From positions 2,063,482 through 2,127,481 of the forward strand of contig NZ_CP127390.1 of assembly GCF_030286045.1 (NCBI RefSeq): a stretch of DNA of 64,000 nt. Reading direction: 5' to 3'. The position numbers were made by a program, and so were the translations under genes. Under the pieces are notes generated by a model. It had not been told where the DNA came from. It saw only the letters and a list, made by a program, of their open reading frames with translations, and searched no databases. Source of the stretch: Propionimicrobium sp. PCR01-08-3. GTDB lineage: Bacteria > Actinomycetota > Actinomycetes > Propionibacteriales > Propionibacteriaceae. This document shows positions 1 to 64,000 of the stretch, one piece after another; the stretch's first letter is position 1; the number at the start of each line of letters is the position of its first letter.

Positions 1-828
1 GTGGATTCCCGCGCCCGGAAACCATTCGGGCTGGCACTGGCCGCCGGATTCTTCAGCATCATCCCGATGCCCGCCCTCACCGAGATCGGTACGGACGAGA
101 CCCGGCGGGCGCTGCGCTGGTTCCCCAGCCTCGGCGCCCTGTTCGGCCTGATTGCCGGATTGGTCGGCGCGGGCGCGTTGTGGCTGACCGGCTCGCACGT
201 TTTCGGCGCCGTGTTGGTCGTCCTGATCTGGCAGGTGCTCACCGGCGCCATGCATCTCGATGGCTTGGCGGATTGCTTCGACGGTCTGGCGGCTCTCGGC
301 AGCCGTAAAGACGGACGCGATGCTGCCCGCGCCATGGAGATCATGCATACTCCGGACACCGGGGCGATGGGTGTCGCCACGATCGTCTTGGTCCTGCTCA
401 CCCAGGTCGGTGCACTATCTGCCGCCTCCTCACCCGACGAGCTACTGACATTGGCGATCCTTGCCCCGGTGGCCGGGCGCACAGCGATCCTGGTCGCCTC
501 CCGCCCGGGTGTGCCACCGGCGCGGAAGGGCGGCTTCGGCGCTCTCTTCCACGAGATCACTCCGGTCCTTCAAATCGTGCTACAGGTGCTACTCGTTGCT
601 GTGATTGCGGCGGCCCTGGGCTGGTGGACGACCGGTTGGGCAGGAGCAGCTGCCCTGATCGTGAGCCTTGTGATCGCGCTCGGCGCGTCCATGATCTGGG
701 TGCGGCGGCTCGTCGGCACCTTCAGAGGACTCAGCGGCGATATGTTCGGCGCGATCATTGAGGTGACCACTGCGGTGATGTCGGTCGCCGGCGCCCTGGC
801 ACTGTCCGGTGCTGTACTGATCAAGTGA
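1..828 (+). CDS. cobS: Adenosylcobinamide-GDP ribazoletransferase (cobalamin synthase)
   Basis: This integral membrane enzyme joins adenosylcobinamide-GDP to alpha-ribazole (or its phosphate), the last assembly step of the cobalamin nucleotide loop. The 275-residue product is close to the usual length of about 250. The CobS signature HLDGLADCFDG lies around residues 85-95, and several hydrophobic segments follow, including residues 120-160 and 190-230. The window opens exactly on a GTG codon, about nine residues before the conserved N-terminal helix (FGLALAAGFFSIIPMP). The gene is therefore probably complete, although an upstream start cannot be excluded. The stop codon overlaps the GTG start of the next gene, which suggests translational coupling. 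Confidence 0.93.
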   Translation: MDSRARKPFGLALAAGFFSIIPMPALTEIGTDETRRALRWFPSLGALFGLIAGLVGAGALWLTGSHVFGAVLVVLIWQVLTGAMHLDGLADCFDGLAALGSRKDGRDAARAMEIMHTPDTGAMGVATIVLVLLTQVGALSAASSPDELLTLAILAPVAGRTAILVASRPGVPPARKGGFGALFHEITPVLQIVLQVLLVAVIAAALGWWTTGWAGAAALIVSLVIALGASMIWVRRLVGTFRGLSGDMFGAIIEVTTAVMSVAGALALSGAVLIK

Positions 829-2198
829 AACAGCGGATCTGGATCGTCATCGGCAGTGTCGTATTGGCGCTCATCGTCCTCGTCCTGGTCATCATGAAGC
901 CCTGGCAAGGTGGCACCAAGGGCGAACTCGAACGCATCGAGGGCGTCCAGCAGGTGACCCTCGTCAAGGGTGGTTACCAGGTGAAATTGGCACTGGACCT
1001 GTCTCCGGAAGTCTGTGGCGCAGCCTACGACCAGATCCAATCGATCATCGTCGATCAGCCGATGCTGTCTTCTCGTGCGGCCCACATTATGCAGGGGCCA
1101 CTTGCCACGGAGATCCAGAAACCCTTGCCCGGCGTCGACCCAGGACGACTCAGCGGCGGCCTCGCTGCGGTCGCACTTCAGGTCTCCGGGATCGATTCCG
1201 GCAGCATCGACCGCAATGGACTGGATGTCGAACTAAACGACAGCACCGACGCCTTGGCATGGACGCTGCGCGTGGCCGAGGACGCCGAATCGGCGGGTAT
1301 CGGAGAGACCACCCCAATCAGTGTCGGCTCTCCGGACGCTCACTACTCTCTTGATGCCGGCAGCTCCGAGCACCGGAAGCTACTCAACGACATCTCGTTC
1401 GCAATACGATCGCACGGCACGATTACGTCGATAGGACTCAGTGGGAACGGCCCTGCCGTCGAGCTGACGGCTTCGGCTCAAGTAACCGACCAGCAATCGG
1501 CGCAGGCCCTCATCGCCGCGCTCAATCAGGAATTGGCCGGGCAAGACGCCGACCACACATTGGAGCTGACCTTCCCCAACGAACTGCAGCTTACGGGGCT
1601 GGACGACCCGCAGGCTGCCCTCGAATTGGCCGACGCCATCCAGGCAACAAACGGGCTGAGTGTCAGCGAAGCGGCGACCGATATGAGCTGGTTTTCCGTA
1701 GTCGCTGACGACGCGGATACCCTCGACGGCTTCGCCGGCTATTCGTCCGGCTGGCCCATCGGCCCTGAGACTCAGCTAGCTATCGACCCCTCATCGCAGA
1801 GCAAAACCGGTGGCGCGAGCGGCACTCTCGAAGAGCTACCGTCTCGGATCCAGATTTTTCAGCAGTTCTGGAGGGCCGGTTTCCCAGAGATGAGCATCAG
1901 TGACGGGCGCGAGAATGACAACACGAATTTGACCTTCTACCTGACCGATGTCGGCAACCATGACTTCACCGATGCCACCGCCCAGCAGCAGATCATTGGT
2001 CTGATCCGCGCTCAGACTTGGGCCGGCTTGGCAGGGATTGAGATCAACGCGGCATCCGAGGCCAGTCTGCTGACGTTCACCTCCACTCAAGACGGCAAGG
2101 CCGATGTCTCTTCCTGGCCGATGACCCACGGTGACCACAAAGACGCCGAGTGGGGCCATTCCTTCGTGGACGCCTGGGACGCGACGGCGACCGGCTGA
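825..2198 (+). CDS. Membrane-anchored hypothetical protein
   Basis: I do not recognise this 457-residue protein. It starts with a GTG that overlaps the cobS stop codon (GTGA). Residues 3-25 form one hydrophobic segment (IWIVIGSVVLALIVLVLVIMK), so it is probably an N-terminally anchored extracytoplasmic protein. The rest is acidic and soluble-looking, without obvious catalytic motifs or cysteine pairs. The overlap ties its expression to cobS, but nothing in its sequence points to a cobalamin role. The gene to its right is convergent and ends 3 bp away. Confidence 0.8.
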   Translation: MKQRIWIVIGSVVLALIVLVLVIMKPWQGGTKGELERIEGVQQVTLVKGGYQVKLALDLSPEVCGAAYDQIQSIIVDQPMLSSRAAHIMQGPLATEIQKPLPGVDPGRLSGGLAAVALQVSGIDSGSIDRNGLDVELNDSTDALAWTLRVAEDAESAGIGETTPISVGSPDAHYSLDAGSSEHRKLLNDISFAIRSHGTITSIGLSGNGPAVELTASAQVTDQQSAQALIAALNQELAGQDADHTLELTFPNELQLTGLDDPQAALELADAIQATNGLSVSEAATDMSWFSVVADDADTLDGFAGYSSGWPIGPETQLAIDPSSQSKTGGASGTLEELPSRIQIFQQFWRAGFPEMSISDGRENDNTNLTFYLTDVGNHDFTDATAQQQIIGLIRAQTWAGLAGIEINAASEASLLTFTSTQDGKADVSSWPMTHGDHKDAEWGHSFVDAWDATATG

Positions 2199-2201
2199 GA
2201 T

Positions 2202-3065
2202 TCAGAACAAGCGACTGGCAATTCCTGCCGGAAGATTGCGGTAGATCGCCATCAGGGGGCCGAAGCTTGCGGGCACCCGAATCAACTGCTTTCCGTGTTC
2301 GAGTGCCCGCACGGTCGCGGTCGCAACCTGCTCGGGTGTCACCGACATCGGGACCGGCTTGCGGCCGGCGGTCATGCGTCCATTGACCGTGCCCGGACGC
2401 ACCACCAGCATCTTCACACCGGTGGGCTTCAGCGCCGCCCCGAGTTGGGTGTAATAGCCATCCATGCCGGCCTTCGACGACCCGTAGACGAAGTTCGACC
2501 GCCTGGTGCGCTCACCGGCCACCGAGCTCAGCGCGATGATCTGCCCGAATCCCTGCTCGATCATGTGCCCGGCCAATAACGAACCGACACTCAGCGCCCC
2601 GACATAGTTGGTCTGCGCGAGCCGCACCGTCGCCTGATGGTCACGCCAAGTGTGTGCGTCGTCCAAGATGCCGAAGGCGACGATCGCCACATCGACCGGC
2701 TGCTCGAAGGCCTCGTCCATGAGCCGCGGATGCCCGCCGGGATCCATCGCATCGAAGTCCAGCCACCGCACCGAATCAGCCCACGCCCGCCGGACGGCTG
2801 TGATCGCGTCGTTGCGGTAAAGCGAACCCGGGCGCCCCGCGAGCAGAACGTTGACAGTGTCATGGCCAGTTCGAGCCTCCTGTGCGCCACGAGAAGCACA
2901 CCTGCACGCAGACCTGGCCGAATGCGCATCTGCCCTGCCCTGCCGGGGCACTCGGCGGGCTTTCGAGGTGAGCGCGGAGGCTGCCGATTCAGCATTACCG
3001 GCAACAAACTCCCGCACGATCGCCAGACCGATCTCGCTGGCGCCGCCGAGGAGCAGTATCCTCAT
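2202..3065 (-). CDS. SDR-family reductase, DprE2-like, with N-terminal insertion
   Basis: This is a short-chain dehydrogenase/reductase resembling DprE2, the reductase partner in making decaprenylphosphoryl-arabinose from the ribose form. It opens with the dinucleotide-binding motif LLLGGASEIGLA. The catalytic Ser and YxxxK are visible in SSVAGERTRRSNFVYGSSKAG, and VVRPGTVNGRM follows, all as in mycobacterial DprE2. Residues of about 22-68 (AGNAES to GHD) are an Arg/Ala-rich insertion between the first helix and the second strand (VNVLLAGRPGS). I do not expect that segment in the family. No DprE1 partner is present in the window, so the substrate is inferred. The start overlaps the glnE stop by 4 bp, implying co-transcription. 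Confidence 0.78.
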   Translation of the reverse strand: MRILLLGGASEIGLAIVREFVAGNAESAASALTSKARRVPRQGRADAHSARSACRCASRGAQEARTGHDTVNVLLAGRPGSLYRNDAITAVRRAWADSVRWLDFDAMDPGGHPRLMDEAFEQPVDVAIVAFGILDDAHTWRDHQATVRLAQTNYVGALSVGSLLAGHMIEQGFGQIIALSSVAGERTRRSNFVYGSSKAGMDGYYTQLGAALKPTGVKMLVVRPGTVNGRMTAGRKPVPMSVTPEQVATATVRALEHGKQLIRVPASFGPLMAIYRNLPAGIASRLF

Positions 3066-6028
3066 CTGTCCGATCCCCAGAAAAGCCGCCCGACCACCTG
3101 AGATGCATGTCTCGCGGCTTTCGCCCAGGTATCCATGAGTTGGGACGCCTGGCCTTGCCGGTAGCCGAGCAGGGTCGCGACCGAGGCAGTCTCACGCGTA
3201 TCCGACGGCAATATCTCAGATGCCCGCCCCCGCACCAGCATCGTCTTGTTGCGCAACTGGCCGGCCATCCGCCAGGCCGTCTCCAGGGCCAGCGCGTCGG
3301 TGTCACTCACCAATCCCTCTCTACGGGCCGCCTCCAAGGCCTCAGTGGTGCCTGTCACCCGCAGACTCCTGGCAGCGCCCGCGTATTGCAGTTGGATCAG
3401 CTGCACCGTCCACTCGATATCGCTCAACCCGCCGGGCCCCAGCTTCACATTCTCGGACGCAGACCCCCGCCGCCTGGTGCGTTCGCGTTCCATGCGTCCC
3501 TTGAGGTGACGGATCTCGGCGATCTGTGCGGCATTGATACCATCTGCCGGGTACCGCCTGAAAGCCACACCGTCGAGCAGCTGCTGGGTGAGTTCGCGGT
3601 CGCCGGCACCGAAGCCGGCCCGCAACAGGGCCTGCGACTCCCAGGTGTCGCTCCACCGCTGGTAGTAGCTGAGATAGCCGCCGAGCCTGCGCACCATCGG
3701 ACCGTTCTGGCCGTCCGGGCGAAGGTCGGCATCGATACTCAGCGGCGGCTCGGGGCCGGGCCCGCCGAGCAGCGAACGCATCTTGGCGATGACCTTTGCG
3801 GCCCAGTCGACATCGGCGGGTTCGGCATCGTCCGGCACCACGAACAGGGCGTCCCCATCGGACGAATAGCCCATATCGCCGCCACCCCAACTGCCCATGG
3901 CCACCACGCCGATCGGCACCCGCCCGGCTTCCTCGCCCATCGCGATGCTCAGCGCGGCGTCCACACTGGCCCCGGCCAGGTCACTCAGCCCGCGACCGAC
4001 ATCGTCGAGTGTCATGGTGCCGAGCACATCGCCCGCCGAAATGCGGAAGAGCTCCCGAAGGCGCAGCGACCGCACCGCATTGATGGCCTGATCGGGCGAA
4101 CCCTGGTGCCGTTCCACGATTTTCGTCATGGAGACGTTCAGGTCGTCGCGGCTGCGCGGCGCACGGATCTCATCGCTGACCAGGAGCTGAGCCACCGCCG
4201 GATCCCGGCGCAGTAGGTCGCTGATATAGCGGCTGGTCGACAAGATCCTGGCAAGTCTCTCCGCCATCCAGCCCTCATCGCGCAACGCGCGCATGTACCA
4301 CGACGTCGAACCCATCTCTTCGGAGAGCCTGCGGAAACTGAGCAGCCCCAGATCGGGGTTGGGTCCCTCGCTGAACCAGCCGAGCATGGCCGGCATCAGC
4401 TGGCGTTGGATCTCCGCCGTACGGTTCAGGCCGGTCGTCAGGGCTTCGATATGTTGCAGCGCGGCGCGCGGATCGCTGAAGCCCAAAGCCAGCAGCCGGT
4501 CGCTGGCTGCCTCGGCCGACAGCTTCAGCTCGTCACCGCTCAGCCTGCTCACGGCCTCCAGCAGCGGCGAGTAGAAGACGCGTTGCTGCAGCCGCTTCAC
4601 GTGCCGGGCCACGGTGCGCCACAGATCCCACAGTTTCTTGCCGTCGTTCAGCCCCACCTGGCGAGCCAGCCTGCGCAGATCGGTGTCATCGTCGGGCATC
4701 AAATGGGTCCGGCGTAACCGGAAAAGCTGCTCCCGATGCTCCAGCACCCGCAAGAACCGGTACGACTCGTCCAGGTTGGCGCCGTCCGCGCGTCCGATGT
4801 ATCCGAACTCCATCAGCTTGGCCAACGATGGCAGCGTGGCCGCCGTGCGCAGTCTGGCATCGGCGCGTCCGTGTACCAGCTGCAGCACCTGCACGCTGAA
4901 CTCGATATCTCGCAGGCCTCCCGCGCCCAGTTTGATCTCACGTTCTTGCTCGCGGGCCGGAACCAGGTCGATGACGCGTTGCCGCATCGCCTGGGTCTCC
5001 GCCATGTAGTTGGGCTGCCCACCGACCTCCCAGACCATCGGCGAGACCATGTCACAGAACTCCTGCGCCAACGCCAGATCGCCCGCCATCGGCCGGGCCT
5101 TGAGCATGGCCTGAAACTCCCAGTTCTTCGCCCACTTTTCGTAATACGCGCGGTGCGATGCCATGGTTCGGACGAGTGGCCCGGCATTTCCATCCGGACG
5201 CAATGCGGCATCCACCTGCCAGATCGTGCCGCCCGCCGAGTGCGCCGAGCAGATCCTGGTCATGGCCGCCGCAACCTTGGTGGCGATCTGCATGGCTTCA
5301 TCGGTGTCGACGTCGTCGCCCGCGGGCTCAGCCACGTAAAGCACGTCGATGTCCGAAAGGTAGTTCAGCTCACGGGCACCGCACTTGCCCAAGCCAATCA
5401 CGCCCAGCCGAGCCTTGTGCTGATCGGGAACCGTGCCGCGCGCGCAGGCCAGCGCGATCCCCATGACCGCATCGGCCAGATCGGTCAACTCCGCCGCGAC
5501 ATCATCGACGATCTCGGCGGGCTTCGAGTGGCCGAGGTCACGGCCGGCGATGCGTACGAGCTGCACCCTGTTCGCGATTCGTAGCCGATCCGGCGCCTGC
5601 GGGTCGTCGATGACCAGGTCGTCGTCCCACGATGTTCCGGGCGCCACCGTCTGCATGACCTCGCCACGAAGCCTCTCGGCGTCCAGTCTGCGCGGGGCCA
5701 CCTTGAGCGCCCGCACCGCCTCCGGATGCGCCCGCAAGAACAGATTCAATGCCTGGCTACCGCCCAATACGGTGATCAACCGGTTCAGCCAGCTGTCATC
5801 GGCGAGGACGTCGGCAATCAATTCGGACGCGCAGTCGTCGAGGGCAGCCATACCCTGCAGCGCCAGATCGGGATCTGCCGCGCCGCCGAGCAGATCGAGC
5901 ATTCTTTCCGGGCTCGGACAGGCCGTGTGCCGGGCATCGATCGCGTCCACCATGTCCTGGGCACGACTGGCATCGCTGAAGCCCCGGCGGGCGAGATCAC
6001 CTGCTGCAGTGCTGGTGCGTCCGTTCAT
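3062..6028 (-). CDS. glnE: Bifunctional glutamine synthetase adenylyltransferase/deadenylylase
   Basis: GlnE attaches or removes AMP on glutamine synthetase and so sets its activity by nitrogen status. The 988-residue protein has the expected duplicated nucleotidyltransferase layout. The N-terminal deadenylylase half carries GLGKCGARELNYLSDIDVLYV near residues 213-233 (read in two parts) and GAGGLRDIEFSVQ. The C-terminal adenylylase half carries AMGSWGGGDMGYSSDGDALF and GPGGLSDIEWTVQ. Both halves keep the paired aspartates (SDxD), although the C-terminal loop has Ser where Lys or Arg is usual. The ATG at 6028 is preceded by TACGCT with 7 nt between, a leaderless arrangement. Synteny with glnA2 matches other actinomycetes. 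Confidence 0.95.
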   Translation of the reverse strand: MNGRTSTAAGDLARRGFSDASRAQDMVDAIDARHTACPSPERMLDLLGGAADPDLALQGMAALDDCASELIADVLADDSWLNRLITVLGGSQALNLFLRAHPEAVRALKVAPRRLDAERLRGEVMQTVAPGTSWDDDLVIDDPQAPDRLRIANRVQLVRIAGRDLGHSKPAEIVDDVAAELTDLADAVMGIALACARGTVPDQHKARLGVIGLGKCGARELNYLSDIDVLYVAEPAGDDVDTDEAMQIATKVAAAMTRICSAHSAGGTIWQVDAALRPDGNAGPLVRTMASHRAYYEKWAKNWEFQAMLKARPMAGDLALAQEFCDMVSPMVWEVGGQPNYMAETQAMRQRVIDLVPAREQEREIKLGAGGLRDIEFSVQVLQLVHGRADARLRTAATLPSLAKLMEFGYIGRADGANLDESYRFLRVLEHREQLFRLRRTHLMPDDDTDLRRLARQVGLNDGKKLWDLWRTVARHVKRLQQRVFYSPLLEAVSRLSGDELKLSAEAASDRLLALGFSDPRAALQHIEALTTGLNRTAEIQRQLMPAMLGWFSEGPNPDLGLLSFRRLSEEMGSTSWYMRALRDEGWMAERLARILSTSRYISDLLRRDPAVAQLLVSDEIRAPRSRDDLNVSMTKIVERHQGSPDQAINAVRSLRLRELFRISAGDVLGTMTLDDVGRGLSDLAGASVDAALSIAMGEEAGRVPIGVVAMGSWGGGDMGYSSDGDALFVVPDDAEPADVDWAAKVIAKMRSLLGGPGPEPPLSIDADLRPDGQNGPMVRRLGGYLSYYQRWSDTWESQALLRAGFGAGDRELTQQLLDGVAFRRYPADGINAAQIAEIRHLKGRMERERTRRRGSASENVKLGPGGLSDIEWTVQLIQLQYAGAARSLRVTGTTEALEAARREGLVSDTDALALETAWRMAGQLRNKTMLVRGRASEILPSDTRETASVATLLGYRQGQASQLMDTWAKAARHASQVVGRLFWGSDR

Positions 6029-6035
6029 GGTCGCC

Positions 6036-6041
6036 AGCGTA
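6036..6041 (-). promoter_or_regulatory. Candidate -10 element of glnE (leaderless)
   Basis: On the minus strand the hexamer TACGCT ends 7 nt before the glnE ATG. This fits the TANNNT-N6-8-start pattern seen repeatedly in this window and implies a transcript that begins at or next to the start codon. Confidence 0.5.
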
Positions 6042-6095
6042 GTCTCTTATCGTCGAAGCTCGCTTCGGGAATGGCGCCGCGCGGAAGGGATGGAG

Positions 6096-6836
6096 ATGGC
6101 AGAGCACACGCAACGGTCGCTGAATCGTATCTGCACGGCCTTCCGTGCCCAGCTGAATGCGCTCGCCGCATCGTCCGCCCAGCTGGATCGTTATCAGTTG
6201 GGCCGTTTGATGCATCTGGTCAACGGTTGTCTCGCAGACCTCGATTCGGTGGCCCGCAGCGCACCGATGACTCTCGCCGAGTATGTCCTCGAGCACTCGC
6301 TCGGCCACGACGCGATCAAGCATGAGATCGAAGGCGAGATCGGCGATGACCCGGCCTTGGTGCTGGCCAAGCAGGTGCAGCCGGCCGCCGGAGAGCTTTC
6401 CGATATCTTGGCGACCGCCGATCTGCCCGATCAGGTGGCAGGCCGCTTTGGCGCTGTTCGGACGACCGACTACCTGCGGACCGGCCTGATCGTGGCCGTG
6501 GACATCGCGTTGGCCACCTACGGGAAGGCCGAGCGACCGTCGCTGGCGGAGGCGCTCCGCACGCTCACCCAGGTGATTGCCGAGCGCTATCCGGGGCAGA
6601 CGATCGAGGTGCGAGTTCCACCGTATGCGGCGGTCCAGGTGGGAGCACTGTCGACGGCGTCCGCGCACCGACGCGGCACTCCCCCAAATGTCGTCGAGTT
6701 GACCCCCACCGCATTTTGGCAATTGGCAACCGGACGCAGCACCTGGGAGCAGATCAAATCCGGCAGCGAGCTCACCTCGTCCGGTATTCATGCCGACGAG
6801 ACGGCCCGGATGTTCCCGATACTCCGGTTGGCGTGA
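6096..6836 (+). CDS. Sterol-carrier-family / maleylpyruvate isomerase-like protein
   Basis: This 246-residue protein lies between divergent glnE and convergent glnA2. The N-terminal 150 residues look like a DinB/MDMPI-type helical bundle. The C-terminal part (QTIEVRVPPYAAVQ, RRGTPPNVVE, FWQLATGR, SGIHADET) matches the small SCP-like domain of actinobacterial 'sterol carrier family' proteins. I chose the ATG at 6096 because GGAAGG sits 7 nt upstream. The ATG at 6090 would leave no room for that ribosome-binding site. The substrate is unknown. A mycothiol link is suggested by the fold only and is inference. Confidence 0.75.
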   Translation: MAEHTQRSLNRICTAFRAQLNALAASSAQLDRYQLGRLMHLVNGCLADLDSVARSAPMTLAEYVLEHSLGHDAIKHEIEGEIGDDPALVLAKQVQPAAGELSDILATADLPDQVAGRFGAVRTTDYLRTGLIVAVDIALATYGKAERPSLAEALRTLTQVIAERYPGQTIEVRVPPYAAVQVGALSTASAHRRGTPPNVVELTPTAFWQLATGRSTWEQIKSGSELTSSGIHADETARMFPILRLA

Positions 6837-6840
6837 CTTC

Positions 6841-8175
6841 TCAGAGCTTCGGCAGCAACGTGCGCAACTCCCACGGCGTCACCTCACGCCGATAGGAATC
6901 GAATTCATTGCGCTTATTGCGCAGGAAGAAATCGAAGACGTGCTCGCCGAGGGTTTCGGCAACCAATTCGCTGTTCTCCATCAGCTCGACCGCGCCTTCG
7001 AGGTTGCGCGGCAGCGAGGTGATTCCGAGGGCCGAGCGTTCACGATCGGTGAGTGACCAGACGTCGTCCTCGGCTTCGGTCGGCAACGGCAATTCCTTCT
7101 CGATACCGTCCAGACCGGCGTTGAGCAGCAGCGCGTAGGCGAGGTAGGGATTGCACGCCGAGTCAATCGCGCGGTATTCGACGCGCGCCGAGCTCGACTT
7201 CTCCGGCTTGAACAATGGGACGCGCACCAGGGCGGAACGGTTGTTGCGTCCCCAGCAGACGTAGCTGGGTGCCTCGCCTCCCCAGGCGAGCCGCTTGTAC
7301 GAGTTGACCCACTGGTTGGTCACCGCGGTGATCTCCGCGGCATGGGCGAGCAGACCTGCGACGAAATGCTTGCCGATCTTGCTCATCCGCAATTCGTCGG
7401 TCACATCGTAGAAGGCGTTCTGATCACCCTCGAACAGGCTCATGTGGGTGTGCATGCCCGAGCCGGCATGGTCGGTGAACGGCTTCGGCATGAAGGACGC
7501 CCGGATGCCCTGAGCGATCGCCACTTCTTTGAGCACCACTTTGAAGGTCATGATGTTGTCGGCCATCGCCAACGCATCGGCGTAACGCAGGTCGATCTCA
7601 TGCTGACCAGGTGCTGCCTCATGGTGGCTGAACTCGACCGAGATACCCATCTGTTCGAGGATGTTGATGGCGTCGCGACGGAAGTCGGTGCCTTCGTCCA
7701 TGGTGTTGTGATCGAAGTATCCGCCGTTGTCCAGCGCATGTGGCTCCAGACCCGATTCAAGAGGGTTGCGCAACAAGAAGAACTCGATCTCCGGATGGGT
7801 GTAGAAGGTGAATCCCATATCCGCGGCGCGCTTCAGTGCGCGCTTGAGAACGTGCCTGGGATCGGCCATCGCAGGCGACCCATCGGGCATCGCAATGTCG
7901 CAGAACATGCGTGCGGTGCCGGCCTGAGTGCGCCAGGGCAACAGCTGGAAGGTGGCGGGATCAGGGTGCGCGATCATGTCCGCTTCGTAGATGCGGGCAT
8001 ACCCCTCGATCGCGGAACCATCGAAACCGATACCTTCGACCAGAGCGCCTTCAAGCTCAGCCGGGGCAATCGCAACGGATTTGAGGTAACCAAGCACATC
8101 GGTAAACCACAAGCGGATGAACTTGACATTGCGCTCCTCGACAGCGCGCAGAACGAACTCGGTCTGACGATCCAT
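6841..8175 (-). CDS. glnA2: Glutamine synthetase, GlnA2 type
   Basis: This 444-residue class I glutamine synthetase (glutamate + NH3 + ATP) is closest to mycobacterial GlnA2. Recognisable stretches are MDRQTEFVLRAVEERNVKFIRLWFTD (read in two parts), EGIGFDGSAIEGYARI, PEIEFFLL, EFSHHEAAPGQHEIDLRYAD, MPKPF, NRSALVRVP and EYRAIDSACNPYLAYALLL. The position that is adenylylated in GlnA1 (NLY) reads DVWSL here. Neighbouring GlnE may therefore act on another synthetase encoded elsewhere. I chose the internal ATG at 8175, since the family starts at MDRQ; a further 13 residues upstream are possible. No clear Shine-Dalgarno site precedes it, but CAGACT lies 7 nt upstream. Confidence 0.93.
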   Translation of the reverse strand: MDRQTEFVLRAVEERNVKFIRLWFTDVLGYLKSVAIAPAELEGALVEGIGFDGSAIEGYARIYEADMIAHPDPATFQLLPWRTQAGTARMFCDIAMPDGSPAMADPRHVLKRALKRAADMGFTFYTHPEIEFFLLRNPLESGLEPHALDNGGYFDHNTMDEGTDFRRDAINILEQMGISVEFSHHEAAPGQHEIDLRYADALAMADNIMTFKVVLKEVAIAQGIRASFMPKPFTDHAGSGMHTHMSLFEGDQNAFYDVTDELRMSKIGKHFVAGLLAHAAEITAVTNQWVNSYKRLAWGGEAPSYVCWGRNNRSALVRVPLFKPEKSSSARVEYRAIDSACNPYLAYALLLNAGLDGIEKELPLPTEAEDDVWSLTDRERSALGITSLPRNLEGAVELMENSELVAETLGEHVFDFFLRNKRNEFDSYRREVTPWELRTLLPKL

Positions 8176-8314
8176 GGCACCCAGTCTGCCAGCATCTTCC
8201 CCGGTTCGGTGCATGCTCCCGACACGCCATTTGTTACAGACACGAAACGAATCCCCATCCGGATCAGGACTGCACTGGTCAATGCGGTCGTCCGATCGTC
8301 GGTCCGCCCTGACA

Positions 8315-8320
8315 TAGACT
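8315..8320 (+). promoter_or_regulatory. Candidate -10 element (leaderless DUF2510 gene)
   Basis: TAGACT ends 7 nt before the ATG at 8328 and no Shine-Dalgarno sequence is present. This fits a leaderless transcript. Confidence 0.5.
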
Positions 8321-8327
8321 GCGTGAC

Positions 8328-9218
8328 ATGTCTATGCCTGGTTGGTACCCCGATCCTGCTGGCAGTCAGGGCCGTTTCCGCTACTGGAACGGCTCTGCAT
8401 GGTCCAATGAGACGACCGCTAACCCGGCAGACCCGGCACCTGGCAACGGCGGAGGTTCCCGCGATCCGGCCTCCCCTGGTAGCCGCAGCAAGACACCGCT
8501 ACTGATCGGCGGCGCGGTCATCGTCGTGGCCCTGCTCATCGTCGCATGGTTCATTTTCGGCAATAACGGCCCCGGCGGCGGGTTCGGCGGCAATGTTCCC
8601 GAAGACACGAACTCGGCGGCACCGACCGTGAGCGGCTGGGACGAGACCTCCAAGCCGACACCTCCACCGACCGACAATGCCAGCACTATCGCCTGCCCCG
8701 TGACACTCAACGACGATGACACCAGCCAAGGCAGCGACGGCCGGATCCACGGCGGCGGAATCTCGGTGGAGAAGATTTCCGGCTGGTCGAACAGCGGAAT
8801 GTACTTGCAGTGGGTGTCAGACCTGCACAGCCAGATGGATACGGTGCGGCCCGGATGGATGAGCAATATCGCGGTGGGCCAGCTCAACTACGAGGACGGC
8901 TTCGACAGCCCCGAGATCGCCGCCCGGCAATCCATGGAATGCTATGCGTCGTCCGGCTACTACGAGAACTTCACCGAACGCGTCGACCTGAAGAACGAGG
9001 CCACCACCGTTGACGGCCACGACGCCTGGTGGATGCAGTCCGAAGTACGCATCTCTTCGCCGGACATGCCCGAGATCGAGGGCGATGTCGTCGACATCAT
9101 CGTGATCGATCTTGGTGATCCCGCCCGGATGGGTATCTACTTCACCTCGGTGACCATCGGCGACGATGTCCGCCAGCAACTGGTGGACGCGTCCACGGCG
9201 TCGCTTCGAGTCGAGTGA
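8328..9218 (+). CDS. DUF2510 membrane protein
   Basis: The first 30 residues (PGWYPDPAGSQGRFRYWNGSAW) are a DUF2510 motif, found at the N-terminus of many actinobacterial membrane proteins. A Pro/Gly-rich linker follows. There is a single transmembrane segment at about residues 57-78 (LLIGGAVIVVALLIVAWFIFG), then a low-complexity stretch and a globular extracytoplasmic domain of about 170 residues with two cysteines. The topology implies a cytoplasmic DUF2510 head and an exported C-terminal domain of unknown role. The gene appears to have its own leaderless promoter. Confidence 0.82.
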   Translation: MSMPGWYPDPAGSQGRFRYWNGSAWSNETTANPADPAPGNGGGSRDPASPGSRSKTPLLIGGAVIVVALLIVAWFIFGNNGPGGGFGGNVPEDTNSAAPTVSGWDETSKPTPPPTDNASTIACPVTLNDDDTSQGSDGRIHGGGISVEKISGWSNSGMYLQWVSDLHSQMDTVRPGWMSNIAVGQLNYEDGFDSPEIAARQSMECYASSGYYENFTERVDLKNEATTVDGHDAWWMQSEVRISSPDMPEIEGDVVDIIVIDLGDPARMGIYFTSVTIGDDVRQQLVDASTASLRVE

Positions 9219-9229
9219 ATCACGGCGCC

Positions 9230-9235
9230 TAGAAT
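9230..9235 (+). promoter_or_regulatory. Candidate -10 element of map (leaderless)
   Basis: TAGAAT ends 7 nt before the GTG at 9243. This spacing is what decides between the GTG codons at 9237 and 9243 as the map start. Confidence 0.5.
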
Positions 9236-9242
9236 CGTGGGC

Positions 9243-10145
9243 GTGAGTGAACCGATGAAACCCTACCCAGTCAGCCCGATGCGTCATGTGCCTTCAAACG
9301 TGCAAAAGCCGCCCTACGCCGGGGAGATGACAGCGGAGCACTACACCGGTTCACATGTGCAATCCCCCGAGATCATCGAGAAGATGAAGAAAGCCGGACG
9401 AATCGCCGCCGACTCGATCCTGGTCGCCGCATCCGAGATTCGTCCGGGTGTGACCACCGAGCATCTGGACGCCGTCGCCCACGAATACCTCTGTGACTTG
9501 GGCGCCTATCCCGCATCCTTGGATTACCGGGGATTCCCGAAGAGCATCTGTACCTCGGTCAACGAGGTCATCTGCCACGGCATCCCCGATGCGCGTCCGC
9601 TGCAGGACGGCGATCTGATCAAGATCGATTCGACTGCCTTTATCGATGGCGTGCACGGCGACAACTGCGCGACCTTCTATGTCGGCGATGTCTCCGACGA
9701 GGCGAAGAAGCTCAGCGAGCGCACCCGTGAGGCCATGTACCGCGGCATCAAGGCCGTCAAGCCTGGACGTCCGTTGTCGGTGATCGGCCGGGTCATCGAG
9801 GCCTACGCAAAGCGCTTCGGCTACGGCGTGGTGCGTGAGTACACCGGACACGGCGTCCACACAGCCTTCCATTCGGGGCTGATCGTGCTGCACTACGACG
9901 AACCGATGCTCAATACGACCATGCTGCCCGGCATGACCTTCACCATCGAACCAATGCTCACCCTGGGTAGCGCTCGCACGGAGCAGTGGGACGACGGCTG
10001 GACCGTCGTCACCCAGGACAAGTCGTGGGTGGCCCAGTTCGAGCAGACACTGGTGGTCACCGATACCGGTTCAGAAATCCTGACGGTGCCCAGCAGCGGC
10101 GAGTTGATCGTGGGCGGTGAGATTCCGGAGCGTCCGGCGGCCTAG
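9243..10145 (+). CDS. map: Methionine aminopeptidase, type I
   Basis: This enzyme removes the initiator methionine from nascent proteins. The 300-residue product has an N-terminal extension of about 45 residues before the catalytic domain, as in actinobacterial type Ic enzymes. Metal ligands are visible in [20 protein letters not shown] (two Asp), [10 protein letters not shown] (His), FTIEPML (Glu) and QFEQTLVVT (Glu). The GTG at 9243 is preferred over 9237 because TAGAAT lies exactly 7 nt upstream; the ATG at 9255 is a further alternative. The DUF2510 gene ends 24 bp upstream. Confidence 0.94.
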
Positions 10146-10163
10146 ATCTGGCCAGTCGGCATC

Positions 10164-11129
10164 GTGATGAACGGTCTGGGCGCAAACCACAACCGCGGTG
10201 TCGAGCGACCCGCAGATGGTCGTGGCCCGGATGCTCGCGCCGACGCTGTCTCTGTCGCCGCGACTGAGCGGGACGATGCCGATTGCCCCGGACACGACTT
10301 GTCTGCCGCAGATCGGCCATCGGGCAAGGGTCGATCCACCAGGTCACGGTGGCTGAGGCGGCTCATCGCGCTCGGCGTCGTCGTCTTCTTGGTTGCCAAT
10401 GTGGCGGTCAATCCGTGGTGCGCCAAGATCCGTTCTCTCGCCCTGATGTCGGGCTATGACTGGGTTTACGAACGTGATTCGGTCCCCCACGACACCGGAA
10501 TTCGCGCCGATATGCCGTTGGACGGCACGGAGTTGTATCCGCTGATGGTCACTTTCAATGATGATGCCGGAATGTCGCAGTGGTTGGGTGAGGACGTGCG
10601 ATTCACGGTGGATTTCACCTTCGCAGATTTCGAACCGTGGCGCGGTTATTCAGGCATCTACGACCCCGAGAATCCGCTCTACGGCGCTTATGTGGGCAGC
10701 TATTATGTGCAAGGTCTCGGGCGAGAACTGACCGACGACGAAGTCACGAAGATCGCCGAATTCGATCAGCGGCGGTTGGCTTTACCCGCGCTCGGCCTGG
10801 GATATTCGGACAATGAATTCACGGTGTTAACGTCCGAATCGGCGCCAGTTGAATTCAGCGGACACGATTGGACGAACTACCAGGCGTCCATCGTGACGAA
10901 TTGCCCTGCGCACTCCCCCGATGGTTTCCAGATCTCTCACCTGCAATTCGGGGGGCCTCCGGCAAGCTCGGAACAGTACCCCTTGTGTCAAATGTCGGCG
11001 CAGATCGATGTCGGGTACTTCCCCGATCAGGACCTCACGATCGGGCTCTACGTGCTTTCCACCAGCGCCGATACCACGTCTACGCTACGCGGACTGACCT
11101 CGCTGCGCACCCAGATCGTCCGGCGGTGA
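10164..11129 (+). CDS. Hypothetical membrane-anchored protein
   Basis: This protein has 321 residues and no recognised family. The first 60 residues are polar and likely disordered. One hydrophobic segment spans about residues 66-84 (LRRLIALGVVVFLVANVAVN), and a globular region with several aromatic residues and three cysteines follows. It probably sits in the membrane with an exported C-terminal domain. The start could be the GTG at 10164 or the ATG at 10167. It runs in the same direction as map, with an 18-bp gap. It ends 9 bp before the convergent gene fragment at 11139, next to the decayed sugar-acid locus. Confidence 0.7.
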   Translation: MMNGLGANHNRGVERPADGRGPDARADAVSVAATERDDADCPGHDLSAADRPSGKGRSTRSRWLRRLIALGVVVFLVANVAVNPWCAKIRSLALMSGYDWVYERDSVPHDTGIRADMPLDGTELYPLMVTFNDDAGMSQWLGEDVRFTVDFTFADFEPWRGYSGIYDPENPLYGAYVGSYYVQGLGRELTDDEVTKIAEFDQRRLALPALGLGYSDNEFTVLTSESAPVEFSGHDWTNYQASIVTNCPAHSPDGFQISHLQFGGPPASSEQYPLCQMSAQIDVGYFPDQDLTIGLYVLSTSADTTSTLRGLTSLRTQIVRR

Positions 11130-11138
11130 CCCGGAACC

Positions 11139-11396
11139 TCACTTGCTCTTTCGCTGGTCTCGCTCCCGTAGATACCGAGTGAAGTTGGTGCGGTTCCCGA
11201 TCATGTAGCTGGCCACCAGCTCCTCGGGTGTCACAGAAATCTGCCGAGTGAGATACCGGTAGACCAACGTATGCGAGTCGTCGGGATCGTCCATGTGATG
11301 CACCATTTCTGAACTTTTCTCGTCGGAATCGAACATGAATTTGTTCAGCTCTTTGAAGTACTTGAAGTACTGGTCTCTAAAGATATTGATGATAAG
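11139..11396 (-). pseudogene. 3' fragment of an unidentified gene, 5' part lost
   Basis: The reading frame FRDQYFKYFKELNKFMFDS to VASYMIGNRTNFTRYLRER is protein-like and less GC-rich than its neighbours. It has no start codon before it runs antisense into the truncated transporter at about 11,390-11,397. About 85 C-terminal residues remain. The charged, helical character might fit the C-terminus of a transcriptional regulator, but I cannot name the family. It points away from the transporter. The original arrangement was probably a divergent pair whose shared 5' region was deleted. Confidence 0.55.
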
Positions 11397-12319
11397 ACCG
11401 TCGCCGAATGGGTGCCGTTGCGTGAGCGCGCGTTGGCCTCCGGCCTGTTCGATACCGGCGGTGCCGTCGGTGCGGCGATCGTCTATCCGATCGTCGCCGG
11501 CATCATCGCACTGTCGGGATGGCGAACCTTGTTCCTGGTCTGCGGTGTGGTCGGCATCATCTGGGCATTGCTGTGGATCTGGCTCTACCGTCGTCCGCAG
11601 CAGCACCCGCGCATCGGCAAGGCCGAACTCGACATGCTCAATGTGGATCAAGCACGTAACCACCCGGGCGAAGCCGCCTACTCGCTGTGGGCGATGCTGA
11701 GCAGCGGCAAGGTCTGGGGCCTGATCCTCGCCTTCCTCACCCGTGGCTTCTCGCAGAGCTTCTTCATGACCTGGCTGCCGACCTTCCTGGCCACGGTCTA
11801 CGGCTTCACCTTGCTGCAAACCGGAACCCTCGCGGCTATCCCGATCGTGTGCGGTGTCGTTGGTAACCTGCTCGGCGGGTTCTTCACCGATGGCTGGTCA
11901 AGATCGGCAAGTCGCTCGGTTTCTCCCGCAAGCTCACCATTACGCTGGGCGTGCTCTCGGCCATGACCATGGCTCCGGCTGCCTTCATCGATAACGGGTA
12001 CTTCGCCTTGGCCATGCTGGCCTTCGCCAACTTCGGCACCCAGTTCGCGTCCGGCGCCATGTGGGCGCTGCCCGCGGACCTCGCACCGAACGAGGCTTCG
12101 GTCGGCCGCCTCGCAGGCATCCAGAACTGTGCGCTGTGGGCCGGATCGTTCATCAGCCCGATGTTCGTCGGATTCGTCGTGGACGCCGCCGGCGGCAACT
12201 TCACTATCCCGCTCATCGTCGGTGGCCTGATGGGCATTGTCACGATCTTCGCCATCACCGTACTGGTCGGAAAGGTAGCGCCCATCAAACTCAATGATCG
12301 TTTCAAGGTGTCGGAGTGA
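11391..12319 (+). pseudogene. Truncated and frameshifted MFS sugar-acid transporter (ACS family)
   Basis: The frame starts abruptly at DKTVAEWVPLRERALASGLFD, a motif from the middle of the N-terminal half of anion:cation symporters such as hexuronate or galactarate permeases. Roughly 100-140 N-terminal residues are missing. The sequence continues through several membrane segments to GGFFTD. The frame then changes between about 11,887 and 11,893: the expected continuation WLVKIGKSLGFSRKLTITLG is read in another frame, consistent with loss of one base. It then runs to FKVSE at 12,319. With both lesions it cannot give a functional 12-helix transporter. The downstream dehydratase suggests the substrate was an aldonate or hexuronate. 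Confidence 0.8.
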
Positions 12320-12321
12320 TA

Positions 12322-13533
12322 GTGAACAACGAAATCCTGAGAGCGCCCTGGGATGCCCGGGACTCGTCACCGAAGATCACCGCTGTCGACTGCTTCATCA
12401 CCGCCCCCGAAGGGGTCAATCTGGTGGTCGTCAAGGTGTCGACCGACGACCCAGAGATCTACGGTTTGGGCTGTGCGACGTTTGCCTATCGTGCGAGCGC
12501 TGTCGCCTGCGTCGTGCGCGACTATCTGGCGCCACGGTTGATCGGACGACCCGTCCGTAGCGTCACCGACACCTATGCGTCGATGCAGGTCGGCCCCTAC
12601 TGGCGTGGTGGCCCGATCGAGAACAGCGCCATCAGCGGGGTCGACATGGCGCTGTGGGATATCAAGGGCAAGCTGTGCGGCGAGCCCGTCTGATCATTGA
12701 TAGGTGGCCAGGTTCACGAATATCTGCCGACCCATCTGTCGGTTTTCGCGAGCTCGTTGGACGACCTCGTCCGCAAGGTCGGCGTGCGGGTGTCGCAGGG
12801 ATTCACCAAGTTCCGGGCGATGGTCGAGGGGCCCGACTTCGGGCATCCGAAGCTGACCGCGAAGCAGTTCGCGTCCAGTACCGCAGAGATCTTGACCACT
12901 CTCACCGCCGCGTACGGCGATGAGTTGGGGTTCACCGTCGACGTGCATGGACGCTACGAGCCGCAGGAGCTCTTCCATATCGCGCAGGCTCTCGAACCCT
13001 TCAACCTGGTGTATCTCGAAGATCCGTTTCCGCCCGAGCACCTCGACTGGCTGCCGCTGCTGCGCTCGAAGACCGCCCAGCCGATCGCGATCGGTGAGGT
13101 CTTCACCCTTCCCGAGCAGTATCAAAAGGCGCTCGCCGATCACAGCATCGATGTGGTTCGCAGCCATTTATCGATGATCGGCGGCTTTACTCCGGGTTTG
13201 AAGCTCGCCCACGTGGCCGAGTATTTCGGCTCGCAGGTGACCTTCCATGGGCCGACTGATCTGAGCCCCGTCGGGCATGCCGCGAATATCGCGATCGAGC
13301 TGGCCAGCCCGAATGTTCGCGTCCATGAGCATCATCAGCCCGCGGAGCAGACACAGCGGATCTTCCCCGGCGCGCCGATCGCCGAGGCCGGACGCATCTA
13401 TCCATGGATGAAGCCGGGCTGGGGAGTTGACTTCATTCCTGAAGAGGCCGCCAAGTATCCGGCGCTGCCCGATGAGGCGTTGTCGTCCTTGGAAGGGCAC
13501 CGCTCATACGACGGAGTCGTTGCCCGCCCGTAG
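12322..13533 (+). pseudogene. Enolase-superfamily mannonate/galactonate-type dehydratase interrupted by TGA
   Basis: This gene resembles RspA/ManD-type sugar-acid dehydratases. The N-terminal capping domain ([20 protein letters not shown] to [16 protein letters not shown]) is followed directly by TGA at 12,691-12,693. The same frame continues SLIGGQVHEYLP and on through the barrel domain. Metal-site motifs DVHGRYEP, YLEDPFPPEH and IAIGEVF, and the loop FHGPTDLSPVGHAAN, are all intact. The stop therefore replaces one residue in an otherwise complete frame of about 403 codons. I chose the GTG at 12,322 because GGAG lies 5 nt upstream; the GTG at 12,316 overlaps the transporter's stop. A barrel-only product from the TTG at 12,697 would lack the capping domain. 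Confidence 0.82.
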
Positions 13534-13565
13534 CGCTGTTCGGTGCCGGGGCCATCGACCCCATT

Positions 13566-13608
13566 GATGGCGGGAGCAATTCGGCTGTGCCGGGTTACTC
13601 CCGCCATC
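13566..13608. terminator. Inverted repeat between convergent genes, likely terminator
   Basis: GATGGCGGGAG (13566-13576) pairs perfectly with CTCCCGCCATC (13598-13608) across a 21-nt loop. It lies between the convergent dehydratase pseudogene and the membrane protein gene, and there is no strong T-run. Confidence 0.55.
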
Positions 13609-13650
13609 CTCCAGTTGGCTGGACACCCAGCTCGCGGTGACGGAACGAGA

Positions 13651-14298
13651 TCAAGCAGCAGCGCGGTCTGCCTTGGCCCGTGACCGGGCCTTGCGTCCGC
13701 AGATGATCGCGGCGACGCTGAGCACGATCATGACGGTCAAGATCGCGAATGCATTGCGCATGAACAGCGACTCGGGCAGATAGTTGATGATGGGGTCGGT
13801 CTTCGGATCGAAGATCCAAAGGTCATTGCTGAAGAAGATCTCGTGGAAGGCCACGAAGGCCTTGTCGAAGTCGATGAGCAGCGGAGTCGCGATCACCAAT
13901 GGCGTCGCCAACGTGAGGATCCCGCCCGCCGTCAGGAACCCGGACGCATGGTGCCTGCGCCACAACCAGATCCCGATCATGACGGCCACCACGAGGCAGA
14001 TCAACCCACCCTGAACGAACACTTGGAAGATGTCTTTCGCGTCGGCGAAGTGCTGGCGTCCCGAATCGGACATCGGCAAGGTCTCTAATTGCAGCTCGCT
14101 CACCCACGGGAAAAGGCTGAAATGCACCACCCGGTCATAGTTGGCCTGCATTTCGGCATTGGTGAGTTGATAGTTGTTGACCGCACCTGCAGAAAACCAG
14201 CGGTAGCTGAAGGTTGACGCAAGCACCACTGCCACAGAATTGCCGAGGATGGCGCCGGCCACAGCGATTGAGGCCAGTACGCTCGCGACTCTCTTCAT
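13651..14298 (-). CDS. TIGR01906-type integral membrane protein
   Basis: This 215-residue protein has four hydrophobic segments (about residues 5-30, 98-118, 123-145 and 185-205). It contains the family-like block FHEIFFSNDLWIFDP followed by TDPIINYLPESLFM, which I associate with TIGR01906 membrane proteins of unknown function. I chose the ATG at 14,298 because it opens directly on a signal-anchor-like segment (MKRVASVLASIAVAGAILG) and TAGGGT lies 8 nt upstream. Longer in-frame extensions are polar and unlikely. It is a single gene between a convergent pseudogene and the toxin-antitoxin pair. Confidence 0.82.
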   Translation of the reverse strand: MKRVASVLASIAVAGAILGNSVAVVLASTFSYRWFSAGAVNNYQLTNAEMQANYDRVVHFSLFPWVSELQLETLPMSDSGRQHFADAKDIFQVFVQGGLICLVVAVMIGIWLWRRHHASGFLTAGGILTLATPLVIATPLLIDFDKAFVAFHEIFFSNDLWIFDPKTDPIINYLPESLFMRNAFAILTVMIVLSVAAIICGRKARSRAKADRAAA

Positions 14299-14475
14299 AG
14301 ACGTTGACCCTAGCGCCCACCGGCAATTCGCGAGTTGCTGGTGGGCATCAGCGGCACGCCACACGACCTTGGTCGCGAGGCGCTGGCGTTCGAGGGCGTC
14401 CTCAATCTCGCCAAACATTCTTTCAGCTGTGCAGTTAGCTTCGGACACGGCATGAGTCGCCGATCGCTTCCATTT

Positions 14476-14494
14476 TGTATCGCGACGAGATACA
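14476..14494. promoter_or_regulatory. Candidate operator of the HigBA-type pair
   Basis: TGTATC and GATACA form a perfect 6-bp inverted repeat separated by 7 nt, just before the toxin start at 14,502. TACAGT (14,491-14,496) overlaps the right arm and could be the -10 element. This is a typical site for antitoxin autoregulation. Confidence 0.5.
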
Positions 14495-14501
14495 GTCAAT
14501 T

Positions 14502-14780
14502 ATGATCGTTAGCTTTCGACACAAGGGCCTTGAGGCGCTGTATCGAAGTGGTTCGAAGAAGGGAGTGCAGAGCGACCATGTACCGAAACTCACTCGCATA
14601 CTCTCACTGCTTGATGTCGCACAACAGCCGTCCGATCTCGATCTACCTGGTTTTCGGTTGCATGAGCTAAAGGGCGATCTGGCAAGGCACTGGTCCGTGA
14701 GGGTCAACGGGAAGTGGCGCGTAACGTTCAAATTTGTCGGTCAGGATGTGGAACTCGTCGACTATCGCGATTATCACTGA
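14502..14780 (+). CDS. HigB/RelE-superfamily toxin
   Basis: This 92-residue protein has the fold pattern of HigB-type ribosome-dependent mRNA interferases. Family-like motifs are LEALYRSGSKKGVQ near the N-terminus, DLDLPGFRLHELKGD in the middle, and RHWSVRVNGKWRVTFKF followed by DVELVDYRDYH at the C-terminus. The ATG at 14,502 follows the candidate operator and promoter, with no ribosome-binding site. The antitoxin gene starts 12 bp after the stop. Toxin-first order is characteristic of higBA systems. Confidence 0.9.
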   Translation: MIVSFRHKGLEALYRSGSKKGVQSDHVPKLTRILSLLDVAQQPSDLDLPGFRLHELKGDLARHWSVRVNGKWRVTFKFVGQDVELVDYRDYH

Positions 14781-14792
14781 AGGAGGAGTGAG

Positions 14793-15077
14793 ATGGTTAT
14801 GCGGAACCCGGTGCATCCCGGCGCGATTCTTCGTGAGGATGTGCTTCCAGAACTCGGACTTACCGTTAACGAGGCCGCTGCACGGCTGGGTATTTCGCGT
14901 GTAGCTCTTAGTCGCGTACTGCATGAACATGCCCGCATCTCGTCAAACCTGGCAGTGCGACTCGAAGAAGCGGGCGTGGGTACGGCTCACGTGTGGCTCG
15001 CATTGCAGTCGGCATATGATTTGGCAACCGAGCGTGCGGCCGGTGTGCCCAAGGTGCGTCGCCTTGATGCTGCCTGA
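14793..15077 (+). CDS. HigA-family antitoxin (Xre-type)
   Basis: This 94-residue antitoxin should neutralise the upstream toxin and repress the operon. It starts with the HigA signature NPVHPGAILREDVLPELGLTV (read in two parts). A helix-turn-helix follows (NEAAARLGISRVALSRVLHEHARIS), and the C-terminus has VWLALQSAYDLATER. GGAGGAG sits 5-11 nt before the ATG at 14,793, a strong ribosome-binding site that contrasts with the toxin's lack of one. More antitoxin than toxin would be made, as expected for such pairs. Confidence 0.92.
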   Translation: MVMRNPVHPGAILREDVLPELGLTVNEAAARLGISRVALSRVLHEHARISSNLAVRLEEAGVGTAHVWLALQSAYDLATERAAGVPKVRRLDAA

Positions 15078-15126
15078 GTCTGATACGTCGAACCTTCGTC
15101 GCCATCCGCGTGGCACGCTGGAGACC

Positions 15127-15675
15127 ATGCGTAATCCGATCTTCGGCAAACTTGATCCCCTTCCCGCGCTCGAACACCCCGAGTTGCTGGCGCCGTCGAC
15201 TTTCGCCGCGGTGCAGCAGTATGTGCCGGATGCGCTGGTCGCGCAGATCGATCCGGCATTGAGCGATACCGAGGTGATGTGCGCTAACTACGGAGTGCCG
15301 TTGAGCGCGTCCGCAAATATTGTGCTTATCACCGGCAAACGCAACGGTGAGGTGCGCAAGGTCGCGTGCCAGGTGTTGGCAGATCAGCGGCTCGACATCA
15401 ACCATTTCGTCCGGCAAACCCTGGGTGTGCGTAAGTGCTCGTTCGCGTCCATGGACGACGCGGTGGCGTCCTCGGGAATGCCATACGGCGCGATCACTCC
15501 GGTCGGGCTCCCGGATGACTGGCCGCTGTGGGTCGACGGCGCAGTCGCCGACACCGAATGGATCTGTATCGGCGCCGGAGTGCGGGAAGCCAAGCTGTTC
15601 TTGCCCGGAGCCGATCTGCTCAAGTTGCCCACCGCGATCCGCCAGGATGGCATGGCACAGTCGGCCTCTGCGTGA
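15127..15675 (+). CDS. YbaK/EbsC-type aminoacyl-tRNA deacylase domain protein
   Basis: This 182-residue protein matches the YbaK/ProX trans-editing fold. Family-like segments are IVLITGKRNGEVRKVACQVL, DINHFVRQTLGVRKCSFASM, GMPYGAITPVGLPDDWPLWVD and IGAGVREAKLFLPGADLLKL. These proteins hydrolyse mis-charged tRNAs such as Cys-tRNA(Pro), though the exact specificity cannot be read here. I chose the ATG at 15,127 because it opens a family-like N-terminus (MRNPIFGKLDPLPAL). Upstream in-frame codons overlap the antitoxin gene. Confidence 0.82.
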   Translation: MRNPIFGKLDPLPALEHPELLAPSTFAAVQQYVPDALVAQIDPALSDTEVMCANYGVPLSASANIVLITGKRNGEVRKVACQVLADQRLDINHFVRQTLGVRKCSFASMDDAVASSGMPYGAITPVGLPDDWPLWVDGAVADTEWICIGAGVREAKLFLPGADLLKLPTAIRQDGMAQSASA

Positions 15676-15853
15676 GGCGGCACTTCCCCGTTCGCGCGGA
15701 TCGCGTGCACATGGAGTCAGCGGACGCCCCTGTGTTCGCGGGGTCGCCATTCCCGGCCCAGCTGATCAAACGATCACAGTGACCGTTGAGCACCAGGAAT
15801 CGCCGAGTCTGGGCTAAGCTCCTGCTGACCATGCGAAGAGGCGAGGAACTCAG

Positions 15854-17140
15854 GTGAAACTTCCAGATCTCAAACGTGAGCTTGCGTTGGGCGAGTTCGA
15901 TGATCAGATTCAGCACGTTTATGCAGGCGACCACTCCGAATTGGAGGAGTCCCGCATCAGATTCGCCAGACTGATCGCTCGTTTCGGATCCGTATTCGGC
16001 GCGGATGGCGAGGCCGCGCTTTTCTCTGCACCCGGACGCACCGAGATCGGCGGCAATCACACCGACCACCAGCACGGGCACGTGCTCGCCGGTGCCGTAA
16101 ACCTCGACATGGCCGCCTGTGCCGGACGCAACGACTCGTCGGTTATCCGGATCTCTTCGGCGGGATTCCCCGACCTTGAAGTGGACACCGACGACCTTGA
16201 GCCGGACGAATCCGAGTACGGCAGCTCAACGGCACTGGTCCGCGGTATCTGCCGGGCCGCCGCCGATCGCGGATACCGGATCGCCGGTTGGAATGCCTGC
16301 ATCACTTCCGATGTACCCGGCGGATCAGGGCTATCATCCTCGGCTGCCTACGAGATCTTGGTCGGCGTCATCGTCAACCATCTCTTCTGCAATGACGAGC
16401 TCACCGCGGTCGAGCTCGCCCAGGTCGGGCAGTATGCCGAGAATGTCTTTTTCGGAAAGCCCTCGGGCTTGATGGATCAGATGGCCAGCTCGCTCGGCAA
16501 TGTCGTTCATATTGATTTCGGCGATCCGGCGGCGCCCGGCATCGAACCGGTCGACTTCGACATGGCCGCTTCGGGCCACGTGCTGTGCATCATCGATTCC
16601 GGCGCCGATCATGCCGACCTGACCGACGAATACGCGGCCATCGCCAATGAGATGCGGTCGGTGGCCGGGCATTTCGGCAAGCAGTTCTTGAACAAGGTCG
16701 ACCCGGACGAGTTCTGGGCGGATCTAGCCGAGGTGAGAGCCGAGGCCGGGGATCGGGGCGTACTGCGGGCGGCGCATTTCTTCGCCGAAACCAAGCGCGC
16801 TCCCGAGCAGGCCGCTGCTCTGGCCGAAGGGCGATTCGACGACTTCTTGGCATTGGTACGTGCGTCGGGAATCTCGTCCGCCACCTTGTTGCAGAATCTC
16901 TTCGGCTGTTCTGATCCTGGTCAGCAGGCGGTCGGCGTATCCCTCGCACTCGCCGAGCACCTTCTTGATGGACGCGGGGCCGCCCGCGTCCACGGCGGAG
17001 GTTTCGCCGGCACGATCCAGGCCTGGGTACCGGCCGAGATGGCCGAAGACTTCCGTCAAGGCATGGACGCAGTACTCGGCGAGGGCAAATGCCAGATCGT
17101 CCGCATCCGCCCGGTCGGCGGCGCCGTCATCGCCGGCTGA
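15854..17140 (+). CDS. Galactokinase-family (GHMP) sugar kinase
   Basis: This 428-residue GHMP kinase resembles galactokinase. It has the N-terminal substrate motif FSAPGRTEIGGNHTDHQHG (residues 58-75), the phosphate-binding loop DVPGGSGLSSSAAYE, and the C-terminal motif RVHGGGFAGTIQAWV. Classical galactokinases read GRVNLIGEHTDY. Here the Glu that contacts the sugar 6-hydroxyl is Asn68 and the following Tyr is His, while Asp71 is kept. The sugar may therefore not be galactose, and I leave the symbol blank. The GTG at 15,854 follows GAGGAA. No other Leloir-pathway gene is adjacent. Confidence 0.8.
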   Translation: MKLPDLKRELALGEFDDQIQHVYAGDHSELEESRIRFARLIARFGSVFGADGEAALFSAPGRTEIGGNHTDHQHGHVLAGAVNLDMAACAGRNDSSVIRISSAGFPDLEVDTDDLEPDESEYGSSTALVRGICRAAADRGYRIAGWNACITSDVPGGSGLSSSAAYEILVGVIVNHLFCNDELTAVELAQVGQYAENVFFGKPSGLMDQMASSLGNVVHIDFGDPAAPGIEPVDFDMAASGHVLCIIDSGADHADLTDEYAAIANEMRSVAGHFGKQFLNKVDPDEFWADLAEVRAEAGDRGVLRAAHFFAETKRAPEQAAALAEGRFDDFLALVRASGISSATLLQNLFGCSDPGQQAVGVSLALAEHLLDGRGAARVHGGGFAGTIQAWVPAEMAEDFRQGMDAVLGEGKCQIVRIRPVGGAVIAG

Positions 17141-17176
17141 CGCTATACCTCGTGAACCGGGCCCTGAGGATATAGC

Positions 17177-17554
17177 TCAAGAAGCGCGCGCCAATTGGGA
17201 AACTCGTTGGACTGATAGACCCAGGACTTGCGCGGTGTCCCGCAAAGTCAATCCATCAGCGCGCATTTGTGCCACCGCGGCCCGGGAAGCAGCGGCCGCC
17301 GCCAAGTCCGCTTGTCTCGCAGCTTCTGATTTGGTTCGATAGTCCTCGGCCAATGCCGCATAATCGCGATCCGAAAGATCAACTGACACGTCAAAATCCG
17401 ACTCGGGACGATCAGTCAGCAGAGAAGCGGCATCTTTGACCATGCCAGTGACTTCGTCCAAGCGTGCGGCCTGTGTATAAATGTCAAGTTCTGGCACGTG
17501 AATGGCCCACCATTTCCCATCGCGAACAACGCGAGCAGTAACCTTCATCGTCAT
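17177..17554 (-). CDS. HicB-family antitoxin with C-terminal helix-turn-helix
   Basis: This 125-residue protein has an N-terminal HicB-like domain (MKVTARVVRDGKWWAIHVPE). An Ala-rich helical middle follows, then a C-terminal sigma-like helix-turn-helix (ADGLTLRDTAQVLGLSVQRVSQL). It would neutralise the upstream HicA-type toxin and repress transcription. The ATG at 17,554 overlaps the toxin stop as TGATG; a GTG at 17,557 is an alternative. The pair sits between the galactokinase-family gene and the left end of the rnpB island, outside the attachment repeat. Confidence 0.85.
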   Translation of the reverse strand: MTMKVTARVVRDGKWWAIHVPELDIYTQAARLDEVTGMVKDAASLLTDRPESDFDVSVDLSDRDYAALAEDYRTKSEAARQADLAAAAASRAAVAQMRADGLTLRDTAQVLGLSVQRVSQLARAS

Positions 17555-17742
17555 CACTCCATCCCGAGTTGCTTGAAGATCCCTTTGGCAGTCAAATCGC
17601 TGATTTCACTGTGCCGAGCTACGACTGCCTGGCGCTCACCCAGCTTGACCTTCGTGTGATTCGCGCCTTCAGTTATGCGCAAGTCCTGATCTGTCCGACG
17701 AGCATAGGAGATGATTCGCTTCATCAGATCCCTGCGCTTCAT
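17554..17742 (-). CDS. HicA-family toxin
   Basis: This 62-residue protein has a double-stranded RNA-binding-like pattern typical of HicA. The basic N-terminus is KRRDLMKRIISYARRT, and the glycine loop with the presumed catalytic His lies in EGANHTKVKLGERQAVVARH. The C-terminus is KGIFKQLGME. HicA toxins cleave mRNA during translation. The ATG at 17,742 is preceded by TAGAAT with 6 nt between, suggesting leaderless expression. The usual order is kept, with toxin first and antitoxin second. Confidence 0.85.
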   Translation of the reverse strand: MKRRDLMKRIISYARRTDQDLRITEGANHTKVKLGERQAVVARHSEISDLTAKGIFKQLGME

Positions 17743-17748
17743 CACTCG

Positions 17749-17754
17749 ATTCTA
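17749..17754 (-). promoter_or_regulatory. Candidate -10 element of the HicAB pair
   Basis: TAGAAT on the minus strand ends 6 nt before the ATG at 17,742. No ribosome-binding site precedes the toxin gene. Confidence 0.45.
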
Positions 17755-17806
17755 TAGGCATAGATCTCCGGCATCAAGACCCATAGAACCGGCAAGACTG
17801 AATACA

Positions 17807-17834
17807 GATGAGTCGGCCGTAAGCCGGGTTCTGA
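17807..17834. repeat. attL: 28-bp copy of the rnpB 3' end
   Basis: This is identical to 27742-27769. It begins GATGAGTCGGCCGTAAGC and ends GGGTTCTGA. It is the detached copy; the sequence to its right does not continue as RNase P RNA. Confidence 0.88.
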
Positions 17835-17938
17835 ACGGTATCTATCAACCACCAGCGGAGACGCAATGAAAGGCCGCTTGACTAGGTACGTAACACTATT
17901 GACTATCTTTGTTGTGTTGGATTAAATACGGTGATTCT

Positions 17939-17975
17939 GCGGACTTCTTGCGGACTTGCGGACTTCTTGCGGACT
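17939..17975. repeat. 19-bp tandem repeat near the island's left end
   Basis: A 19-bp unit beginning GCGGACTTCTTGCGGACT occurs twice in tandem (17939-17957 and 17958-17976, with the last base changed). Each unit contains the subrepeat GCGGACTT. It lies 105 bp inside attL, where accessory recombination or replication sites would be expected. Confidence 0.7.
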
Positions 17976-17991
17976 GGAGACCGCGCAAGGC

Positions 17992-18252
17992 ATGAGCACG
18001 AGAGCGATTGCGCCAGTGGCGGGCATCTCTCAACGCGGGGTGTCGAAGATTCAACAGAAGGTGAGAACCGAGTTCTCACCTGAACCCGACCCACTTGAAT
18101 CGAACGACCGCAAGACCACAGGTGTAAAGACTCTTTACACCTCACCCGAACATCCCGAACCCGACCCGATCCCCGACGACCCGGCATCCGGGCCCGAAGT
18201 GATCGACTTCGAGACCGGAGAGGTTGTCGAGACCGAGCCGCGCAGGGCTTGA
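17992..18252 (+). pseudogene. C-terminal fragment of a helix-turn-helix DNA-binding protein
   Basis: The frame GMSTRAIAPVAGISQRGVSKIQ is a helix-turn-helix like those in ParB/RepB-type phage proteins. A Pro/Glu-rich tail (SPEHPEPDPIPDD to TGEVVETEPRRA) follows. Upstream of this helix the frame runs into the 19-bp tandem repeat and a stop at 17,932, so the rest of the protein is missing. An 86-residue product from the ATG at 17,992 is possible. It points rightward, against the head operon, with its own terminator. It may be a remnant of an earlier element. Confidence 0.5.
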
Positions 18253-18271
18253 GTGTCGTCAGAGAGCTGCG

Positions 18272-18295
18272 CGTGCGTTACGCACGTGCCTTTTT
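18272..18295 (+). terminator. Rho-independent terminator
   Basis: CGTGCG and CGCACG flank a TTA loop, followed by TGCC and five T residues (18291-18295). It serves the rightward helix-turn-helix fragment. Confidence 0.65.
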
Positions 18296-18310
18296 CGGTG
18301 AAGCCAACGA

Positions 18311-18350
18311 AAAGACTCCCCGAAGGCCAGGAAACCTTCGGGGAGTCTTT
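18311..18350. terminator. Strong bidirectional terminator of the head operon
   Basis: A perfect 16-bp stem (18311-18326 with 18335-18350) encloses the 8-nt loop CCAGGAAA. A and T runs at the two ends allow it to work in both directions. It lies 59 bp after the last capsid-operon gene and faces the rightward fragment at 18252. Confidence 0.85.
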
Positions 18351-18408
18351 CTAACGGCGCGTCCTGAGGTGAACGCATTGCCCGGCGCTCTGCCGGACAT
18401 CTTTGGGG

Positions 18409-18738
18409 CTACAGCGCTTTGACGCGGTAGCGGTCGAGCACCTGGCGTTCGAGTAGGGTGAACCCGGCCCAGCCGGCGATGCTGTAGGAGCGTGGGCCTT
18501 CGGTCTCGCTGATTCTGAGGCCTGACGGGTTCTTGAGTACTCGTGCGGTGACCGAGTAGATCACTGCCCGGATTTCGTCGGCACACATGTCGTCGTCGAA
18601 GCCCTTGCCCCTGGTGTACGCCTTGGCCAGCGAGGTCACCAGGGGCAGGACTCCGGTCACGTCTTCGGTGTTGAACTCACCGTCCCCGGCCAGCCAGGCC
18701 AGGGCTTCGCCGGCAGCCGGGGCCTTCATCTCTGCCAT
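18409..18738 (-). CDS. Phage head-tail connector protein (Gp15/Gp19/gp6-like)
   Basis: This 109-residue protein is the last gene of the head operon. The segment VLPLVTSLAKAYTRGKGFDDD, DEIRAVIYSVTARVLKNPSGL, ETEGPRSYSI and GWAGFTLLERQVLDRYR match the helical adaptor that docks under the portal in actinophages. It starts 2 bp after the capsid stop codon. Its presence means the island can make a finished head ready for a tail, even though it encodes no tail. Confidence 0.75.
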   Translation of the reverse strand: MAEMKAPAAGEALAWLAGDGEFNTEDVTGVLPLVTSLAKAYTRGKGFDDDMCADEIRAVIYSVTARVLKNPSGLRISETEGPRSYSIAGWAGFTLLERQVLDRYRVKAL

Positions 18739-18740
18739 GA

Positions 18741-19607
18741 TCAGCGGGTGATGCCGGTCAGGGTGACGATCGCTTCAGGGTTCAGCGGTGCGGCGTCGTA
18801 GCGGGCCACCACGCGGATCGCCTGCTGGTCGTAGTCGGCGAACCGCTCGGTCAGGATCTTCACACTCGGGGCCATGTCGCGGGCCACGGCGATCTGAGAG
18901 AAGTCGACGAGAGCTGCGCGACCGGTCTCGGCGTCGTCCGGGATGCGGCTGGACACGACGACCGGGCATCCCCACAGCCGGAACACGCCGTCGGCGGTGG
19001 GATCGGCCTGCAGAAGGTACTGGTCGTTCTTGTCCTTGACCTTACGCAGCGCTACGAAGTCACCGGGGGTCAGCAGCCACTTGAGGCCGGCCATGTTGAC
19101 GTTGGCGGCCAGGGCCAGGCCCCAGGCGGTCAAGAGTGCGTCGAGGCTCAACGCACCGCCCACAGCGAGGGTCTGCGTGCCGGTGTAGGCGAACAGGCCC
19201 TTGGGAGTCGTGACGCCGTCGCCGGCAGCCGACAGGAACTGCGCATCGAGCTTGGCTGCCACGTCGTTGACGAGCCGGTCCTTGATAGCTGCGTCCAGGC
19301 CGATGGCGGACTGGCGGGCCAGCTCGTTCGAGTAGCGGGTCAGCGTCTTGACGGACTTCATCGTGGACGGCATCAGGGTGACTTCGTCGAACTCGATGTC
19401 GCGCTCACCGATCTGTTCGTTCTCGCCGGTGAAGCCGAGCCCTTCGGCGGTCGCCGGCTGGTTCTTCGGGATGCGGATAGGTCCGGCGGTGTCGAAGATG
19501 CGCGGGCCTGCGGCGAGGAAGACGCTCTGCTCTTGCAGCGGCGCGATGAGGATCTTCTGGATTTGCTCGTACGTGAGTTCGGTTGCGGTAGTGGTGTCGA
19601 CAGACAT
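18741..19607 (-). CDS. HK97-fold major capsid protein
   Basis: This 288-residue protein has features of HK97-like capsid proteins. These are an N-terminal arm, IRIPKNQPATAEGLGFTGE, the E-loop region IGERDIEFDEVTLMP, the spine helix LTRYSNELARQSAIGLDAAI, and the A-domain segment LWGCPVVVSSRIPDD. No prohead protease is encoded nearby, and the short N-terminus suggests no delta domain; scaffolding comes from a separate gene. AGGAG lies 8 nt before the ATG at 19,607 but is locked inside a hairpin (19613-19664). Translation of this abundant structural protein may be controlled there. Confidence 0.9.
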   Translation of the reverse strand: MSVDTTTATELTYEQIQKILIAPLQEQSVFLAAGPRIFDTAGPIRIPKNQPATAEGLGFTGENEQIGERDIEFDEVTLMPSTMKSVKTLTRYSNELARQSAIGLDAAIKDRLVNDVAAKLDAQFLSAAGDGVTTPKGLFAYTGTQTLAVGGALSLDALLTAWGLALAANVNMAGLKWLLTPGDFVALRKVKDKNDQYLLQADPTADGVFRLWGCPVVVSSRIPDDAETGRAALVDFSQIAVARDMAPSVKILTERFADYDQQAIRVVARYDAAPLNPEAIVTLTGITR

Positions 19608-19612
19608 GAAAA

Positions 19613-19664
19613 TAGCTCCTAGCGGGCTTGGTTTCGGTTGGAAACGTTCGCCCGCCAGGAGCTA
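19613..19664 (-). promoter_or_regulatory. Long hairpin enclosing the capsid gene ribosome-binding site
   Basis: In the minus-strand transcript a 15-bp stem (14 Watson-Crick pairs plus one G-U) joins 19664-19650 to 19627-19613. The inner loop adds a second stem (GTTTC/GAAAC). The 3' arm contains AGGAG, the capsid gene's Shine-Dalgarno sequence. ATTTTC follows, so it could act as a translational switch, an attenuator or an mRNA-stabilising structure. Confidence 0.65.
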
Positions 19665-19735
19665 AACGGGAGTGTCAGGGAGTGCCTGACTCCGTGGACC
19701 ACATCTTCACTATATACCCCAGGAGGGTATGGCGG

Positions 19736-20050
19736 CTAGCTCTTACGTTCGATTGTCATGATCACCCCGCGGGTGTAGGCGTAGGGCTCGCCGATGATCT
19801 TCCACTTCTTGCCGTCGGGGTAGATCAGGTCCCAATCAGAGGGGATGATGGCCTCACCCCGCGGCAGTGAGAGCGTCCTCGTGTCGGTGGTCTGCACGGC
19901 TCCCTGCTCGTCCTCGTCGGTACTGTTGGGCCAGTCGGTGCAGCCCTCGATGGTCCGCTGGCGTGGCGGGTCGATCGGGTTGCCGTACTTGTCATACTCC
20001 TTGATTTCGGCCACGAGCGTGAACTCGAACTTGCGTCGCCATCTGCTCAT
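19736..20050 (-). CDS. Probable head closure/head-tail stopper protein
   Basis: This 104-residue, beta-rich protein (KFEFTLVAEIKEYDKYGNPI, RTLSLPRGEAIIPSDWDLIYP, GKKWKIIGEPYAYTRGVIM) resembles the small stopper proteins that seal filled phage heads. The assignment rests on pattern and position, not on a diagnostic motif. I chose the ATG at 20,050 because AAGGTGG lies just upstream; longer in-frame starts overlap the 51-residue gene. It precedes the capsid gene here, whereas stoppers usually follow it, so the role is uncertain. Confidence 0.55.
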   Translation of the reverse strand: MSRWRRKFEFTLVAEIKEYDKYGNPIDPPRQRTIEGCTDWPNSTDEDEQGAVQTTDTRTLSLPRGEAIIPSDWDLIYPDGKKWKIIGEPYAYTRGVIMTIERKS

Positions 20051-20054
20051 CGGG

Positions 20055-20210
20055 TCACCACCTTTCCGGCAGCAGGGGCTTGCTCCGGCGCACACTGCGC
20101 GGCATCGGCGGCAGCGGAGGTAGCGGCTTGGGGTCTGGTGCATACTCCTTGGCGATGGTCTCCAGGGCGTCGGCGATACGGCGCAGCTCGATCAGAATGT
20201 AGTCGCTCAT
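20055..20210 (-). CDS. 51-residue island protein of unknown function
   Basis: The frame begins MSDYILIELRRIADALETIA and ends with a Pro-rich, basic tail (PLPPLPPMPRS, LLPERW). Its ATG overlaps the scaffold gene's stop as ATGA, and AGGTG lies 4-8 nt upstream. The stop codon is 4 bp before the next start. The N-terminal 23 residues look like an amphipathic helix. The tight packing inside the head operon argues that it is translated. No function is recognised. Confidence 0.6.
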   Translation of the reverse strand: MSDYILIELRRIADALETIAKEYAPDPKPLPPLPPMPRSVRRSKPLLPERW

Positions 20211-20719
20211 CGTGCACCTGCCCGAAGCATGGCGGCCAGGTCGACGTTCCCGCCGTCCGTCTGCTTGGCTCCCTGGCCGATGTCCCCGTGCGGCATCCGG
20301 GTCGCGTAGTGCGGGTGCTGGCTGATCAGCTCGTCGATGGCGGCGTCCAGCCTGCTGGGATCGTCCAGGATGGTCTCATCGAACGGCAGATCGTTCGGGT
20401 CGGCCAGCTTGCCTGTGGCGGCCACCCTGAGGGTGAACACCTCACGGGCCAGATCCTCGGCGCGCTTCGCCTTCACGCGGGCCTCAGCGGCTTCTTTGCG
20501 GATCTTCTCGACGTACTCCCGCGGGAAGGTATCGGCGTCGTCCTGCAATGCGTCGGTATTGCCGACGCCATCGGCCGGGTCGATGACCTCAGTACTGCTT
20601 AGGGTGTCGATCGAGCCGACACCCTCACTAGTAGTAAGGGATTGGCCATTGACGCCGTCAGTAGTGCTGACGCCATCGGTCCCGGTGGTGGTCGGATCTT
20701 CGGTCAGTTCGTCACTCAT
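20207..20719 (-). CDS. Head scaffolding protein
   Basis: This 170-residue acidic protein has a disordered N-terminal third rich in Thr, Ser, Asp and Gly. In that part, near-repeats of T(D/E)GV are encoded by partly repeated DNA. A charged helix follows (REYVEKIRKEAAEARVKAKRAEDLAREVF). The C-terminus is LAATGKLADPNDLPFD-like, ending DIGQGAKQTDGGNVDLAAMLRAGAR. This is the usual actinophage scaffold arrangement. It sits between portal and capsid genes, overlapping portal by 8 bp. I chose the ATG at 20,719 because longer starts extend only into the portal gene. Confidence 0.85.
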   Translation of the reverse strand: MSDELTEDPTTTGTDGVSTTDGVNGQSLTTSEGVGSIDTLSSTEVIDPADGVGNTDALQDDADTFPREYVEKIRKEAAEARVKAKRAEDLAREVFTLRVAATGKLADPNDLPFDETILDDPSRLDAAIDELISQHPHYATRMPHGDIGQGAKQTDGGNVDLAAMLRAGAR

Positions 20720-21998
20720 TGCTTGCTCCTGCCATCTGGTTGTTGATCTGGATAATTTCGTCGTTGCTGTAGCCGAGCTTGCGCAGGGCGTATTCACGGG
20801 GCAGCACACCTGCGGCCACGAGCTTCACGGCAGCGTCGGCGTCCTGTGCGACGCTGCGGGTGGCGGGGTCGGCCCACGAGATGCGGGCCTTGATCTCGGC
20901 GGGGTCTTGGCCGGTCCTGACGGCCACCATCAGCCGGGCGACTTGCTCCCAGCTCCGGCCGAATGCCGACTGCCTGGCCTCAACCCTCGCCGTCAGCGAG
21001 GCTTCGGACGCCCGCAAGGAATCGGCGCTGGCCGGCTGGTCACCGTAGGCACCCAGGTAGTGCGGCGGGAGTCCCGAGACAGCGGAGAGTTGGGCCTGCA
21101 GCACCCTGACGGCGGCTTCGTATCCGGCGAGGTCAGTGGCGTCGAGCTGGCCGAACTTCGAGGCGGGATCTTCGGCGAGCATCATCCGGTTGGTTTCGGG
21201 GAACGGGTTCACCGCGTGGGTTTCCCCGTCCTCGTCCTCGACCTCGATCGCCTCGATACCGGTCGCCCATCTGCGCGGGCGGCCGCTGTACTCGCTCGAC
21301 ACCATCAGATCGGCGAGCAGCTTGTTCAAACCGTCGGCCAACGGGATGATGTCGTCGAGTTCGGACGAGGGCCCGCTCAAGATACGATCCGAGCCCGAGA
21401 ACGGGATCACCGGGACCACGCCGAACGCGTTGGGCACCACAGTGGTGGTCGTGAAGCCGCTAGTGGCTCCTACGGCGTCCGAGTGCAGTCGGATGATCTG
21501 GTCGGGCAAATACAGCACGGCCTCGGTGCCGGTGGGCTGGTCAGGTGCCCCGGCCGTCCAGCGCTTCACAGCAGCCACCACAGCCCTGGTCGCAGGATCT
21601 CGCTCGACGGCGACCTGGTGGGCGCTCTCCACAGTCACCAGCGGGGTCCCGACGGCATCGGCCCAGACGATCACGAAGGATTCACCGAGCACCAAGGCTT
21701 CGCGATGCACCACACCAGATGTTTGGTCCAGGTCGTTGGCCAGCCAGTCATTCCACAGCTGCGGCGCGGCCTGCCCATCGATCGTCAGCCCGGTGACCCG
21801 CAACCGCTCGGCCAGCGAGTGCACCGCGATACGCGGCACGTTCGAGGCCATGCGATTGAACCGGGTGCCGATAGCCTCCCGTGCCTCGGGCGTCAGGAAC
21901 GCCAAGGGCTGCGTCCCGGCATAGTAGTTCTCAAGTGTCGCTCGTCGTGCCGCCCCGGCATCGAGCGCGGTCAGCATTCTTGTCAATTGATCCATCAT
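20712..21998 (-). CDS. Phage portal protein (SPP1 gp6-like)
   Basis: This 428-residue protein forms the dodecameric gate at one capsid vertex. It shows the family's typical start (LENYYAGTQPLAFLTPEAR, FNRMASNVPRIAVHSLAERL). Wing and crown segments include GVVPVIPFSG, LADLMVSSEYSGRPRRWATG and SAVSGLPPHYLGAYGDQPAS, and a C-terminal region carries LRKLGYSNDEIIQ. AGGAGA precedes the ATG. It follows the terminase gene with an 11-bp gap, matching ordinary phage order. Confidence 0.9.
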   Translation of the reverse strand: MMDQLTRMLTALDAGAARRATLENYYAGTQPLAFLTPEAREAIGTRFNRMASNVPRIAVHSLAERLRVTGLTIDGQAAPQLWNDWLANDLDQTSGVVHREALVLGESFVIVWADAVGTPLVTVESAHQVAVERDPATRAVVAAVKRWTAGAPDQPTGTEAVLYLPDQIIRLHSDAVGATSGFTTTTVVPNAFGVVPVIPFSGSDRILSGPSSELDDIIPLADGLNKLLADLMVSSEYSGRPRRWATGIEAIEVEDEDGETHAVNPFPETNRMMLAEDPASKFGQLDATDLAGYEAAVRVLQAQLSAVSGLPPHYLGAYGDQPASADSLRASEASLTARVEARQSAFGRSWEQVARLMVAVRTGQDPAEIKARISWADPATRSVAQDADAAVKLVAAGVLPREYALRKLGYSNDEIIQINNQMAGASNE

Positions 21999-22009
21999 CT
22001 TGTCTCCTT

Positions 22010-23473
22010 TTAGAAACTCATTGCCCGTCGGCGTTTCGGTTTATGCGTGGCTTTCCAGGTGGCTCGCGAGTGGCCCATAATCGCGGTCACAGCCAGGTCG
22101 ATATGGCGGGCCGAACTCTTGTTCTCTTTCCGTATTCGGACCCCTCGCACGTCATCGGTCAGAATCGCGTTCCCGATATGGCGGGCAAGATCCGGCGTCC
22201 CGTCATGGCTAACTTCGTGGTTAAGGCAGGACTGCACGAAGTCGTTGGTCGCCGGAGTCATCCGCACCGCCGTTTGCGGGAACTCGGTCGTCGGTATTCC
22301 TTCCTCGGCGATCACCTGCAGCGTCCGCGCCCAGCGGTACGGGTCGGCGGTCAGCTCGATCACTTTGTACTGCTTGGCCAGCTCCCTGATACGGTCCTCC
22401 ACCTCAAGGATCGGGACCCGGTAGTCGTCCTGGCCGGCGGGCGGCTCCCAGATGCCACCCAGGTTCATCAACGGGCTGGTCGACACCTGCGTAACCAGCA
22501 ACGCGGTGGAATCCCCGTTGAACGAACCATCCAGGGACAGCACCACATCGGCGCCGTCCGGGATGATCTCACCGGTGGCCAGCTCAGCCCACAAACCAGC
22601 AGGCAGCAGCGATGCGTCATCCTGCTCGACCCACTCACCCAGACGCGCCCTACGGAACTCCGACTCTCTTGTCCGGGGTGGAAGCACCGACTTGAGATGC
22701 GGACGGCTCACAAGGTCATCCAGGCCCGGATTAGCCTGCGCCCAGCAGTGCTCGCAGTCCACCGGATGTCCGATGTCACCCGCATACTCGACAAGAGCCA
22801 AGTCGGGTTGCGGGTTCGCCCTGGCCTCCAGCACCAGATCGAGCATCGGCGAGGTCTCCCGCCAGCTCGGCGGCGAAGGCGTGCCAATCATCAGCATCTG
22901 CGATTCAGCCCGTTTGCCGGTCGAGTTCACCAGCGACTCGTAAGCGTCACGACGGCAGAAACCGATCTCGTCCATGATCGCCAGCGACGCGTCCTCACCC
23001 TCGATCCGGGCCGACTCACCAGGCAGAGCCAAGATCTGGGAATCGCTACCAGGCATGTAAATGCGGTCCTTGTAGACCTGGCAGCGCTCGCCCATATCCT
23101 CGTTCAGCTCGACCATCCTCGCCGCGATATGCAGCAGACGAGAACTCGACCGCTCGTCCTGAGCCACGATCACGACCCGCGCGCCCTCGATACCGCTCAT
23201 AAACACGTGGAAGAGCCCCAAGGCGGCCACCAGAGTCGACTTACCCTGGCCACGAGGCAACGACCACAACGCCATACGCGGCCTCGGATCATCCAGCAAA
23301 GAGCCGGCCAACTCGATCTGCCAATCCCGCAGCTTCATCGGCTTACGCGCGCCCGTGCCCTTCGGGGTGACGACGTACTTCGAGCAGAAAAGAGCGAACT
23401 GACGAGCACCCTTCGACCTCGGGGACCACTCAAGCGGGGCCTCAACCGCAGAGCCCTTCGGACCCGCCTTCAC
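22010..23473 (-). CDS. Terminase large subunit
   Basis: This 487-residue ATPase-nuclease packages DNA into heads. The adenine-binding segment MKLRDWQIELAGSLLDDPRPR leads to the Walker A-like ALWSLPRGQGKST. The Walker B-like LAIMDEIGFCRR lies about 90 residues later. The nuclease domain begins with VVLSLDGSFNGDSTAL and includes ELTADPYRWAR. The start overlaps the HNH gene's stop by 4 bp (ATGA). A small terminase gene, usually immediately upstream, is not recognisable. Confidence 0.92.
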   Translation of the reverse strand: MKAGPKGSAVEAPLEWSPRSKGARQFALFCSKYVVTPKGTGARKPMKLRDWQIELAGSLLDDPRPRMALWSLPRGQGKSTLVAALGLFHVFMSGIEGARVVIVAQDERSSSRLLHIAARMVELNEDMGERCQVYKDRIYMPGSDSQILALPGESARIEGEDASLAIMDEIGFCRRDAYESLVNSTGKRAESQMLMIGTPSPPSWRETSPMLDLVLEARANPQPDLALVEYAGDIGHPVDCEHCWAQANPGLDDLVSRPHLKSVLPPRTRESEFRRARLGEWVEQDDASLLPAGLWAELATGEIIPDGADVVLSLDGSFNGDSTALLVTQVSTSPLMNLGGIWEPPAGQDDYRVPILEVEDRIRELAKQYKVIELTADPYRWARTLQVIAEEGIPTTEFPQTAVRMTPATNDFVQSCLNHEVSHDGTPDLARHIGNAILTDDVRGVRIRKENKSSARHIDLAVTAIMGHSRATWKATHKPKRRRAMSF

Positions 23474-23883
23474 GATTCATCCTCGGTGAGTGATTGAAAA
23501 TGCGACTGCCGGACGCCCCGCCCGGAAGAGCCAATCGGGTTATCCCCCCTGGTATTCCTTTCACCACGAGCCGAACCACGACGGTTATTGCATTTCTGAC
23601 AAACCACATCGACATCCTGCAATCGAATAGGCAACCCCAATTCATGCCTTTCCCACGCAATAGGCAAATGGTCACACGTCAGATTCTCCGTAGTCCCACA
23701 ATCAGAACAGAACGGCTGCAAACGACGAGCACGCAAGCTGAGCTTGTTCCAGTTCGTGTCATACCCAGCAGCACGCGACGCTCGCCTCGGCCGATCAGAC
23801 CGGTGCCTCACCGGATGCTCATCACAACGACCCGACGCGCACGGCACACCACACACGACGCACGGCGTCAACACGGCAGTCAC
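23470..23883 (-). CDS. HNH endonuclease
   Basis: This 137-residue protein carries an HNH fold with structural cysteine pairs (CSDCG and CQKCNNRRG) and the catalytic stretch LTCDHLPIAWERHELG. A second N-terminal CxxC set (CVVCGVPCASGRC) could bind another zinc. HNH nucleases next to terminase genes assist packaging in many HK97-type phages. It overlaps both neighbours by 4 bp, so all three genes are translationally coupled. Confidence 0.9.
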   Translation of the reverse strand: MTAVLTPCVVCGVPCASGRCDEHPVRHRSDRPRRASRAAGYDTNWNKLSLRARRLQPFCSDCGTTENLTCDHLPIAWERHELGLPIRLQDVDVVCQKCNNRRGSARGERNTRGDNPIGSSGRGVRQSHFQSLTEDES

Positions 23884-25265
23884 GACGCATCACCACAGTT
23901 CGGGTGAATCGTCTGTCCCGGCTCGGCCACGATCATGGACTCGCCACAGACCGCGCAGATGTTCGGGAACAGATCTTGGTTCTGCTCCCCCCCGTGAGGT
24001 TTTTCATCCGGTACTTCCGGTACTCCGGTACCGCTGCCTTGATCTTCGGGTACCGGAGTACCGTCAGTACCGTCAGTAGAACCTGACGGGCGGGGCTCAA
24101 GGTATCGGTCCCATGCATCGGCGAAGTCTCGTGAGTCGTAGCCGCGATACTTGACCGAGTTCTCTTTGATCTGCTTCGGGCCGATCTGATACTTCCCCAA
24201 TCGAAACGACAGCCCGCGCGCATTAAGCGGACCACCTTTCAGCCCAGACCACGGGGATTCCTCCATGCCATTTAGGCGATCGAGCAGATCATCGGTAGAT
24301 AGCCGATCAACCTGCGCATCGGTGAATGCTTGCCGGGTATCACGCAGCAGCAGGACACCCAACGACGGCGCCTTCTCGTGAGACCTGGCCACCATGCGAG
24401 TAGCCGCACCACGAGCACGCTCGGGCCAGACGCCACCAGCCAGGTCAGCCACCGCCAGTAGCGCTTCCCACACGTCCGCGTCCCGGTCTTCCACACCCTC
24501 GGGCATCACCGGCCACGACTGGCCAGCATCACCGGCAACAGACTCAGCCCATCGCGCCAACTGCTTACGCAGCTCGACCACCGGCTTGCTCTCGGCGTCC
24601 CTGCCCCGCCACGGCGTTGGCTTCGGCTCCGATGACTTCCGGCGGCGCATCCGCACCACCACCGAGCGAGTCATGATCGTGTCCGGCAGATCATCGAGCC
24701 CAGCAAGGGCAACCGCAGAATACGCCGGCAATTCCTCGGTAAAGACTTCCTTGCCGCGCACCACGCAGCGACCGGCGATAGCACCCTTCCGATGGCCGGC
24801 GTTCAACAGACCGCGCAGCTCTTCGTTGTCCTTGGCCTTCGGCCCGAAGATCGTGTCGATCTCATCGAACAAGATCGTCGGCCGCGCATCCTGATCAGCC
24901 ACCTTCCGGAACAGATACGCCGGGGTGGCATTCACCGCGTGCACGGGGTTGGGCACCAACGGTGCTGTGACCTCCAGAGCACGCGACTTCCCCGAACCAG
25001 GCTCAGGGCTCAAGAATGCGAGCCGTGGCGTCGAGTCCCAGCAGTTCATCAGCCAGGCATGCCCGATCCACAACACATGCGCCACCAGCTCGTCAGGACC
25101 CGGATAGATCACGAACCGCTTCAGATGCTCCTCAACGCCAGCCAGTACCTTCCAGCCGACCACCGGCTTACGGCTCGGTCTCGCCAACGGCCGCATATTC
25201 TCCGGCAACTCCCCCGGCAACACCTCCTTGCCGGGATCTCGATCGCTATCGAACATCGAGGTCAC
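23880..25265 (-). CDS. DUF3631 P-loop ATPase
   Basis: This 461-residue protein has a clear ATPase core: Walker A FLSPEPGSGKSRALE, Walker B PTILFDEIDTIF, then GLLNAGHRKGAIAGRCV and the arginine-rich DLPDTIMTRSVVVRMRRR. DUF3631 proteins are common in actinobacterial prophages and islands, where they accompany or replace replicative helicases. The C-terminus has a Ser/Thr/Pro-rich linker and a zinc-binding-like end (CAVCGESM, HPNC). It is the only replication candidate on the island. It overlaps its upstream neighbour by 4 bp. Confidence 0.85.
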   Translation of the reverse strand: MTSMFDSDRDPGKEVLPGELPENMRPLARPSRKPVVGWKVLAGVEEHLKRFVIYPGPDELVAHVLWIGHAWLMNCWDSTPRLAFLSPEPGSGKSRALEVTAPLVPNPVHAVNATPAYLFRKVADQDARPTILFDEIDTIFGPKAKDNEELRGLLNAGHRKGAIAGRCVVRGKEVFTEELPAYSAVALAGLDDLPDTIMTRSVVVRMRRRKSSEPKPTPWRGRDAESKPVVELRKQLARWAESVAGDAGQSWPVMPEGVEDRDADVWEALLAVADLAGGVWPERARGAATRMVARSHEKAPSLGVLLLRDTRQAFTDAQVDRLSTDDLLDRLNGMEESPWSGLKGGPLNARGLSFRLGKYQIGPKQIKENSVKYRGYDSRDFADAWDRYLEPRPSGSTDGTDGTPVPEDQGSGTGVPEVPDEKPHGGEQNQDLFPNICAVCGESMIVAEPGQTIHPNCGDAS

Positions 25266-25705
25266 GCTGCCTCCTCAAGATCGAAGAACTCGGCCACCTC
25301 GGCGGACGACATCTGCGCTAACAGCCAGGCATGACGCCTGCACTCGGCAGCAGCCCCATCAGCGAAGGGAGTCCCGATCGATTCCAGTTGCTCGGCCCGT
25401 CGCAGCCAGTAGGCCGGCATGGCTTCGCGTAGTGCGTCGACCAGCACCGAGAGAGACAGCCGCTCGGCGAGGTCAGGCAAGTCTGCAAGCATCTGAACCG
25501 ACGGCCGCGACGGGCCGACAGGTCGACCACGACCGTATTCATGAGCCCGGTCTGCTGATATGCTGGCCTCAGCTTCGTTAGCCAATTTGGTAGCCGTCCG
25601 GGACTCCACCCACGGGCGGCTACTTTCATTCCTGGCCCCTTCGGATTGGTCGTCAGCTCCGGTCGGCTGGTTCGAGATGCCCCCACAGGGGGCTAGCGAA
25701 GTCAT
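25262..25705 (-). CDS. Island protein of unknown function
   Basis: This 147-residue protein has a disordered, polar N-terminal half. The C-terminal half is helical (LSVLVDALREAMPAYWLRRA, AAAECRRHAWLLAQMSSAEV, EFFDLEEAA) and acidic at the end. It is not recognised. It overlaps the DUF3631 gene by 4 bp and the AlpA-like gene by 4 bp, so it belongs to the same leftward operon. By position it might assist replication or stand in for the missing small terminase; that is speculation. Confidence 0.65.
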   Translation of the reverse strand: MTSLAPCGGISNQPTGADDQSEGARNESSRPWVESRTATKLANEAEASISADRAHEYGRGRPVGPSRPSVQMLADLPDLAERLSLSVLVDALREAMPAYWLRRAEQLESIGTPFADGAAAECRRHAWLLAQMSSAEVAEFFDLEEAA

Positions 25706-25917
25706 GCTGCACTCCCTTTGGCGAACTGCTCATCGATCCACTGACGCACATCCGATTCGCGATACACCACGCGCCGACCGAGCTTCGCGGACTTCGGCCC
25801 GGTGCCCATATAGCGCCAATATCGAATCGTGGCCTCCGGCAACCCCGTAACCTCGGCAAGCTCCGGCGTCGATAGCAACTTCTCGAACTCTGGTTTGAAT
25901 CCCAATCTGTCAGTCAT
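25702..25917 (-). CDS. AlpA/excisionase-type helix-turn-helix protein
   Basis: This 71-residue protein has the MerR-like winged helix of AlpA/Xis families: LLSTPELAEVTGLPEATIRYW followed by GPKSAKLGRRVVYRESDVRQW. It is the first gene of the leftward operon and lies opposite the repressor. It could control excision, the operon, or both. I chose the ATG at 25,917 because GGGGGA lies 5-10 nt upstream; a longer start at 25,938 would ignore it. Confidence 0.85.
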   Translation of the reverse strand: MTDRLGFKPEFEKLLSTPELAEVTGLPEATIRYWRYMGTGPKSAKLGRRVVYRESDVRQWIDEQFAKGSAA

Positions 25918-25931
25918 GTCATCCCCCGCCC

Positions 25932-26014
25932 AACACACCGTTTAAGTGTTTCTACTTTGTACGATACTGACACTACACGCTGTTTGGTGTCAATCGCATG
26001 TACTTGTTTGGTGT
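25932..26014. promoter_or_regulatory. Candidate island operator region
   Basis: AACAC and GTGTT form an inverted repeat at 25932-25936 and 25946-25950. TGTTTGGTGT occurs twice as a direct repeat (25981-25990 and 26005-26014). All lie in the divergent gap between the excisionase-like and repressor genes, where the repressor would bind. Confidence 0.45.
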
Positions 26015-26023
26015 GTTTGTTGC

Positions 26024-26029
26024 TAGAGT
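26024..26029 (+). promoter_or_regulatory. Candidate -10 element of the island repressor (leaderless)
   Basis: TAGAGT ends 7 nt before the ATG at 26,037, and no Shine-Dalgarno site is present. Lysogenic repressors are often expressed from leaderless transcripts. Confidence 0.5.
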
Positions 26030-26036
26030 GCTGGCC

Positions 26037-26564
26037 ATGGGAACGAAAGATGCTGAGATCGGCGCGGCGATCAGACGACTACGCGAGCTAAATGGGATCA
26101 CTCAAGCCGAGCTGGCTAACGAACTCGGCTCGCGCGGCCTCGAAGGGTTTTATCCCCAAACCATCACAAAGATCGAAGCCGGCCAGCGAGCTTTGAAGTT
26201 TGAAGAGGCGCTGGACATAGCCGATGTACTTCATGTCACGCCCAACGCCCTTCGGCCCCAGCCAGAAAGTAGTTCCGCTAAGGAGCACCGAATTGTTCAA
26301 GACGTGCACGCTGCGATCTCGGCCGTGCACGCCCAGAAGGCGAGGTTTCAGGATCATGCGCAATCTCTGGACCAAGCAATTGAGGAAGTGCGTCGGGCGC
26401 TTAAGCGCGCCGATCACGCAGGAGTTGCTCTTAATGAAGAGCTAGCAGCAGATGCAATGGACACCATTTGCAAACAGCAGCCGGAAGCAGCATTGGGTGA
26501 ATATCGGATGCTGGCGTCACTTTGGGGGGAATCTGACGATGACCAGCATCCAGAAGAGATCTGA
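26037..26564 (+). CDS. Xre-family repressor of the island
   Basis: This 175-residue protein has an N-terminal helix-turn-helix (IGAAIRRLRELNGITQAELANEL, FYPQTITKIEAGQRALKFEEALDIADVL read in parts) and a helical, coiled-coil-like C-terminus (VHAQKARFQDHAQSLDQAIE). That C-terminus probably serves dimerisation; there is no LexA-type peptidase domain, so SOS self-cleavage is not expected. I chose the ATG at 26,037 over an upstream start at 25,998 because of the TAGAGT box. It overlaps the integrase gene by 26 bp, placing both in one transcript. Confidence 0.85.
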   Translation: MGTKDAEIGAAIRRLRELNGITQAELANELGSRGLEGFYPQTITKIEAGQRALKFEEALDIADVLHVTPNALRPQPESSSAKEHRIVQDVHAAISAVHAQKARFQDHAQSLDQAIEEVRRALKRADHAGVALNEELAADAMDTICKQQPEAALGEYRMLASLWGESDDDQHPEEI

Positions 26565-27711
26565 CGGCGTCTTCCGGGCAAGATACCGGGACGCTGCGGG
26601 CAAGGAGCACGCGCGTCACTTCAAGCTGAAGAAGGATGCTGTTCGGTGGCTGAACGAAGTAACCGCGTCGGTCGTGACCGGAATGTATGTCGATCCCGGC
26701 GCCGGCCGGATCACCTTCGAGGCCTACGCGGAGCAGTGGCGAGACTCGCAGGTCTGGCGTCCAAATACAGCTGACCAAGCCAAGACCTCGCTCAAGCGCG
26801 CCTACCCGTTGATTGGAGAAAGACCGCTCGACACGCTCAAACCCGCCGACATTCAGGGCATGGTTCGCCGGCTTTCCGAGACTCTCGCGCCAGCGACCAT
26901 CGAGGTGACCTACGCCTACGTCGCCTCGGTCCTGAAAAACGCGGCAACGAACCGACGCATCGCGAAGACGCCATGCGACGGCATCAAACTGCCCGAAGTC
27001 GTCCACGAGCAGGTCGACCCGCTGACGATTCGTCAGGTAGAGGCGATTCGGGATGCACTGCCCGATCGGTTCAAGGCGATGGTGACGCTCTCGGCTGGAA
27101 CGGGTATGCGCTTCGGCGAGGTGACAGGCCTTACCATCGATCGGATTCTCTTCCTCAAGCGCTTCATCAAGGTCGACCGACAGTGGTCAAAAGCGAAGAA
27201 TGAGAAGGGAAACATCGTGGCAGGCTTCGGCCCGCCGAAGACGCCTTCGTCCAATCGCGAGATCCCGCTACCTGACTCGGTGGCCGTTGCCCTGTCTGCA
27301 CACATCAAGACCTACGGAATCGGTGTGCACGACTTGGTCTTCGTCGGCGAGCGAGGCGCACCGTTGAGCCGAAAGAACTTTGCCAGAGCATGGCGCCGGG
27401 CTCTCTCCAAAGTGCGTGCGGCCGACGCTGACGCTATCGCCAAGTCCAAGCGCTCGGGAGGCGATTACGAACCGCTCAATCTTCCGAACGACATCACGTT
27501 CCACGATCTCCGTCACCACTATGCAAGCCTGCTGATCTTTGCCGGCCTAGACATCAAGACCGTGCAGGCCAACCTTGGACACAAGTCCGCACAGGAGACG
27601 CTGGACACCTACGCCCACCTTTGGCCGAACACCGAGGATCGCACGAGGCAGGCTGTCGACGCAGCGCTCAATCCTGCGGACTCTCGGCGGACCAACGCCC
27701 AAGAATCTTAG
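26539..27711 (+). CDS. int: Tyrosine recombinase (integrase)
   Basis: This 390-residue integrase has an Arm-binding N-terminus (SIQKRSDGVFRARYRDAAGKE), a core-binding SAM-like domain, and the catalytic domain. The active-site residues appear in order: Arg in SAGTGMRFGEVTGL, Lys in the beta-hairpin after LFLKRFIKVDRQWSK, His-x-x-Arg in FHDLRHHYASL, His in LGHKSAQETL, and the nucleophile Tyr in DTYAHLW. The ATG at 26,539 has GGGGGGA upstream. It ends 30 bp before attR, the usual place for an integrase that recombines at rnpB. Confidence 0.95.
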   Translation: MTSIQKRSDGVFRARYRDAAGKEHARHFKLKKDAVRWLNEVTASVVTGMYVDPGAGRITFEAYAEQWRDSQVWRPNTADQAKTSLKRAYPLIGERPLDTLKPADIQGMVRRLSETLAPATIEVTYAYVASVLKNAATNRRIAKTPCDGIKLPEVVHEQVDPLTIRQVEAIRDALPDRFKAMVTLSAGTGMRFGEVTGLTIDRILFLKRFIKVDRQWSKAKNEKGNIVAGFGPPKTPSSNREIPLPDSVAVALSAHIKTYGIGVHDLVFVGERGAPLSRKNFARAWRRALSKVRAADADAIAKSKRSGGDYEPLNLPNDITFHDLRHHYASLLIFAGLDIKTVQANLGHKSAQETLDTYAHLWPNTEDRTRQAVDAALNPADSRRTNAQES

Positions 27712-27741
27712 TATCGCACCTAGTCAGATCGAACGAGTAAG

Positions 27742-27769
27742 GATGAGTCGGCCGTAAGCCGGGTTCTGA
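27742..27769. repeat. attR: 28-bp repeat at the intact rnpB 3' end
   Basis: This is identical to 17807-17834 and forms the 3' end of the intact RNase P RNA gene. Insertion here rebuilds the complete RNA, so the host function is preserved. Confidence 0.88.
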
Positions 27770-28152
27770 TCTCCCGAAGGAGTGGTGATCATCCATCTGC
27801 GACCACCATTGCTGGTGGCCTTCCGCTGGGCCTTTCGACCCAGCCGCGCGACCTACCCGGAAGCTTGGGCGGGCAGCCCTCAAACACTTCCGCAGACGCC
27901 CGTGGGCGTCCTCTTGGTCTTGCTCCAGGTGGGGTTTACCGTGCCGCGACTGTCGCCAGCCGCGCGGTGGTCTCTTACACACGCCGTTTCACCCTTACCC
28001 GGACCTCGTTCGCCGAAGCGAACCGGTATCTGGGCGGTCTGTTCTCTGTGGCACTGTCCCGCGGGTCACCCCGGGTGGGCGTTACCCACCACCTTGCCCT
28101 GTGGAGCCCGGACTTTCCTCAGCTTGCGCCGCGATCACCCGGCCGACTCATC
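27742..28152 (-). ncRNA. rnpB: RNase P RNA (bacterial type A)
   Basis: This is the catalytic RNA that trims tRNA 5' leaders. On the minus strand the 5' region carries the highly conserved GAGGAAAGTCCGGGCTCC block followed by ACAGGGCA (around 28,096-28,121). The 3' end carries the GAACCCGGCTTACGG signature and CCGACTC. The outermost GAGTCGGCC (28,141-28,149) pairs with GGCCGACTC near 27,745, forming helix P1; this sets the ends to within a few bases. Length is about 411 nt, typical of actinomycetes. Its 3' end is the island's integration site. Confidence 0.95.
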
Positions 28153-28224
28153 CAGCAGCCCAGCTTATTCCCCCGGACGGCTATCGCCCTAACCCGGCCC
28201 CGCTGCCGCTCTGCCAGCCCTCAC

Positions 28225-28251
28225 ATCGTGTAGCTCCGGCGCCCATCATGG
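28225..28251. repeat. 27-bp dispersed repeat, copy 1
   Basis: ATCGTGTAGCTCCGGCGCC followed by CATCATGG. It differs at one position from 28307-28333 and shares its first 19 bases, with one change, with 60571-60589. Confidence 0.7.
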
Positions 28252-28306
28252 ACCGCATCCGTACACAATGCGACGATGCGCGTGCTCTCCTTCTTTGCCT
28301 GCCCAT

Positions 28307-28333
28307 ATCGTGTAGATCCGGCGCCCATCATGG
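28307..28333. repeat. 27-bp dispersed repeat, copy 2
   Basis: ATCGTGTAGATCCGGCGCC followed by CATCATGG. It lies 82 bp from copy 1 in the gap between rnpB and the ABC exporter. Otherwise the 28,153-28,336 gap shows nothing coding. Confidence 0.7.
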
Positions 28334-28336
28334 GCG

Positions 28337-30196
28337 CTATTCCGCCACGGCACTCGCCAAAGCTGACCGCGGCGATGCCGTCTGGATACCCATCGCATAC
28401 TGACGTTCCATCTCAGCGTAGCGTCCGTCGAACTCGATCAGCTGTTCGTGGGTCCCTCGCTCCACGATTCGTCCATCTTCGAGCACCACGATCTCGTCGG
28501 CGTCGCGGATCGTGCCCAGCCGGTGCGCGATCGTCAAAGTCGTGCGTCCGTTCGCCAGGTGGTCGAGGGCCGCCTGCAACTCGTGCTCGGTACTGGTGTC
28601 CAGCGCACTGGTAGCTTCGTCAAGAACCAGGACGCGCGGGTTACGCAGCAGCGTCCGGGCCACGGCAACACGTTGCCGCTCTCCCCCGCTGAACCGGTGC
28701 CCACGGGCACCGACGAGAGTGTCCAGCCCGTCCGGAAGACCGCGGACCACATCGGCGATACGGGCCGCCTCCAGTGCACTCCACAGCTCGTCGTCGCCGG
28801 CGTCCGGTTTGGCCAGCAGCAGATTGCCGCGAAGCGAGTCATGCACCAGATAGGTCTCTTGGCTCACCACTCCGACAATGGACGCAAGCTGGTTTGGGTC
28901 GATGTCGCGCAGATCAATGCCATCAATCGTGACATGTCCGCTGGTCGGATCCGCCAACCGCGACAGCAAGGACGCGGCAGTCGACTTGCCCGAACCCGTC
29001 GAGCCGACCAGACCGACCGAATTGCCGGCCGGAATCTGCAGATCGAAGCCGGACAACGCCAGACGATCAGCGTCCGGATAGGCGTAGTCGACGTGCTCGT
29101 AACGGATCTCGCCGCGTATCTCCCCCGGGTCAACAGCCACCGGATCGCCAGGTGCCGGCACCTGAGGCACCAGGTCGAGGTACTCGAAGACACGACTGAG
29201 CAATGCCATGGACGCCACCCACTGCGCCCCGACGTTCAGCAAGCCCATGATCGGCCGGAAGATTTGCGACTGTAACGCCGTGAAGGCAACCACCGTACCG
29301 ATCGTCAGGCCACCGGTGGCAGGACCGAAACCCGCAGCCAGATAGATGATCGCGGGCAATGCGGCGAAGATGATGTTCATCGTCGCCATCCGCCAGCGGC
29401 CGGCCAGCTGGGAGCGCATATCGAGATCGATCAGCTTGGTCGAGATCTGGGAGAACGAGTCGGTGCGCCGATCGGTGATACCGAGGGTCTTCGACAGCAT
29501 CGCTCCACTGACCGAGAGCGCTTCGTCCACCTCACCGTGTAACTGCGACAACGCGCGCTGCCGGGCGTCGGTGATGTCGCGGCGCACCAGGGCGACCTTG
29601 CGGGTGCCCCAGATGGCCGGCGGCAGAATGATCAGGCTGATCAGACTCAGCCGCCAGTCGAGCGCGACCATGGCGATCGCCGTGGCCACCGCCGTCGTCA
29701 GGTTGGACGCGACAGAGGTCGCCGTCGTGGTGAGCACCGACTGCAAGCCGGAAATATCGTTGACCAGCCTCGACTGAATCTCTCCGGCGCGAGTCCGCTT
29801 GAAGAAATCGATCGACTGACGTTGCAGATTGGCGAAAACATCGACACGCAACGTGTGCATGACGCGTTCACCGATCGCACTGGCCAGCCAGGTTTGCCAG
29901 ACACCGCCGATCGCGGTCACCACCGCAATACCGATCATGCCCGCAACCGCGAGCAGCAGCAGATGCGTGTCCCGGTTAGGCAGCGCATCATCAATCACCG
30001 CACGCAGCAAGAACGGCTGCCCCATGCTGATGGCGGCGATCGCCACGATGATGGCCACGAGCAGGATCAAACGCCACCGTTGCGACGCGAACAGCCTCGT
30101 GACTCGCTGCCAACTCACCGGCGCCTGCTGAAGCTGTGCCTTATCATCGGGATCGATCCGTCGCGGCCCATATACGGCGCCTCCATGGTTTGCCAT
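28337..30196 (-). CDS. ABC-type exporter, fused permease-ATPase
   Basis: This 619-residue half-transporter would act as a homodimer or heterodimer in the inner membrane to export lipids, drugs or peptides. Six membrane helices span about residues 40-330. The nucleotide-binding domain carries Walker A LVGSTGSGKSTAAS, signature HRFSGGERQRVAVAR, Walker B PRVLVLDEATSALD and the switch His in LTIAHRLGTIRDAD. The ribosome-binding site GGAGGGAGG precedes the ATG. A MarR gene lies upstream in the opposite direction, with repeated half-sites between them, so the exporter may be induced by MarR ligands. Confidence 0.9.
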   Translation of the reverse strand: MANHGGAVYGPRRIDPDDKAQLQQAPVSWQRVTRLFASQRWRLILLVAIIVAIAAISMGQPFLLRAVIDDALPNRDTHLLLLAVAGMIGIAVVTAIGGVWQTWLASAIGERVMHTLRVDVFANLQRQSIDFFKRTRAGEIQSRLVNDISGLQSVLTTTATSVASNLTTAVATAIAMVALDWRLSLISLIILPPAIWGTRKVALVRRDITDARQRALSQLHGEVDEALSVSGAMLSKTLGITDRRTDSFSQISTKLIDLDMRSQLAGRWRMATMNIIFAALPAIIYLAAGFGPATGGLTIGTVVAFTALQSQIFRPIMGLLNVGAQWVASMALLSRVFEYLDLVPQVPAPGDPVAVDPGEIRGEIRYEHVDYAYPDADRLALSGFDLQIPAGNSVGLVGSTGSGKSTAASLLSRLADPTSGHVTIDGIDLRDIDPNQLASIVGVVSQETYLVHDSLRGNLLLAKPDAGDDELWSALEAARIADVVRGLPDGLDTLVGARGHRFSGGERQRVAVARTLLRNPRVLVLDEATSALDTSTEHELQAALDHLANGRTTLTIAHRLGTIRDADEIVVLEDGRIVERGTHEQLIEFDGRYAEMERQYAMGIQTASPRSALASAVAE

Positions 30197-30336
30197 GGCC
30201 GCTCACCTCCCTCCACCGTCGGCTGTGCGCTACCCGCTGCGGGGCCAACGAACAGCAGCGACTTCCCCATCCCTATCACTCGACATTCCTGTCATGACCC
30301 ATCGAGGTCCCGAGGATGGATATCCAAATTCACTCA

Positions 30337-30395
30337 TTACTGAGGTACAGTGATTAAGTAGTTACCTCAGCAATATTCAAGAGGTTACCTCAGCA
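30337..30395. promoter_or_regulatory. Repeated CTGAGGTAA half-sites, candidate MarR operator
   Basis: GTTACCTCAGCA occurs at 30361-30372 and again at 30384-30395, 23 bp apart. An inverted partner, TTACTGAGGTA, lies at 30337-30347. On the minus strand TTGAAT lies between the two direct copies and could be the -35 element of the exporter promoter. The remaining part of the 507-bp gap (30,197-30,703) shows no convincing gene. Confidence 0.5.
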
Positions 30396-30703
30396 GTTGG
30401 GTGCGCACAAGGACTGAGCCCAGCCGTTGAAGGCCGGACAACAGGAGGGCGACGGACATGTCCAGAGTTCCAACGGACATTGAGCCGAGATAGCGGACAA
30501 ATGTTTTCCTCGTGCATCCCGTCAACCGGCTTCCATCATCACGAAAGCATATGCACGGCGGCATTCCTTGATCTGATAAATGACGGGGCCAACCGATGTG
30601 CGCGGCGCCCGGCATATGGCCTTCGGCACAAGGATGAGGCACCCAGCGTGTTTGGGCCAAAGCACACCACAGGCGCAAGTCAGTAGATTTGGGCTCAATC
30701 AGA

Positions 30704-31162
30704 ATGAGCAGAGAGACCGGTACAGTGAGCGAACGCAAGCCGAGCGACCAGAGATCGTCCGATGACCTGGGCGAGCTCTTCGCTCGCGTCGCCCGCAAGC
30801 AGCGGCGCGCCACACTGGCCGCGCTGGAACCGTACGGCGTCAGCCCCCATCAGTCGCGTGCTCTGCGGCAGATCATCGCGCTCGGACCGATTCGTCCGAG
30901 CAAGCTGGCCGAATGCCTGCACATCAGCATGCGCTCGGCCACCGAAGTGGTGGACGCGTTGGTCGGCTGCGGGATGCTCGTCCGGGAGCCCGACTCGAGC
31001 GACCGGCGCGCAATCTTGGTCAGCGCCACTCCCCTGGGCGTGGAGCGTTCCGAACAGATCAGTAAGGTGCGCGCCGAGCAGGGTGAAGCATTCTTGACTC
31101 GCCTGACCAAGGCCGACCGCGCCGAGCTTCGGCGCATCCTTCAGATTTTGGACGAGCAGTAA
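30704..31162 (+). CDS. MarR-family transcriptional regulator
   Basis: This 152-residue winged-helix regulator contains SPHQSRALRQIIALGPIRPSKLAECL (read in parts), the recognition helix SMRSATEVVDALVGCGMLVRE and the wing DSSDRRAILVSATPLG. It is divergent from the ABC exporter and is its likely local repressor. The ATG at 30,704 is chosen with TAGATT 14 nt upstream. A GTG at 30,725 preceded by TACA is an alternative and cannot be excluded. The stop codon is 3 bp from the end of the convergent zinc-ribbon gene. Confidence 0.85.
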   Translation: MSRETGTVSERKPSDQRSSDDLGELFARVARKQRRATLAALEPYGVSPHQSRALRQIIALGPIRPSKLAECLHISMRSATEVVDALVGCGMLVREPDSSDRRAILVSATPLGVERSEQISKVRAEQGEAFLTRLTKADRAELRRILQILDEQ

Positions 31163-31165
31163 CGC

Positions 31166-31906
31166 TCACAGCCCCGAGTTATCGGTGCGCACCAGGATGC
31201 GTCCGCATTCTTCGCAACGCAGCACTTCATCGGGCGAGGCATGTGCATGCCGCTTGAGTTCGCTGACGTCCAGCTCCAGCCCGCAGCCACCACAGCGACG
31301 GGCACGCAACTCAGCGGCTCCGGTGCCGCCGACCCTCTGGGCGATCTTGTCGTAGAGTGCGATGAGTTCGGCGGGCAAGCGACCGGCGAGGGTGCTGCGC
31401 TGTTCGGCGATATTGGTGATCTGAATATCGAGTTCGGCGGCGGACTTGTCGCGGCTGGCCAGCAGATCGCGCATCGTCGTCTCAATCTCTTTGCGGGCTG
31501 CCGTGAGGCGGTCGATTGCTTCGGTCTCGTCCTCGATCCGCTGCATGATCTCAAGCTGAGTGTCCTCGAGGTTCGCGATGCGTCCCTTCAGGTGCTCGAC
31601 CTCATCGAGCATGGGCTGCAGCGCCTTCTGTGTGATCAGACCGGAGTCGATCTTCTCTTGGTTGCGCTTGAGCCGGGCCTGAGCGGGAGCCAAATCGATC
31701 TCCAGCCGCTCCTGTTCGGCTTCTGCATCGGTCAAGCGGGTCTGGCCGGCCACGATCTGCTCGCTCAGCTTGCCTCGCTTCGCCTGTAGCTCGGCCAGCT
31801 GCACGTTCTCGGGCAGCGACTTGCGGCGGTGGCGCAGCCTGGCCACCTGGGTATCGAGGTCGGCGACCTGCAGCAGCGCCTGCTGGGCAGTGGGATCAGC
31901 TTGCAT
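31166..31906 (-). CDS. C4-type zinc-ribbon coiled-coil protein
   Basis: This 246-residue protein has a long charged coiled coil (residues about 10-175) followed by a zinc ribbon with two CxxC pairs (CGGC and CEEC) in ELRARRCGGCGLELDVSEL and DEVLRCEECGRILVR. These proteins (DUF164/zf-RING_7 type) are widespread in bacteria and bind nucleic acid or act as adaptors; the function here is not known. The ATG at 31,906 is clear, but no strong ribosome-binding site precedes it. Confidence 0.88.
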   Translation of the reverse strand: MQADPTAQQALLQVADLDTQVARLRHRRKSLPENVQLAELQAKRGKLSEQIVAGQTRLTDAEAEQERLEIDLAPAQARLKRNQEKIDSGLITQKALQPMLDEVEHLKGRIANLEDTQLEIMQRIEDETEAIDRLTAARKEIETTMRDLLASRDKSAAELDIQITNIAEQRSTLAGRLPAELIALYDKIAQRVGGTGAAELRARRCGGCGLELDVSELKRHAHASPDEVLRCEECGRILVRTDNSGL

Positions 31907-32050
31907 TGATGAACAACCTTTCGTTGCGAGAAGTTTAGTCGCTGCATTCGCAACTGCACATTCGTAGCGGACTGCGGCACGCTGCTCCGGACGGCTCCTC
32001 GCCGTCGCTGCCGACGTCCTAACCTAGGTGATGCCGAAGGGAGGATAGCC

Positions 32051-32902
32051 ATGTTCGACCAGGCGGAATACCTGATGTCGGGCGGCAACGAGGTCGCGCT
32101 AGCCCGTGCTCACGGCGTCAACGACAATATGAGTCAATCGCATTATCACACCTACTTCGAGATGTATTACCTCGAATCAGGGACGCGCAATCACGTTGCC
32201 GGCGACCATCTATACCGCATCGAATCCGGGGAGATGATGATATTTCCGCCGTTCGTTATGCACCACTCGTATGGCGAGACAGATGTCCGGTTCAAGAGGA
32301 TGGTTGTCTACTTCGCGCCCGAAGCCGTCCTGGTTCCTGAAGTGGCACAGCGGCTGAACAGTCAGGTCAGCTCGTATCGGGTGAGCGGTCAGGTACGGCG
32401 CACCATTGACCGGACGCTGGACGAACTCGCTCATATCCAAGACGTCCTTGGGGAGTTCCAGCGAGAGCAGATGCGGCTACTGATCACCGATCTGTTGATC
32501 AACGTGGTCCGGCAGACGCCGACGAATTCACGAATCGAACGCACCGAACGCATGACGCAGGTTATTCGCTACCTGCATGACCATCACGACGAGCAGCTGA
32601 CGTTGGATAGGATCGCATCCGAATTCCACATTAGTCAGTACTATCTATGCCGGGAATTCAAGAAACTCACTCACTCCACGATCATGCAATATGTCAATAA
32701 TGTGCGGATCGGGCGCGCCCAACGACTGCTCAACGAGACGGGGATGAGCGTCACTCAGATCAGCAAACAGGTTGGTTTCGCCAACGTCACGCACTTCAAC
32801 AGGGTATTCAGGCAGGTCACGGCGATGTCGCCGACGATGAGCAGGCGCAATCAGCTAGAAGCTCGCATGCAAACAGAGCTCGTGGGTTTCATCGAAGCCT
32901 GA
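32051..32902 (+). CDS. AraC-family transcriptional regulator
   Basis: This 283-residue regulator has an N-terminal cupin sensor (SHYHTYFEMYYLESGTRNHV, ESGEMMIFPPFVMHHSYG) and two C-terminal helix-turn-helix motifs (LTLDRIASEFHISQYYLCREF and SVTQISKQVGFANVTHFNRVF read in parts). GGGAGG precedes the ATG. It converges on the TRAP/GH31 operon, separated by a terminator, and is the likely sensor of that operon's substrate. This is inferred from position; its own target site was not identified. Confidence 0.9.
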   Translation: MFDQAEYLMSGGNEVALARAHGVNDNMSQSHYHTYFEMYYLESGTRNHVAGDHLYRIESGEMMIFPPFVMHHSYGETDVRFKRMVVYFAPEAVLVPEVAQRLNSQVSSYRVSGQVRRTIDRTLDELAHIQDVLGEFQREQMRLLITDLLINVVRQTPTNSRIERTERMTQVIRYLHDHHDEQLTLDRIASEFHISQYYLCREFKKLTHSTIMQYVNNVRIGRAQRLLNETGMSVTQISKQVGFANVTHFNRVFRQVTAMSPTMSRRNQLEARMQTELVGFIEA

Positions 32903-32908
32903 CAAGCT

Positions 32909-32942
32909 AGGTAGGCCCAGCGCCGAAGCGATGGGCCTACCT
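32909..32942. terminator. Bidirectional terminator
   Basis: AGGTAGGCCCA (32909-32919) and TGGGCCTACCT (32932-32942) form a perfect 11-bp stem around a 12-nt loop, between the convergent araC-type gene and the TRAP operon. Confidence 0.75.
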
Positions 32943-32965
32943 GGTCAGGACGGACTGTCGAATTG

Positions 32966-34270
32966 CTAGGAAAGCAGCCCCATGAGTCCTGGTAACCACA
33001 TTGAGATAGTAGGAAGATAGGTGACCAGCAGCAGCATCGCGATGATGCCGAAGATATACGGCAGCAATCTCGGTATCACCTTCTCGAGACTGACATTGCC
33101 TACTCCGGCACCTACGAAGAGCACCGACCCCACCGGAGGCGTCATCGTGCCCAGGCACATGTTGAAGACCAAAACGACGCCGAAGTGAATCGGATCCATG
33201 CCGAGGGAGGTTGCGATCGGCAGGAAGATCGGAGTGAAGATCAAGATCGCCGGAGTGATATCGATAAACATCCCGACGACGAGCAAGATCACGTTCATCA
33301 TTAGGAAGATCACCAACGGGTTCTCCGACAGTGAGAGCATGCCCTCGCTGATCGCAGTCGGAATCCCGGTGTAAGACATCACCCACGACATCGCGGTAGA
33401 CGCAGAGATGAGGAACAGAATAATTCCTGTAGTCGCGGTCGACTTCAGGAGAATATCCATGAAGTTCTTGGCATTCAGCGATCGGTAGATCAGCGAGAGG
33501 ATCAGGCAGTAGAACACTGCGATGCCGGCGCCCTCAGTGGCGGTGAAGATACCGGCCACTATGCCACCGATCACAATGATGATCAGCAGCAGGCTGGGGA
33601 TCGCGTCCAGCGTGATCTTCGCCCGCTCCTTGATCGGAACCTTTGGCGAGGTCGGATAGTTGTGCCGCTTGGCATAGACGAATGCGATCACCATGGAGAC
33701 CACGCCCATCAGGATGCCTGGGAATAATCCGGCCATGAACAATGCGGAGATCGAGACGCCGCCGGCAATGGTCGAATAGACGATGAACGCCGCCGTGGGC
33801 GGAATCAGTAGACCCGTGGGTGCCGAGGAGATATTCGCGGCGGCCGAAAATGCCGGATCATAGCCTTCTTCCTTTTCCAACGGGCTCAGCGTGCCGCCGA
33901 TAGCGGCCGCCGCAGCCACTGCTGACCCGGACAAAGCGCCGAACAGCATGTTGCCGAGGATATTCGTCTGAACGAGTGATCCTGGAATGCGTCCGACCAC
34001 CAGTTGGGCGAACCTGATCAGACGCCGTGCAATTCCGCCATTGTTCATGATGTTGCCAGCGAGAACGAACAAGGGAATGGCGATCAGATTAAAGCTGTCG
34101 ATGCCATTGTTCATCTTCTGCATCACGATGAAGGTAGCTTGATCCCACGGCAAGAAGAACAGCGTGGTGGCAATCGATGAAACACCGATCGAAACCGAAA
34201 TCGGCAGGCCGAGGAATAAGAGGACGAAGAACGTCGCAAAAAGCACCGCTATGGCAAGTCCGATGGTCAT
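32966..34270 (-). CDS. TRAP transporter large permease (DctM)
   Basis: This 434-residue membrane protein is the ion-coupled translocation subunit. It has about twelve hydrophobic segments and family motifs such as FVLAGNIMNNGGIARRLIRF, NMLFGALSGSAVAAAAAIGG, MVVSMVIAF-like helices and FNMCLGTMTPPVGSVLFVGAG. TRAP systems take up organic acids, including sugar acids and sialic acid, from a periplasmic binding protein using Na+. The start overlaps the DctQ stop by 4 bp. Confidence 0.93.
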   Translation of the reverse strand: MTIGLAIAVLFATFFVLLFLGLPISVSIGVSSIATTLFFLPWDQATFIVMQKMNNGIDSFNLIAIPLFVLAGNIMNNGGIARRLIRFAQLVVGRIPGSLVQTNILGNMLFGALSGSAVAAAAAIGGTLSPLEKEEGYDPAFSAAANISSAPTGLLIPPTAAFIVYSTIAGGVSISALFMAGLFPGILMGVVSMVIAFVYAKRHNYPTSPKVPIKERAKITLDAIPSLLLIIIVIGGIVAGIFTATEGAGIAVFYCLILSLIYRSLNAKNFMDILLKSTATTGIILFLISASTAMSWVMSYTGIPTAISEGMLSLSENPLVIFLMMNVILLVVGMFIDITPAILIFTPIFLPIATSLGMDPIHFGVVLVFNMCLGTMTPPVGSVLFVGAGVGNVSLEKVIPRLLPYIFGIIAMLLLVTYLPTISMWLPGLMGLLS

Positions 34271-34779
34271 CGTACTTCCTCCTTCTCATCATTGAGGAGT
34301 TCGACGCCGGCGGCATCCTCCCAAATGTTGATCAGCTGAATGAGCACGATGAAGGCTCCGGAAAGCGGGGCAACGGCGTAGACCAGTCCTCGAGAAATGC
34401 CGAGCAGCGCCGATAGCTCTAGCCGTGCGCTGAGCGCCAGTCTCGCGCCACCTATAGTGATCACCAAGAGCGCGAACAGCAGGATCAGGAGGTCGGTGAA
34501 GACCATTACAACCTTCCGTGAGACGCCCGGGAACCTATCTCGAACGAACAGCAGCGCCATGTGCTGACGACTACCGAAGGCGTACGCGGCGGCGATGAAC
34601 CCTGTCCAAATGAGGAAGTAACGTACGAGTTCTTCGGTAAACGCCGACGGGGAGCCGAGGACGTAGCGAGTGAACACCTGGTAGACCACCAGGGCCGCCA
34701 TCCCGATCAGCAGGACGGCTGCGATACGCGACAGAGCCCAGTTTGTGGCCCGTTTGACTTGCCGCAGAGTATTCTTCAT
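34267..34779 (-). CDS. TRAP transporter small permease (DctQ)
   Basis: This is a four-helix membrane protein of 170 residues (helices near 15-35, 50-68, 88-108 and 130-150) with the DctQ pattern FTEELVRYFLIWTGFIAAAYAFGSRQHMAL (read in parts). The ATG at 34,779 has GAGGGG about 10 nt upstream. An ATG at 34,797 that overlaps the binding-protein stop as ATGA is an alternative adding six residues. It sits between the binding protein and DctM in the usual P-Q-M order. Confidence 0.88.
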   Translation of the reverse strand: MKNTLRQVKRATNWALSRIAAVLLIGMAALVVYQVFTRYVLGSPSAFTEELVRYFLIWTGFIAAAYAFGSRQHMALLFVRDRFPGVSRKVVMVFTDLLILLFALLVITIGGARLALSARLELSALLGISRGLVYAVAPLSGAFIVLIQLINIWEDAAGVELLNDEKEEVR

Positions 34780-34793
34780 GCTTCGCGTTCCCC

Positions 34794-35813
34794 TCATCGG
34801 TACTGATCCACGATGTCGAGCACGTCGTCGACGTGGTCGTACTCGGCTGCAAATTCGTCAGCGAGACCTGCGGTTGCGTCCTGGAAGGGCGTCTTGTCGA
34901 TATCGCGTACAAACTCGACCCCCATTTCGGTGCTGGCCTCTTCAACTGCGCTTGCGATCTCCTCGTCCCAGGCGATCTTGTGAGCTTCGGTGGACGCCAC
35001 AGCGGCGTCGATAAGCAGCTCCTGGTCCTCCGGTGTCAGCTCGTCCCAAACGGTCGAGGAGATCACCAGCATGTCCGGGATCATGGTGTGCTCGGTCAGC
35101 GAAAAGACCTTGGCAACCTGACCATGCTGACTCTGGGTAAGTGCCGTCTCATTCGACTCGGCGCCGTCGATGATTCCCGTTTGCAGTGCGGTGTAGACGT
35201 CCCCGAATCCCATCACAACCGGTGTACCGCCCAGTACCTCCATCATTTCGGTCTGAGAGCGCATGTCCTGAACACGAATCTTCAAGCCCTGGAGATCTTC
35301 GGGCTTCTCAATGGGGGTGTCGGCCGTGTAGAACGAACGCGCGCCCGAGGTGTAGTAGGTCAGACCTACGAAACCATCATCATAGGAGGACATAAAGAAC
35401 TCTCGCATCTCATCGGAGTCCATGGTCTCGTAAAAATGCTCGGTGTCTTCGAAGATGAAGGGGAGACCGAACGCGTGGTAGCCGTTGTTATAGGTGGCCA
35501 GACCCGGTGACCCAACTCGGGTCATATCCACCACACCGGCCTGGAGTTGCTCGAGCACCTCGGTCTCCGACCCGAGCTGGCCATTCGGGAATATTTCAAC
35601 AATCAAACGCCCACCGCTGGCTTCCTCCACGCGGTCTGCAAAATCTTGCAGAGCAATGGATGTCACGTGGGTTTCCGATAAGTTATGCGCCAGTTGCAGG
35701 ACCATCGGATTGTCCGAGGTCGCATCCTCGCTATTGGACACACCTGTTTGGGCACAGGCAGCCAAGGTGACCGAGAACATTCCTGCCAGCAACGCAGCAA
35801 GGATCCTTTTCAT
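34794..35813 (-). CDS. TRAP transporter substrate-binding lipoprotein (DctP)
   Basis: This 339-residue extracytoplasmic receptor starts with a signal peptide and lipobox (MKRILAALLAGMFSVTLAAC), giving a membrane-tethered lipoprotein. Family motifs include LQLAHNLSETHVTSIAL, EIFPNGQLGSETEVLEQLQ, GLKIRVQDMRS, ALQTGIIDGAESN and the conserved Arg that binds the ligand carboxylate. I chose the ATG at 35,813 because it starts the signal peptide; an earlier start at 35,837 adds eight residues. The substrate is therefore expected to carry a carboxylate. Confidence 0.9.
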   Translation of the reverse strand: MKRILAALLAGMFSVTLAACAQTGVSNSEDATSDNPMVLQLAHNLSETHVTSIALQDFADRVEEASGGRLIVEIFPNGQLGSETEVLEQLQAGVVDMTRVGSPGLATYNNGYHAFGLPFIFEDTEHFYETMDSDEMREFFMSSYDDGFVGLTYYTSGARSFYTADTPIEKPEDLQGLKIRVQDMRSQTEMMEVLGGTPVVMGFGDVYTALQTGIIDGAESNETALTQSQHGQVAKVFSLTEHTMIPDMLVISSTVWDELTPEDQELLIDAAVASTEAHKIAWDEEIASAVEEASTEMGVEFVRDIDKTPFQDATAGLADEFAAEYDHVDDVLDIVDQYR

Positions 35814-35837
35814 GTGTGCTTTCTTTCTCACCGACAA

Positions 35838-38339
35838 TCACATTCCGATCATGTCGAATTGTTCAAACGAGACGACGACCTCATAATCGGCGTCAGGATT
35901 CGGGTACTTTATTTGCACCGACTTGAGAGTTTGGGAGTAATACCAGCCGCTCTCGGCCTCATCGAAGGCTCGCCGGTTCAAGAAATGCGGAAGCTCTACT
36001 CCGTCGACCTTCACCCAGAACGGCGCTTTCTCCCGGTGAATGACATCCAGCAGAACCGATTCGATCGGGCTGCGATAGCCACCTTCATTGCTGAACGCGA
36101 GCACGGTCTGCTCACCGGCCCGCATATCGATCCGCATCCGATGCCAGATTCCGGATTCGTAATCCCGGCTGACGCCATCGTCCTCATACAGGGTGAACTG
36201 TCCGTCGCGGTCGGGCGCACACAGCAGATGCAACTTGGTGACCTGCTGCGTGGCCAGGTTGGTGAGTTGCTCATCCGCCAATGGAACGATGCCACCGGCG
36301 CGCACGAAGACCGGGATGGTGCCCAGCTCGACCGGCACCTCGATCGCCCGGCCACCGAGATAGCGCTCGCGCGTGGCCAGATCGTAGAACGTCTCATCGG
36401 CCGGCAGATACACCCGGCGGGTCGTCGCCCCTTTTGTCACCACGTTGGCGACCAGCAGCGAGTCTCCGAGCATGAAGTCGACGCCCTCGTCGTAGCAGGC
36501 AGGGTCATCCTGGAAGGCGCTGCACATCGGCTCCATGATCGGCAGCCCCGTCTCGTGGGCTCTGGCCATCAGTGAATACAAATACGGGAACATGCGGTAT
36601 CTGAACTGGATGGCGTCACGAATGTAACCGGTGTATTCGTGATACATCCACGGCTCGGTCACCGTATTGTCGGTATTGACCGAATGAATGGAGAAGCGCG
36701 GCTGGAATATACCGTTCTGAACCCAGCGGACGAATAGCTCGGGCTCGGGCGTGGGGCCATAGAATCCGCCGATGTCGGCGCCCTGGTTGGCCACTCCCGA
36801 TAGGCTCATGCCCAAAATGGTGGCGATATTGTATTCGAGGGAATCCCAGCCGGTGCGGTTGTCTCCGGCCCAGGTCTGCGCATAACGCTGAATACCCGCA
36901 TGCCCGGAACGGCACACGATGAACGGCCGCACATTGCCGAAGGCTTCTTCTATGGCGTCCTCGGTTATCTGGCAGAAGAGGTTCGGCATCACCGATTTGA
37001 GGTGGCCGATGGTGCCACCTGCTCCATCGAACGAGACGCGGGCGTCCTTGTCGATGACGCTCTCGTATTCGCAGTTGTCGTTCCAGACCGACGAGGTGCC
37101 TTTGTCGAGCACGTATTCGGTGAGCAACTCCTTCCACACTTCGCGGGCGTGCTCGTTCGTGAAATCGACAAAGTGGGCCTTGCCACCCCACCAGGTGCCC
37201 AACGCGTCCTTATCGCCGGCGGCATCCTTGACGAAGATCCCTTCGCGTTGCATCTGCTCCATCATCGGGTGGACGAGCAGAATCCCCGGCTTCACATTCG
37301 GCGACACCGTGATGCCTCGCTCGGTCATCTCGGCGAAGAAACGCTCGGGATCAGGAAACCGTTCGTCGTTCCAGGTGAAGAAGCAGCGCTTGAGACCCTC
37401 GGTGGTCTCGGTCTCGCAATACCCGCTCGACAATTGGAAACCATCTACAGGGATGTCGTAGCTCTTGGTGGTGTCGATGAATCCGACGATCGCCTGGTCT
37501 GCGTCTTTGGGCAGTTCGGGGTAGTACATGGACGACCCGAGGTAGCCCAGCGCGGTTTTCGGCAGCATCACCGACTTGCCGGTCAGGTCGGTATAGCGCT
37601 GCACCACCTCGCGGATGGTCGGACCGGCAATGAGGAAGAGGTCGATGTCGCCGGCGTCAGCCCGGTAGCGGCTGTGCCGGGGCCAGTAGTTGCTCTTCTC
37701 ACGCCCCATGTCGAAGTCGCACTCGGAGGTGTTGTGGTAGAAGTAGCCGACCGCCTTGCGAGTGCCGCGATTGAGCTTGACGTAGTACGGGATGTGCTTG
37801 TAGAGCGAGTCGGTTTCGCGCGGGTCGTAGCCCATCGCGTCCTTCGGGCTCATCGACATGGCCTTTTGCGCCTTGTTGAAGATGCCGCTCTTCTCGCCGA
37901 ATCCGTAGAAACAGTCGTCGTCGGCGATCTGGCTGGTGTGAATCCGGCGGCGGTTGCTGTCTTCTTGGTAGCCGAGATCGACGATGTCCGCGTGCAGCAG
38001 GGTGCCGTCGCCGTCATAGACGCAGATCCGAAATGGGTCCTTTTCGATCACCACCTTGAGATGGTCGCCCTGCAGAATCGCCTCATCGTCGCCGTCGGTG
38101 AATCTTGCCTGAGCAGGCTCGATGCGGGTGCGCCTATCCCCCATGAATTCATCGAGACGATCAGGCCAAGCAGTGGTCACCAAGCTGTAGGACGCCTCAT
38201 CGAAACCGCCGTCGAATCCGGCCCTGATGCGCACGATGTCATCGGTGACGAACCGGACCCTGACCTCGACGCCGTCGGTGTGAATCGCGGTCTGATCGTT
38301 CAGCCGCTCGACACGCTCCACTTTGCTGCAAATCCGCAT
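35838..38339 (-). CDS. Glycoside hydrolase family 31 (alpha-glycosidase)
   Basis: This 833-residue retaining alpha-glycosidase has an N-terminal beta-sandwich (FYGFGEKSG near 145), a TIM barrel and C-terminal sheets. The nucleophile is Asp421 in SSVWNDNCEYE and the acid/base is probably Asp493 in WAGDNRTGWDS. Classical members read WNDMNEP, so this belongs to a divergent subgroup. There is no signal peptide, so it acts inside the cell. It is the first gene of the leftward operon with the TRAP genes (24-bp gap to the binding protein). The substrate may be an acidic alpha-glycoside. AAGGAAGG precedes the ATG. Confidence 0.9.
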   Translation of the reverse strand: MRICSKVERVERLNDQTAIHTDGVEVRVRFVTDDIVRIRAGFDGGFDEASYSLVTTAWPDRLDEFMGDRRTRIEPAQARFTDGDDEAILQGDHLKVVIEKDPFRICVYDGDGTLLHADIVDLGYQEDSNRRRIHTSQIADDDCFYGFGEKSGIFNKAQKAMSMSPKDAMGYDPRETDSLYKHIPYYVKLNRGTRKAVGYFYHNTSECDFDMGREKSNYWPRHSRYRADAGDIDLFLIAGPTIREVVQRYTDLTGKSVMLPKTALGYLGSSMYYPELPKDADQAIVGFIDTTKSYDIPVDGFQLSSGYCETETTEGLKRCFFTWNDERFPDPERFFAEMTERGITVSPNVKPGILLVHPMMEQMQREGIFVKDAAGDKDALGTWWGGKAHFVDFTNEHAREVWKELLTEYVLDKGTSSVWNDNCEYESVIDKDARVSFDGAGGTIGHLKSVMPNLFCQITEDAIEEAFGNVRPFIVCRSGHAGIQRYAQTWAGDNRTGWDSLEYNIATILGMSLSGVANQGADIGGFYGPTPEPELFVRWVQNGIFQPRFSIHSVNTDNTVTEPWMYHEYTGYIRDAIQFRYRMFPYLYSLMARAHETGLPIMEPMCSAFQDDPACYDEGVDFMLGDSLLVANVVTKGATTRRVYLPADETFYDLATRERYLGGRAIEVPVELGTIPVFVRAGGIVPLADEQLTNLATQQVTKLHLLCAPDRDGQFTLYEDDGVSRDYESGIWHRMRIDMRAGEQTVLAFSNEGGYRSPIESVLLDVIHREKAPFWVKVDGVELPHFLNRRAFDEAESGWYYSQTLKSVQIKYPNPDADYEVVVSFEQFDMIGM

Positions 38340-38624
38340 TCGCGCTGCCTTCCTTCGTTGGACACCACGACGATAGGAATTTCTCTGGGCGCGAACTAGA
38401 CGAAAATTGCAGTTTCAATGGAGGACTTTACGTATCTTGCTCTATCCGGTGCGGGAAGCTTTCCTGTACGGGCTGTGCATATCGTTCGGCTCGGTCGATC
38501 CGATCCGCACATGCTCCGCTCCGGACGATCGCCCAGCGCCGCACATACCGTCCCCCGCCCCGATAGATGCGTCCGAGTAGGATCGGACGTGGAACCGCCG
38601 CCCAATGCATGTTCGGAGGATTTG

Positions 38625-40082
38625 ATGGCTAACGGTGAGCAAAAGACGATTACCAATCGGAATTCGCCCTTCTCGGACGCGTTCAAAAAGTTCATCTGCG
38701 ACGATTGGGCTCCCTACAGCACCGAGCTTCCGGCGCCGGTGGCAGGCGCGACTGCAGCGGCCGCACACCGCAAGCAGTTGTCCGAGCGTTACCCGGGCGA
38801 GCGGCTGATCATTCCGGCCGGTGGCCTCAAGCCCCGCAACAACGACTGCGACTACCGTTTCCGTCCGCATTCGGCGTTCACCTGGCTGACCGGGTTGGGC
38901 ACCGATCGTGAGCCGGATGCCGTGCTGGTGATGGAGCCCGCCGCGGGCGGACACCGGCCGATTCTTTATTTCCATCCGCGCGTGCCACGCACCGACGAGG
39001 AGTTCTACGCCGACTCCCGCTATGGCGAGATGTGGGTGGGCCAGCGCGAGTCGCTGGAGGAGATGGCCGCGCTCGGCCAGATAGAGACCGCGAGCATCGA
39101 CGATCTCGAACCGGCGCTGCAAAATATGGCATCCCAGACCCCCACCCGGATGCTGCGCGAGACCGATCCGAAGCTTGCGAACAAGTTGGACGCGTGGCGC
39201 GGGCGCGCAGAAAAAGCGGACGCCGAGCTGGTCGTCACGCTCAGCGAGCTACGTCTGATCAAGGATGATTTCGAGGTCGATCAGCTGCGTCAGGCATGCC
39301 GCGCGACGGCCGTCGGCTTCGAAGCGGTCGTCCGTGAGCTGCCGAATGCGGTCGCGAAGCCTCGTGGCGAGCGCTGGGCCGAGGGCGTGTTCGGTCTGCA
39401 TGCCCGGCATCTGGGAAACGCGGTCGGCTATGACACGATCGCCGCGTCCGGTGACCACGCCAACACCTTGCATTGGATCGTCAACGATGGCGATCTGCAT
39501 GACGGCGACCTCATGCTGATGGACGCCGGAGTCGAGCTCGACAGCCTGTTCACCGCAGATGTCACCCGCACGATGCCGGTCAACGGCCATTTCACCGATG
39601 CCCAGCGCAAGGTTTACGACGCCGTGCGCGCCGCCCAGCAGGCAGGGTTCGAGGCAGCCAAGCCGGGCGCCCTGTTCTCCGATGTGCATCAGGCCGCGGT
39701 GACGGTGATCGCCAGCAAGCTCGCCGAGTGGGGAGTCCTGCCGGTGAGCGCCGACCAGGCCCTCGACCCGCAGGTCGGGGGACAATACCGCCGCTGGATG
39801 GTGCACGGCACCAGCCACCATCTCGGGCTCGACGTGCACGACTGCGCGCAAGCGCTGCGCCAGGACTACCGCGGCGAACTGAAACCAGGCATGGTGATCA
39901 CCGTGGAGCCGGGCATCTACTTCAAGTCGACCGACCTGATGGTGCCCGAAGAGCTGCGCGGCATCGGGGTGCGCATCGAGGACGACATCCTGATCACCGA
40001 GGACGGCTGCGAGATCCTCAGCGATCAGCTGCCCCGCGAGTCGGACGATGTCGAAGCCTGGATGGCCGGTCTGCTGAAGTAG
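38625..40082 (+). CDS. pepP: Xaa-Pro aminopeptidase
   Basis: This 485-residue metallopeptidase of family M24B removes N-terminal residues preceding proline. The N-terminal domain includes RPHSAFTWLTGLGTDREPDAV. The catalytic domain has metal ligands in LMLMDAGVELDSLFTADVTRT (two Asp), HGTSHHLGLDVHD (His), MVITVEPGIYF (Glu) and GVRIEDDILIT (Glu). GGAGGA lies 4-9 nt before the ATG at 38,625; the frame extends further upstream but without a comparable site. The 285-bp gap before it holds the promoters of this gene and of the divergent GH31 operon; nothing else is seen. Confidence 0.92.
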   Translation: MANGEQKTITNRNSPFSDAFKKFICDDWAPYSTELPAPVAGATAAAAHRKQLSERYPGERLIIPAGGLKPRNNDCDYRFRPHSAFTWLTGLGTDREPDAVLVMEPAAGGHRPILYFHPRVPRTDEEFYADSRYGEMWVGQRESLEEMAALGQIETASIDDLEPALQNMASQTPTRMLRETDPKLANKLDAWRGRAEKADAELVVTLSELRLIKDDFEVDQLRQACRATAVGFEAVVRELPNAVAKPRGERWAEGVFGLHARHLGNAVGYDTIAASGDHANTLHWIVNDGDLHDGDLMLMDAGVELDSLFTADVTRTMPVNGHFTDAQRKVYDAVRAAQQAGFEAAKPGALFSDVHQAAVTVIASKLAEWGVLPVSADQALDPQVGGQYRRWMVHGTSHHLGLDVHDCAQALRQDYRGELKPGMVITVEPGIYFKSTDLMVPEELRGIGVRIEDDILITEDGCEILSDQLPRESDDVEAWMAGLLK

Positions 40083-40122
40083 ACCCCACACGCGGCTTCA
40101 CCTAAGGTCCTAAGCACGACAC

Positions 40123-40168
40123 AATAAGTGGTGCATTCAGCACAACCGTGCTGAATGCACCACTTATT
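40123..40168. terminator. Perfect 21-bp hairpin between convergent genes
   Basis: The arm 40123-40143 (starting AATAAGTGGTGCATTC) pairs without mismatch with 40148-40168 around the loop AACC. It lies between pepP and the convergent stress-protein gene and could serve as a terminator in both directions, although T-runs are short. Confidence 0.65.
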
Positions 40169-40237
40169 AGTTCGGAAGCAAAATCCGTGTCTGAGCCGAC
40201 GGCCTCCGCTGCCAGTGTGCTCGCGCATCATCCGGGC

Positions 40238-41278
40238 TCAGCCTGCGGAGTTGTCTCCCCTGCGCTGCTGATCCGCGTTTCGGTCAGCGTCGTCGTCCTC
40301 GCCACCGGAGTCATCGCTGCCCTGCTCATCTTCGCTGAAGCGCTTCGGCACGTTGCCGATGCCCGGGGCATCGCCCTCATTCCAGTACTGCCCGTACGAC
40401 AGATTGGACGCGCTGGTTTTGTTCTCGCGGCTGTCCCTTCCGGGCGCATGCGAGCCGTCTTCGGGCCGGGATTCTGGCGACGGTTCAACGAAACCGGGTC
40501 CGGATTGTTCTGGCGTCGGATCGCCCGAGGCGCCGGGGCCATATGTCGGCGTCCCTTGTTCGGACTGCCGTGCCGGTGCCGGATACTGCTGAGCTCCCGG
40601 GAATCCACTGGCCTCGGGCTGATTCCCCGAGGGCTGCCCGCCTGCGCCTGTCACGCCGTCGATCTCTCCGGTCGCAGTCTCGCCGGACGAAGGCGCCGGC
40701 CAAGTGGGCGGAGGCAGCTTGTCCAGTTCGGATTGTTTCGGGAGCATCGCCGGTTCCTGGTTTTCGGCAGCAGGCTCCGAGCGCGGATACGACTTGCCGC
40801 CTCCGAGCATCGAACGGGCCTTGTCGGAATACTCCGCCTCTGCGAGCACCTCGTAATGCGTCGCGATGATCGCGGTCGTCGAGGTGTAGTCGCGCTGCCC
40901 ACCGCGCATCCGATATTGCAAAGCGGCCATCGCCATGCCCACCAGGCCGAAGCCCACCAGCCCCATCAGCAGCATCGTCAGCAGGTCGCTGCCCGGCTGA
41001 ATGACCCACATGATGATCGCGAACATGCCGGCCCACATCGATCCCTGGAGGAATCCGGCACCGAGCACCTTGCCCCAGGTCATGTTGCCGGTGACCTTCT
41101 CGATGCTGCGCAGATCGGTGCCGACGATGGCCAGCGTGGCCACCGGAAACTGCCGATCGGCCAGGTAGTCGACCGCATGGGCTGCATCGGTGTAGTCGTT
41201 GTAGATGGCGACAGACATGGGCCGCCTGAGCTTGAGAACGTCCTGCGCCGACCTCGGGGCGGGCTGATTCATAGACAT
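40238..41278 (-). CDS. General stress protein 17M-like membrane protein
   Basis: This 346-residue protein has an N-terminal domain of the general-stress-protein 17M type (MSVAIYNDYTDAAHAVDYLAD, ATLAIVGTDLRSIEKVTG, MTWGKVLGAGFLQGSMWAG). Two membrane helices follow at about 85-130. The C-terminal half is long, disordered and rich in Pro, Gly, Ser and acidic residues, and is likely cytoplasmic. Function is unknown; the group is stress-related by name only. It sits next to the lyase-like, MgtE_N and DUF1003 genes, a grouping I have seen in other actinomycetes. Confidence 0.8.
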   Translation of the reverse strand: MSMNQPAPRSAQDVLKLRRPMSVAIYNDYTDAAHAVDYLADRQFPVATLAIVGTDLRSIEKVTGNMTWGKVLGAGFLQGSMWAGMFAIIMWVIQPGSDLLTMLLMGLVGFGLVGMAMAALQYRMRGGQRDYTSTTAIIATHYEVLAEAEYSDKARSMLGGGKSYPRSEPAAENQEPAMLPKQSELDKLPPPTWPAPSSGETATGEIDGVTGAGGQPSGNQPEASGFPGAQQYPAPARQSEQGTPTYGPGASGDPTPEQSGPGFVEPSPESRPEDGSHAPGRDSRENKTSASNLSYGQYWNEGDAPGIGNVPKRFSEDEQGSDDSGGEDDDADRNADQQRRGDNSAG

Positions 41279-41501
41279 TGCGATCGACCTCCGTTACTCA
41301 CCCTATCGGTCATTTCCTACGTCCGGAATCTATGACCCGGCTGTGTATTCGCCGGTTATCCCTCAGCCCTTGGCTGAACCGCCCGGTTCATGCTCATCGC
41401 GTAGGTCTGATGAGGGGCCCGGACCGCCGCCACCTGATCAGATCGGCCGATTCAGCATCTCGCGCCTTCATCTTTGCGCCGCCCCGAGTGCAAAGCGGAA
41501 C

Positions 41502-42440
41502 TCAGTCTCGACTCGTCCCCAGCTTCGCCAGCATCGCTTTGGCGACCTTGAAACCGGCTTCGTCGACCATCTCATCGTCCACCACGATCGCACCGGTCGC
41601 ACCTTCGGCCTTCTCGCCGGCCGCCGCATAGGCAGCCACGATCCGCTTGGCGCGCTCGATCTGCTGCGCATCGGGAGTGAAGATCTCATTGCCGGCCTCG
41701 GCCTGACTAGGGTGGACGACCCACTTACCGTCGTACCCAAGCGCGGCCGCCTTCGCTGCCGACGCCTTGAAGCCGGCCAGATCCCTGATCGACACATACG
41801 GCCCATCGAGCGCCTGCAATCCGTTCGCCCTGGCCGCAATCAAGATCCGCATCAGCGCGTAATGAAACGCGTCCGCCTGGTAGCCGTCGAGTTGGCTGCC
41901 CACCGACAGCCCCTTCATGCCCATCGCGGCCATATAGTCACCGGGTCCGAAAACCAGCGTCTCGATGCGCTCGCTCGCCTGAGCGATCTCGTCGACATGC
42001 TGCAGGCCGAGCGCCTCCTCGATCTGCAGCTCGAAACCGATCTTGCCGACCTCCAGGCCCGCGGACGCCTCCACCTGGCCGAGCACCAGATCGAGAGCCA
42101 CCACCTGTTCGGCCGAGGTCACCTTCGGCAGCACCAGCGCATCGATCTTGGCTCCCGCGGCGCCCACCACGCCCACCACATCACCGGTCGTCCACGGGGT
42201 ATCCCACGCATTCACTCGCACCGTCACCGTCGGCGCCTTCCAGGTGCCGCCGTTCAGCGCCCGGACGATCTGATCGCGTGCCTCGACTTTCGCCGCCGGC
42301 GCGACCGCGTCCTCAAGATCGAGAAAGATACAGTCCACATCGAGCCCGCGCGATTTTGCGATGAAGCGCTCCGAGCTGCCGGGCACGGCGAGCACCGTGC
42401 GGCGGGCGCGGAAGGGTCGTGGGGTATGCCTCGTCGTCAT
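41502..42440 (-). CDS. HpcH/HpaI aldolase/citrate lyase beta-like protein
   Basis: This 312-residue TIM-barrel enzyme resembles CitE-like lyases acting on acyl-CoA or 2-oxo acids. Motifs include TVLAVPGSSERFIAKSRGLD, FLDLEDAVAPAAK, TVRVNAWDTPW, LVLPKVTSAEQV, ELQIEEALGL and GYDGKWVVHPSQAEA. No citrate lyase alpha or gamma subunit is nearby, so it is likely a stand-alone malyl- or citramalyl-CoA-type lyase. I chose the ATG at 42,440 because TAGACT lies exactly 7 nt upstream. Confidence 0.85.
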   Translation of the reverse strand: MTTRHTPRPFRARRTVLAVPGSSERFIAKSRGLDVDCIFLDLEDAVAPAAKVEARDQIVRALNGGTWKAPTVTVRVNAWDTPWTTGDVVGVVGAAGAKIDALVLPKVTSAEQVVALDLVLGQVEASAGLEVGKIGFELQIEEALGLQHVDEIAQASERIETLVFGPGDYMAAMGMKGLSVGSQLDGYQADAFHYALMRILIAARANGLQALDGPYVSIRDLAGFKASAAKAAALGYDGKWVVHPSQAEAGNEIFTPDAQQIERAKRIVAAYAAAGEKAEGATGAIVVDDEMVDEAGFKVAKAMLAKLGTSRD

Positions 42441-42447
42441 GATGCAA

Positions 42448-42453
42448 AGTCTA
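42448..42453 (-). promoter_or_regulatory. Candidate -10 element of the CitE-like gene (leaderless)
   Basis: TAGACT on the minus strand ends 7 nt before the ATG at 42,440. The same hexamer occurs at the end of every CRISPR repeat in this window. Confidence 0.5.
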
Positions 42454-42603
42454 GAACGTGGCACTGACGAAAAACCGGCGCGCGACGCTCCGGCAGACAC
42501 AAGGCCGGTGCTCAAAGATGGTTCATGCCCCCGATCGAGACCCGCCAGTAGTCCGGGCGAGGCGAACCAGCGCTGCTTCGAACCGGCGCCGGTGCCGTGC
42601 GGT

Positions 42604-42609
42604 TACACT
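42604..42609 (+). promoter_or_regulatory. Candidate -10 element of the MgtE_N/CBS gene (leaderless)
   Basis: TACACT ends 6 nt before the GTG at 42,616, and this decides the start. Confidence 0.45.
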
Positions 42610-42615
42610 TTGCCC

Positions 42616-43905
42616 GTGAGCAATCCTTCCTCGGTTTTCATCAGCCGCCTGCAGGGGTTGCCGGTATTGGACGCCTCCGGCGATCAGGTGGGCAAGATCC
42701 GTGATGTCGTCGTCCAGGCCAGGGCTACCGGACGCCCCCGAGTGCGAGGTCTGGTCGTCGAGCTTTTCGCCCGGCGACGCATCTTCGTCCCGATGACCAG
42801 GGTTCACGCCATCGATCCCACGCAGGTGCTGATCATCGGCGTCATCGACACCCGGCGCTTCAACCGGCGCGCGTCGGAGACCTTGGCGATCGACGAACTC
42901 TTCGACCGCACGGTGATCCTCGACGGCAAGAAACAGTCGATCTTCGACATCGCCATGGCCGAGGTGCGCAACCGTGAGTGGGAGCTGAGTGAAGTTGCCC
43001 TGCGCGAGATCAACCCGACCCGGCGTTTCGGCCTGCCGTCGTCCAACAAGGGCTCGATGGTCGTCGAACCGTGGTCGCTGATCGGCTCGCAGGTGCTGTA
43101 TGCCGAGCAGAGCACCGACGCCAAACTCGCCCAGCTCGCCGATATGAAACCGGCCGACGTCGCCCGCGAACTCTACGACATGGATCCGGACCGCAGGGCC
43201 GAAGTGGCGAGCGCTTTGGACGATGAGCAATTGGCCGACGCCTTCCAAGAGCTGCCCGAGGATGAACAGGTCGAGTTGCTGCAGTCGTTGGCGATCGAAC
43301 GAGCAGCCGACGTACTCGACGAGATGGATCCCGACGATGCCGCCGACCTCATCCATGACCTGCCGACCGATTTCGCCGAAGACCTGCTGGGCCGGATGGA
43401 GCCCGAGGACGCCGAAGATGTGCGCAATCTGCTGAAATACGAGGAGCTGACCGCGGGCGGCATGATGACCCCCGAGCCGGTGGTGGTGGGCGCCGACGAC
43501 ACGGTCGCCAAAGCTCTCGCCAAGGTCCGGCAAGAGGAGCTGACGCCTGCCCTGGCGTCCATGGTCTTCGTCACCAGGCAGCCGCACGACACTCCGTCCG
43601 GACGCTACCTCGGCGCCGTGCACGTGCAACGACTGCTCCGAGAACCTCCCAGCCTGCAGCTGGGCCAGATGGTCGATTCCGATTTGGAGCCGCTTGCCAC
43701 CGACGCCGATCTGCCCCAGGTCAGCCGCTACTTCGCCACCTACAATCTGGTGGTGGCGCCGGTGGTCAACCGCGACCATCAGCTGGTGGGCGCGGTGACC
43801 GTCGACGACCTGCTCGATCACATGTTGCCGCACGACTGGCGCGGCGACCAGATGGAAGGCAACGAGGCCGGCGAAATGGAAGTGAAGGAGGGCGAAAATG
43901 GCTGA
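42616..43905 (+). CDS. Soluble PRC-barrel/MgtE_N/CBS-domain protein
   Basis: This 429-residue protein has a PRC-barrel-like N-terminus (RLQGLPVLDASGDQVGKIRDV). An MgtE N-terminal superhelix follows (KPADVARELYDMDPDRRAEV, LDEMDPDDAADLIHDLPTD), then paired CBS domains (AGGMMTPEPVVVGADDTV, NLVVAPVVNRDHQLVGAVTV). It lacks the membrane pore of MgtE. It may sense Mg2+ or nucleotides and act on a partner, possibly the overlapping DUF1003 membrane protein; that link is inference. The GTG at 42,616 follows TACACT by 6 nt. Confidence 0.85.
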   Translation: MSNPSSVFISRLQGLPVLDASGDQVGKIRDVVVQARATGRPRVRGLVVELFARRRIFVPMTRVHAIDPTQVLIIGVIDTRRFNRRASETLAIDELFDRTVILDGKKQSIFDIAMAEVRNREWELSEVALREINPTRRFGLPSSNKGSMVVEPWSLIGSQVLYAEQSTDAKLAQLADMKPADVARELYDMDPDRRAEVASALDDEQLADAFQELPEDEQVELLQSLAIERAADVLDEMDPDDAADLIHDLPTDFAEDLLGRMEPEDAEDVRNLLKYEELTAGGMMTPEPVVVGADDTVAKALAKVRQEELTPALASMVFVTRQPHDTPSGRYLGAVHVQRLLREPPSLQLGQMVDSDLEPLATDADLPQVSRYFATYNLVVAPVVNRDHQLVGAVTVDDLLDHMLPHDWRGDQMEGNEAGEMEVKEGENG

Positions 43906-44461
43906 CAATTCCCGCCGCGACGAGGACCGCCTGAGTACGCCCGGACGCCGTTCGTCCTTCAGCTGGCCGAAATGGCTGCGTTTCGACGACGACTGGTTCG
44001 GGCGCTTCGCCGAACTTATCGCCCGCGGTATGGGCAGTGCCGGGTTCTTGATGGGCATGACGGTTTTCGTCACCGTGTGGATCGCGCTCAATGTGATCGG
44101 GTTGTTCGGCCTGAAATGGGATCCCTACCCGTTCATCCTGCTCAATCTTGCGTTCTCCACCCAGGCGTCCTATTCGGCTCCGCTGATTCTGCTCGCCCAG
44201 AACCGTCAAGAAGACCGCGACCGGCTGAGCCTGGACGAGGACCGCCGCGTCGCCGCCCAGAGCCGGGCCGACATGGATTACCTTGCCCGCGAGATCGCCG
44301 CGCTGCGCGGCAACATGGGCGAGTTGACGACCCGAGACTTCGTCCGCGGCGAATTGCGCGATCAATTGCGGGAGCTCTTGGAGGAGTTGGAAGGCCGGGA
44401 CGACGAGCCCGAGGCCGAGGCCGGCAATGGGCAAGCCAATCTGGGGACGGCGAAGAACTAG
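43898..44461 (+). CDS. DUF1003 membrane protein
   Basis: This 187-residue protein has two closely spaced membrane helices (about residues 48-68 and 76-100) with the DUF1003 pattern FVTVWIALNVIGLFGLKWDPYP and LAFSTQASYSAPLILLAQNRQ (read in parts). A charged helical C-terminus follows (DRDRLSLDEDRRVAAQSRAD). Function is unknown. The gene overlaps the MgtE_N/CBS gene by 8 bp, so the two proteins are made together and may form one complex. Confidence 0.88.
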   Translation: MADNSRRDEDRLSTPGRRSSFSWPKWLRFDDDWFGRFAELIARGMGSAGFLMGMTVFVTVWIALNVIGLFGLKWDPYPFILLNLAFSTQASYSAPLILLAQNRQEDRDRLSLDEDRRVAAQSRADMDYLAREIAALRGNMGELTTRDFVRGELRDQLRELLEELEGRDDEPEAEAGNGQANLGTAKN

Positions 44462-44558
44462 CTCGTCGGGTGGTTTCCTTTCCTCAGTGCATCGCCCGTC
44501 AACGACTTCGCCAACCGCCCAGGTTGCATGACGATGCGGTCCGGGGTGCTCGATCCGG

Positions 44559-44579
44559 GAAGCGACGGGCAGCGATAAT
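44559..44579. repeat. 21-bp exact dispersed repeat, copy 1
   Basis: GAAGCGACGGGCAGCGATAA plus T, identical to 47294-47314 on the same strand. It lies 56 bp before the mrp start. Confidence 0.75.
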
Positions 44580-44635
44580 CTTTCGAAGCGTGCCCCAACT
44601 TGAAAGTATTCCCTCGGTCGCGTAGTGATGAACCC

Positions 44636-45820
44636 GTGAGTGAAACCAATCCGATACTGGCGAACGTGCGCCAAGCGCTGTCCACGGTGATCGATCCGGA
44701 GATCCGGCGCCCCATCACCGATCTGGACATGGTCGACGAACTGGCCATCGACGAGGCCGGTGTCGTCCAGGTCACCGTGTTGCTGACCGTTGCCGGATGC
44801 CCGCTGCGCAACACCATCGAAGAAGACGTGACCGCCGCAGTGAACAAGGTGCCCGGAGTCACCGGTCTCAAGCTCGAGATCGGCGCGATGAGCGCCGAGC
44901 AGCGCGCCGCACTGACCAGCAAGCTTCGTGGCGGCGCTCCGCAGCCTGTCATTCCATTCGCTCAGCCGGGTTCGTTGACCCGGGTGATCGCCGTCGCCTC
45001 CGGCAAAGGCGGTGTCGGCAAGAGCTCGATGACGGTCAACCTGGCCTTGGATCTCGCCAAGCAGGGCTTCAGCGTCGGACTGCTCGACGCCGACATCTAC
45101 GGCCACTCGATCCCCGACCTGCTGGGCATTCCCGAGGACGCCCGGCCCACCATGGTCGACTCCATGATCATGCCGGTACCGGTCGAGTATGTCAGCGCCG
45201 ACGGCAAGAAGGCCGCGCTGAAGGTGATCAGCATGGGCATGCTGAAGGAGTCGAAGGACCAGGTGATCGCCTGGCGCGGCCCGATCCTCGATCGCGCACT
45301 CACCCAGCTACTCGCCGAGGTCTTCTGGGGCGATCTCGACTTCTTCCTCATCGATCTGCCTCCGGGCACCGGTGATGTCGCAATGTCGATCGGCCAGAAG
45401 CTGCCGGGCAGCGACATGATCGTGGTCACCACCCCGCAGCCCAGTGTCGCCTGGGTTGCAGAGCGCGCCGGCACCATGGGGTCGATGCTGCATCAAAACG
45501 TGATCGGCGTCATCGAGAACATGAGCTGGCTCGAGACCGCCTGCCCGCATTGCGGCGAGACGCATCGTGTCGAACTCTTCGGCACGGGCGGCGGCCAGCA
45601 GACCGCGGACGCACTGACCGATCGGCTGGCTCACGATGTGCCGCTGCTCACCCAGATCCCGATGGATTTCGCTCTCGGTGCCGGAGCGGAGATCAACGCC
45701 CCGGTGGTCATTGCGCAACCGGACTCCCCCGCTGCCGTCGCGATCAGCTCGGTCGCCGGGCACCTCGTGCAGACCAAGCCTTCGGTGGCCGGCAAGCCGC
45801 TCAGCCTGATCACTCACTGA
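44636..45820 (+). CDS. mrp: Mrp/NBP35-type iron-sulfur cluster carrier ATPase
   Basis: This 394-residue protein carries Fe-S clusters to target proteins. The N-terminal MIP18/DUF59 domain spans about residues 1-95 (VIDPEIRRPITDLDMVDEL, GCPLRNTIEEDV). The P-loop domain has the deviant Walker A VASGKGGVGKSSMTVNLAL, LLDADIYGHSIPDLLG and FFLIDLPPGTGDVAMS. The cluster-binding CxxC is in ETACPHCGETH. The GTG at 44,636 gives the family's normal N-terminus. The stop abuts the convergent tatB gene with no spacer. Confidence 0.93.
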   Translation: MSETNPILANVRQALSTVIDPEIRRPITDLDMVDELAIDEAGVVQVTVLLTVAGCPLRNTIEEDVTAAVNKVPGVTGLKLEIGAMSAEQRAALTSKLRGGAPQPVIPFAQPGSLTRVIAVASGKGGVGKSSMTVNLALDLAKQGFSVGLLDADIYGHSIPDLLGIPEDARPTMVDSMIMPVPVEYVSADGKKAALKVISMGMLKESKDQVIAWRGPILDRALTQLLAEVFWGDLDFFLIDLPPGTGDVAMSIGQKLPGSDMIVVTTPQPSVAWVAERAGTMGSMLHQNVIGVIENMSWLETACPHCGETHRVELFGTGGGQQTADALTDRLAHDVPLLTQIPMDFALGAGAEINAPVVIAQPDSPAAVAISSVAGHLVQTKPSVAGKPLSLITH

Positions 45821-46318
45821 TCAGGTGGCCTCATCGTCCCAGGGAATGCGCTTGTCACGTGCATTCGGGGACGATGAAGCTTGAGCTTGGGCCGTACCGG
45901 TTCCAGGTGTGGACCCCTCCGGCGCGCCGTCCTTGGCTGTCACCGGGGCCGCACTGATGACGGGTTTCGCCGATCTGACCTCGCCGTTGATATCGGACGC
46001 AGCACCGGTCAGATCGTTGCGTACCCCGTCGAGATCCCGCTTGATCTCGACGATGTCATCTTCGATGTCGGCTAGCAGCGTTTTGCGCACGAGGGTTTTC
46101 GGGTTCAGGTCCGACAGCTGAAGGTCCTTGTATTCCGGTCCCAGTTCGTCGCGTAGCGACCCCATCGCCTGATTGGCGAAGACGCGGACGAAGTGCACCA
46201 CCCGGGCGGCCTTCCGGCTGAGTTGGGGCAATTTCTCCGGGCCGAACATGATGACTCCGAGCACCAGCAGCAGCACCAGCTCACTTGCGCCGATACCGAA
46301 AAACTCCTGTGGAATCAC
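45821..46318 (-). CDS. tatB: Sec-independent protein translocase subunit TatB
   Basis: This is a Tat export component of 165 residues. The N-terminal membrane helix and hinge (IGASELVLLLVLGVIMFGPEKLP) are diagnostic. An amphipathic helix follows, then a long disordered acidic/Pro/Ala tail. Members of this size are TatB rather than TatA. The start is GTG at 46,318 with TAGGTC 6 nt upstream. It does not overlap the dapA gene upstream (24-bp gap), but may share a transcript with it. Confidence 0.9.
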   Translation of the reverse strand: MIPQEFFGIGASELVLLLVLGVIMFGPEKLPQLSRKAARVVHFVRVFANQAMGSLRDELGPEYKDLQLSDLNPKTLVRKTLLADIEDDIVEIKRDLDGVRNDLTGAASDINGEVRSAKPVISAAPVTAKDGAPEGSTPGTGTAQAQASSSPNARDKRIPWDDEAT

Positions 46319-46341
46319 CTGCGTGACCTAAGAACGAAGAA

Positions 46342-47223
46342 TTACAGATTCGCCTGATCCAAAATGGCGCCGAATGCCTTGGCCTGGGCTTTGGAAGCGG
46401 GCAGCAACGGGGCCCGGAGACCGCCGACATCGAAGCCTTGATGCGCCAACCCCGCCTTGACCATCATGACGCCCTGGGTGGCGAAGACGCCGGTGTAGAC
46501 GGGCAGCAGTTCGCGATAGATGCGCAGGGCCTCTGCCGTGTTCCCGGCGAACCAGGCGTCCAAGAGCTCGGCTGTGCGGCGTCCGGTGAAATGGGTGGAT
46601 GTGCCGATCACGCCGACACCGCCGACCGACAAGATCGGCAGCACCTTGGCGTCGTCCCCGGCGAAGTAGTTGAGGTCTGTGGCGGCCATCACCTCAGCCG
46701 ATCCGGCGATGTCGTTCTTCGCGTCCTTCACGGCCACAATATTGGGATGCTTGGCCAGCCGCATCAGTGAGGACGTCTCGATAGGACGCCCGGTACGGTG
46801 CGGAATGTCGTAAAGGATCATCGGCAAATCGGTCGCGCCGGCCAAAGTCTCGAAGTGCGCGACGATGGCGTCCTGGGGCGGCAACGAATAGTAGGGCGTC
46901 ACGGCCAGCAGCCCGTCGGCACCGGCGGCGGCGGCCTGGTGGCACAACTCCACCGAGTGAGCGGTGATATTGGTGCCGATGCCTGCCACGACTTTGGCGT
47001 GGTCTCCGACTGCCTCCTTCACCGCACCGACGAGCCGCGCTTTCTCTTCGTCGGTGGTGGTGGGTGATTCACCGGTGGTGCCGTTGACAAGGACAATCTC
47101 ATTGCGCTGCTCATCTACCAGCCGGAGGGCCAGCTTCTGCGCCTTCACCAGATCGACTCCGCCTTCGGCATCGAAAGGAGTCACCATGGCAGTTGCTAGC
47201 CGGCCGAGCACTGGTTCAGTCAT
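46342..47223 (-). CDS. dapA: 4-hydroxy-tetrahydrodipicolinate synthase
   Basis: This enzyme condenses pyruvate with aspartate semialdehyde, the first committed step to diaminopimelate and lysine. The 293-residue TIM barrel has LATAMVTPFDAEGGVDLVKA, the substrate loop VNGTTGESPTTTDEEK, YYSLPPQ, the catalytic Tyr in ILYDIPHRTGRPI and the Schiff-base Lys in NIVAVKDAKNDI. The ATG at 47,223 is preceded by TATCAT at 6 nt. dapC, dapD and dapE lie 5-10 kb away, so the pathway genes are scattered but local. Confidence 0.94.
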   Translation of the reverse strand: MTEPVLGRLATAMVTPFDAEGGVDLVKAQKLALRLVDEQRNEIVLVNGTTGESPTTTDEEKARLVGAVKEAVGDHAKVVAGIGTNITAHSVELCHQAAAAGADGLLAVTPYYSLPPQDAIVAHFETLAGATDLPMILYDIPHRTGRPIETSSLMRLAKHPNIVAVKDAKNDIAGSAEVMAATDLNYFAGDDAKVLPILSVGGVGVIGTSTHFTGRRTAELLDAWFAGNTAEALRIYRELLPVYTGVFATQGVMMVKAGLAHQGFDVGGLRAPLLPASKAQAKAFGAILDQANL

Positions 47224-47293
47224 GGCACCATGATAGACGTGCTCACCCTCGACAAGTCTTCTGCGTTCACCATGGTCAGGCGCCCAATTCTGC

Positions 47294-47314
47294 GAAGCGA
47301 CGGGCAGCGATAAT
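47294..47314. repeat. 21-bp exact dispersed repeat, copy 2
   Basis: Identical to 44559-44579. It lies 79 bp upstream of the O-methyltransferase start. Confidence 0.75.
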
Positions 47315-47380
47315 TCTCCGGCGGGAGCCTACCGTGAACCATTCGGGTCGGCACCGCAGGCGTTGTGCAGCCATTACCAG

Positions 47381-47386
47381 TAGGAT
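47381..47386 (+). promoter_or_regulatory. Candidate -10 element of the O-methyltransferase gene (leaderless)
   Basis: TAGGAT ends 7 nt before the GTG at 47,394. Confidence 0.5.
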
Positions 47387-47393
47387 TGCGGTT

Positions 47394-48035
47394 GTGAGTG
47401 AGACTTTCCTGCTCGACCAGCGTTCGGTCGCTTTTGCCGAGGACTATGTTCCTGCCTCTGAACAGGTCAGTGCCGCCAGGCGCAATGCGATCGCAGACGA
47501 TGCTCCTGCGCCATCCAACGGCGTAACCACTGCCCTGACCTTCCTCGCCAAGGCGCTCGATGCCACGGCGGTCGTCGAGATCGGCACCGGCACGGGGACG
47601 ACCGGCCTGGCGCTTTTCGAGGGCATGAATCCCAACGGCGTCCTCACCAGCATCGACTCGGAGGTCGACTGGCAGTTGGACGCGAAGCAGACCTTCCGTG
47701 ACAACCAAATTCCCTCGCAGCGTTTCCGGTTGATCTCGGGACGCCCGCTCGACGTGCTCAACAACCTGCGCGATGGTGCCTACGACCTGGTCCTGATCAA
47801 CGCGGACAAGCTCGAATATGTGGAATACGTTGCGCAGGCCGAAAGGCTGCTGCGTTCTGGTGGCATCGCAGTGATCAACGACGCCCTGTGGCAAGACCTG
47901 GTCGCCGATCCGGCGGACGAAACCGATGAGACGGTCATCATCCGGGAGGCACTCACCGCGGTACAGGAGGCGGAGATCTTCACCCCGCTGCTGCTCCCGC
48001 TGGGCGAGGGGCTGCTCGCCGCCGTCAAGAACTGA
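47394..48035 (+). CDS. O-methyltransferase (SAM-dependent, family 3-like)
   Basis: This 213-residue class I methyltransferase resembles the actinobacterial Rv1220c-type proteins. The SAM-binding motif is VVEIGTGTGTTGLALFEGM. The acidic residue is in LTSIDSEVDWQLDAK, and the metal/catalytic stretch is YDLVLINADKLEYVEYV followed by GGIAVINDALWQD. The methyl acceptor is unknown. I chose the GTG at 47,394 because TAGGAT lies 7 nt upstream. It is followed by a 275-bp gap that holds a terminator and no gene. Confidence 0.88.
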   Translation: MSETFLLDQRSVAFAEDYVPASEQVSAARRNAIADDAPAPSNGVTTALTFLAKALDATAVVEIGTGTGTTGLALFEGMNPNGVLTSIDSEVDWQLDAKQTFRDNQIPSQRFRLISGRPLDVLNNLRDGAYDLVLINADKLEYVEYVAQAERLLRSGGIAVINDALWQDLVADPADETDETVIIREALTAVQEAEIFTPLLLPLGEGLLAAVKN

Positions 48036-48230
48036 AGCTATCGGCCGAATACACGCTCGTGTTCCGTCGAGTTCGCTCGCCTTCGTACATACCGCTCTCC
48101 CAAAACAAGATTGCTCGCGTTGCAACAGCAGCAGGCTTCCTTAAGGCGAGCTTACGAACCCCGGCGGCGGGCAGCCGGCAGGACCGCCCGCGAATGCGTC
48201 TACCACCCCTGACCTCAGCCGCAGCAAAGC

Positions 48231-48266
48231 GGGGGTTCTGGGCTGTGTAAGCAGTCCAGAACCCCC
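48231..48266. terminator. Bidirectional terminator
   Basis: GGGGGTTCTGG (48231-48241) and CCAGAACCCCC (48256-48266) form a perfect 11-bp stem with a 14-nt loop, followed by a T-rich stretch (GTTTTGTTT). It lies between the convergent O-methyltransferase and glgC genes. Confidence 0.8.
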
Positions 48267-48310
48267 GGTTCGCCGTTTTGTTTCTGCTAGGACTTGTTTC
48301 GGCCGCGCCC

Positions 48311-49534
48311 CTAAATCGGCGTGACCTCGACATTCTTCGGGACGACGGTGACGCCGTGGTCCGAGATCGTGAAGCCGCGCGCCTCGTCCGCTTCGTGATC
48401 GACGCCGATCTGCACGCCGTCGGGCACGACCACATTCTTGTCGAGGATGACGTTACGCAGCACACAGTTCTGCCCGACCCGCGAGTTGTGCATGATGACG
48501 CAACCATCGACCGATGAATGATTTTCGATACGCACACCGGGGCTGAGCACCGAGTGATCGACATCGCCGCCGGAGATGATGCAGCCGTTCGTCACGATCG
48601 AGCTTTCGGCGGTGCCGTGCAAGGTGAACTTCGCGCCGGGCAGCTGCGGCTGCTGAGTCCAGATCGGCCATTGCTGGTTGTACAGGTTGAACTGCGGAAC
48701 CACCGAGATCAGGTCCATATGAGCATCGAAGAAGGCATCGATGGTGCCCACGTCACGCCAATAGTTGCGGTCGAGTTCGGTGGAGCCCGGGACGTCATTC
48801 TCGGTGAAGTCGTAGACCGAGCATTCGTGGGCGTCAACGAACGATGGGATGATGTTGCCGCCCATGTCGTGCTTGGATTCCTTGTCGTGCCCGTCGGCTT
48901 CCAGGCATTCCACGAATTCTTTCCGGCTGAAGATGTAGTTGCCCATGGAGGCGAACGACTCGTCCGGTGAATCGGGAAGCCCTGGCGGATCTTTCGGCTT
49001 CTCCAAGAAACGCTCGATCACCCGGTCAGAGCCGGCATCGATGATGCCGAACGCCGAAGCCTCGTTTCTGGGCACCCGGATAGCCGCAACCGAGGCAGGC
49101 AGCCGGGAATCGATATGCGCCTGCAGCATCTGCGCGACATCCATCCGATAGATGTTGTCGGCGCCGAAGACGATGATGTAATCGGGATTCTCATCGTTGA
49201 TCAGGTTCATCGACTGGTAGATGGCATCAGCACTGCCCTGATACCAGTGCGGTCCGCGGCGCTGCTGAGCCGGAACCGGCGTGATGTAGTTGCCGAGCAT
49301 GCTCGACAGGCGCCAGCTGACGGTGATGTGCCGGTCGAGCGAATGCGACTTGTACTGGGTGAGCACGGCGACTTTCGTGAAGCCGGAATTCACCATATTT
49401 GAGAGGGCGAAATCGATGAGGCGGTAGGTGCCACCGAAGGGTACGGCCGGCTTGGCCCGATCAGCAGTGAGGGGCATGAGTCGTTTGCCCTCGCCCCCGG
49501 CAAGAACAATCGAGAGAACTTTGGGTTGTGCCAT
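48311..49534 (-). CDS. glgC: Glucose-1-phosphate adenylyltransferase
   Basis: This enzyme makes ADP-glucose for glycogen. The 407-residue product has the nucleotidyltransferase motif [35 protein letters not shown], the catalytic Asp in [10 protein letters not shown] and the sugar-phosphate site [12 protein letters not shown]-terminal left-handed beta-helix completes it ([20 protein letters not shown]). It is divergent from the glycogen synthase gene, with a 281-bp shared control region in which I see no further gene. Confidence 0.95.
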
Positions 49535-49815
49535 GACATGAACTTAAGGTCTCGCGCCCAACTTGGCAACACATATAGAAAACTGGTGGCTCCGAGCGCT
49601 CTCACCTCGGAGGAGGAGTTACTCCGCCCGGCACGGTCACAGCCCGAGACGAGCATCTGCACCCACGCCATCGGGCATCGCGAGTCCGGCCACTGAGCAC
49701 CGCCTTTTCTGGTGACCCTCACCTTGGGCGAAGACCTGAGGCAATTCGTGGTTCACCTGGAGTTTTTTTCTCGTTCGCGCTGCCGCAAATCCAGGTCATG
49801 TGACACGATCAGGTC

Positions 49816-51009
49816 ATGCGCGTTTCGATACTCACCCGGGAATACCCTCCCTATATCTACGGCGGTGCCGGCGTCCACGTCGGACAACTGGTTCCCCAAC
49901 TCCGCAAGTTCTGTGACTTCGTTGACGTTCAGGCCATGGGCGAGCCCCGCGAAGGCGCCACCGCCCATCCCGAGAACTACCCCGAAGGCGCCAACGGCGC
50001 CATCCGTACGCTGGGCGCCGACGTTGCGATGGCCGCCGCCGTGCCCGAGGTCGACGTCATCCACGCACATACCTGGTATGCGCAGTTCGCCGGCATCATC
50101 GCCGGCCAGTTCCAAGACGTCCCGACCGTGGTGACCGCCCACTCGCTGGAGCCCGATCGTCCGTGGAAGGTCGAGCAACTGGGCGGTGGCTATCGGGTTT
50201 CGAGCTGGATCGAGAAGACCGCCTATGAGAATGCGGACGCCGTGATCGCGGTCTCCGCGGCCATGATCGAGAACATTCAGAATGCCTACCCGTTCGTCGA
50301 GCGGGAGCGTATTCACGTGGTCAGGAACGGCATCGATCCCGACGAGTTCAAGCCCGACCCCAACACCGACATCATCGAAGGCTTGGGCGTCGATCTTGAT
50401 AAGCCGATCGTGACCTTCGTCGGACGCATTACCCGCCAGAAGGGCCTGGTCCATCTGGTTCGCGCGGCACAGCTGCTGGATCCGGACACCCAGGTGCTGC
50501 TGCTGGCGGGCGCCCCCGACACCCCGGAGATCGCCGAAGAGTTCAACAAGGCGTTCGGTGACCTCGACGCATCGCGCAGCGGCGTGAAGTGGGTGCAGGA
50601 GATGCTGCCCCGCGAGTCGGTGCGGCAGGTGCTCACCCATTCGACAGTGTTTGCCTGCCCGTCCATCTATGAGCCGCTCGGCATCGTCAATCTTGAGGCC
50701 ATGGCCTGCGAGATTCCGGTGGTGGCTTCGGCCGTCGGCGGCATTCCCGAGGTCGTGGTGGATGGCGAGACCGGGCTGCTGGTGCCCTACGACCCGGCCA
50801 AGGCCGGCGATGCGTCCTACATCGAGGCATTCGAGAAGGACTTCGCCGACAAGCTGAACCAGGTGACCCGCGATCGGTCACGGGCCCGCGAGATGGGCCT
50901 TGCCGGCCGCCGGCGCTGCATCGACCAGTTCAGTTGGGAGAAGATCGCCCGGGAGACCGTGGAGGTCTACAAGGCGGCCATCGCCCATCACGACGCCAAG
51001 AAGAAGTGA
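49816..51009 (+). CDS. glgA: Glycogen synthase / alpha-maltose-1-phosphate synthase (GT4 type)
   Basis: This 397-residue glycosyltransferase is of the actinobacterial GT4 type (MRVSILTREYPPYIYGGAGV), shorter than GT5 glycogen synthases. Motifs include HAHTWYAQFAGIIAGQ, FVGRITRQKGLVHLVRAAQL and the C-terminal E-x7-E site in PSIYEPLGIVNLEAMACEIP. Enzymes of this group (GlgM in mycobacteria) join ADP-glucose to glucose-1-phosphate to make maltose-1-phosphate, or extend glucan. The choice between roles is not visible in the sequence. No ribosome-binding site is obvious before the ATG at 49,816. Confidence 0.92.
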   Translation: MRVSILTREYPPYIYGGAGVHVGQLVPQLRKFCDFVDVQAMGEPREGATAHPENYPEGANGAIRTLGADVAMAAAVPEVDVIHAHTWYAQFAGIIAGQFQDVPTVVTAHSLEPDRPWKVEQLGGGYRVSSWIEKTAYENADAVIAVSAAMIENIQNAYPFVERERIHVVRNGIDPDEFKPDPNTDIIEGLGVDLDKPIVTFVGRITRQKGLVHLVRAAQLLDPDTQVLLLAGAPDTPEIAEEFNKAFGDLDASRSGVKWVQEMLPRESVRQVLTHSTVFACPSIYEPLGIVNLEAMACEIPVVASAVGGIPEVVVDGETGLLVPYDPAKAGDASYIEAFEKDFADKLNQVTRDRSRAREMGLAGRRRCIDQFSWEKIARETVEVYKAAIAHHDAKKK

Positions 51010-51172
51010 TCGGGAAAGCCTGCCTGACCCGCAGGCCAAAGCCGTCTGCAATGCTGCATTTCTCCGTGTGATGACCCTGAACCCGATAGCGCCGAAGCAT
51101 CCGGTGCAGCGATGAGAGGAACCGGGGATCAGGGCGGGGTATCGGAAACATCCGGCAAATAAAAACAAAGAA

Positions 51173-51212
51173 GACCGGTTGGGCGAACCATCGTGGTTTC
51201 ACCCAACCGGCC
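51173..51212. terminator. Bidirectional terminator
   Basis: CCGGTTGGG and CCCAACCGG enclose a nested GAACCA/TGGTTT stem. The structure ends in a TT-rich stretch on one side and an A-rich run (AATAAAAAC) on the other, between convergent glgA and the DUF3117 gene. Confidence 0.75.
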
Positions 51213-51255
51213 TTCGCGTTTCACATGAAAGTGTGTGCCGGAGTTGATGTGGTCG

Positions 51256-51423
51256 TCAGCCCACCACGGATTTGAGGCACTCCAGCAGGGAGGACGCTTC
51301 TTCAGCGTTCAACTCGACCACCAGCCGGCCACCGCCATCCACCGGAACTCGCATCACGATGCCACGGCCTTCTTTAGCGACCTCCATCGGGCCGTCACCC
51401 GTACGCGGTTTCATCGCTGCCAT
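51256..51423 (-). CDS. DUF3117 micro-protein
   Basis: This is a 55-residue protein with the actinobacterial DUF3117 sequence: MAAMKPRTGDGPMEVAKEGR, then IVMRVPVDGGGRLVVELNAE, then EASSLLECLKSVVG. The family is nearly universal and highly conserved in actinomycetes, but its function is unknown. GAGG lies 5 nt before the ATG at 51,423. A terminator follows directly, so it appears to be a single-gene unit. The 208-bp gap to its right (51,424-51,631) shows no gene. Confidence 0.92.
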   Translation of the reverse strand: MAAMKPRTGDGPMEVAKEGRGIVMRVPVDGGGRLVVELNAEEASSLLECLKSVVG

Positions 51424-51631
51424 TACATCCTCATTTCTGCCCGTCTGACGAACTACCAGATACCATTATTCCGCATTGCTCCCAGCAGCGGGCCGGTTAG
51501 GGTAGCTTTCGGAGTCTGATTGCCATCCACCGAACGGGTTAGCCCGGCATGTTCACAACGAGCTTTGCGCGCGGATGTGGCTTGCTGCGCTCGTCAACTC
51601 TTCGTGCCAGATCGAACCTGATGACGTGGGA

Positions 51632-51973
51632 TCAGAGGCTCTCCGGCCAGCCGTTGGGCACTCCACCGATGAGTTCCGGGTCGACGGGCGCGCCTTCGTC
51701 CATCTTTTCGGACGAATCAGAGGTGCCATCGAGTTGTGCCGAAACACGGTCCAGTACTGCGTCCACCTGTTCCATCGAATAGCCTCGGGTGACTACCGCG
51801 AACGAGAGTCCGTCGAGGTCCTTCGCGGTGATCGGTTCGCCTTTGGACGGGACTCTGGGCGCCGGGCGATCGTCCACCTGGGGCGCCATCTCGCCACCCC
51901 GGCCAGTTGCGGCGAAGAAGATGAAGCCGACGATCACGATCATCAGCGCAGCGAAAACCCAACCCATGCTCAC
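51632..51973 (-). CDS. Membrane protein with DivIVA-like motif
   Basis: This 113-residue protein has an N-terminal membrane helix (WVFAALMIVIVGFIFFA). A linker and a short DivIVA-type segment follow (GLSFAVVTRGYSMEQVDAVLDRV), a motif that binds curved membrane or septal partners. The C-terminus is acidic. The GTG at 51,973 overlaps the dapE stop as GTGA; an ATG at 51,967 is equally possible. It is co-transcribed with dapE. A polar or septal role is suggested by the motif only. Confidence 0.75.
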   Translation of the reverse strand: MSMGWVFAALMIVIVGFIFFAATGRGGEMAPQVDDRPAPRVPSKGEPITAKDLDGLSFAVVTRGYSMEQVDAVLDRVSAQLDGTSDSSEKMDEGAPVDPELIGGVPNGWPESL

Positions 51974-53049
51974 ATGGTGTCACAACCGGTCAGCCAACGG
52001 GTCAGGGCGTCCACGCACGCCTGCACATCGGCAAGCGGGCATTCTTCATCGATGGCATGCGCCTTTCCCGCGTCCCCGGGCCCGAAGTTGACCGCGGGCA
52101 TGCCCAGCGAGGCGAATCTCGCGACGTCGGTCCAGCCATATTTCGGACGAGGCTCTCCCCCGACCGCCTGCACGAATGCTGCGGCGGCCGGTTGGTCAAG
52201 GCCCGGACGCGCCCCCGGCGACAGGTCGCGCAGCTCAAGCGTCCACCCGTCGAAGAGCTTCTCCATCAAGGCGAGCGCCCGTTCGCCCGACTTATCGGGA
52301 GCAAACCGGTAGTTGATCTGCACGGTGCAGCTGGGCGGCACCACATTGGACGCCAACCCCCCGTTGATCAATGTGGCGTTGAGTCCCTCACGGTAGGTGA
52401 GTCCGTCGACCTCGATCTGCCGGGCGTCGAACCCACGCACCCGCTCCAGCACGTCGACGATGTCATGGATGGCGTTATGACCCAGCCAACTGCGGGCGCT
52501 GTGCGCGGCCGCCCCGATGGTGGTGATGTCGAACCGCGTCGTGCCCTGGCAGCCGCCCTCGATTTGCGCACTGGTGGGTTCCATCAGGACCGCCAGATCG
52601 GCCTTCAGCCACTCCGGATGGTTGGCGGCCAGTCTGCGCAGCCCGTTCGCGGTGTTCTCGATCTCTTCGCAGTCGTAGAACACCCAGATGATGTCGCGGT
52701 TCGGCGCGGTCAGCCGCTGCGCGAGCCAGACCATGCAGGCGATGCCGCCCTTCATGTCACAGGTGCCGCGTCCGTGCACGATGGTTTGGTCGCCGCTACC
52801 CGTGATCGTCGAGGGCAGGTTTCCGTCCACCGGCACGGTGTCGAGATGTCCCGCGATGATGACCCGCTCAGGCCGTCCGAGATCGGTGCGTGCCATCAGC
52901 GCATCGCCGTCGCGCACCACTTCCAGATGCGCGCACGCGCGAAGCGCCGCCGCTACCTCGTTCGCCAATTCGCGTTCGTTGTGGCTGACCGACTCGATGT
53001 CGACGATGGCCCGGAACAACTCGAGCAGATTATCGGTGGGCAATGGCAT
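51970..53049 (-). CDS. dapE: Succinyl-diaminopimelate desuccinylase
   Basis: This di-zinc hydrolase releases succinate from N-succinyl-LL-diaminopimelate. The 359-residue M20 protein has metal ligands in IIAGHLDTVPVDGNLP (His), HGRGTCDMKGGIACMVWL (Asp), the catalytic Glu pair in FYDCEEIENTANGL and His in GDAGKAHAIDEE. I chose the ATG at 53,049 because TAGGCT lies 7 nt upstream. It is divergent from dapD across a 305-bp region that holds both promoters and, as far as I can see, no gene. Confidence 0.92.
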   Translation of the reverse strand: MPLPTDNLLELFRAIVDIESVSHNERELANEVAAALRACAHLEVVRDGDALMARTDLGRPERVIIAGHLDTVPVDGNLPSTITGSGDQTIVHGRGTCDMKGGIACMVWLAQRLTAPNRDIIWVFYDCEEIENTANGLRRLAANHPEWLKADLAVLMEPTSAQIEGGCQGTTRFDITTIGAAAHSARSWLGHNAIHDIVDVLERVRGFDARQIEVDGLTYREGLNATLINGGLASNVVPPSCTVQINYRFAPDKSGERALALMEKLFDGWTLELRDLSPGARPGLDQPAAAAFVQAVGGEPRPKYGWTDVARFASLGMPAVNFGPGDAGKAHAIDEECPLADVQACVDALTRWLTGCDTM

Positions 53050-53056
53050 GGCAGCC

Positions 53057-53062
53057 AGCCTA
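53057..53062 (-). promoter_or_regulatory. Candidate -10 element of dapE (leaderless)
   Basis: TAGGCT on the minus strand ends 7 nt before the ATG at 53,049. Confidence 0.5.
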
Positions 53063-53341
53063 GATGATGGATGCACGACTGATCAGTGGCCAGCGCCGCA
53101 TCAGGTGCGGCGCGACACCTATCGAATGTTGAATCCGAGCTGGTAACCGTTCGGCTATTACATCCCGTGCCATCACACGTCATTTCGCGTACGGGTCGCG
53201 CGACAAACTGTCTCCGTCGCCAACACTCGTGAGAGCGGATTCGCCATCGGGCGTCACGCATCGGTATCCGAACGGTTGACGTCACACGAGGGTCGGCAGA
53301 TCGGCGACAACAATGCGAATGGCAATGTCGGTGGCGCCGAC

Positions 53342-53347
53342 TAAAGT
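53342..53347 (+). promoter_or_regulatory. Candidate -10 element of dapD (leaderless)
   Basis: TAAAGT ends 7 nt before the ATG at 53,355. Confidence 0.5.
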
Positions 53348-53354
53348 ATTTCCC

Positions 53355-54329
53355 ATGAGCGAGTTTGACGCGTCCAGTGACTTCGACCCGACGACCGCCC
53401 CCGGACTGAAGGCGTGGGGCTGGGGCCTGCGATGCGTCCATGCGTCCGGTCAGGTGTTGGACACCTGGTATCCCGATCCGAAGATCGGCGAGCCGGGCAG
53501 CGACGATTCGCTGGCGCCCCGGTCGCTGCGCGCCCATCGCTTCCATAGCGAGACCCGGCACGTGGTCACCGAGCTCGTGCAGACCGTCATTAACCTGGAC
53601 GCTGCGCCCGAAACCACCGAGGACGCCTACCTACGTCTTCACCTGCTGAGCAAGCGGCTCCGCAAACCGCGCAGCATCAATCTCGACGGCATCTTCGGCG
53701 TGCTGCCGAACGTGGTCTGGACGAGCTGGGGCCCCTGCCACGCCGACAGCTTTGAAGAGATCCGCGCCGACCTGCAGGGGCGCCGGGGCGGGCTCATTGT
53801 GCTCTCGGTCGACAAGTTCCCCCGCATGCTCGACTATGTCGTCCCCAGTGGCGTGCGGATCGGCGACGGTGACCGGGTGCGTCTGGGTGCACATCTGGCC
53901 GAGGGCACCACGGTCATGCACGAAGGCTTCGTCAACTACAACGCCGGCACCCTCGGCGCCTCCATGGTGGAGGGACGCATCAGCCAAGGCGTCGTTGTCG
54001 ACGACGGCTCCGACATCGGCGGCGGAGCGTCCATCATGGGGACGCTGTCGGGCGGCGGCAAAGAGATGATCAGCATCGGACGAGGCTGCCTGCTGGGCGC
54101 CGAATCGGGCTTGGGCATCTCGCTGGGTGACAACTGCGTGATCGAGGCGGGTCTCTATATCACCGCCGGCACCAAGGTGCGGTTGCCCTCCGGTGACATC
54201 GCGAAAGCCCGTGAGCTCAGCGGCAAGAGCGATCTACTCTTCCTGCGCGATTCTCAAACCGGCGCCGTCGTCGTGAAGCCGCGCGCTGGCCAGAGCATCG
54301 AATTGAACTCCGCCCTGCACGCGAACTGA
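53355..54329 (+). CDS. dapD: Tetrahydrodipicolinate N-succinyltransferase (actinobacterial type)
   Basis: This enzyme transfers succinyl from succinyl-CoA to tetrahydrodipicolinate. The 324-residue trimeric protein matches the actinobacterial group: an alpha/beta N-terminus ([20 protein letters not shown]), then a left-handed beta-helix ([60 protein letters not shown]). The catalytic acidic residue lies in MVEGRISQG. Starting at 53,355 gives the family N-terminus and fits the upstream TAAAGT box. Confidence 0.94.
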
Positions 54330-54333
54330 CGAA

Positions 54334-55218
54334 ATGGCATACGGTCCGGGCCCTTCTCGCTCTGCTCCGGCACGCCGCACCGGCGGTGCCATCGGGATCG
54401 TGGTTATTGTCGCCTTCGCGGTGTTGATCGCCTCGATCGTCACCTATATCGCCACCCATAACGGCGAGCAGGAGGAAGCCGTGAAGCCGGAACAAGGCTG
54501 CTTGGTGAGCGTCGACGACTTCACCACGAATCTCACCTGGGAACAGTCGGTCAACGCCTCGGTCATCGTCGGGGAGTCGATCAGGCGCGGACTGCCCGCC
54601 CGCGCCGCGACGATCGCGCTGGTCACGGCCTATCAGGAATCCGATCTGCGCAACCTCGACTACGGTGACGCCGATTCGCTCGGGCTTTTTCAGCAGCGCC
54701 CGTCGCAGGGCTGGGGCACCGCCGACCAGATCATGGATCCCTGGTATTCGGCCGGCAAGTTCTATGAGGCGCTGGTGAAAGTTGACGACTGGGAATCGGG
54801 GGTGATCAACGACGTGGCGCAGGCCGTGCAGCGCTCTGGCCACCCCGAGAAGTACGCCCAGCACGAGCCAAAGGGACGCGCCTGGGCCAGCGCGCTGACC
54901 GGTTTCTCTCCCGCCGCAGTGAGCTGCATCGACCGGGCGGACAATGCCGCCGACCCGGCTGTGCTCACCGACTTCATCGCCACGGTGTGGGGCGATGCGG
55001 TCTCGGTGACCACATCGGACGCCGGTGCCTTGCTGATCAGCACCGCGGACGACACCACCTCGTGGGCGGTCGCCCAACTCGCGGTGATGCGCGGCCAAGA
55101 TCTGGGGATGACCAGCATTCAGGCAGTCGACCAGTCGTTCACGGTCTCCGGAGACGAGTATGCCTACTGGCAGCCTGCCGAAGCAGCAGCAGCCCCGGTC
55201 GTGGTGAATCTGCGATAA
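54334..55218 (+). CDS. Membrane-anchored lysozyme-fold (transglycosylase-like) protein
   Basis: This 294-residue protein has one membrane helix at about 19-40. An exported domain follows with the pattern AATIALVTAYQESDLRNLDYG and SLGLFQQRPSQGWGTADQIM, which resembles a lysozyme-like transglycosylase core with the catalytic Glu in YQESDL. A short Cys-containing region and a C-terminal domain (about 210-290) complete it. It starts 4 bp after dapD and is probably co-transcribed, which suits a role in cell-wall turnover. Activity is not proved by sequence. Confidence 0.75.
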   Translation: MAYGPGPSRSAPARRTGGAIGIVVIVAFAVLIASIVTYIATHNGEQEEAVKPEQGCLVSVDDFTTNLTWEQSVNASVIVGESIRRGLPARAATIALVTAYQESDLRNLDYGDADSLGLFQQRPSQGWGTADQIMDPWYSAGKFYEALVKVDDWESGVINDVAQAVQRSGHPEKYAQHEPKGRAWASALTGFSPAAVSCIDRADNAADPAVLTDFIATVWGDAVSVTTSDAGALLISTADDTTSWAVAQLAVMRGQDLGMTSIQAVDQSFTVSGDEYAYWQPAEAAAAPVVVNLR

Positions 55219-55297
55219 CTACTCGCTCTACACCTATTGGATAAGGCCAGCGTTGACACCTCTTCACGACCGGTCAAGCCATGTCATCAAGCTTTCT

Positions 55298-55322
55298 CTG
55301 ACCTGGCGGTTCCATAGGTCAG
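55298..55322. terminator. Short inverted repeat in the gap before dapC
   Basis: CTGACCT (55298-55304) and AGGTCAG (55316-55322) lie between convergent genes. It is a weak terminator candidate without a long T-run. The rest of 55,219-55,454 shows nothing else. Confidence 0.35.
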
Positions 55323-55454
55323 ATTAATGGTCTCTATCTAAGCCTCGTTGTGCACGTTCAGGTACTCCGAGGTTCCGGGCACGAAACTGTGGCTCTGGAG
55401 CAGTGAAATTGTGGCCTCGGATTCCTGCCCTGGCGATCTGAGTTCCGGTGAGAC

Positions 55455-56561
55455 TCAAACTTCTGCCAACAGGCGCTCTGCTGCTGCGTCCACCCGCTCA
55501 TCGGTGGCGGTCAACGCCACCCGGACGTGGGTCGAGTCACCGTAGAACTCGCCCGGAGCGGTGAGGATGCCCCGCTCGGCCAACCAGGCGACGGTGGCCC
55601 GGCTGCCCTCGCCACGGGTCGCCCAGATGTAGAGCGAACCCTCCGAATCATCGATCCGGAAACCTGCCTTGGACAGCGCGTCCATCAGCACAGCACGGCG
55701 GCGAAGGTACCGTTCGCGCTGCACCTCGACATGCGCCTGATCGCCCAGCGAGGCGACCATGGCGGCCTGCACCGGGGCCGGCACCATCATGCCGGACTGC
55801 TTGCGCACCTCCAGCAGCTCGGTGATCAGATCGGGGTCACCAGCGAGGTAGCCGGCCCGGTATCCGGCCAGGTTCGAGCGTTTCGACAGCGAGTTCACCA
55901 GCACGATGTTGTCGTATGAGCCACCACACAGATCCGGACGCACCACCGACGACGGCTCCTCGTCCCAGCCGAATTCGCCGTAGCATTCATCGCTGGCCAG
56001 CACAGCCCCTTGCTCACGGGCAGCGAGCACCCAGCGGCGCAGCAGGTCGTCCGAGGCGATCGCGCCATGCGGATTGGCCGGGTAGTTGATCCAGATCAAG
56101 GACGCGCGGCCCTCGATCTCGTCGGGGTCGTCGCACAGCTGGATCGTGCAGCCGGCCAACTTCGCCCCGACATCGTAAGTGGGATACGCGCACTTCGGGA
56201 TCACCACGAGGTCGTCCACACCGAGCCCGAGCTGGGTGGGCAGCCAGGCGACGGCCTCCTTGGTGCCGATGACCGGCAGCACGTTCTTCTCGTCCAGCCC
56301 CTCGGCCTGCCAACGCTTCGCCAAATATCCGATGATCGCGGCGCGCAACTCGGGCGTCCCCCGGGTCTGCGGATAGCCGTGAGCATCGGAAGCCGCGGCG
56401 AGGGCCTCGCGCACGATGTCGGGGGTCGGATCAACAGGCGTGCCGACCGACAGATCGACGACGCCACCCGGATGTGCCGCGGCCAGGGACTTCACCTCGC
56501 CGAGGGTGTCCCAGGGAAAGGCCGGCAGCTTCGCGGAGACCCGCGTCCAACGGCTGGCCAT
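55455..56561 (-). CDS. dapC: Succinyldiaminopimelate aminotransferase
   Basis: This class I/II PLP enzyme converts N-succinyl-2-amino-6-oxopimelate. The 368-residue protein has DLSVGTPVDPTPDIVREAL, GYPQTRGTPELRAAI, LIWINYPANPHGAIA, LASDECYGEFGWDEEP and the PLP Lys in NSLSKRSNLAGYRAGYLAG. It follows fdxA with a 3-bp gap, an arrangement common in actinomycetes. Together with dapA, dapD and dapE it completes four steps of the succinylase branch in this window. Confidence 0.93.
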   Translation of the reverse strand: MASRWTRVSAKLPAFPWDTLGEVKSLAAAHPGGVVDLSVGTPVDPTPDIVREALAAASDAHGYPQTRGTPELRAAIIGYLAKRWQAEGLDEKNVLPVIGTKEAVAWLPTQLGLGVDDLVVIPKCAYPTYDVGAKLAGCTIQLCDDPDEIEGRASLIWINYPANPHGAIASDDLLRRWVLAAREQGAVLASDECYGEFGWDEEPSSVVRPDLCGGSYDNIVLVNSLSKRSNLAGYRAGYLAGDPDLITELLEVRKQSGMMVPAPVQAAMVASLGDQAHVEVQRERYLRRRAVLMDALSKAGFRIDDSEGSLYIWATRGEGSRATVAWLAERGILTAPGEFYGDSTHVRVALTATDERVDAAAERLLAEV

Positions 56562-56564
56562 GCG

Positions 56565-56882
56565 CTATACCTGCGGAGGAAGCGCGGCTACGCGCGGCTC
56601 ATCGTGATCGTAGACACCGACGCTGGCGGCGCCGCCGGGCGAACCGATGTCGTCGAAGAAGCGGGTGTTGATGTCGAGCCATTCGGCCTGGTCGTCGGGC
56701 AGGTCGTCCTCGTAGTAGATGGCCTCGGTCGGGCAGACCGGTTCACAAGCGCCGCAGTCCACGCATTCGTCGGGGTGGATGTACAGAGAACGGGGGCCTT
56801 CATAGATGCATTGGACAGGACATTCGTCAACACACGCGCGGTCTTTCACATCTACGCACGGCAGGGCAATGACGTATGTCAT
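56565..56882 (-). CDS. fdxA: Seven-iron ferredoxin
   Basis: This 105-residue ferredoxin binds one 3Fe-4S and one 4Fe-4S cluster. The ligands are in DRACVDECPVQCIYEG and the second motif CVDCGACEPVCPTEAI. A C-terminal extension (EWLDINTRFFDDIGSPGGAA) matches actinobacterial FdxA. AGGAGATTGTGA precedes the ATG. It is the first gene of the fdxA-dapC pair, and its promoter lies in the 111-bp gap upstream. Confidence 0.95.
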   Translation of the reverse strand: MTYVIALPCVDVKDRACVDECPVQCIYEGPRSLYIHPDECVDCGACEPVCPTEAIYYEDDLPDDQAEWLDINTRFFDDIGSPGGAASVGVYDHDEPRVAALPPQV

Positions 56883-56993
56883 TCACAATCTCCTGTTCGA
56901 TTCGCCGGCCCCAGGCGGACCGGCCACCCCGCAGATTGTATACCCGTAAATTGCTTGCCTTCCGGCGTCCGAACCTCGGGCGAGCGCGGACCT

Positions 56994-58796
56994 TTAAGAC
57001 GGCGAAGGAGATGGTGACTCTGCGGGTTTCGGCTCGGGCTGCTTGCATTGGATGCGGTTGATCGGCGAGTACCGCCAGAAATAGTCCTCGGTGGTGGTTT
57101 GACCGTCCAACACCAGAATGCGCTGATAGTTGACGTCGAAACCCTGTGCGGGCGACTGGGCAACGCAGCTGGGGCTGGTCGAGACCTTGTCCTGGCCGGA
57201 GGTGTAATTCGACAGCACCGGGTCGGACGCCGTCACCGAGTCGAAGTACTGGGTCGACCAGACCCGCACCGTCAGCGATCCCCGGCCTTCGGGTGTGGCC
57301 GGATCGATGAACGCCTCCATCAACACACCGTAAGGGGTGTCGTTGCGGAACTGCAGATCGAGGACGCCTTCGTAGACGGTGGCCTCACGTCCGGGCGGAT
57401 ATTGGCTGAAATACTCCGTATGCGGGTGATGCTCGACGTCAGTCATACCGGCGAAGAAGGCCGCGTTATACGTAGTGGTGGCCGATTGGGAGACTCCCCC
57501 ACCGACCGCGTATTCGATGTGATCGCCGACCAGCACACCGCCGGGCACGTAGCCGGTTGATTCGTTTCGCGGTCCGGTGGCCTTCGCCAGACTGAAGGTC
57601 TCACCCGGCTTGACCAGTTCGTTGTTGATGCCTGCGGCGGCCAGCCCGAGGTTGGTGTTGTGGTAGGAGTCATACGGGTAGTAGGTGGTGAACTCTCCGA
57701 TGACCTCTTTGATACCGAGGTTCTCGGCGTCTTCGGTGGTGAAGGCGGCGGGCACATCGACGATCTCCAGGTCGATGGCCCGGGGAGCGGGATCCTCGAT
57801 CACTTCGGTGAGTTCCGCCACGAACTCGTCCTTGCCGATGCCCCGGCCGTCGACCGAATCAACGACCGTGGGTTGTCCCGCCTGGAGTTCGACCGTGGCG
57901 TCCTTGCCCAGCACGGTGGAGAGCGGTTCGCGCACCTCGGTTGCATTGTCGTAGAGCGTCGGATAGTCGATCTCCATGGCGAGCTCTCCGTCGGTCACCC
58001 GAAAGGTCATGACCTCGGCTATGCGCTCGGCAGGCAGTTCGGCTTCGGCCTCGGGAGTTCGGACGGTGACCGGGAGGAGCGCCGCGGTGGCCTGCTCCGC
58101 TATCGGTGCGGCGTCCTCATCGGTGACATCCGGATCGGTCACCGTGAGATCGGCCTGGGCCTCGAAAGCCTCGTCTCGTGCATCGACCGGACGCTGAGTT
58201 GCCTGCTGATAGGCCTTCAGCACTGCCGACGCGGTTGCATCGACGTTGAGAGCGGTACCCCGCAGCATGGACTCGGTTTGCACTGTCGCGGCGTCCAGGC
58301 TCAGTGCGGCGTTCGCCGGATCGCGAGTGAAATCCTGTTCGAGCCCTTCGATCATGCTGGTCAGAAGCGGTTTGTCGGCCTGGACGACCGGACTGGTGCG
58401 TCCGCCACCGGTGATCACCCGGACCAGAATCCGCGGATCCCAGGTGGAGCCGGCGCCTGCTTTAAAGACAGTTGCCTGGTAGTCGACGCTCAGGCCGGCA
58501 TCAGCCGGCGACAGCTCCACTGACTGATTGCGTTCTCCCACGAGCACGAAACTTGCCTGGTCGCCCGGCGAAAGCTGGTCGGTGAGTGTCTGCGTTGCTT
58601 CGTCGATGCTCATGCCGCCGATGGCGACCCCACTGACGGTGGCGTTACGCGGCACCGTATCGGTCGCCATGAAGTGCGCAACGAGGTAACTGACGGCGAC
58701 AAGTGCAAGCACCCCGCCGGCTATCCATCCGATAAGAACGGGGAGCCTCCGGCCTGATCGTTCGACTCGAGATGCGCCGGTAGCCGTGTGCGTCAA
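56994..58796 (-). CDS. VanW-family exported protein
   Basis: This 600-residue protein has an N-terminal membrane anchor (about 20-45: LIGWIAGGVLALVAVSYLVAHF). Putative peptidoglycan-binding domains follow (VAIGGMSIDEATQTLTDQL and a second copy near 260). The C-terminal VanW domain reads ELVKPGETFSLAKATGPRNE, GYVPGGVLVGDHIEYAVGGG and SQSATTTYNAAFFAG. VanW-like proteins are cell-envelope proteins of poorly defined role. The start is TTG at 58,796 with AGGAG 7 nt upstream. It is divergent from fumC. Confidence 0.88.
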   Translation of the reverse strand: MTHTATGASRVERSGRRLPVLIGWIAGGVLALVAVSYLVAHFMATDTVPRNATVSGVAIGGMSIDEATQTLTDQLSPGDQASFVLVGERNQSVELSPADAGLSVDYQATVFKAGAGSTWDPRILVRVITGGGRTSPVVQADKPLLTSMIEGLEQDFTRDPANAALSLDAATVQTESMLRGTALNVDATASAVLKAYQQATQRPVDARDEAFEAQADLTVTDPDVTDEDAAPIAEQATAALLPVTVRTPEAEAELPAERIAEVMTFRVTDGELAMEIDYPTLYDNATEVREPLSTVLGKDATVELQAGQPTVVDSVDGRGIGKDEFVAELTEVIEDPAPRAIDLEIVDVPAAFTTEDAENLGIKEVIGEFTTYYPYDSYHNTNLGLAAAGINNELVKPGETFSLAKATGPRNESTGYVPGGVLVGDHIEYAVGGGVSQSATTTYNAAFFAGMTDVEHHPHTEYFSQYPPGREATVYEGVLDLQFRNDTPYGVLMEAFIDPATPEGRGSLTVRVWSTQYFDSVTASDPVLSNYTSGQDKVSTSPSCVAQSPAQGFDVNYQRILVLDGQTTTEDYFWRYSPINRIQCKQPEPKPAESPSPSPS

Positions 58797-58953
58797 AAGA
58801 GCTCCTCAGCCTCGCCAGTGGTGCCTGAATTCAGCCAAGGATAACCTGGCGGAGCTCGGTGGCGTCCCAAAGAAGGTCGAGCGAAATGAAAACGTCTATT
58901 CATTTCCCGAGATCGAACCGGCACCTGCCTGCACATGACGACGGCCTCATCGT

Positions 58954-58959
58954 TAGGCT
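58954..58959 (+). promoter_or_regulatory. Candidate -10 element of fumC (leaderless)
   Basis: TAGGCT ends 6 nt before the ATG at 58,966. Confidence 0.5.
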
Positions 58960-58965
58960 TGAGCC

Positions 58966-60366
58966 ATGTCACGCATCGAATCCGATTCCATGGGCACAAT
59001 TGAGGTGCCAGACGACCGGTACTGGGGCGCACAGACCCAGCGCAGCCTGCAGAACTTCGATATCGGACGCCCCACCTTCGTCTGGGGACGCCCGATGATC
59101 AAGGCGCTCGGTGTGCTCAAGAAATGTGCGGCTCAGGCCAACGGTGACCTGGGCGAACTGCCCAAGGACATCGCCGACCTGATCGTCCAGGCGGCCGACG
59201 AGGTCATCGAGGGCAAGCTCGATGAGGATTTCCCGCTGGTGGTCTTCCAGACCGGCTCGGGCACCCAGTCGAATATGAACTCCAACGAGGTGATCAGCAA
59301 CCGAGCGATCCAGATCGCCGGCGGCGAGATGGGCACCAAGAAGCCGGTGCATCCCAACGACCACGTGAACCGTGGCCAGAGCTCGAACGACACCTTCCCG
59401 ACCGCCATGCATATCGCCGTGGTCACCGAGATCAACGAGAAGCTGTACGCCGATGTCGCCAAGCTGCGCGACACCCTGGCCGCGAAGGCCGACGAGTTCG
59501 TCGACGTGGTGATGGTGGGACGCACCCATCTGCAGGACGCCACCCCGGTGACGCTCGGCCAGGTAATCAGTGGCTGGGTCGCCCAGCTCGACTTCGCTCT
59601 GGATGGCATCCGCTATGCGGATTCGCGTGCACGCGAACTAGCCATCGGCGGCACCGCGGTCGGAACCGGCCTGAACGCCCATCCCGAATTCGGCAAGCTG
59701 GCTGCCAAGAAGATCACCGAGCAGACCGGCATCGAGTTCACCCAGGCCGATAACCTGTTCGCCGCGCTGTCAGCCCACGATGCGCTGGTGCAGGTCTCCG
59801 GATCGTTGCGTGTGCTGGCGGATGCGTTGATGAAGATCGCCAACGATGTGCGCTGGTACGCGTCCGGCCCCCGCAACGGCATCGGTGAGCTGATCATCCC
59901 GGAGAACGAGCCGGGCTCCTCGATCATGCCGGGCAAGGTGAACCCGACCCAGTGTGAGGCCATGACCATGGTCGCCACCAAGGTGTTCGGCAACGATGCG
60001 ACCGTCGGTTTCGCCGGCAGCCAGGGCAACTTCCAGCTGAACGTGTTCAAGCCCGTGATGGCGTGGTGCTGCCTGGAGTCGATTCAGTTGCTGGGCGATG
60101 CGTGCGTGTCGTTCAACGATCACTGCGCGGTGGGCATCGAGCCGAACCTGGCCCGTATTCAGGCCAACCTCGATTCGAACCTGATGCAGGTGACCGCGCT
60201 CAACCGTCATATCGGCTACGACAAGGCCGCGAAGATCGCCAAGAACGCGCACAAGAAGGGCCTGACTCTCAAGGAGTCGGCTCTGGAGTCGGGCTTCCTG
60301 ACCGAAGACGAGTTCGACGCCTGGGTCGTTCCGGTGGATATGACTCATCCGAGTGCCGCCGAATGA
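58966..60366 (+). CDS. fumC: Fumarate hydratase, class II
   Basis: This enzyme interconverts fumarate and malate in the TCA cycle. The 466-residue protein shows [76 protein letters not shown] and the catalytic Ser loop [16 protein letters not shown]. The length and iron-free sequence fit class II. The gene is a single unit with a leaderless-type promoter and a strong terminator. Confidence 0.96.
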
Positions 60367-60432
60367 GCTGCTGAATTCGCAGCAGCCTTTCCGGGTCGCA
60401 CCATGTGATGCGGGAAGCGGATTGAACTGCTG

Positions 60433-60475
60433 ATGGTGGGCTGCCCCGATCGGGGTGGCCCACCATTTGTTTCTC
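60433..60475 (+). terminator. Terminator of fumC
   Basis: ATGGTGGGC...CCCC (60433-60447) pairs with GGGG...GCCCACCAT (60452-60466), with two central wobble pairs and a GATC loop. TTGTTTCT follows. Confidence 0.85.
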
Positions 60476-60569
60476 TTCCCCTTTTGATCTCTTGTTCTTG
60501 ATCCGAATTTGCGGCCCCCAGGCCCGTGCCCCAGCCTCACGTGTGGGGCTGCCCGCAGCCTCCCTCGTC

Positions 60570-60618
60570 GGATCGTGTAGGTCCGGCGCCTGTCCTGGGA
60601 GTTTGACCTACACGATCC
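60570..60618. repeat. Inverted repeat carrying the dispersed ATCGTGTAG element, copy 3
   Basis: GGATCGTGTAGGTC (60570-60583) and GACCTACACGATCC (60605-60618) are perfect 14-bp arms around 21 nt. The left arm plus its continuation (CGGCGCC) matches the element near 28.2-28.3 kb. The remainder of the 374-bp gap 60,367-60,740 holds the fumC terminator and the next promoter. Confidence 0.7.
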
Positions 60619-60727
60619 CTCATCGTTGACGATGATCCGCGGATCCTCCGCCGATCGCGGTCACTCCACGAGCGTCGTAGGCCCGCGTCCGACACCGTCA
60701 CCCCGGCATGGCTGCGAATCGCTCCGG

Positions 60728-60733
60728 TAGGGT
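60728..60733 (+). promoter_or_regulatory. Candidate -10 element of the GNAT gene (leaderless)
   Basis: TAGGGT ends 7 nt before the GTG at 60,741 and decides that start. Confidence 0.5.
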
Positions 60734-60740
60734 CGCCCAT

Positions 60741-61361
60741 GTGAGTGAGATAGCGGTTCGTCCGGCCCAGGACGCGGACATCGACGCGATGGCCGCCTTG
60801 CTGGGGGAAGCCTTTGCCGACGATTCCTACACCCATCTGATGTTCGGCGACGCGGCTGATGCAGGCAAGCAAGTGGGCGAATTGTTCGGCTACGAAATCC
60901 GGACGCAGTATCTACCACATGGCGTGGTCGATGTCGCCGAGTTAGATGGCGAAGTGGCCGGCGCAGCGCTGTGGATGCCTCCGAGTAGCCATGGTGGACC
61001 GCTGTCCTCGATCCGGACGATTCCGGCGTATGCTCGCCGACTCGGATGGCGATATGTCACGTCGTTGTACGGCGAATGGCAGTCGGCCAAACACCATCCC
61101 GTCTTCCCGCACTGGTACCTCTACCTGCTGGGTATCTCCCCCGCGGCACAAGGACACGGAGTCGGCGGTGCACTGATCGACCACGGCATTACTCGACTCG
61201 CCCCCGATGACGCCGCCTATCTGGAGTCGACGACGCCCGGCAGCGCCAGGCTTTATGCGCGGCACGGCTTCGTCCCACTGGGCGAGGTGCCGTTGACGCG
61301 AGGCAAGACCATGCTCGGCATGTGGCGTCCGGCAGCACGCGGGCCGCAGCCGAAACCCTGA
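60741..61361 (+). CDS. GNAT-family N-acetyltransferase
   Basis: This 206-residue protein has the GNAT layout: IAVRPAQDADIDAMAALLGE, the strand VAELDGEVAGAALWMPP, and the acetyl-CoA loop YLYLLGISPAAQGHGVGGALI. The C-terminus is AYLESTTPGSARLYARHGFV. The substrate is unknown. The GTG at 60,741 fits the upstream TAGGGT box; an ATG at 60,708 lies further up without a promoter-like spacing. The following 357-bp gap (61,362-61,718) shows no gene or strong structure that I can support. Confidence 0.88.
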   Translation: MSEIAVRPAQDADIDAMAALLGEAFADDSYTHLMFGDAADAGKQVGELFGYEIRTQYLPHGVVDVAELDGEVAGAALWMPPSSHGGPLSSIRTIPAYARRLGWRYVTSLYGEWQSAKHHPVFPHWYLYLLGISPAAQGHGVGGALIDHGITRLAPDDAAYLESTTPGSARLYARHGFVPLGEVPLTRGKTMLGMWRPAARGPQPKP

Positions 61362-61718
61362 CCCCTGCTCTGCCACATCTGTGAGCTCCGAAACTGTAAC
61401 AGGATCGACACAGCAGGCCGATGCCGCGGATTTGGTGTTCCTCACCGTCTCAAGCATGGCCAAAGTCGTGATCTGCCGCGCTTCGAAGGGGCTCATAGCT
61501 AGGCGGTTCGCGACTTACGCGTCCGAATAGAGACCCGCTGTCACGCAGAGGCCTTCGCGCGGATAGATTTTGCGCAAGCGCCACCCCGGGCGACCCGCGT
61601 CCGGATCCGCCGATGAATGCCGTGGCCAGCAACACGAAAGGTGCGCACTGGCCGGTCGAGATGGACCGTGAGCTGAGCCACGAATCGGTGGGTTTGGGCT
61701 AAAGGTGAGGAGACACCT

Positions 61719-63197
61719 GTGAACTCTGACAACGTATTCATGCTCGTCGCGATCATGATCTATTTCGCGGCCATGATTGCCATCGGCTTTTGGGCCAACC
61801 GCAAAACCAACGATCTGAGCGACTACATGCTGGGCGGACGCAACCTGCCACCGACTGTCGCTGCGCTGAGCGCCGGCGCGTCCGACATGTCGGGTTGGCT
61901 GATGATGGGGCTGCCCGGAGCCCTCTATGTGACGGGGCTGGCCGATTCGTGGATTGCGATCGGTCTGCTGATCGGGGCGTGGCTGAACTGGAAGTTCGTT
62001 GCGCCCAGGCTGCGCACCTACACCGAAGTCGCGCAGAATTCGATCACGATCCCATCCTTCCTGGAGAACCGCCTGAAGGATGGCTCGCGCATGTTGCGGG
62101 TGGTCGCGGGCGCGCTGATCTTGGTGTTCTTCACCTTCTACGTGTCGAGCGGCATGGTCGCAGGCGGCGTGTTCTTCGAGAACTCGTTCGGCTCGAACTA
62201 CCACACCGGCATGCTGCTGGTCGCAGGTGTCACGGTGCTCTACACGCTGTTCGGTGGCTTCCTGGGAGCCTCGTATACCGACATGATGCAAGGCCTGCTG
62301 ATGATGGTGGCGCTCGTGGTCGTCCCCATTCTTGGGTTCGTTGCGGTTGGTGGCCCGGGCACGATGGTCGATGTCGTCACCGAGGTGAATCCGCATGCGT
62401 TCTCGCTGTTCTCGGGGACAACCGCCGTCGTGGTCATCTCCGGGCTGGCGTGGGGCCTCGGGTATTTCGGCCAGCCACATATTGTCACCCGGTTCATGGC
62501 GCTGCGCTCTGCTGCGGACGCGACAGCCGGACGCCGGATCGGTATCGGTTGGATGTTTATTTCGCTGGTCGGCGCGGTCTTCACCGGTCTGACCGGTCTG
62601 GCCTACTTCACGCAGCATCCTGAGTTGACGTTGGACGACCCGGAGGCCATCTTCTTGGCCATGGCGCAACTGATGTTCCATCCGCTCATCGCGGGGTTCG
62701 TGCTGGCCGCGGTGTTGGCCGCGATCATGTCGACGGTGTCGTCACAGCTGATCGTGTCATCCTCCGCGCTGGTCGAGGATCTCACGAAGATCGGGCTGAA
62801 GCGTGAGCTGAGCCCCCGGGCTCAGGTGTGGCTGGGACGCGGCGGCGTCTTCTTGGTGGCCGTGATCGCGGGGTCTCTCGCCTGGACGCAGAACAACACG
62901 ATCCTCGGATTGGTGGCGTTCGCGTGGGCGGGATTCGGCTCATCGTTCGGACCCATCGTCTTGCTGTCGCTGTTCTGGAAGCGGCTCACAGCGCCGGCCT
63001 CCATGATCGGCATGATCTGCGCCGCCGTGACGGTCTTCTGCTGGCAGTACACCCCGTGGAGCGCACTGTACGAACTGGTGCCCGGATTCATCGTGAACGT
63101 CATCGTGGCGGTCGTGGTCTCGTTGCTGACCAAGAAACCCGACGTGGACGCCGAGTTCGATCAGGCAGTGGAGCTGGCGAGCGCCAAGGCCTTCTGA
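61719..63197 (+). CDS. putP: Sodium/proline symporter
   Basis: This 492-residue solute:sodium symporter imports proline with Na+. It has thirteen likely membrane helices. Typical PutP stretches include [60 protein letters not shown], the Na+-site loop [17 protein letters not shown] and [21 protein letters not shown]. The GTG at 61,719 has GGTGAGGAG 6-14 nt upstream. It stands alone; no putA is adjacent. Confidence 0.94.
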
Positions 63198-63232
63198 GCG
63201 TACGCATATGCACCCTCTGCTTGCTGCTGAAC

Positions 63233-63439
63233 CTTAAATCCCAATGCCTGTGCATCGCCCTGGTCGCGGCTGCATATGCGGCGCTCGGCACGACCCAGTG
63301 GATCATGGTCTTCGCCATCATCCCGATCTGGTTCTATAACGGACGCAAAGGCCGCGGCATGAAGTACTTTTTCTACATCTTCTACCCGGTCCACATCGTC
63401 GTGCTGTATCTGGCTTCAGCGGCCCTGTGGGCGGGCTGA
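63233..63439 (+). pseudogene. C-terminal remnant of a TraX-like membrane protein
   Basis: The frame ends with [40 protein letters not shown] and LASAALWAG, which matches the last membrane helices and the basic GRGxKYFFYxFYPxH motif of TraX family proteins. About 69 residues remain; the rest, normally about 200 residues, is absent. PutP ends 35 bp upstream, so a deletion probably joined them. The remnant lies 129 bp before the CRISPR array. Confidence 0.7.
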
Positions 63440-63568
63440 GCCACGCCATCTGGCAGTTCAATGGTCTTATGGGCCGATAAGCCCCACGAGGCAGCCAGGG
63501 AGGACAAACAACTCCAGCGTCGATTATCCCTCAATACCGAGAGCCTTCCAGGTGGCGCGAAAAGAGTT

Positions 63569-64000
63569 GAGAAAACTCAGTTCGATAACCCCTTGATAGA
63601 CTTCTCGATCTCGTTATTGACGCCAGCAAGGTGCTGGGGATCAGTTCGATAACCCCTTGATAGACTTCTTCTGCAACGGCGGCCGCAGTCCCGCACGCTG
63701 GGGATCAGTTCGATAACCCCTTGATAGACTTCCATTCAGCGTGTCTTCCATCTCGATTTGGCTGGGGATCAGTTCGATAACCCCTTGATAGACTTCCGAT
63801 CGAGGACAGCATGTTGAGGGCGGCGCTGGGGATCAGTTCGATAACCCCTTGATAGACTTCCAGCGTTCATCGCGGCGATCGCGGTGGAGCTGGGGATCAG
63901 TTCGATAACCCCTTGATAGACTTCCGGCGACCACGACAACGGCGTCACCTGCGCTGGGGATCAGTTCGATAACCCCTTGATAGACTTCAGGATGACGAAA
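63569..64000 (+). CRISPR. CRISPR array, type II-C-like, running off the window
   Basis: Seven 36-bp repeats start at 63569, 63633, 63697, 63761, 63825, 63889 and 63953, with six complete 28-nt spacers and an exact 64-bp period. The consensus is GCTGGGGATCAGTTCGATAA followed by CCCCTTGATAGACTTC. Repeats 2-7 are identical; repeat 1 is degenerate in its first eight bases (GAGAAAAC). From memory, the repeat resembles the Corynebacterium diphtheriae type II-C repeat. The 3' end holds TGATAGACT, an extended -10 motif. No cas gene or tracrRNA lies in the window; they may be to the right. Confidence 0.97.

Follow-up and report, generated by a model that had tools for sequence, protein, structure and literature searches.

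The window analyzed here, a 64-kb stretch of the Propionimicrobium sp. PCR01-08-3 chromosome in whose coordinates all positions are given, raises the question of what an integrated element that encodes a viral shell and no recognized tail might be. The island spans 17807–27769 (9.96 kb) between perfect direct repeats of the rnpB 3′ end. The two 28-bp copies lie at 17807–17834 and 27742–27769, the latter inside the 3′ end of an intact host rnpB gene (27740–28150, minus strand; RF00010, full-length class A RNase P, 249.5 bits), which bears out the first-pass annotation in naming rnpB as the attachment site. Through the repeat, insertion leaves rnpB complete. On the plus strand, the island encodes a tyrosine integrase (26539–27711; PF00589, 1.3e-23), with its start placed at the ATG overlapping the repressor gene; a helix-turn-helix (HTH) repressor (25998–26564; PF01381, 3.5e-10); and an open frame of 98 aa (17956–18252) of uncertain reality. 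The minus strand encodes an AlpA/excisionase-type HTH regulator (25702–25938; PF12728, 1.5e-10; PF05930, 2.8e-6); a 147-aa ORF (25262–25705) that matched no named family in Pfam and PHROGs profile searches, and whose C-terminal domain is common to other islands in an iterated profile search over island ORFs; a DUF3631 ATPase (23880–25265; PF12307, 1.3e-55) that is probably a replication protein; an HNH endonuclease (23470–23883); the large terminase subunit TerL (22010–23473; PHROG 9, 2.7e-71); a portal protein (20712–21998; PHROG 104, 1.2e-102; PF05133, 3.2e-35); a head scaffolding protein (20207–20722; PHROG 233, 4.9e-6); a head closure protein, Hc1 (19736–20143; PHROG 501, 1e-9); an HK97-type major capsid protein (18741–19607; PF05065, 4.2e-43); and a head–tail adaptor, Ad1 (18409–18738; PHROG 137, 5.3e-5).

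The frames of the island genes are open, as first described, and profile matches confirm the earlier calls of integrase, repressor, AlpA-like, DUF3631, TerL, portal, scaffold, capsid, and connector genes. The HNH call also stands, on weak matches (PHROG 8828, 0.0034; Pfam, 0.072). The gene originally described as stopper-like and placed after the capsid gene is indeed a head connector, but it is identified as Hc1 and precedes the capsid gene. No tail or lysis family (as the annotation had stated) and no relaxase family was found among the island proteins using Pfam and PHROGs profiles. No island gene was named by profile as a small terminase (TerS), the AlpA-type protein giving weak matches only to TerS profiles (0.005 and 0.021), and no prohead protease was recognized in profile searches, a scaffold being present instead. 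Read from the sequence, the gene set therefore reaches the head-side connectors, with no recognized gene beyond them.

Because the island appears to build a shell but no tail, its tails are probably borrowed from a virus. We consider it highly probable that the island represents a phage satellite, one that forms a capsid of its own, packages its own DNA, and takes tails from a helper siphophage; the best reading is a capsid-forming satellite needing helper tails in the manner of the cf-PICIs. Under this model, a helper phage would relieve repression of the island, AlpA would aid expression or excision, and the integrase would excise the island as a circle, to be replicated by the DUF3631 ATPase and its neighbors. 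TerL, with HNH, would cut at a site in the HNH–TerL junction, and the ~10-kb genome would fill a small capsid built on the scaffold. Ad1 and Hc1 would then dock onto a helper tail, with lysis supplied by the helper.

The same core gene order was found in 19 islands from 16 genomes (the window island included), of which 16 islands (14 genomes) have detectable att repeats and three do not; these relatives are spread over various actinobacteria. Since this order recurs so widely, and 16 times between att repeats, chance is a poor account of it. The repeat-bounded islands measure 9,607–11,710 bp (median 10.07 kb); 12 use tRNA genes as insertion site and two use rnpB. HNH lies upstream of TerL in 19/19 islands, a match to the window integrase is missing in two of the 19, and the AlpA protein was matched in only 10. 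Relatives carry AAA_25 or primase/helicase families as candidate replication genes. The scan for relatives confirmed 105 stretches and kept 80, with gene content tabulated for 45 of the 81 loci L046–L126; a scan of named genomes returned one distant contig as its sole match. G540 (portal match 51%, near a contig end) was left out of the island set, and L159 (G962; portal 34%) was dropped, having no HNH, scaffold, or capsid match.

The expectation of a conserved, tail-less island set is upheld by these relatives. No contiguous tail module was found in the 18 other islands with the capsid module, and in the 16 repeat-bounded islands only 261–1,396 bp separate the last core match (Ad1 or capsid) from the outer att end. 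Pfam searches of the 117 non-core ORFs of these 16 islands recovered zero tail or lysis families; PHROGs searches of the same ORFs gave no tail or lysis family among the best 25 of 47 and the best 25 of 38 families. For at least five of the 117, a head maturation protease profile gave a match. A 99/95 branch of the portal tree has 30 of the 32 capsid-bearing rows on the same side, and because these portals group together, the tail-less plan looks old; L056 and L057 fall apart from the other 30. Contig L057, which is viral, is circularly permuted, thereby implying a circular or concatemeric form. L056 is a near-copy of L057.

A second island in the host chromosome, at tRNA-Val, carries a capsid operon 99.4% identical to that of the rnpB island (32 differences over 5,649 sites; HNH 98% identical), together with different integration and replication genes. 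Identity between the two islands starts at 18234, and the 98-aa open frame is not found in the second. Of the 30 coding differences between the operon copies, 25 are silent, whereas 2,000 null draws average 9.0 and reach 18 at most, a pattern suggestive of selection on the capsid-operon proteins. An unrelated genome likewise holds two islands with a common capsid operon and different integration and replication genes, and in both genomes the shared stretch begins at the HNH start codon. The capsid operon (HNH to connectors) appears to be exchanged among islands whose integrases differ, so that a single cell can carry two islands of one capsid type at two att sites. More tentatively, and as less likely than not, we propose that the segment running from the start codon of HNH through the head-side connectors is a transferable module that swaps integration and replication partners, placing one shell type at several att sites per cell, with the HNH nuclease and the adjacent candidate packaging site perhaps driving the exchange. 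If true, whole-operon exchange would help to explain how one capsid lineage reached many insertion sites.

All five integrase-family matches of at least 52% identity are at rnpB, and by sequence the island integrase is assigned to an rnpB-specific group. Four TGCGGACT boxes at 17938–17975 (plus strand) are probable integrase arm-type sites; the motif occurs six times in the window, always near either island end, a number that is unremarkable as a count (reached in 4/100 shuffles). GCGGACT pairs with 11-bp spacing recur near the ends of two other rnpB elements, L147 and L198, which also hold further single copies internally. When relatives were checked for the same module at rnpB, a second such satellite turned up, in a different genus. 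The empty site anticipated in sister strains was seen in one sister species (G005), with both flanking genes present. Four sister loci of 5–6 kb each were inspected (G005, G006, G007, and G002), and none contains island DNA at rnpB; however, galK had no match beside rnpB in G006, G007, and G002, whose flanks differ from those of the window, so that the empty-site result is that of one genome. The 28-nt att pattern has no exact match in seven other genomes of the genus, and literature searches for rnpB as an attachment site gave nothing usable.

The satellite interpretation of the first-pass annotation is supported by the 18 further islands without a contiguous tail module, the second rnpB satellite, and the empty site in G005, and other readings have to be weighed against it. 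That the island is a defective prophage, with tail and lysis genes recently deleted, is very improbable: its head genes are phage-like and portal relatives at 38% identity sit in complete phages, but both att ends are intact, the tail-less layout recurs at many sites and varies little in size among the islands that can be measured by their repeats, the portals group together, and silent changes dominate between the two operon copies. The observation named at the outset as pointing to deletion, a relative in which tail and lysis genes adjoin the same island, was not made in any of the 18 other islands, which largely refutes this derivation.

A further reading is a role of the capsid genes mainly in phage interference or in gene-transfer-like carriage of other DNA, with the island moving by another route. 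The integration module does travel without capsids, since a mobilizable element in G015 (L198) resembles the island in its integrase (51–56% identical), repressor, AlpA gene, rnpB site, and GCGGACT boxes, and differs from it in carrying a TrwC relaxase, a PIN-type toxin whose partner is weakly Phd-like, and no capsid-gene match. We nevertheless regard this role as very improbable, given that no relaxase was recognized in the island and that self-packaging fits an element of ~10 kb with a TerL, HNH, portal, and connectors of its own. An autonomous small virus that dispenses with a helper tail and exits by another route would accord with a head and packaging set accompanied by its own ATPase, but it would leave Ad1 and Hc1 with no obvious use, and profile searches found no lysis gene in the island; we consider it very improbable.

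For the satellite reading, a candidate packaging site can be proposed. A 9-mer, CCAGGGGGG, stands out before TerL across 17 islands; in the window island it lies at the HNH–TerL junction (23544–23552, minus strand) as a candidate cos site. Among held-out islands it occurs in 4/11, vs. 0/368 control windows, which is the clean result, as looser patterns were selected with all rows already in view. One of these, CCWGGGGR, is present at the junction in 17/28 islands vs. 11/963 control windows, in varying reading phases; with windows as first placed, which missed the window island's copy, the counts were 10/17 and 4/11, and after re-placement 11/17 and 6/11. All motif counts leave out the near-copies L028, L145, L047, and L057 and the phage L159. 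Within the 64 kb alone, the single 9-mer is not above chance (0.73 expected). L056 lacks the exact motif and has a related G-rich stretch only, and no 9-mer within 400 bp upstream of HNH is common to at least five of the 17 islands. Together with the rnpB-specific integrase group and the likely arm boxes, the candidate site allows precise predictions.

A 40.5-kb contig of the same assembly, apparently circular, encodes tail, tape-measure, and lysin proteins; it is apparently a complete siphophage and a candidate helper. Hc1 of the island and that of the siphophage match at 26% across 88 residues (E 0.003, pairwise) and the Ad1 proteins gave no alignment; because its connectors are not close to those of the island, this siphophage may not be the helper. 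DNA common to the islands and the siphophage consists only of 20–28 bp matches with weak E-values. A search of the host's own genome for the tail family PF10145 returned nothing, and since the siphophage contig (where the tape measure is recognized by PHROGs) was equally unmatched, this result does not speak against other tail sources. A siphophage and two islands of near-identical capsid operon in one assembly allow direct tests of whether the twin satellites depend on a helper and compete with each other.

The cf-PICIs are reportedly the subject of a 2023 study by Alqurainy. In the portion of their description available, they share with the island an integrase (with a specific att site), AlpA, terminase, HNH (beside the terminase), portal, capsid, the head–tail connectors (Ad1 and Hc1), and the lack of tail and lysis genes. 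In contrast, the island has no recognized TerS or prohead protease, the latter being a cf-PICI feature; it has a scaffold, an rnpB att site, and a DUF3631 ATPase instead of the recognizable Pri-Rep replication initiator that the cf-PICIs, in the same portion, have. An alpA homolog is a signature gene (PMC10448857). Classical Gram-positive PICIs, as defined in the section available, are without phage structural genes and about 15 kb long (PMC6092414), unlike the 10-kb island with its capsid operon. The tested case of tail borrowing, in the part of the source at hand, is an E. coli island (PMC11389934), and experimental validation lags in actinobacteria according to the available part of a survey (PMC10023795). 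MulchRoom and MiniFlayer are capsid-encoding Streptomyces satellites (PMC10690885); in the accessible text, MulchRoom has an integrase and small capsids with long tails, as the model for the island would have it, while primase homologs are described as absent from these satellites and their helpers are presumed to be virulent.

Capsid-bearing satellites have thus already been proposed in Actinobacteria, and of the claim of a notable actinobacterial form, the rnpB location stands but the capsid-bearing plan itself had been reported. Candidate PICIs of Mycobacterium, which include phiRv1 and phiRv2, approach the island plan in the text available, with integrase and capsid, to which some add scaffold, terminase, and helicase; some are located at tRNA sites (PMC10654092). 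Unlike here, rnpB is not mentioned in the main text of that source, and its candidate-PICI section does not describe a capsid operon common to two islands of one genome. What is new here comprises the twin islands with a common operon, the candidate packaging motif, and the candidate helper. Five of the related islands (L146, L152, L153, L155, and L156) come from a different family within the same class (f7), and these may belong to the same group as the Mycobacterium candidates.

The island (17807–27769 of the window) is bounded by perfect 28-bp repeats of the rnpB 3′ end (17807–17834 and 27742–27769), and rnpB itself (27740–28150, minus strand) is intact despite the insertion. Leftward of rnpB, the first genes encode an integrase and then an HTH repressor (both plus strand), followed on the minus strand by an AlpA-type regulator, a 147-aa ORF, a DUF3631 ATPase, and a capsid operon in the order HNH, TerL, portal, scaffold, Hc1, capsid, and Ad1; HNH is identified from weak profile matches plus position. 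Capsid-forming phage-inducible chromosomal islands (cf-PICIs), which take tails from a helper phage, are established, with three capsid clades reported (PMC11389934); capsid-bearing candidates are described in Mycobacterium (PMC10654092) and predicted in Actinomycetota (PMC10690885). Judged by its genes, the window island would work like a cf-PICI, but neither a prohead protease nor TerS was recognised in it, and we therefore describe it as a variant.

Relatives were sought with the portal (E ≤ 1e-60) in genome sets that each include the host genome and share some genomes; matches in 3/396 phylum, 11/394 class, and 8/198 family genomes represent 18 distinct genomes, 17 of which supplied the 20 chromosomal loci inspected. 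A conserved set of tail-less islands, which the first-pass annotation named as support for its reading, is present: 19 of the 20 loci, in 16 genomes (window island counted), match HNH, TerL, portal, scaffold, capsid, and Ad1 in one order. One locus (L159) was rejected as a relative, being a different phage. An integrase match occurs in 17 of the 19 islands and an AlpA protein match in 10, and 16 islands (14 genomes) are flanked by exact repeats of 17–58 nt; the repeat of L030 is 72 nt with one mismatch. The 16 repeat-bounded islands measure 9,607–11,710 bp (median 10.07 kb), with 261–1,396 bp between the last core match and the outer repeat end. Twelve overlap an ARAGORN-called tRNA, two lie at rnpB (window and L147), the repeat of L148 resembles a tRNA although none was called there, and L154 occupies another site. 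Their 117 non-core ORFs, called by a simple script, include no tail or lysis families by Pfam (complete lists, 13 and 14 families), and none among the 25 of 47 and 25 of 38 PHROGs families listed. The island L151 has ~3 kb of additional ORFs between scaffold and capsid.

Contig scans gave capsid-module matches at 12 of 45 tabulated loci (7.2–11.4 kb, portal identity at least 40%); the remaining tabulated loci have no capsid match and portal identity of at most 38%. One example is from Tsukamurella tyrosinosolvens (NZ_LR134447.1, island at ~2514–12544 of L197). On this plasmid a second integrase gene (L197 12949–14106) directly follows the island, which suggests tandem integration. A midpoint-rooted maximum-likelihood tree of 63 portal rows, 32 of them from capsid-bearing loci, places 30 of these 32 to one side of a 99/95 branch and L056 and L057 apart from it; the tail-less plan thus looks old and shared.

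The integrase has matches at E ≤ 1e-50 in 7/197 family genomes. All five integrases that are at least 52% identical (window, G015, G528, G593, and G584) adjoin rnpB; no rnpB is present in the short stretch fetched around each of the two at 35% and 42% identity. The same module at rnpB, for which the first-pass annotation suggested a search, occurs in another genus as the satellite L147 in G528 (9,607 bp counting both 17-nt repeats). The G015 rnpB element (L198 3580–15144; 11.5 kb, 33-nt repeat) carries an integration module of like type (integrase, repressor, and AlpA gene), but it encodes a TrwC relaxase, a large protein without a name, and a PIN-type toxin, and has no capsid-gene matches. 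An empty site, also suggested as a check, exists in the sister species G005, where galK (71%), rnpB, and the ABC transporter gene (84%) are consecutive, with ~110 bp between galK and rnpB and no island; at three further sister loci no island DNA adjoins rnpB, but galK is missing there too. In the window, the interval from galK to the left att site contains two small genes (17177–17745), one weakly HicA-like, that have no match in the G005 empty site. All six window copies of TGCGGACT lie close to the island ends, although chance alone could give six in 64 kb (shuffles average 2.7, and 4/100 reach six). The island has eight copies of GCGGACT, two of which are internal, where shuffles average 2.0 and never exceed 6; pairs spaced 11 bp occur near both ends of L147 and one end of L198, and elsewhere copies are single. 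We take both boxes as probable integrase arm sites. No report of rnpB as an att site was found in the literature, of which coverage was partial.

The host chromosome has a second island (L028, 7310–17300), inserted at tRNA-Val(CAC) between 27-nt repeats spaced 9,964 bp. One stretch of it is 99.4% identical to window 18234–23882, and the identity stops at the HNH start; outside this stretch the integrases share 28% identity and the AlpA proteins 38% over 37 residues, and the ATPases are alike only in a 30-residue part. Silent changes account for 25 of 30 coding differences, where 2,000 null draws gave 9.0 on average (sd 2.4) and 18 at most. In the unrelated genome G234, islands L144 and L145 share blocks of 4,250 bp (99.3%) and 1,753 bp (99.6%), interrupted by ~0.6 kb of unlike sequence between scaffold and capsid; the shared stretch runs from the HNH ATG to 2 nt past the stop codon of the operon's final gene. 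The two islands have different integrases. By sequence comparison, this pair is an independent case in which most of one capsid operon is held in common and the integrase is not. The two islands of G539, also compared, are not near-identical. Nuclease genes are known at exchange boundaries in phages, and the HK97 HNH nuclease, encoded upstream of terminase and cos, cuts cos together with terminase (PMC10448857); we infer that the HNH–cos region could promote operon exchange. Selection for matching head parts could also set the exchange boundary.

A candidate packaging site lies just past the HNH core, where CCWGGGGR occurs in 17/28 non-redundant islands vs. 11/963 control windows, and CCAGGGGGG in 9/28 vs. 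0/963. Because the motif is found in each of the three reading phases and the residues it encodes vary, it seems to be conserved as DNA, not protein. The 8.1-kb viral contig L057 has the island gene order circularly permuted relative to L056, and ends near the HNH–TerL junction. Once its ends are joined, 5,136 bp align to L056 (91% identity); near the joint the alignment has a gap of 10 nt, some 30 nt downstream of G-rich sequence. These ends would fit cos ends with lost overhangs, although a single contig is thin evidence and the exact motif is absent from L056.

Contig C2 of the host assembly (L032, L033, and L206; 40,493 bp) is probably circular, since it starts with a capsid ATG and ends with the matching ribosome-binding site. 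It is apparently a complete temperate siphophage, encoding TerL, portal (28% match), capsid, Ad1, neck, tail terminator, major tail protein, tape measure (1,333 aa), fibre, endolysin, and integrase; the top-ranked relative of the tape measure is in Propionibacterium freudenreichii phage B22 (44% over 78%). Because connector similarity between the island and this phage is low, we propose it as a helper only hypothetically; the island gene set ends where the phage continues with neck and terminator. Elsewhere in the host assembly, a 257-bp stretch (G000:C1:2994946-2995202; L043) is 75% identical to window ~25261–25514, and is possibly a trace of another island.
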